26,440 bases of DNA from Heterotrichella gracilis. Its lineage: Eukaryota; Sar; Xanthophyceae; Tribonematales; Xanthonemataceae. The translations under genes were made by a program, and so were the position numbers. Shown one piece after another: positions 1 to 26,440 of this stretch. The stretch is taken from the NCBI GenBank assembly GCA_032358255.1, contig JAULBX010028813.1, forward strand, positions 1 to 26,440. Direction: 5' to 3'. Numbering within the stretch: the stretch's first letter is position 1; each line of letters starts with the position of its first letter. A model generated the notes under the pieces. The model saw nothing but the letters and a program-made list of their open reading frames with translations, did not search any database and was not told the DNA's origin.

Positions 1-323
1 ACTGCAGGTGGGGCCAAGAAATAATCTACCACGCTGGTGCCATTATTTGCTTCACAGGTGTGCTGTCCAGGGATGTCCAGGGACTTATTACAGGAATATT
101 TTACAAAAGTTGGAGATATTTAACTGAAGAATGTAATACTAACATGATAACCTGATAATATTGATAATAATACAATAACCACAATAATCAAATATGACAA
201 TAATTTATTGTAGAATTGTATGGTATGTTGTCCTGTCGGGTATTGAATGCCCTCTACCTGCAGCGTGTGGCATGGTCTCAGCTGCTGAGAACACTAATTC
301 AACCCCACTTGCTGTCCCACTAG
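1..323 (+). other. Intron upstream of the LRR exon, possibly with the tail of an earlier exon
   Basis: The gene to the right opens at a splice acceptor (ctag before 324), so this stretch is mostly intron. Bases 1-7 followed by GTGGGG could be the last bases of a preceding exon and its donor. That assignment is weak because the window starts there. The middle (about 115-215) is AT-rich with ATAAT-type runs, unlike the GC-rich exons. I see no other gene here. Confidence 0.45.
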
Positions 324-2046
324 GTGGTGACCCAGCTCACCAGCCTGCGCCACCTCAGCCTGGGCCGCGACGGGGGCCTGCGCATGGCCCCCCTCAAATA
401 CAAGCACGCGGTCCTGGGCGTGGACATCGCTGCCCTGAGCCGCCTCACCGCGCTGGAGCTCAAGTGCGACGCACTGGCGGCGCACGCGCGCCAGCCCCTG
501 GTGCTTCGCCGCCAGCTCACCACGCTCGGCTCGCTCAAGCGCCTGGCGCTGAGCGGGTACCCGCGGCCGAGCCTTGAGGACGCGGTGCAGTTTTGCGTGT
601 GGGTGGAGGGCGCGGAGGTGTACGTGGCGCCGGTGGGGGAGGGGGAGGGCAGCGGTGGCGCCGGCGGCGCGGGACCATCCAGGTGGGGCTCCATTTCTTC
701 CAGAAATTCCTTACCACTCACAGGAGAAAAAAGCTTTGTCTTTCCTTTTTCGTTTTTTACCCCTCACATACTGAGGGTTCTGCTACATCTCTGCTGCCGT
801 AACTTCAGTGCCATTACTGATGCTCCTTTCTCCCTTGTTTGAAAACAGGGCGGCGCAGGGCCGGGAGGAAACCAAACCCCCGCATGCCGCGCTCATTGTG
901 CTGGACTATGCCGATCTGCTCACCGAGGTTGCCGAGGCGGAGGTGAACTGGGGGGGCATGGCAGAGGCGCTGGTGTGGATGTGGGAGCACCTGGAGGGCT
1001 GCCCAGAGCGCGTGAGCATCGAGCTCCCCACCCGCATCGCGCGCGATGTGCGTGCGGTGTGGGTGCACTCCTTCGTGCCCTGCCCCGACCACCCGCCCAT
1101 TCACTGCGCCCCCGGGGCCCTGGCTGCCAAGCTGGCGGGGCTGACAACCCATGGCTTGTTAGGGCTGCCGCCTGCGCCGTGGAGGGCGAGGGAGATGCAC
1201 CCTTACTGGCGCGGGGAGGATGAGGAGGAGGATGGTGCTTCCTCGGAGGAGGGGGAGGAGGCTCCTGACCTGGCAGCAGCAGCCGGGGGGGAGGGAGGGG
1301 TGCACCACCATGCAGCACACGCCATAGTTGACCTGGTCACCGATTCTGATGATGACCAAGGTGACGATGGTGGGGATGGTGGTGGGGATGGCGGGGATGG
1401 TGACGCGGATCCGTCGTTGTCTGAAGAAGATTCATCGGATGATGACGACATTGATGGTGGTGGTGGTGGTGGTGGTGGTGGTGAGCTTGAGGAGGAGGTG
1501 TGGGCCCCGCTGCTGGGTGGGTGGCAGGGGGGGCAGCACCACCACGGGGGTTTCCTGGTGGGGCAGGCGCCGCCCTCCGATTCCGACTCAGGCAGTGATG
1601 ACGATGATGAGGACGAGGCGCAGCGTGGCAACATGCTCCACGCGCTGGATTTGGATTTGGATGAGGGTATGGGGCCCCAGCCGGGGGTGCAGGGCGAGCT
1701 TGGGGCGTGGCACCTGGAAGACCCGACGCCTGGGTTGTTACCGATGGCTGAGTTGCATGAAGGGGCGGGGGTGTTACATGGACACGTGGTTGGGTTCCAG
1801 GGACTGATGGGGGGTTTGCCGGGACCCATGGCCGGGTTCCCGGGACTCATGGGGGGTTTGCTGGGACCCATGGGGGCCTTGCCGGGGATGATGTGGCAGC
1901 CAGCGCACCCCTTGTTGGTGCAGCTACCGCCCCCCTTGGAGGCGATGGTAGGAGGGGAGGGCAGCGCTAGTGAGGGCGCTGATGTGGAGGGGGAGGCGTG
2001 GGTGGGGCAGGTCCTCAACTATGAATGGGATGCAGCCAACAGCTAG
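324..2046 (+). CDS. Leucine-rich-repeat protein with acidic low-complexity C-terminus (5'-partial, 2 visible exons)
   Basis: Two exons fit, 324-682 and 849-2046. They are joined in phase by a GT-AG intron (683-848), so AG plus G makes one Arg codon. The visible part is 518 residues and continues upstream of the window. The first exon reads as leucine-rich repeats (LTSLRHLSLG, LSRLTALELK, LGSLKRLALS), typical of protein-interaction scaffolds and F-box/LRR proteins in algae. The second exon begins with a globular-looking stretch (LIVLDYADLLTEVAEAEVNW) and then becomes strongly acidic (DSDDDQGDD, SEEDSSDDDDID). A poly-Gly run encoded by (GGT)n at about 1456-1482 and a Gly/Met/Pro-rich tail with repeated GLMGGL/GPM units follow. 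The stop is TAG at 2044-2046, and a (CAG)n run starts just after it at 2054. No catalytic motif is visible. The function is unknown beyond an LRR interaction module, and the F-box part, if any, would lie off the window. Confidence 0.75.
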
Positions 2047-2311
2047 CGTATGTGCAGCAGCAGCAGCAGCAGCCTGGGAGAGGCTCGGATTCAGTTCTGA
2101 ACGTCTTGAAATTGGGACTATCCGCCATCAATATTCTATAGTAGCAAATATTAGAAGCGTAAATCAAATTGTCTCATTTTTCGATGCAAGAAATGGGCTA
2201 TTGAACAATTGAATTTCACCGGTTGCAACAATTGTGGCCACATGCCAGTTTACCATGTGCCTGTTTTGTGAAGCAGAGAACCATTGTGTAGGATAGAATT
2301 CATGCATTTCC

Positions 2312-2316
2312 TGTAA
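2312..2316 (+). terminator. TGTAA poly(A) signal of the LRR gene
   Basis: TGTAA is the usual green-algal polyadenylation signal. This one is 266 bp after the LRR gene's stop codon, is on the correct strand, and is the first TGTAA there. Confidence 0.55.
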
Positions 2317-2357
2317 CATATGTTGTTGTCAATTTTGCGACAGCCTGAAGGATGATC

Positions 2358-2406
2358 AGAAAGAAAGAAAGAAAGGAAACGCACAGAGGCGTAGTTAGGG
2401 GGCCAC
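2358..2406 (+). repeat. Dispersed element, copy 1: (GAAA)n plus ACGCACAGAGGCG core
   Basis: A run of AGAAAGAAAGAAAG leads into GGAAACGCACAGAGGCGTAG and then TTAGGGGGCCAC. The same arrangement recurs at 18744, 19031 and 23636, always in plus orientation and always downstream of a plus-strand gene. It could be a short retroposon read from its tail end (on the minus strand it ends in (CTTT)n), a miniature element, or a conserved 3' flank motif. Confidence 0.6.
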
Positions 2407-2932
2407 ATATGACGTCCGTCATCTCAAATTAAATTGTTGACAACGATTGCTCGAGCTCCTAGCCCAGGCCAAAGTTCAAAGGGGTTGAGCCTCAGGCTAA
2501 TGATGTGGCTGAAGACTGAGTCCCTCCTCACGGCAGTGACTCAACATCGATTCCAAGCAGGGCCTACAAATGCAGCATTGTCACAATTCAGACTCTCTAC
2601 TCTGCAAAGACTTGGTACTCTTACGTATGAGAAACTGTGTAGTACTACTGTGAGCCAGCCGCAAAACATTTGCCCCACTAATGAACGGTGTTAGGCAATT
2701 CATGCAAATTGTGCCTTATCAAAAGTTAACTTGCACTTCTGAAGTCGCAGTGTGCGCTTTGCAACATATTGTGTTGTGGAAAGATATCTATCTGCAACAA
2801 TATGGCCTGGCTTCCATTCCGCTGCTGCATGGCAAGCAACCCATTGGGCTGTGTGCACAGGTGCCCATAGAGCACGCATGTGAACAAGGGCAAGCAGGAG
2901 CCCAACAAATCCCCAAGGGGGCGCAATCACAG
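2407..2932. other. Intergenic sequence between convergent genes; no gene seen
   Basis: This is unique-looking sequence between the 3' ends of the LRR gene (+) and the methionine-salvage gene (-). The open frames here are under 105 codons and match no family I know. I found no TGTAA on the minus strand to serve the salvage gene. Confidence 0.4.
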
Positions 2933-2990
2933 GGCTGCTGTCCGTCCCGCCTACGCTCCTCCGCTGCCTGCGCCAGGTGGGCGTAGGAGG
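2933..2990 (-). repeat. Copy of the last exon of the methionine-salvage gene, in its 3' flank
   Basis: By eye, 54 of 58 bases match 3182-3239, which lies inside the final coding exon (encoding [16 protein letters not shown]). The offset is 249 bp, in the same orientation. It lies beyond the stop codon, so it is either in the 3' UTR or just past it. Confidence 0.8.
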
Positions 2991-3165
2991 CCAGGGGCCG
3001 CAGGTGCAATACGCACGTCACGAGTGTGGGCGGAGCTGGCTAAAGCTGCAACACGCGGCGCGCCTCAAGGGGGTCTCCAGACCTTGCCAGACCCTCAAGA
3101 GGGTCTCCAGAGCTGCCGAGCCACCGGGGTGAAGGGTGGTGCACACCACATGCACCCTCAACAGG

Positions 3166-6100
3166 TCACATGGGGAAGCATGGTTGCTGTCCATCCTGCC
3201 TGCGCTCCTCCGCTGCCTGCGCCAGGTGGGCGTAGGAGGCGATGGAGCGGGGGCTCTTGAGCATGCGCAAGCCGAGGTCAAGCGCTCGCAGCTCACACAC
3301 AGACCGGATCTGCAGGGGCAAATATCAGAATTGAAATTGCACTCTATAAAGTAATTTCGCCACCAATGAAGGTGGCGACTACGGCGACAGTTGTAGCTAC
3401 AATTGCCACTGCTAGGAAAGGCAAGGGGATGAGGGTGCTTTGGCATGAGTGGCCAGGGTACGCACAGCTTTCTGATCAGATTGCCCAATCGCACCTGTGC
3501 GTCCTCTATGCTCTCCATCTCTGCCACATGTGCGATGCCGATGATGCGCCGGATGATGACAGCACCACCAAACTGGATGGCATCCACCTGCAGCTGCTCC
3601 ATGAAGGCGGCCTGGGCAACCTGGAAATGGGGGGTTGGGGATTTAATCGGGGATTGGATGGGGATTGGGTGGGGATGGGAAAGGGGGGGGTGTAAAGATG
3701 GCTGACCACCATTTTGACCACCTTAAACATCTCTACCATGAGACTCTTGACTGTCATAGGGTAAAGCCTTGAGCGCCTTCAGTCCACTAGCCCCCACAGA
3801 TGACGTAGTTGGTTACAAACATGCATACCAGCATACCGTATGTGCATGTCATGGACAGCGATATGGATACCAGCATACCGTACATACATATATACATGCA
3901 TACAGGATACATGCATACTAGATACAGGATACATGCATACAGGATACATGCATACAGGATACATGCATACCAGCATACCGTATGTGCATGTCATGGACAG
4001 CGGTATGTGCATGTCATGGATAGCGATACTAATAGATGACAACATTAGCCAGACCTGAACCGCCTCTGCCTCCCAACCCCAAATCAAAGCAACAACAATA
4101 CCAGAACGGATACTAATGTAAATGAACATGTTACATTAGCCTCACCTTGAGCGCCTCCGCCCCCCCTTGCACCTCTGGCCCAAACAGGTGCGCAGGGAAC
4201 AGGTCCCCCTTAAGCCCCTCAGCACCCCACAGCTCCAGGAATCGCTCCGAGAAGTGGTTCCATACGCCGGACACGCTGTCCAGCAGCCACCGCCGCTGCG
4301 CGCTGCGGGGGTCGGCGTCTGCACGCGGTGGGGGATGGGATGTAAGGGAGAGCGGTGGAGGGTCAGTGAGGTGGGTGGAAGAATGCTACACCCCAAACTT
4401 GATCCGGCGCGCCTATCAGCATTGGAAAAACCACAAACCCCTGCACAGCGCAAATCACAAGCAAAAAACCCTGAACCTCAAACTGCTGAAACCTGCTAAT
4501 CTTGTTAACCTCCTAAACAACTATTTTTGTTCCCTGCAAAAATGATTTTTCTTGGCAAAGAGCAATTTTCTTCTCCCTTGCACTTTTTACCCACCTGTGG
4601 AGTGGCCATCAGCCGCAAAGAATGCCAGCAGCACATTGGCAATGAATTTGCCCACATCAAATGCGATCGGCCCGTAAAACGCAAATTCTGCGTCGATCAC
4701 ATAGAAGGTGTCCTCCGTTGCCATCACGCTGCCTGTGTGCAGGTCCCCGTGCAGGAGGGCCTCAGTTTTCTGAGTGAATAGGGCCTGCAGTGGGGATAGG
4801 AAGCAGAGTGATGTGAGATGGCAGTTGACAATGTTGCAGAAATCCCTTCACAAAGCCCTGCACCCTAAAACCATTCAGGATTTCATACTTTGGGCAATTG
4901 CGGTGGGCAATTGCAGTGCACCAACATGGGCACCAGATTGGTTTCCTTAAATCCTGAGCCTCAAACCCTGAAATCCTGCACCCTAAAACCCCCCACCTTG
5001 AGCTGCACACAGCCTGCTTGGCCTCTGCATCCCCGCGCACCTCCGCCACCCCAAACACTGAACCCTTAAACCCTAAACTATAGAATATAGACTAAAACCC
5101 TCAACTCCCACCTTGAGCTGCGACACAGCCTGCTTGGCCTCCACATCCGCATGCAGCTCTGCCTCCCAAACCCTAAACCCCTGCACCCTAAACCCCCTAC
5201 CTTGAGCTGTGACACAGCTGCTTAGCCTCCAAATCCCAATTCACATCCTAAACCCTAAACAGTCAACCTTAAAACCTAACCCTGACCCTAAACCCCCCAC
5301 CTTGAGCTGCGACACGGCCTGCTTGGCCCCTGCATCGCCATGCAGCTCCCCCACCCATGCATCCAGGTACGGCCGCGTCCATCGGTTGTTGTCTGCAGGG
5401 TGGTAGGGCTCCGTGAATATGACCTGCTCTGTCAGCCGGCACATCTCGGTGTTGCGGTACTGCTGCACGCGCTCCCTGGGGTGGGTGAGAAGGGAGGAAA
5501 CCCAGTGTCAGGGCGGCATTATCCTTCTGTGTGTTGGCCTAGGGCTGGCAGCCTCTGTGATGCAGCCCTATTAGCTGCACCCCGCCCCATCCCCCGCCCC
5601 ACATCCACACTCAGGCACACACCGCACCTCAGCATCACATCACCACCAGCACCCACGCAGCCCTGTGGATTCCACCAATGCAGAGTGCCCAACACCGCCA
5701 CGACAACCGCCACCACCACCACCACCGCCACCACCATCACCACCACCACCACCACTACCAACCCCCACCCCACCTCAGCACCGCCGAATCCACCGCCAGC
5801 AGGCTCGTCCGGAACAGCGTGGCAGCCATGAACTCCCCTGCCTGCTGCGACATTTTTGAGAAAACCGCCCCCGTGCGGATGCCGTGGCGCAGGATGAGGT
5901 GCGGGGGCGCCAGGTACTGCATGACCATGACCGCCTGTGCGGGGTCGTAGGCGTGGATGACGGGCACGTGCTGGGGGCAGTGCCGGGCTTCCTCGATCAT
6001 GGCCTCGGCTTCGAACCGCAGCCGGTCCTGCACGGGGTGCAGGTGGGGGCAGAGGTTGAGTGTGGGCAGTGGGAGTTGGCACGCGCTCTTGCGGGGGGGC

Positions 6101-9100
6101 ATTGCAGCATGGGTAGGGTGTGTGTCAATGTGGGGGCACGGCGCCATTTGCATGTGGGCAGGCGGATTTCGCAGTACGGTAATGATTCACCATCAACTGC
6201 TTCAATATATGTTCTGCCTGTACGATTGAAAAGGAACAAGTGCTGAGATGCACCGCCCCCTTTCCCCCCTCCACTTCCCACGCCATCAGCCTCCCATCCC
6301 CCCTTCCCCACCACCCCCACACCTGTGTCAGCGGCCACGACTCCCCCACGCAGCGCACAAAGGGCAGCGCCTGCTTCACACAAAGCCCCCCCTCTGGCCC
6401 CTCCACAATGTACACAAAGTTGATGTTGCCATCCCCAACCTCCCGCACCCCCCAGGCGTCGCGGGTGGAGGGTGGGCCCACGTGGCGGGACAGGTGGGGG
6501 CGCGCGGCCAGGTAGTCCCGAACCTTGTCGCAGTCTAGCACCTGGGGGCAGGGTAAGGTGTGTTTAGAACACTGCTTTTTGTGAGGAGAGTGTGAGACAC
6601 TGGCAAGGGTCTGGGGTGTAGGGTTTAGGGTTTGGGTGGGGGCGCGCGGCCAGGTAGTCTCAGACCTTGTCGCAGTCCAACACCTGGGGGTGGGGTGGTG
6701 TGGGGGTGTCTTGGTAAGGAGGGCGTTGCACAGGGTTCAGGGTTGGGGTTTGTGGAGGCAGGACACGTGCAGCCAGGTAGCACAGACTCACTGCCAGTTG
6801 AACTGCAACCCTGAGATTAGCAGAAAGAACCACGCAGCCCAAACCATGAGGTACATTGATATCAGCTAACATTCAGCAGGGCAAGCCAAACATTCACCAC
6901 AAAAACCAGCGGCGTACCACCCTACGATAGGATGAGATGAACACGTATCACAAACCCTTCGGTAGGGTGAAAGCCACCACGCACCACAAACCCATTGGCG
7001 ACGGCAGCGACCCCTGCCTCGACCCCCCCATTGGTGTCTTGCCACACGCCATGGTCGGTCAAAAACTGGTTCACAGCAAACGCATCGGGGCTTGCCCTGG
7101 GGATGAGGCCGTGCTCTGTGATGATACCCTCCAGTAGGGTTGCTGGGGTGACGTCGAAGGAGGGGTTCCACACCTGCAAAGCGGGGAGCGGATTGAGCTT
7201 ACCATTCTAAGATTCAGCGGTGTGCTTAGTGGTGCAACCCAGTTCACCATCTGTCATTGTGGCAGAGTGCGGTGCCATTGAACCGAATCCTCCCCCAAAC
7301 CCTACTAGGATGCGCTTGAACCAAATCCTCGTCAAACCCAAACCCTACTAGGGTGCAATAATAACAATTTAATCCCAAAACCTCACCTGGATCCCCTCCG
7401 CCGCCACTCGCACCCCCTGGAAGTGCGTGAGCTCCTCCGGCCCCCGCTCCTCAATCGTAATTTGCCCCCCTGAGGGGGTGTCGGGGTCACAGGTGGTGGT
7501 GGGGGCGGCGATGAAGACAGGCACGCTGCACGGGTGGGGTGTGGGGGTGTTGGTGTGGGTGTGGGTGTGGGTGTGGGTGTGGGTGTGGGTGTGGGCGTGG
7601 GTGGTCCAGCCAGACAGATCAGTGCCGAAGGCACTTGTTGGATCATCGCCAGATGGAGATATGCTCAAGGCAATGTGGCACCACTTCATGCACCCATGGG
7701 TCACACGCAATGCCATAATCATCGAACCGGATTTCATTGCTGAAATGAATAGACGAGCAATACATGATCTCATGTAGATTTGTGGTGATGAGTGGTCCAG
7801 TTACATTTGATTACTTCCAGCCGAACATACTTGAAGTGTGACGCCACGATCGCCAAATTGCAGGTCCCGATCTTGTTTGCGGTGTCCCCATTGGCCGCGA
7901 TTCTGTCTGCACCCACCACCACCGCATCCACCCGCCCCGAGGCCATCAGCGCCGCTGCTGCTGAGTCAGCGATGAGCGTGGCGGGCAGGCCCTCGTGCAC
8001 TAGCTCGTAGGCTGTCAACCGAGCACCTAAAAATGAAAGGGGGAAAAGCAGTTTACTTCATTGGCAGCTGGGGATACAATAATGTTTTGCCAAAAATGGG
8101 ACACGTCAAGTGCTTCATTGACTATTGAGTCACAGTGCCGTACGCAACCCCCGTACTGAGCGCCCCACAACCCTGCCCAACCCTACCCAAACCCTACCCC
8201 AACCCCACGCACCCTGGTTGTACGGCCGCGTCTCCGTGCAGTAAGCATGCTCCAGCTTGCCCGCCTCCCCGAGAGCACGCACCACCCCCAGCGCGGTACC
8301 ATATGCTGCAGTCGCCAGGCTTCCTGTGTTGCAGTGCGTGAGCACCCGTACCTGTGCGGGGGTCGCCCCGCTGCGCCGCTTTGCTACGGCAGCCAAGAGG
8401 CCCTCTGCGCCATGGCGCCCAATGGCCTGCACATGGTTGCAACGTTTAGGGTTTAGGGTATAGGTGGGAGGGGTTTAGGGTTTGGGTAGGCCGGCTGCGC
8501 CGCGGTGCCCGATGGCCTGCGCATGGTGGGAGGGCAGTGGTTGCAGCTCGTTTATGTAGGGTGCGTTGGACTCGATCCCAAACCCTAACCCTATGATAAA
8601 CCGGCTGCCTGTGTTGAACATCACCTCAAGCTTAACAATGCCTTGTCTTACTCTGTATACATTAAACTCCCACCTTGTTTGACGCAATGTCGTCGTGCTG
8701 CGCCTGCTCTGCTGCTGCTACTACTGTCTAAACCCTAAACCCTAAACCCTACACCCTACACCCTACACCTTCACCCCACCTTGTTTGACGCAATGTCGTC
8801 CTGCTGCGCCTGCTCTGCTGCTGTCACTACTGCAACGACCACCTCCTCACTTGACCCCCCGTGGGCAGCTGCTCGCTCGGCCACGCCAGTCAGAGCGGTG
8901 GCAGCGATAGCCAGGTTGACGGCGGTGGGGCGGCTGCAGGGGAGGGGTTTGGGTCGGGGGCGGGGGGGGATGCGGACAAGGTGGTGGGTGTGGGTGTGGG
9001 TGTGGGTGTGGGTGTGGGTGTGGGTGTGGGTGTGGGTGTGGGTGTGGGTGTGGGCGTGGGCGTGGGCGTGGTATAATGTGGGTACCCCAGGCAGGGGCGA

Positions 9101-9755
9101 GGTTCAGTGCGTGCAGCAGTTTGTGTTTGTAGGATGTGCATTGGAGGGTGGCAGGCAGCGATCAAGAGGTGTGGATATTGATAACCAGCTGCCCAGACCA
9201 ACATATATCTATAGAACTCATATATCGATAGAACTCATTTTCTCACTAACACTTAGGGTTGTATCTATCAGCCGGGGCCACTGCTGCCTATTTGTATCGC
9301 ACAACAACAAACAAACCAATATAGCACGCAAGCAAGAATCGGCACATGCCACCACAGGTACAGAACAAAAACATTCCAGCGTAGCTCAAGGTGTACGAGG
9401 CAACCCGCGGAATATGCGGCGTATGTATGCATGCATAGGATGTGAACGCATGCGCTGTAGGAAGCACCCACCTAGTCACCAGAAACTTCATCTGCTCTTT
9501 GACGTACTCCGCAGCCTCTGCTCCAGTAGCAAACTGCGAACCGTTCCCCTGTTTGACCAGATCCGCGGCCAGCGCAAGGCCTCCTGCGATGGCGATGGCC
9601 GGCGCCCCACGCACTGCCATATCCTTGATGGCTGTCCATGCCGCCTGCAGATCTGGGATGTCGATGAAGACGCTTTGGAGCGGCAGCAACCGTTGGTCGA
9701 GCAGTTGTAGCGACCCCTTGGTGTAGCGTATTGCCTCCAGCGTCCTCGCCGTCAT
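3166..9755 (-). CDS. mtnAK: Bifunctional methylthioribose-1-phosphate isomerase / methylthioribose kinase (MtnA-MtnK fusion), 13 exons
   Basis: One 818-residue reading frame covers two consecutive steps of the methionine salvage (MTA) cycle. The kinase makes MTR-1-phosphate from methylthioribose and ATP, and the isomerase turns it into methylthioribulose-1-phosphate; both are soluble enzymes. Exons on the minus strand: 9755-9472, 8933-8780, 8426-8213, 8026-7831, 7525-7387, 7173-6985, 6541-6323, 6027-5774, 5475-5301, 4784-4595, 4318-4146, 3620-3495, 3309-3166. All introns are GT-AG and all phases agree. The start is the ATG at 9755-9753, where the isomerase family begins ([17 protein letters not shown]). 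The fusion rests on three points. The kinase's first exon begins directly at a splice acceptor with no ATG. The preceding isomerase exon ends at a GTGCGT donor in matching phase. The joined residues [15 protein letters not shown] resemble the usual kinase N-terminus. If the last isomerase intron is not spliced, a stop at 6922 gives an isomerase alone of about 412 residues. The alternative is two genes with an unseen kinase start. Confidence 0.82.
3815..4035. repeat. Intronic minisatellite of CATACAGGATACATG / CATACCAGCATACCGTA units
   Basis: It lies in the intron between salvage-gene exons 11 and 12 (4145-3621). About four AGGATACATGCATAC units sit between two imperfect copies of a longer block (CAGCATACCGTATGTGCATG followed by TCATGGACAGCG). 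No reading frame or splice signal is implied. Confidence 0.8.
4994..5248 (-). repeat. Three decayed tandem copies of the exon 9 / intron junction of the salvage gene
   Basis: The true junction is at 5301/5300 (exon end GAGCTGC-type coding on the plus strand, donor at 5300-5299). Copies begin at about 4994, 5109 and 5198. Each starts with (C/T)ACCTTGAGCTG on the plus strand, so each preserves CTCAAG followed by GTGGG or GTAGG on the coding strand. The 5109 copy matches about 50 of 59 bases. Blocks of CCCTAAAC-type repeat separate the copies. Confidence 0.85.
5697..5760. repeat. (CCA)n tract just inside the intron after exon 8
   Basis: An impure CCA/CCG/ACC trinucleotide run begins 12 bases into the intron on the coding strand, where it reads (GGT)n directly after the GTGGGG donor. 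It contributes only spurious His- or Pro-rich frames. Confidence 0.8.
6635..6699 (-). repeat. Decayed copy of the kinase first-exon 5' edge, with acceptor and in-frame stop
   Basis: This copies 6493-6555 (acceptor plus start of exon 7) with about six differences in 60 bases. On the coding strand it keeps CCCCCAG before GTGTTGGACTGCGACAAG. The next codons are GTC TGA, so an exon started here would terminate after seven codons. It lies 130 bp upstream of the true acceptor in the same intron. A still more degenerate third copy of the segment may lie at about 6764-6790. Confidence 0.85.
7553..7604. repeat. (GTGGGT)n hexamer array upstream of exon 5
   Basis: About eight GTGGGT units lie in the intron between exons 4 and 5 of the salvage gene, ending 28 bp before the exon 5 acceptor. 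The coding strand is (ACCCAC)n, a C-rich tract where a polypyrimidine tract would sit. The plus strand fits a G-quadruplex pattern. Confidence 0.85.
8446..8527 (-). repeat. TTTAGGG-like repeats and a copy of the exon 3 5' edge
   Basis: TTTAGGG-like units at 8446-8485 are followed at about 8486-8527 by a block matching 8396-8437 (acceptor plus first codons of exon 3), with about 34 of 42 bases equal. The copied acceptor (GCGCAG on the coding strand) is intact, upstream of the true one. Confidence 0.75.
8670..8768 (-). repeat. Copy of the exon 2 3' edge plus CCCTAAA repeats
   Basis: Bases 8670-8726 match 8777-8833 at about 54 of 57 positions, including the donor (AACAAG followed by GTGGG on the coding strand). 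The copy lies 107 bp into the intron. It is separated from the true junction by CCCTAAACCCTAAACCC and CCCTACA units (8727-8768). Confidence 0.88.
8984..9070. repeat. (GTGGGT)n hexamer array upstream of exon 2
   Basis: About fourteen GTGGGT units, turning to GTGGGC at the end, lie in the first intron of the salvage gene, 50 bp upstream of the exon 2 acceptor. The unit and position relative to a 3' splice site match the array at 7553. Confidence 0.88.
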
Positions 9756-10513
9756 AGTGAAGCTACTGTTGGGAAAGGACGTTGGCTAGCAATGGAAGAA
9801 TGAAGTGGCCACAGGGCCCAATTGGTTGCATGCAATACACTACCAGCCAACTGGCAGAGCAGTCAATACACAGCAACACACGATATAGTGGGCTTTGTTT
9901 TCGTTTGTTGTGGGTTGACGAGTACTGTTGGCGTTATATGTGTGGTATTCAAAGCACCCAAGCCGCCGATGCGCCGGAGTGCTGACCACCGCTGGCGGCC
10001 TCCCACTCTTGGCACAGAGGAAGAAAGTGTACACATACGCTTGCGCAACTCGCTAAAACATACATCGTGCGGCCTTATTCTCTGTCACTCTGTATTCCCT
10101 TTAAACGACGCTGCACAAGCCACTGTGAAGGTGAGGGTCTGCATGGCTTCTCCACATGCACACACATGCCGGGCCACCATGTTGTCTGCAGTTGAACCAA
10201 CGCCTGTTAAGGCCTTGCACGCTACAGCTCTCAATCAAGGGAGTGAAAGCCTTTATTTAACCCTTGCACAGTGTGAGTTTAAATCCACCATGGTAGCAAT
10301 ACTCGGCACCGCTGACGGCATGCACACGGTCGCCTATACCATTGCTGCGAGTTACAACTGCGCCATGCTTATCCAGCAAAGTCGTGCAAAATTTATACCC
10401 CCTTGCTTCAGGAACCCAATTTCCAAAGTTGCAGCCAACAAGGAGCCGGCCGGTTAGCATTTTCTCGCAGTGCACTGACTTGAAGGGACATCGCTCCAGG
10501 ACCAGACAACAAG
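9756..10513. promoter_or_regulatory. Shared intergenic region between divergent salvage and methyltransferase genes
   Basis: Translation starts face away from each other across 758 bp, so both promoters should lie here. I see no TATA box or known operator that I would defend. A frame from 9822 to 10457 is open but has no convincing start or family match. Confidence 0.4.
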
Positions 10514-11694
10514 ATGGCGCACGGCAAGATGTGGGTTGTGGGCAGCCTCCTCTCCCTACTGACCTGCCAGTGTTCATTCCTGGCTGGCTCCCCTCTTGAC
10601 AGCGACGCGTCAGCGCACTACGACGCCGAATACTTCGAGTGGCAGCGCGGCATGGGAGAGTTTGGAGCCATCGCAGACAGGTGGAAGTTCGGGCCCTTCA
10701 TCGCCCCGGGCAGCGTGTGTGTCGACTTTGGCTCGGGTACCGGCTACATGCTGGCTAGCCTCGTCAACTGCTCGGTAAAATTGGGGGTGGAGGTCAACCC
10801 CCACGCGCGCACGTTTTCAGAGAAGGAGAATGCGGTGGAGACCGTGCGCAGCGCGTCCAAGCTGGAGGACGGGTTTGCTGACGTGATCATCAGCCACCAC
10901 GCCCTGGAGCACGTGCCTTCGCCCTACCATGTGCTGCGCGTGCTGAGGACCAAGCTGAAGCCCGATGGCCTGCTTGTGGCTGTGGTGAGTTCCCCTGAGC
11001 CACGTGCTGGGTGCCCGTGTTGGCCCCACGTGTGCACACCCCTGGTGGGCTCCTTGCGGCGTTGGTGATGCGGGTGTGGAAGTGAGTTGGGTCTCCCATG
11101 TTGCTGCAAGAAATTCAACAGGGCTACCTATATATTCACTGCTGTTAACCCATTTTGGCCACACATGCGCCACCATTAGAGGAGGTCCAATGCATGAGGC
11201 CATCACCACATGTTCCAATCACCAACCCCTGTGCCCCATACCTGATGTTATGTTTGAGCCACAAGCACCAAACTCACAATGCAAAACACTTACCATTTCT
11301 TGGTGCTGGGTGCCCATTTGATCGCACACTCGCCACCGCTGCAATTGTGTTGACCATTACCACACCATTCCAAACCCTAATCCCTTTGCCCCACACCCCA
11401 CAGGTCCCCGCAGAGAAGTCGCCCACCACCTACGACCCCACCGACGTCAACCACCACATCTACACATGGAACGGCCAGCTGTTCGGCAACCTGCTGCAGG
11501 AAGCCGGCTTCGAGGTGGTGGCTGTGGATGAGCTGCAGAACAACTGGGTGACCAGCAGCATGCAGGAGCTCAAGGAGATGGGGCTGGATGAGTTCCACAG
11601 GGCCTCCTCCCAGAAGGCGCGTGACAACCACCTGTACCAAGTGCGGGGCGTGGCCCGACGGGGGGCCACCAAGCAGCGAAAGCGGCAGCACTGA
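10514..11694 (+). CDS. Class I SAM-dependent methyltransferase with N-terminal signal sequence, 2 exons
   Basis: Exons 10514-10984 and 11404-11694 join in phase (GTG donor GTGAGT, acceptor CCCACAG) to give 253 residues. The start ATG at 10514 sits in AACAAGATGGCG and opens a hydrophobic segment (residues 6-24, MWVVGSLLSLLTCQCSFLA) that looks like a signal peptide or signal anchor. The enzyme probably enters the secretory pathway. The Rossmann-type methyltransferase motifs are clear: motif I VCVDFGSGTGYMLASL (about 76-91), the acidic SAM-ribose contact LGVEVNPHA, and FADVIISHHALEHVPSP followed by VLRTKLKPDGLLVAVVP (about 118-159). The C-terminal half (YTWNGQLFGNLLQEAGFEVV) is the usual Methyltransf_11/23-like ending, and the extreme C-terminus is basic (RRGATKQRKRQH). 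The substrate is not readable from sequence. Its head-to-head placement with a methionine-recycling gene may be chance. No exon-edge copies occur in its single intron. Confidence 0.85.
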
Positions 11695-12804
11695 TGACAA
11701 CAGAATAGCCACTCATTTGTTATTGGTGATGAAACGCCGGCAGCACTGACAGTGAGAATGCATAGCATGGCATGGTTGTCATTAGTGGGTTTAATTCTTG
11801 GCCATGTTTGGGGCTGAGTAGTACTACAGCTTTCTGCCTTCCTTGCCCATTGCTGTTTCCTAAGTGGCCAATCAGAGGTTGTTCTTTCTCCACACTGACA
11901 CAACCTAAGCAGCTGTTTTTACCATGTATTGGCTCTCCTTGAAAATATATGCTGCAATCAAACCATTGCTCTCCAGGGTAGAAAATGCCGCGGATGGAAG
12001 TCGTTTTATTGCACACAGTGCCCCACTGTGCGCGACAAGGATTTAGCATGCGCCAGCCGCTTCCCTTGCTTTGTATAGGCTATGGTGTCTGCACATGTAC
12101 ACGTGTGGATGCAGGTTGGGATTATTCAAAATACCTGTAGACAGCTACGAGGCCTGGTACCCAGAAATTCAGTCTAAGTACGTGGAAATACAAGTGGCCT
12201 TACAATTGCAAGGTTGTAACCCTGGTGTTTCCTATGTAGCTTTGAGCAGGCTATGATGGTCTAACACGCAACATCAAAGCTTGGATTAAAATGGTATCAT
12301 GTGGCCAAGCTCTGGGCGCAAGGGGCAGTACACTGTCAGGGTTGAGGGTTTGCGGCACACAGGGCACCTCAACCGTTGGTGCAGGCCTGGCAGAGTGTCC
12401 CATGGCTCAGACCCTTGAAGGCTGAGGCCATGCCCGAGTTTTCCCAGCTCCCACACACATGGTACGCAGCTGGAGTGCGCAGGGAAGTGGCAATAGCAAA
12501 CAACCGTATCGTTTATGGGAAAACAGCCATGAAATTCACAGGTGTTTTGCTAGGGTTTCATTAGGGTTTCAGTGGAGTTGTCCTTCACTGCTGAGTGACC
12601 CTTAGCCCAGATTCAAAAGGAGTAGGAGAACGAGCAACTATCAATACGAAGTACACTTCACACCATTGTGTTGTAGTTGTCGCATTCAAGTGCAAAGTTG
12701 TTCCCCACACACACGCATGCATCACCCACCAACGCAGGGTCTCAATCCACCCATATCAAAAACCCCGTGATGACCTGCACCCTAACCTGCCAACCTCCTT
12801 GAAG
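11695..12804. other. 3' flank of the methyltransferase and 5' flank of the ABC gene
   Basis: About 1.1 kb lies between two same-direction genes. It should hold the methyltransferase 3' UTR (see the TGTAA at 12215) and the ABC gene promoter. TAGGGTTTCATTAGGGTTTC at 12551-12570 is another TTTAGGG-like remnant. I see no other gene; the frames present are short. Confidence 0.45.
12215..12219 (+). terminator. Candidate TGTAA poly(A) signal of the methyltransferase gene
   Basis: It is the first TGTAA downstream of the stop, in the right orientation, about 520 bp away. This would imply a long 3' UTR, so the call is moderate. Confidence 0.4.
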
Positions 12805-15800
12805 ATGCTGTTGGAAATCGAAAACTTGAGTCGTGTTGTGAACGGGCGCGCAGTCATTCAGGGTTTGAGCTTTACAGTCGAGGCGGGCGACATCGTGTTT
12901 ATTCGCGGGGCATCTGGAGTGGGGAAAAGCCTGCTGCTCCGTGCCATAGCGTGCTTGGATCCCATACAGGTACAGTCTCCATTAGTTTTGGTTATAACAC
13001 GCTGAGCCATGCGCAGCCATCTGTGTTGCATCTTGACATCATGCCATCGCATGTGGCCGGTGCAGGACGGGGCTCTGAGGTTGGACGGCAAGTCGCAGAA
13101 GGAGGTTGGCGTTCCTACGTGGCGTTCGCTCATCACCTACGTGCAGCAGTCGCGAGTGACGCTCAAGGGGACGCCCTCAGAGCTGTACTTCCTTGCACAG
13201 GTCAGAGCCCGGGAAAAACCCCTGCATGCATTTATATGCATGCATTGTAGCCATGTCACCGGTTCGCATTGCCTGCCGTCGCCCACGTACAGACCATGCG
13301 TAGGCCAAAGTTGTAGCATATTGAAACGCTCCCCTGCTCTTTCCCGTATTGCCGCATATATATGTGCTGCACATGTATGCCTCACCACTACAGCGCCGAA
13401 GTCAGGCCTGGGCACAACTGCCTGTACATCTGTTTAGAGCTATTACAGGCCTTCTTACATCTTATTCCCCTTTACCTTATTTGTTGTGGGAACCTCTAGT
13501 GGCTGGTTGCGTTTCAAGCCGTGGACCCACCATCACTGTCTCCTGGGGTTAGACCGGCGCCTGATGCATGCCTTGCTGCTCCCCCCTGCGCAGAATTTTG
13601 CAGCGCAGAAGGGGCGTTCTAGGGGTGACCTCCCCGCCCTGGTGCACGAGTTGGGCTTGGAGCAGCTGGTGCTCAACCAGCCCTGGGCGGAGCTGTCGGT
13701 ACGGCATGGGAGTTACATGTACATTGATTAATATTGTAAGGGTTTGTGGCAGGGTTTGTGGTGTACTAGGGGCTTGGAGCAGGTGGTGCTCAACCAGCCC
13801 TGGGCGGGAGCTCTCGGTACGGCGCCTTTAAATAAATTATCAATAATATTAAGTGTCATTAAATTAGTGATAAGTAAATTGCTATAATGCATTCATTTAC
13901 CAGGGGCGTGGCATGACAGCCAGCAACAGCCCGGCATACGCCAGGTATGTGCCGGGCACCCAAGCCAGCTACAGCTCAAAAAAAGCTTACGGGTGTTCTC
14001 TTTGCAGCCCAGCCATGCATAAGGCCAGTGTATTACTTTCATTGTATTTTCAGCCAGGATGCGTCCAAGCCAAGGGTTTCATGCGCACCGCATTTCCCTT
14101 TGCCATGCGTTTGGTTCCGATTGCATTTGCGTTACCCAGGATTCCATGCTGTCCGGATGTGCCCTAGCTAAGGGTATTTTTGTGGCTGTGCAGTGCGGCC
14201 AGGCGCTGCCTGTAGCCATCGTGGCCGTGCATCGACGTGTATAAGCTTCACCGCATTCTCAGCCCCGGAATATACCCTTGCTAAGGGTGTTTTGTAGCTG
14301 TATAGGGCGGCCAGGCTCAACGCGTAGCCATCGCCATCGCTGTGGCTCTCAAGCCGCTGGTGCTGCTGCTGGACGAGCCAACCAGCTCACTGGACCCCGA
14401 ATCTACCCTCAGGTAGGGATGTAGGGTACTATTATTATTTACTATTATTATTATTAAAGCGGGATTGTTATCATTAATATGGCACGCGGATGCTGGGTAT
14501 GCTGGCGCTCAGAGTACAGCTACACGCGTGTGGATATCCAAGTGCCCTGCACTTCTGTCATGATTAGCCACCGCCAACTAAATGCATTTTGAATATTTCA
14601 ACAAAATTAAGGGATTACAGAGCGCTTGACTGCCACCACCCATGTTGCGCAGGGTTGAGAGGGTATTAAAAGAAAGCGGAGCGGCGCTCGTGTGGGTATC
14701 CCACGACCCTAACCAGCCCTCGCGCGTAGGAGGGCGCATTATCACACTCCCCCTGGGCACCGAATCCAGCGTGGAAGCCACCCAGGCCCCCCAGATTTCC
14801 CAGCTTTTCTCCCCAGATTCCTCCGTATTTACACCCCCCCCAGACATTCGGACGGCCAGCCCCCTCGGCAGCCATGGGGACCACACGGGGATTGATTTTG
14901 ACCACTCGGGGATTGAGTTTGCTGAGTCAGCGGTGAGCTCGCCCTATGGCAGCATGCTGACTGCGGACTCGCGCTACGGGTCATTCACAGGGTCTTTCAC
15001 CTCCCAGGTGTAAGGGTTTTGCAAGGGTTTTGGTAGGGTTTTCCTCTCGCGCTTGAGGATTTTGGTAGGGTTCTCCTCCCAGGTGCAAGAGTTGAGGGTT
15101 TGGCAGCTGTGAAACCCATACCACCACCACCACTACCACCACCACCACCACCACCCATCACCACCACCAGCGCACAATGGCGTCCCTGGCCAGCCTCATT
15201 CACACAGCCGGATCCATCCTAGCGCCCTCCCCAGCACCCGGTCACATGCCCCCCTTGGTCGCCTTCCTCCCCTCCCCAGCCCACGCGCCCTCCCCTTCCC
15301 ACAACTTCACCACGCCCCTTGCGGCAGCAGCCACCGCAGCACTCACCACCCTCCTCTCCACCACCAACACCTCAACCACAGCCATGGGCGCCACCGCACT
15401 CACACCAGCACCGCCCTCGGCAGCAGCAATGGGCGGTGGGGACTCTGTCAGCCCCGGGGATGCTATGGCGCTGTCTGCACTGGATGTGGGCCTGGCTGCG
15501 CTTCTGGTGCTGGTGGCGGGGGGGCTGTCGATCGTGCTTTCACTCAATCTGCACAAGAAGATCCTGGTGGCCGCAATCAGGTGGGAACAGGTATTTTTGA
15601 GTGAGCCGTTTGTTTATGTGATATATGATGCTGCTGTCAACCAACTTGCACCAGAAGTGAAGAGTGGCATCCTGTTGGCTGCAATCAGGTGAGAACAGGG
15701 CACGTTTGTGTGTGTACGGTATTTTCCGTTGTACAAACGATATGTGCATGCAGGTGCATGAAATGTTTCTAAGTGGAGCCTGTCTTGTTCCCTAAAAATG

Positions 15801-18703
15801 TCTATTCTATTTCCCCAATTACTGGTATCGGCACGACAGGGTGTGGTGCAGCTGACAAATACTGGGCCATGCTTTGTATTTATCGTGACAAAAATGCCGT
15901 GACTGTGCAGGCATCAGCCGAATATTTAACATTTTACGTTTCGGGATTTTGCTGACTGGGCTTTGTCAATAATTGCATATGTGTGCACGCAGGTGTGTTG
16001 TGCAGCTGACTGTGCTTGGCTATGTGCTCCTGCCCATCTTCCGCGCCAACCGCTGGTGGCTGGTGCTGCTGTTTTCGGGGCTCATGCTGGTGGTGGCGGG
16101 GGCGGAGGCCGTGTCGCGGCCGGCGTACGCCTACAAGGTGGGGGGTGGGGGGGTGGGGGTTGGGAGAAGACAGCGATGCTTGTGGGGCAATGCGGTGACC
16201 ATTTTCGAATGCAACTGTAATTGATAGGATAAAGTTTGGAAATGAGGATGTAATTGAATGTTAATTACCCTCGAGTTTGTTTTCCCTCGCCCAAACTCTC
16301 CAGGGCATATTAGGGCAAGTGGTAACCTGCCTGGACATCGAACCCCACAAGGGTTTTTCATTGACCTCAACACCCTCGCAAGGGTTCTCACCCCCCCTCC
16401 CCACACCCCACAGGGTATGCTTGGCCAGGTAGTTGCCTGCCTGGGCACCGCGCAGTCTTGACCATGGCCGCATTACCCTCGTAAGGGTTTTCGGGCCCCG
16501 TCCCCACACCCTCCAGAGCATATATACATGACCACCTCAGTAATATCTGCACACCTCCCACGCCCTACAGAGTATAAACACGACCAAACTCACTAGAATC
16601 CACACCCCGCTCCACATCCCACAGGGCATGCTTGGCCAGGTTGTTGCCTGCCTTGGCACCGCGGCTGTACTAACCATGGCCTACGTGCTGGCCCTGGTGG
16701 TGAGTACCCACCCCTGGTGGCAGGCGCAGTACTTCATCCCGCTGCTGGGCATGACGCTGGGCCAGGTCATGAGCGCCATCAGCATCGGGCTCACCCAGCT
16801 GCTGGAGGAGCTGGTCACCGGTAAGGGTTTAGGGTTTAGGGTTTTAGGGTTTAGGATGTGGGTCTCGCGAGGAATCTGTAGGGTAATGAGGTACAAAATC
16901 GCTTCTGTGCACCGGTGCCCCCTGCGGTCATACCTACATCGAGCACCAAACCCTATTCACTGAACAGTAAACCCTAACTACGCAGGCAAGGACCGCATCG
17001 AGACCCTCCTGTGCCTGGGCGCCACCAGGGGGGAAGCGTCAAAGGCGGTGGTGCAGCGGGCAGTCACCCTGGCTATGGTCCCCACTCTGAACGCAATGAG
17101 CGTGATGGGGGTGGTATCCATCCCGGGGATGATGACGGGCCAGATACTGGGGGGGACGGACCCAGCGCAGGTGGGGATTTTCGAGGGGGAAACCAGATCG
17201 TGGTTTTAATCATGTTTTCAGCGTATCTGAGATGAATGTCCATCCCGGGGATGATGACGGGCCAGATACTGGGGGGACGGACCCAGCACAGATGGGTTCC
17301 GGAAATTTTTCGCTTCTTGGGAAGGGTTTTAGACATTTTGTGGCATGCACGTACTGCTGGCCGCTGCCCGCTTTCCCAAAAGGGCTCAAGAAATGCCTGT
17401 TTATGTCGCAATCCGTGCATTACCTTCGATTTTGCAAGAAAGATGTTGCAAAAGCTTTAATTTGAAGTTATAATCCTCTGGGATTGCAGGCTGCTCGGTA
17501 CCAGATGATGGTCATGTTCATGATCACTGCAGCCAGCAGCATGGGGGTGGCGGCTGCGGTGCTGCTGGCCGCGGCGCATGTGCTTGATGGGGACCACATG
17601 CTGCGCCTGGACCGCCTGCAGGCGCGCGACTCGAGTGCCAGCGGGGTGGCGGCCTGGGTGGCGGCGCAGGCGGTGGAGGTGGGTGGGGTGGGTGGTGGGT
17701 GGGGTGGAGTTTGGTGATGGTGGCGTTTAAAACGGGGGGACTTGCTGCACCTGGAGTGCCCTTACGCACTTCTTGTAGTGGAGGGCAAGTGTCCACAGCT
17801 GACATGCACAACTCTGCTCCTGCTCCCTAGAGGAGCATGCATGACCTGTGGCCTCGCCATTCACCATCCCCACACACAACCGCCACTGTGTGGCATCCCG
17901 CGTGTTGCTGGATGGCATCAAGTAAGCCCAACCGCAGCTGCACGTCTCCTTGGCATGAACTAGGAAAACAATGGAAAATGAACAGTGGCTGGGTAAGGAA
18001 CCCAAAGCGCCCACAGCGCCCCTCGTCCCCTGCCCCCCCTGTAGGCATCCCGCGTGGGCATTGAAGGCATCAAGAAAGGCTGGCGGCGGCTGCACGTCTC
18101 CTTTGTGGGCGTGGATTGGCGCAGCCAGGGGGGGTCGTGGCTGCGGCACAGGTTCCAGCGGGTGGGGAGCGACGATGATGGGCACCACCTGACGGAAACC
18201 CTAAGGGTGACCAGCAGCAGCCGCATGCAGGTGAGGGGGGCCAGCAGCACCGCAAAACCTAAACCGATAAGGCTGATTAGCAACAGCAGCATCCCCTGGT
18301 TGTGGAGATTTGATGCTCAATGAGTGGCATGCGAGGGGAGGATGGAAATGTGGCAGACACCGACCCTTGCTAAGGGCCATACTGCAGACGCACCCAGTTT
18401 CCGGGAATAAATGAACATTTTAACTAAGGACGCTTAAGGCTAATCTTGCAGCTGTTTTGTACGTCACGTGTACGCTTGCAAATTCCGTCAAATATTTATG
18501 AGGCGTACAGGATAATGCACCGCATTTTCCCTTGCGTGCAGGAGCCCATTTTGGAGGGCCAGTCAGTGAGCGACATGGAGGCCAGCCCCCCCCGGGAGTC
18601 CCTGCGGGTCCCGGGGGGGATGAGCCCGCGCCTGCACGACTATGGCAGCTCGCCAGGTGGCGCCAGCACACCGCCCGGGGGGCGCCACCTGGGCCTGCAA
18701 TGA
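12805..18703 (+). CDS. ABC transporter with fused ATPase (STAR1/FetA-like) and permease (ALS3/STAR2/FetB-like) halves, 12 exons
   Basis: Exons: 12805-12969, 13066-13200, 13594-13698, 14306-14412, 14653-15007, 15171-15580, 15993-16137, 16625-16820, 16986-17170, 17490-17678, 18045-18230, 18542-18703. All introns are GT-AG and phases agree, giving a predicted 779 residues. In plants the two halves are separate proteins (STAR1 ATPase and STAR2/ALS3 membrane partner, linked to aluminium tolerance). In bacteria they are FetA and FetB (linked to iron homeostasis). Here the ATPase frame reads to GTG TAA at 15008-15013. However, CAG before GTGTAAG is a good donor, and the acceptor at 15169-15170 continues in phase into the permease frame through residues RTMASL. 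The alternative is two genes 163 bp apart with the permease starting at ATG 15177. That gap is tight for a 3' end plus a promoter, although TGTAA does overlap the stop. Transported substrate and membrane are not determinable here. Confidence 0.7.
13770..13824 (+). repeat. Copy of the ABC exon 3 3' edge
   Basis: It matches 13653-13706 with few differences plus one inserted base, 117 bp downstream in the intron. The donor GTACGG after CTCTCG is kept. The inserted base would shift the frame if this donor were used. Confidence 0.85.
14168..14221 (+). repeat. Copy of the ABC exon 4 5' edge
   Basis: It parallels 14281-14333, which holds the acceptor and the codons for the ABC signature (GGQAQRVAI). 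The copy retains a better-looking acceptor (GTGCAG versus GTATAG). Its codons read CGQALPVAI, so the signature would be damaged if it were spliced in. Confidence 0.75.
15008..15170 (+). other. Putative 163-bp intron joining ATPase and permease halves
   Basis: The donor is CAG before GTGTAAG and the acceptor is CACCAG. Both flanking exons are in phase 0. Just before the acceptor is a (CCA)n tract (15120-15169). A short copy of the donor region (CTCCCAGGTGCAAG) lies at 15074-15087. If unspliced, a stop occurs two codons in. Confidence 0.6.
15669..15699 (+). repeat. Copy of the ABC exon 6 3' edge forming a second in-phase donor
   Basis: ATCCTGTTGGCTGCAATCAG before GTGAGAACAG repeats 15561-15591, 108 bp downstream. 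The frame stays open between them. A donor at 15689 is in the same phase as the true donor at 15581, so its use would add exactly 36 residues. Confidence 0.85.
16301..16470 (+). repeat. Copies of the ABC exon 8 5' edge
   Basis: Bases 16395-16457 closely copy 16606-16668, including CACCCCACAG and GGTATGCTTGGCCAGG, but reach a stop after 15 codons ([15 protein letters not shown]). A more diverged copy follows the cag at 16301-16303. Two short CCCTCCAGAGCATA / CCCTACAGAGTATA units at about 16514 and 16568 resemble the acceptor alone, giving five acceptor-like units counting the true one. Confidence 0.8.
16821..16856 (+). repeat. TTTAGGG-like repeats at the exon 8 donor
   Basis: The intron begins GTAAGGGTTTAGGGTTTAGG and continues with TTTAGGG-type units. 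It is the clearest example here of telomere-type repeat abutting a splice donor. Confidence 0.8.
17233..17291 (+). repeat. Copy of the ABC exon 9 3' edge, donor lost
   Basis: It repeats 17113-17172 (codons for [13 protein letters not shown] and the donor) about 120 bp downstream. One G is deleted in the G-run and the donor CAGGT is changed to CAGAT, so it looks inert. Confidence 0.88.
17887..17957 (+). repeat. Copy of the ABC exon 11 5' edge, acceptor lost and stop gained
   Basis: It parallels 18040-18110. GGCATCCCGCGTG and GCTGCACGTCTCCTT are kept. The acceptor TAG became TGG, and GGC ATC AAG is followed by TAA. Confidence 0.82.
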
Positions 18704-18743
18704 CAGCTGGACAACCAGGGGTGCGCAGAGGCTGTGTTACACC

Positions 18744-18795
18744 TAGAAAGAAAGAAAGGAAGGGGACGCACAAAGGCGTATAAGGGCCCACCTAC
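18744..18795 (+). repeat. Dispersed element, copy 2
   Basis: AGAAAGAAAGAAAGGAAGGG runs into GACGCACAAAGGCG, then TATAAGGGCCCAC. It begins 41 bp after the ABC gene stop, so it lies within that 3' UTR. Confidence 0.65.
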
Positions 18796-18852
18796 AGTAG
18801 GAAACGGGGGTGTCTATTTTTTAGATTCTTGTGGTGGGCAGCCGTGAGGGAT

Positions 18853-18914
18853 TATGCCAGCTCGCCAGGGGGCGCCGCCACACCACTGGGGGGCGCAACC
18901 TGGGACTGCAGTGA
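18853..18914 (+). repeat. Copy of the ABC gene's last coding block in its 3' flank
   Basis: It repeats 18641-18703, the final 63 coding bases including the TGA, at an offset of about 212 bp. The stop triplet is conserved at the matching place. A second, more diverged copy lies at about 19127-19186. Confidence 0.8.
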
Positions 18915-19030
18915 CATCGCCACCAATGGCAGCTGGCAGGGGGTTCACCCAGGGGGCCAACCAGCTGGTGCTGCGCATGTGCCACCCACTGGGCAAGGGG
19001 TGTGTGAATTGGGGCATCATTGTATGTACC

Positions 19031-19074
19031 AGAAAGAAAGAAAGGGGACGCACAAAGGCGGAGTTCAGGGGCCA
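19031..19074 (+). repeat. Dispersed element, copy 3
   Basis: AGAAAGAAAGAAAGGGGACG continues as CACAAAGGCGGAGTTCAGGGGCCAC. It is the cleanest copy and lies between the two 3'-end copies of the ABC gene. Confidence 0.65.
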
Positions 19075-19126
19075 CTGGCCCACGTTGTGATGGGCCAGCA
19101 TAATGCTAGCGCAGTGGCTACTGCAC

Positions 19127-19186
19127 GGGGCACAAGGGGGCGCCAGCACACTGCTGGAGGGGGGGCGCCGTTTGGGCCTGCACTGA
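19127..19186 (+). repeat. Second, diverged copy of the ABC gene's last coding block
   Basis: GGGGGCGCCAGCACAC, then GGGGCGCCGTTTGGGCCTGC before ACTGAG, parallels 18657-18703. It is weaker than the copy at 18853. Confidence 0.6.
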
Positions 19187-19309
19187 GTGAGGTCCGACTA
19201 GGCGACATCAGTACTGTACCAATTCGCCTATGAAGGGGTTCATGTGAACGAACTATTAGTAATTTGCGTTCACTTATCAAGTTGTCATTTTTTGTACCGG
19301 TGTCCTACT

Positions 19310-19325
19310 TGTAAAGAGCTTGTAA
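19310..19325 (+). terminator. Two TGTAA poly(A) signals for the ABC gene
   Basis: TGTAA occurs at 19310-19314 and 19321-19325, the first of this motif on the plus strand after the ABC stop. They place the 3' UTR at about 620 bp, enclosing the duplicated 3' blocks. Confidence 0.5.
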
Positions 19326-19704
19326 CGGGCTTCCATGTACTTACAGGAGGGAGCACGCTGACAATGTGCGCATTGCAATGTGCATCATCATCAACGTTGT
19401 GTTTGTTCTAAAATTTATTGCATTGAAGGTTCTCAGAACCAGACTCAGTCTGGACAATGTCATCTGTAAATTTCAAAGAAATATAAGAGCTATTGGCAGT
19501 GGCTCCACATATATAGTGTGTGATATATCCGCAGTCGAGGCGCACACATGCCATTATGGTAAGGTATGAGGTGGCAATGGCTCCGAGCACGGGCATGAGC
19601 ACTCCACTGGCATGATGCACCTCGGAGGCACTCTTACGGTAACCTGCACAATCATCCTATGGCCATGCACTCCCGATTTGGCCTGCTTTGGCACTGCTAC
19701 AATG

Positions 19705-19709
19705 TTACA
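19705..19709 (-). terminator. TGTAA poly(A) signal for the oxygenase gene
   Basis: It reads TTACA on the plus strand, 163 bp beyond the oxygenase stop. A further one lies at 19341-19345. Confidence 0.5.
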
Positions 19710-19871
19710 CTGTGACATGGGAGGCACAATATACAGACAGAAAATGTCGATTCTTGTATAGAAAAGTGGCTCAAGCAATCCTGCATAGCCACTGCACATG
19801 CTGCTGCAATCTGAAACCGCTTGCATCCGTTCTGGTACAGTTCGCCACGTGCAGAAAAATGCATTTATTGC

Positions 19872-21341
19872 TCAACCCTTTGGCAACCCACTGCACGCTT
19901 TTCGCCTCCGTTTCGCCAGCAGGTGTCGCCCCAGCTTACATTGCTCTGCTTGGATCCCCGTGTCTCCTTCTGCTGCATCTGCATCCCCAGAGCCCATCCC
20001 AGAAATCCCCATGTCCACACCCCTTCGATTGGACCACTTGCCTTCCTTGCCTGGGACTCCCCCAGTGGTTGAGAATGTGTTGGTGGTTGCCTCCATTGGC
20101 GCAGGCTGCGTTTCAGAGACGGCTCGATCGTGATCGCTTTCCTCCCCGGTGTGCAGGTTGTATAGCCTCCCTGGCTCAAGGAACCAGCCAAAAATCTGGA
20201 GCAGCGAAACAGAAGCCTGAGTCTGCCAATGCCATAGCCAAGGTAGACAATACCATTGTCGTAGTGGTAGTGAGTGCTGTGAGATGTCATGCCGTGCCAT
20301 GAGTTGTAATATGCAATTGCTCCCTCCCTGGCCCAGGAGGGGTGCATGCGCTCAAAACCCTTGGAAGGGTGTCCCGCTGATCACGATACTGCGCAAAAAG
20401 ACAAAAGCAAGTGGACAGCAAGTGGCCGTGAGCCTCCTACATGATACCACTCACCGAGTATCTGGGCTGTGGGGTGGTCAGCGGAGTGACCTCGTGGTAG
20501 CGAGGCACCCTAAAGGCTACCAGTGAGTTGAAGCGTGGCACGTAGGTGGTCCCCTTCTCGCAGTCCCTCAAGCACCCGCCCATGTCCTCTGTCCAGTCCT
20601 TGGTGAGGTAGTAGATGACTGCGATGGTGCGGGAGCACTCAACCACTGCACCGTCGTCCATGAGGACCTGCGCACGCACATGTAGGGTTTGGGGTTTGGG
20701 GTTTGGGGTTTAGGGTTTGGGTTTAGGGTTTAGGGTTTCGTCCAGCGCTGTCTCAGCTGGCTGTGCGCGGTGAGCGCCACATGCACGCGCTCGCACCACC
20801 CCTCCACCCTCCACCCACCACCTGCCACACCTGGTACCACTACCCCAACCCCCACAACGACAAGTAAGGGGTTGCACCTTACCTCTGTGTAGGCTCGGTC
20901 ATCGTGAGGCTTGATGTGATGGGACGCGTCATACCGGGCTGCTGAGAAAGAGGAGACAGCGGTGTCTGGAGCCAGCAGGCTCAGCATGCGGGTGACTGCT
21001 TCCAGCGCTGGGTGGCCCTTCACCGACCAAAACTGGTGTGCGATGTTGTTATGCTGGTAGTCCTCATCCGCTGATGTGTCTTGCCAATCGGTGCTGGGGA
21101 TGGATTTCACCAGACTTAGTATGCCGTCAGCTACAAAGCCTGGTAGGAAGTCTGGTATCTGTACAAGCCCGCCCGCTGAATCCAACAGCCCTTGTAGATC
21201 GTATTGTTCCAGCCATGCACTGGCACGCTTGTAGGAGTTGATCCAACGCTCAAACTTCTGCTTTGCTTGACTAGAAGAGGTTGACGTCTCAAAAGAGTCC
21301 GTATTGGCTGCTCGCCGTTTCCCCCCTTTCAACTTCGGCAT
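19872..21341 (-). CDS. 2-oxoglutarate/Fe(II)-dependent oxygenase (prolyl 4-hydroxylase-like fold), 3 exons
   Basis: Exons 21341-20883, 20667-20455 and 20195-19872 join in phase to give 331 residues. The double-stranded beta-helix metal triad is visible: HxD in IKPHDDRAY (H146, D148) and the distal His in VAFRVPRYHEVTPL (H211). The 2-oxoglutarate-binding Arg follows in PRYSIFGWFL (R222, split across exons 2/3 context). This is the arrangement of P4H/OGFOD-like oxygenases, which hydroxylate protein or small-molecule substrates using O2 and 2-oxoglutarate. The N-terminus is basic and Ser/Thr-rich (MPKLKGGKRRAANTDSFETS) with no signal peptide or membrane anchor. A cytosolic or nuclear protein is therefore likelier than a secretory prolyl hydroxylase for cell-wall proteins. 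The C-terminal 90 residues after the catalytic core are Gly/Glu/Lys-rich and unlike the family. The start ATG is 21341-21339. The substrate is unknown. Confidence 0.85.
20681..20740. repeat. TTTAGGG/TTTGGGG repeats inside the oxygenase first intron
   Basis: About eight units alternating TTTAGGG and TTTGGGG lie just upstream (on the coding strand) of the exon 2 acceptor at 20668. No exon-edge copy accompanies them, unlike those in the two long genes. Confidence 0.8.
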
Positions 21342-21873
21342 CGTTCGCTGTCAAAGTGGCTCCGCATGTCGCGATGCTTTCCTCACTAGAATAACGCAGG
21401 AGCTACCAGGCGGCGTTGTGGGCGGTTATTTAGTAACGCTAGCCGTGACTTTGGACTGTTGTTCGAGTAATCATGATCGGTTTTGGAGCCTTTGAGCATA
21501 TGCATATGCATGCATGCATGCATGCATGAGTCCTGCCCTCGCAACAGTCCTTCTTTGCACAACAGTCCCCTTACCGCTCAGCAAGGACCCTGATAAGGTT
21601 GCCACATAGCTGTCAATCGACATAGCTGTGACAGTATTCTTTCTCAGGTGTCACAATTTCCAAACTATAGCCGTGGATGGCAGTTGTTTCAAACCGCGGC
21701 ATGCAGGATGGTGATGGTTGGGCACCCACCTCAGATGTTGGCACCCACGCCACCCTGAAACAGTGATACTCTTGCGCCTAGAAATACTACACGCCCTGTC
21801 CACGCTATGAGTGGTCTCCTGTTCTAAATTCCCCCAGCATCGTACCTGGCATCCCAGCTCTAGTCCCCACACC
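21342..21873. promoter_or_regulatory. Shared intergenic region between divergent oxygenase and cytochrome b561 genes
   Basis: The 532 bp between opposing start codons should contain both promoters. It includes a (TGCA)n run at 21497-21528, a self-complementary tract. I cannot point to a specific factor site. Confidence 0.4.
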
Positions 21874-23074
21874 ATGGGGTCTCAGCGGCTGGTCCAGCTG
21901 TTCCATGGCTTGACAGCTGCCACCACCTTGACCATCGTGGCCGTCATGGTTCGGCCAGCCTTCCAGGGCGTGCTGTTCGCCTGGCACCCGCTGCTGATGA
22001 CGGTGGGCTTCCTGGGCCTGATGGCTGAGGGGGTGCTGAAAGCAATAAGCTTCAGAGGGTTGGAAGGGACGGACAGGGTGAAGGCCATAGAAACGCACTT
22101 GTTGCTGCAGGCCCTGTCTGCCGTGTGTATAGGACTGGGCTTCTATGCAATCTACCAAAACAAGGTACGAGCATTTCTGCCCTGGTCCACCCACAGGCGT
22201 GCCCACCTATCTAAACGCTCAACGCTGTTGACATACCTAACCTCTTTTTTGCAGGTGAACAACATAAAGGAGCACTTCACGTCGCTGCATGGAAAGGTAA
22301 ACACTGTTGAGGTGCACGGGGCACATCTGGACTGTGGCAACCACATTTGTCCTCACTCTTGACCAAAATGAACAGTGCCTGCAACACTTTTTCTGCACGT
22401 GCAGCTGGGCCTCTCCACCATCATCCTATCGGCCACCTCCCTGCTCATGGGCGTCCTCAGCTTCCGAAAGCTGAAGCTGATCCTGCTGTTCAAAGAGAGC
22501 TGGCAGCCCTACATCAAGTGGCTGCACCGAGTGGTACGTGGGTGCAACGAGGGTGTGCCTGGTTCCTTGACGTCATTGGTGTCCTCCCAACTGCCCAGTG
22601 GCTTGGTGCCAAAGTGCCTGGTTTCTTCTACACACACACATTTGTGCGCGGACAACCCACACCTGCACGCGCCCCCTATTGATGTCCGTTCAAGTACTTA
22701 CATTGTTCCTCTGCTTGCAGGTTGCAGGTTGCAGCTGGTTCCTGGCAGTTGTGGTCATACAGCTGGATTTGCCCCACTCTGCCGTGCTCACCGTAAGTCA
22801 ACGTGGTGCACCATCGTCGGTCCTGCCTGAAACGCTATTTGCTGCCCTTGAATAATGAGGAAGATTTATTTTCATGCATGACATTATTATTTCGCCCCTT
22901 GCTGGTGACTCACTGACAAAGCTCTGCGCGTTTCTGCAGGGCTGGTTGTGCAGAGTGTGGCAGGCCGCCACCGTGGTATCGGCGCTGCTGCTGTATGGCC
23001 TCATGGCGAAAAAAGGCGCGTTCATCAAAGGGCTCCCAACTGTGCAAATGAGCCCGCTTGTCAAAACCCAATGA
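21874..23074 (+). CDS. Cytochrome b561-domain membrane protein (CYB561D-like transmembrane electron carrier), 5 exons
   Basis: Exons 21874-22164, 22255-22296, 22405-22533, 22721-22792 and 22940-23074 are all in phase and encode 222 residues. Cytochrome b561 proteins carry electrons across membranes from ascorbate, using two hemes bound by four His on successive helices. Candidate ligands are H38 (FAWHPLLM), H75 (IETHLLLQ), H109 (FTSLHGKLGLS) and H152 (YIKWLHRV), in the expected spacing. Six hydrophobic helices fit: about 12-27, 33-55, 75-94, 112-130, 150-166 and 182-200. The short form with no DOMON or other extra domain is closest to the CYB561D1/D2 type. ATG 21874 is chosen for its strong context (CACACCATGG); the frame is open upstream only to a GTG. 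It is divergent from the oxygenase gene. The small 42-bp second exon encodes the heme-ligand loop. No exon-edge copies were found in its introns. Confidence 0.86.
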
Positions 23075-24193
23075 GCCCCCTCCTCCCTGCACGCTGAGAC
23101 AGCCCCAGCCCCAGCAGTAGCACCCCTCTCACCGCGGCAACGCCCACCTGATTGGTTTCTTTTTCACCGAAGGGAGCGCGTCATCCACCGCCCAATCGCC
23201 CAGTTGGACAGCTGTTCGGGGGGACGATATTGAGATGACAGGCGACGAAGCCAAATGAACAATTCTGCGAGGCGTTTCCCAGCCCAGTTTGGCAGCTGGG
23301 CTGCTTGTGAGCCCTACCCTGCCTTATGGTTTTGCCACGTGTCACCTGGGGATCTGCAACATGGCGTGGAGGGGGAGGATCTGGAGAGCTTGCCATGGCA
23401 TTTCCAGCGCCTTGATTGCTATGACAACCACAGACTCTCCGTTTGGTACTGAGTATTTTCTCAGAGCTAGAACTCCACCCCCCAATCCCAACCCACTTGC
23501 GCAGCAATTTCATCCGAGGCCTGCCCTTTCAGCTCGCTCCATTGTTTGTTGACCCTCATACCTCCCCACCCCCGCCACTTTAACCCACTCCCCACCCCCG
23601 CCACTTTGAACACTCATGCCGACAGTCCGCTTAGGAAGGTGAAGAAAGAAATGGGACACATGAGGGCGGAGGTGCTAGCCTTTCTGTCCGGAATATGTGC
23701 CAGTTGTCCATAGGGGCTATGCACTCCAATTGTGAAACTGCCGCTTTATGCAATAGAAGTTCCTGTTCCTGTTTACTGCGTTTACTATATCTTCTTCCTT
23801 GTGCACAGAGATGGGTCCTAGATAGTTGAGAAAAACGCCACCTCCTATGCCAATGGATGCGACCTTTGAAAAAAACAGTCACTGGGCTAGGTGTCCCTAG
23901 GCTAGGTGTCCCTAGGAGGGCTTTTGGGCCAACGTTTTTGTAGTGGTACTGCGCCCGCGCCAAGTAGATTTTCCGCACGAAGTAGATTTTCCGTTTTCCG
24001 CCGTTATTTATGTTTTGGCGCACTCCCGTTGGCCCGGACGGTACAAAGAAGGACTTTAATGACGTCACAATTTCCTGCCTGGTACAATACTTATTGTACA
24101 TCCTACTAAATTGGCTCGCAAACACACGCCATTTCGACAAGTTGACGAGCCTGGCGCGATGTGCTTGCAACAAAATGCCGCCTTGCTTTGGCA
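23075..24193. other. Intergenic sequence downstream of the cytochrome b561 gene; no confident gene
   Basis: This has AT-richer, non-coding character. It contains a 20-base exact tandem repeat (23562-23581 and 23588-23607, CTCCCCACCCCCGCCACTTT) and a direct repeat of CTAGGTGTCCCTAGG at 23885-23917. It also contains repeated AAGTAGATTTTCCG (23961 and 23980) and a palindromic TGACGTCA at 24060. A 195-codon minus-strand frame (24218-23631) has only a GTG start and resembles nothing I know. Confidence 0.45.
23636..23680 (+). repeat. Dispersed element, copy 4 (diverged)
   Basis: AGGTGAAGAAAGAAATGGGACACATGAGGGCGGAGG parallels the other three copies with several changes. It is about 560 bp after the cytochrome b561 stop, again in plus orientation. 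Confidence 0.45.
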
Positions 24194-24334
24194 ATGGCGG
24201 ACTTGTTGCTTTGCACACCCACCCGCCGGGGAGACAAGGGCAGGACAGTTTACTTCAGTCGACTTGCGAATGGGAAGGCAACTGTTTTCCGTTCGACCGC
24301 CCAGTGCAAGTTTAGGTCTGCGAGGAAGAGTTAG
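24194..24334 (+). CDS. Possible 46-residue basic small protein
   Basis: An ATG-started frame, below the usual length cut-off, begins MADLLLCTPT, continues RRGDKGRTVYFSRLANGK and ends FRSARKS. Its start context (GGCAATGGCG) resembles other starts in the window, and the composition (many K/R) is protein-like. There is no family match, no poly(A) signal and no second piece of evidence. It could equally be part of the 5' flank of the next gene. Confidence 0.2.
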   Translation: MADLLLCTPTRRGDKGRTVYFSRLANGKATVFRSTAQCKFRSARKS

Positions 24335-24414
24335 ACCTTCGTGAGCACTACATTGGTTCATCGGCTACTGTCACTGTCTAGGGAGTGCACGTCATCGCCC
24401 AGCTACACCCACAG

Positions 24415-25148
24415 GTGAAACTTTCGGTTGCTGAAAGGACCGGGACACGAACCTATTTCCTTACCAACCGCGGTGTCATAGGTAAGCTTTCACAGATGCT
24501 TGTGGGTTTGTCGTGTTTGCACTCCTGCTTGCAACGAGGCGTAGTGAAAACCAGTGAGTGTAAAATGCAGCAAACCTGTGCGCCAGAACGGTACTCATGT
24601 TCGCAAGGATCCTGCGTTGCAAACACAGCCGCAATTAGTTATTCGATAGGTTGCTGTGGTCTGTTGTTGGCAAAAGCTTGGTCACCTGGGCGCCGACGCA
24701 TTCAGGTGTGGTTAAGCATGCATGCATGCCAAAGCGCCTTTGAGCCGTACGAACGGGGAATGCAAGTTGCGTGTGTTCCGTTTATAACGTTCCAACACAA
24801 AGCTATTACGCGGACTGTTTCAACCAACGTTTGCATACAACTGCCAATACTGTTCATCTCGGTGGTAGGTTGTGCATCTATCCATGCGGGAAAGTCTGCG
24901 GTAACCCTTGTATTGAGGGGCCGAACCTGAAGACTTGGCGGTAAAATTGAGCTAATTGAGTGTTCCTTTTTACAGGCTCCAGCTTGGAAAGCACTACGAC
25001 CACTGCGCAAAACTAGGTGGCGGTCTTCAGCAGCAGGGCGCCCCTAAGTAGGGCGTTAAGGAAATTTCCTCTCAGGCCAGGCCTAGGCACACATCCGAAG
25101 GTGGTTGCGCAACAGACTTCCTTCCGCCAGTGAGGCGAGAGTTGGACA
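24415..25148 (+). other. Possible spliced 5' leader of the glycoprotein gene
   Basis: A good acceptor (ACCCACAG, 24414) and donor (ATAG before GTAAGC, 24482) bound a 67-base block. A pyrimidine-rich acceptor (TTTTTACAG, 24975) then opens sequence running into the glycoprotein ATG at 25149. Joined, the two blocks read in one frame to a TAG at 25014-25016, so they do not extend the glycoprotein. They could be untranslated exons or the end of a small separate gene. Confidence 0.3.
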
Positions 25149-26440
25149 ATGGCGCACAGCCCCTATTCCCTCTTCAGCACCCTGCTGCTGGCGCTGCTGG
25201 CGCTGGCGCCGGGGGCCATGGCCGGTGGTGAGTGCCGCATGGGTTCCACATCTTGCCCAGCACTGCCTTCGGAATTCCCAGTCATGACAAGCAGTGTCTG
25301 TGTGTGTGTGCACATTTCACTGCCCGACACTACAGGTTTAAGACCGCATAGTTTGAAAGGGGTATTCCACTGTTTAGGGTTTGTAAGGGGTGTTCCACAC
25401 CGTGCCCCCAGCACTGCTTCCAAGTGATAAGCCTTTGCACGTTTCAACTGCCACGCATTGCAGCTTGCAATTTGTGGTACTGCATTGCACACTGCACCTA
25501 TGCACCGAGTTGCCCTGCTTCACATCTGCTTGAGCCGTGCCCCACATGCACACTGCTGCATCTGCCACCACATACTTAGGCACATACAGCCACTGCAACC
25601 AAACTAATTAGTTATAATGCCACGTGTTTTGCACCAGGCTGCACCGCCAGCGGCAGCAGAAACTGCCCAGCAGGCTCCCCCAGCTGCTTTGACTACACAC
25701 AGGGCTGCAGCGCCTCAGGCCAGCCACAGATCACAGTGACGGGCGCAAAGCAGTGCCTCAAGGCTGGAAGCCTGAGCGTGTTCTGGATCGTCAACCCTGC
25801 CGGGGAGTGCGTCAACAAGGTGTCGCCAGCTGGCGATGCCAACGGCGTGATGCTGAGCGGTCTCAGCTATGTGTATCCCTGCACCGCTGGCTCCGCTTCT
25901 ATCACGGTGTACAGCCACGATGGGCAGTGGAATGAGCCGGCCTACCCTGACACTGGCGTTGCAGACGCGGTGGGCAACTGCCCTGAAGTCCCCGGCGACT
26001 GCGGCTACAAGCAGTGCAAGACAGTCATCCAAGTGCCCTGCACTGCCACATGTGAGTGATCTGCGCCTGCATCGTTGCCAGTTGTCTTCAATGCATGTTG
26101 CCAACCAGTGCACTCCCTTGTACCTCGGGTATGTAAATACGCAAAGCATGCCACACAAAGAAGGTCACTTTGGTAAAGCATTAATGAATTATATCAGCCG
26201 GTGATTTGGGAACTGTTCACCCAATGGTTGCTTGCAGATTGTCACATTCCTTGCACTCTACTCGCAGGCTCGTCACCACCACCTTCCCCATCGCCCAAGC
26301 CCCCATCGCCCAAGCCCCCATCGCCCAAGCCCCCACCCCCGGTGCCCCCTTATCCCCCCCCACCCCCCCCCACACCTCCATCACCCAAGCCACCCCCCCC
26401 AACTCCACCATCCCCAGCGCCCCCATCCCCAGCGCCACCA
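25149..26440 (+). CDS. Secreted Cys-rich / Pro-Ser-Lys-rich cell-wall glycoprotein (pherophorin- or extensin-like), 3'-partial
   Basis: Exons 25149-25227, 25638-26051 and 26268 to beyond the edge are all in phase. Residues 1-25 form a clear signal peptide (STLLLALLALAPGAMAG). The next about 140 residues are a globular, Cys-rich region: CTASGSRNCPAGSPSCFDY, CSASGQPQITVTGAKQC, VFWIVNPAGEC, YVYPCTAGSASITVYSHDG, NCPEVPGDCGYKQC and VIQVPC. It has about 14 Cys, consistent with a disulfide-rich extracellular domain. The third exon is SSPPPSPSPKPPSPKPP and then more SPKPP, PPPPP and SPAPP units, typical of hydroxyproline-rich glycoproteins of volvocine and other green-algal walls. Such a rod is normally followed by a second globular domain, which would lie off the window. 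I do not see the exact pherophorin domain signature, so the family name is by architecture. Both visible introns use GTGAGT donors. Confidence 0.82.

Follow-up and report, generated by a model that had tools for sequence, protein, structure and literature searches.

Patch-mediated tandem duplications in rice (Vaughn and Bennetzen 2014, cited in PMC7407515) are described as local, as carrying insertions and as products of asymmetrical nicks, breaks and end joining, and the same passage of PMC7407515 places some of the duplicated sources within 200 bp of the break. In human and horse, interstitial telomeric sequences are presented in a passage of PMC7215372 as telomere repeats inserted during break repair; duplication is the sole change at 3 of 66 horse loci, and 31% of the human loci are intronic, the share given for random insertion. 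Neo-introns of Daphnia are attributed, in the relevant part of PMC4202315, to staggered breaks that leave direct repeats and insertions, repeated bouts of which lengthen the introns. Introners and proliferating stwintrons (the latter in PMC8469720) likewise bear on the origin of intron sequence.

The sequences analysed here resemble the rice duplications in being local and accompanied by insertions. Unlike the events of the rice passage (PMC7407515), which mentions neither feature, they are tied to exon edges and carry telomere filler. Unlike the mammalian loci as portrayed in PMC7215372, the introns here hold telomere-like sequence at about seven times the intergenic density, and exon edges are duplicated alongside. 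The exon-end repeats of Daphnia, as given in that part of PMC4202315, are 4-12 bp long and are found at the far end of a newly formed intron, whereas those described below mostly measure 25-110 bp and lie beside the same junction of an intron that already existed. Unlike introners and stwintrons, they share no element common to many introns except the telomere repeat, and local inverted repeats are almost absent. A literature search, with subscription journals mostly outside it, found no description of the combination seen here, in which long duplications of exon edges, with telomere filler, extend introns already present and spare other parts of the genome.

Exon-edge copies in two genes of the window

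The window is a stretch of 26,440 nucleotides from Heterotrichella gracilis, within a genome of 68.5 Mb in 903 contigs. Pfam supported seven of seven segments of its gene models, taken from two long genes and three others. One long gene, the salvage gene, combines an IF-2B-family part, which we take to be the family of methylthioribose-1-phosphate isomerase, with an APH kinase part; the other, the ABC gene, combines ABC ATPase and UPF0014 parts. The shorter genes with Pfam matches encode a methyltransferase, a 2OG oxygenase and a cytochrome b561. The hand-set ABC model contains in-frame stops (its exon 1 start and exons 5 and 6 are not exactly set) and was therefore left out of codon-position counts; the hand-set model of a glycoprotein gene likewise showed stops. 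Rfam gave no match within the window.

The original prediction named twelve exon edges in the two long genes as copied into the neighbouring intron or 3' flank. Each edge was compared with its own flanking intron or 3' flank by gapped local matching against 300 shuffles, and all twelve scored above every shuffle. In the salvage gene, on the minus strand, the end of exon 2 with its donor (8775-8829, in the IF-2B-family part, PF01008) recurs in the next intron at 8669-8723, with 97% identity over the ungapped core, and the filler between source and copy (8727-8774) consists of telomere-like (CTAAACC)n repeats. The acceptor edges of exon 3 (8398-8437) and exon 7 (6493-6553) have copies at 8488-8527 and 6635-6695. 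The donor edge of exon 9 (5291-5357) is followed by three copies within 4986-5268 (4986-5064, 5107-5170 and 5190-5268), and the part of exon 13 near the stop codon (3179-3245) recurs at 90% identity in the 3' flank (2930-2996). The donors of exons 6, 8 and 11 gave weaker matches that also beat all 300 shuffles.

In the ABC gene, on the plus strand, the exon 3 donor edge (13653-13705, PF00005) has a copy at 13770-13823 (97% over the ungapped core), the exon 4 acceptor edge (14294-14333) one at 14182-14221, and the exon 6 donor edge (15535-15590, PF03649) one at 15632-15698. The exon 8 acceptor edge (16613-16663) is repeated at 16402-16452 and, more faintly (66%), at 16284-16342. The exon 9 donor edge (17121-17175) and its copy (17243-17296) share an identical core of 38 bp, and the exon 11 acceptor edge (18033-18094) is matched at 17880-17942. 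The coding 3' end with its stop codon (18654-18705) recurs in the 3' flank at 18866-18916, and a third short member (29 bp, 79%) lies at 19160-19188. Weaker edges that also beat all 300 shuffles were the exon 5 donor, the exon 7 acceptor and the exon 11 donor. The predicted gradation of the copies was borne out, from the identical core at ABC exon 9 through the 97% pairs down to shuffle level.

The shorter genes had been said to lack such copies, and none of their tested edges exceeded all shuffles: the methyltransferase gene gave two edge matches at p<=0.0066, neither of which reached the best shuffle, the oxygenase and b561 edges gave none at that level, and the glycoprotein gene gave none at its four tested splice edges. 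This is weak evidence for a real absence because it concerns 8 introns, and at the overall rate of 70 copy-bearing introns in 329 an outcome of 0/8 is expected about 15% of the time.

Placement and anatomy of the copies in a genome sample

The main sample comprised 21 sequences, the window and 20 stretches of 10 kb from the same genome, amounting to 226 kb, about 216 kb of it readable. One of the 20 stretches consists wholly of N and was kept in the 226-kb denominators; it contains no repeats and so leaves family counts and rotations unaffected. Twenty-four stretches had been drawn, and four of low GC content (L002, L013, L015 and L020), which by their composition alone are probably bacterial contamination, were dropped from all sample counts. 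Two later stretches, one mostly N, were added to some counts (placement without the window, telomere coverage, the detection simulation, tolerance, splice-site scores and the junction tally). Genes in the sample are predictions of a hidden Markov gene finder trained on these same sequences, which returned 43 genes and 357 introns in the main sample; 329 introns were left once mini-exons consisting of copies alone were masked and the window genes set by hand. Mini-exons predicted at exon-edge copies were handled as artefacts under this masking rule. Pfam supported all six predicted proteins tried, all of them from copy-bearing stretches. Repeats were found by ungapped self-comparison at offsets of 25-500 with a score of at least 20, and random rotation served as the placement null for repeat families.

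Direct repeats were in large local excess: the 21 sequences held 200 local direct pairs, against 2 at far control offsets (3000-3475). The offsets peaked at 100-150 bp, and the copies mostly lay 75 to 300 bases inside introns. Inverted pairs less than 550 bp apart numbered 2 in all, so that the inverted repeats expected of stwintrons are not a feature of the sample. The 100 families with offsets of at least 75 bp comprised 88 exon-anchored, 7 intron-only, 0 intergenic and 5 exon-only cases, where rotation gave 57.8, 25.3, 9.0 and 6.6. In the same class order, the youngest families (at least 93% identity, n=25) numbered 23, 2, 0 and 0 against 14.1, 6.0, 2.8 and 1.6. Families with offsets below 75 bp (n=22), an internal control, were distributed as by chance (7, 8, 1 and 6 against 7.6, 8.4, 2.2 and 3.7). 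The bias persisted when the window and the N stretch were removed and the two later stretches added (n=90; 78, 7, 0 and 5 against 51.7, 24.2, 7.5 and 5.1). Within the window alone (n=13; 11, 1, 0 and 1 against 6.3, 2.1, 2.9 and 1.5) the exon excess is suggestive, as rotation, with a range of 3-11 exon-anchored families, just reaches the observed value. The two later stretches by themselves held 3 families (1 exon-anchored, 1 intron-only, 1 exon-only) and 1 copied junction, which neither supports nor refutes the pattern. The claim that copies favour junctions over other places thus withstood self-alignment of this sample of the genome.

Across 20 readable loci, 83 of 658 splice junctions (48 donors and 35 acceptors) carried a copy, and in the main sample 70 of 329 introns did. 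The rate was very uneven over the 20 loci (chi-square p 2e-13), and five loci with 162 junctions had none. A scan with 52-bp edges covered 651 junctions, taking in one later stretch and leaving out L019 and two N-bearing stretches. Of its 107 direct matches, the intron side held 94 (within 600 bp) and the exon side 10 (within 300 bp), and 3 lay beyond 1.5 kb; a single match was inverted, so that inverted or distant copies were discarded as a general pattern. Families pairing one junction with another numbered 3 of 119 (rotation 3.8), which gives no sign of intron creation by tandem exon duplication, with its donor block recurring at the same intron's acceptor. Copy-bearing introns of the main sample were longer, with a median of 448 bp against 259 bp for the others. 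The suggestion that copying is a step in intron growth is therefore plausible as a consequence, although a longer intron also has more room for copies.

Among the 116 exon-anchored pairs that have a copy in an intron, 111 lay no further than 60 bp from the junction of that intron. For these 111 the median reach of the block was 43 bp into the exon at donors and 50 bp at acceptors, and 7 bp and 9 bp, respectively, into the intron. In 16 young donors, identity was 0.81-0.94 at positions +1 to +6, 0.69 at +7 and about 0.4-0.6 thereafter. The copies had been described as centred on exon boundaries; the preference for exon edges holds, but the block itself is an exon edge with little beyond the splice site. 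Beyond the block, the likeness of the intron flanks exceeded the 95th percentile of controls in 50% of the 111 cases at any register (5% of controls); in 28 of 111 it was also in register, compared with 1.2% of the 996 controls. The in-register likeness implies that some duplicated units were longer; at 28 of 111 it is too infrequent for tandem units including the intron flanks to serve as a simple general account. A cruder flank test with poor controls gave 54%. The flanks are sometimes far more diverged than the block, as near position 2502 of L017, where the block is 98% identical. Near the 3' ends of genes, the block runs 1 bp past the stop codon in L003, 2 bp past it in L017 and, in a gapped match, 2 bp past it in the ABC gene; in the salvage gene it falls 13 bp short of the stop codon, and in L019 it ends 52 bp short of a predicted gene end that is doubtful. 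The borders in L003, L017 and the ABC gene, where ungapped identities are 82-87%, may be explained by slower decay on the coding side.

Filler sequence and fate of the copies

The contig ends carry the same TTTAGGG-type telomere repeat as the fillers, so that in 41 of 77 cases the sequence between the nearest copies contains a tract of the organism's own telomere repeat, as expected of interstitial repeats made by telomerase; such a tract lies beyond the copy in 25 of 77, and 36 of 77 fillers have none. The repeat type and the gene content suggest an algal source. With N excluded, the telomere-like share of bases is 3.85% in introns, 0.55% in intergenic DNA and 0.23% in exons. The telomere heptamer accounts for 3.2% of intron sequence, against 0.17-0.29% for seven permuted heptamers. 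Telomere-like sequence makes up 8.5% of introns with copies against 2.1% of those without. In several acceptor cases the tract abuts the exon-internal end of the copy. Addition of telomere repeats always outward from the exon was considered and rejected, as donor fillers contain the repeat in both orientations (17 and 16 of 67 cases). Sense TTTAGGG is nearly absent at acceptors (29 against 658 bp), which may reflect selection on splicing. Matches between introns of different genes (n=93, the L019 paralogues included) were telomere-like in 83 cases and due to the L019 paralogues in 4; five of the 6 others involve one piece of about 100 bp from a single L018 intron. Apart from the telomere repeat, then, no element sequence of the kind that defines introners is common to many of the sampled introns. 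The two non-telomeric fillers that were tried had no match elsewhere in the genome, and no named element was found, in line with the original prediction, which knew of none that acts in this way.

The copies contain 15 stops in 1572 codons, and their mismatch rates at the three codon positions are 0.093, 0.088 and 0.171, a pattern near that of a neutral copy of a constrained exon. In young blocks, differences at third positions (78/661) against those at first and second positions (55/1320) show a bias that, by our own estimate, is somewhat above that of a fully neutral copy. Both members of a tandem paralogue pair in L019 have the same copies. Between the paralogues the first copy is identical at 47 of 57 positions, against 324 of 410 in the rest of its intron, and the second at 96 of 102, against 320 of 332; the copies thus differ as much as the surrounding intron does. 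The splice sites within copies have median scores of 6.3 at donors and 6.4 at acceptors, against 7.3 and 7.4 for the real sites. Their core is intact in 81 of 90 in-register copies, where about 70 would be expected under neutrality, in part because in-register cases were chosen.

Origin of the copies

We consider break repair that starts at exon edges, duplicating the edge, inserting sequence and so lengthening the intron, to be the best account of these observations, with a probability of about 0.5. Each event would be anchored at one end within the exon and at the other just past the splice site. Through a staggered break, paired nicks or a backward template switch, both sides of a gap would come to hold the segment that extends from roughly -45 (exon) to +7 (intron), and the gap would be closed with filler, which contains telomere repeat in about half of cases and for which telomerase is the presumed source. 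At a donor the product would read exon edge with splice site, filler, copy of the edge and old intron; acceptors would be the mirror image. An event would survive selection only if the exon-adjacent copy kept the whole splice site, in which case splicing removes filler and second copy together. The intron would thereby gain roughly 100-200 bp at its end, and the copy would then decay without constraint. The duplications are direct and local and have sequence between the copies, as break repair predicts, that sequence having presumably been inserted. Of the three causes offered in the original prediction, whose interpretation is partly supported overall, repair-driven duplication fits best, being local, direct and with filler. 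Capture of reverse transcripts, in its simple form, is unlikely because the block carries intronic splice-site bases and matches almost exclusively within 600 bp of its own junction (104 of 107 direct matches; 1 inverted). The placement is not blind to gene structure, as that of ordinary break-repair duplications with filler would be. Several observations count against break repair at exon edges: the flank homology suggests that in some families the tandem units were longer and older and that their exon part was later renewed, young blocks have their third-position bias, 36 of 77 fillers lack a telomere tract, and loci differ strongly in rate. No break mechanism known to us shows such a preference for exon edges.

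The exon-edge preference might instead arise without any preference in the events. Ordinary tandem duplication could strike everywhere alike, with exon-internal events lethal; junction-spanning pairs would then stay visible since the exon copy is held constant, while intron and intergenic pairs fade as both copies drift. Exon-internal families are indeed few (5 of 100, not clearly depleted against the 6.6 from rotation, and 0 of the 25 youngest), and the 3'-end blocks of L003, L017 and the ABC gene stop near the stop codon, as if only constrained sequence remained alignable. In simulations, detection of intron-internal and edge pairs was 97% and 98% at 3% divergence per branch, 85% and 93% at 6%, and 30% and 68% for old pairs at 15%. 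Blocks of the observed lengths placed uniformly in genes and filtered by tolerance predict an edge share of 24%, or 31% with a 1.4-fold detection advantage, whereas the observed share is 88/95 (93%); the bias is equally strong in the youngest class (23/25) and absent at offsets below 75 bp. Even a threefold detection advantage leaves p at 3e-20, and at 5e-6 for the youngest 25. Events therefore appear to begin by preference at exon edges, provided that the predicted gene models are not misleading; the window, with its hand-set genes, looks similar in small numbers. Uniform duplication with survivorship, dropped as the leading reading after the age-class, detection and tolerance tests, now seems to us unlikely, though still worth weighing. 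We are more doubtful that the units are old tandem duplications in which gene conversion from the exon, or selection acting on the copy, has preserved the likeness of the exon part as the intron flanks decayed. Homologous but strongly diverged flanks in the 28 in-register cases, the third-position excess of young blocks and the intact splice-site cores (partly an ascertainment effect) would fit such a history, but the two L019 copies are as diverged as the rest of their introns, stops and indels are present in copies, and 83 of 111 flank pairs fail the in-register comparison.

It is improbable, in our judgement, that transcripts guide the process, either as RNA paired with the DNA of the exon or as RNA pieces degraded as far as bound splicing factors, which would set the breaks or act as template. 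The preference for exon edges, the lack of intergenic families and the borders at about +7 and -9 suit such guidance; the copies, however, are in cis, direct and local, unlike inserted cDNA, no RNA footprint explains the borders at the stop codon of three gene 3' ends, and selection alone would likewise require a minimal length of splice site. Many similar-looking events over many genes could also suggest a mobile introner-like element or another dispersed repeat beside exons, but the two non-telomeric fillers match only themselves and 83 of 93 intron-intron matches are telomere-like, which makes this very improbable. The draft assembly does contain low-GC, probably bacterial contigs; an assembly or haplotype artefact is nevertheless scarcely credible given the graded divergence, the exon-edge placement, the telomeric filler and the presence of copies in both L019 paralogues. 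A search of the genome for a second copy or haplotype of the salvage gene found none.

Break repair beginning at exon edges can be carried one speculative step further. Exon edges would then be a hot spot at which an agent that recognises exons, most likely exon RNA paired with DNA or bound splicing factors, directs breaks a few bases outside the exon, after which telomerase and end joining insert the filler and a second copy of the edge; we would not bet on this version, which we think has a small chance of being right. The lengthening of existing introns is, to our knowledge, poorly documented. In the sample, about one splice junction in eight (83/658) bears the trace of one growth step in which source, filler and borders can be read. 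Intron growth, and the tolerance of decoy splice sites (donors in copies score nearly as real ones), can be tested by comparing strains. If the mutational bias towards exon edges holds, we know of no accepted cause for it. Were exon edges such a hot spot, introns in this lineage would lengthen step by step at their ends through mutation that is guided by exons.

Copied junctions and telomere-like sequence among sampled loci

Copied junctions, that is, splice junctions with a direct copy of the exon edge and splice site in the adjoining intron, were distributed unevenly among the approximately 10-kb stretches that we sampled from the same assembly (L-numbers; genes and introns as predicted). 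None was found among the 198 junctions of L006, L007, L010, L014, L025 and L036 together, where telomere-like sequence (TTTAGGG-type repeat) makes up 0.4–2.2% of the introns. By contrast, L012, L017 and L018 have 11–13 copied junctions, and their introns are 5.5–9.3% telomere-like.

Dispersed and tandem repeats

The motif GAAAGGGGACGCACAAAGGCG, or a near variant, was recognized by eye in 3' flanks of the window genes, at ~2354, ~18747, 19040–19060 and ~23640. Genome-wide, it occurs at 306 places (≤2 mismatches), compared to 0 for the reversed pattern; among the matches listed, three lie near contig starts. The salvage gene carries two (GGGTGT)n arrays in its introns (7532–7603 and 8984–9071).

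Outside the window, the ~100 bp at L019:3114–3217 are a short dispersed repeat: other contigs carry over 30 matches to them, with identities of 75–88%. A further dispersed repeat is the ~100-bp piece at ~502–611 of the L018 intron 8427–9445, which in the sample matched five introns of other genes (79–84%), in both orientations.

Low-GC contigs and tandem paralogues

Four of the sampled stretches (L002, L013, L015, L020) belong to contigs of 35–40% GC with long open frames, one of them 894 kb in size; these are probably bacterial companions within the assembly. L019 holds tandem paralogues (1–1653 and 7999–9636), whose identity is ~96% in the second intron but ~79% in the first, a pattern resembling that seen after gene conversion.
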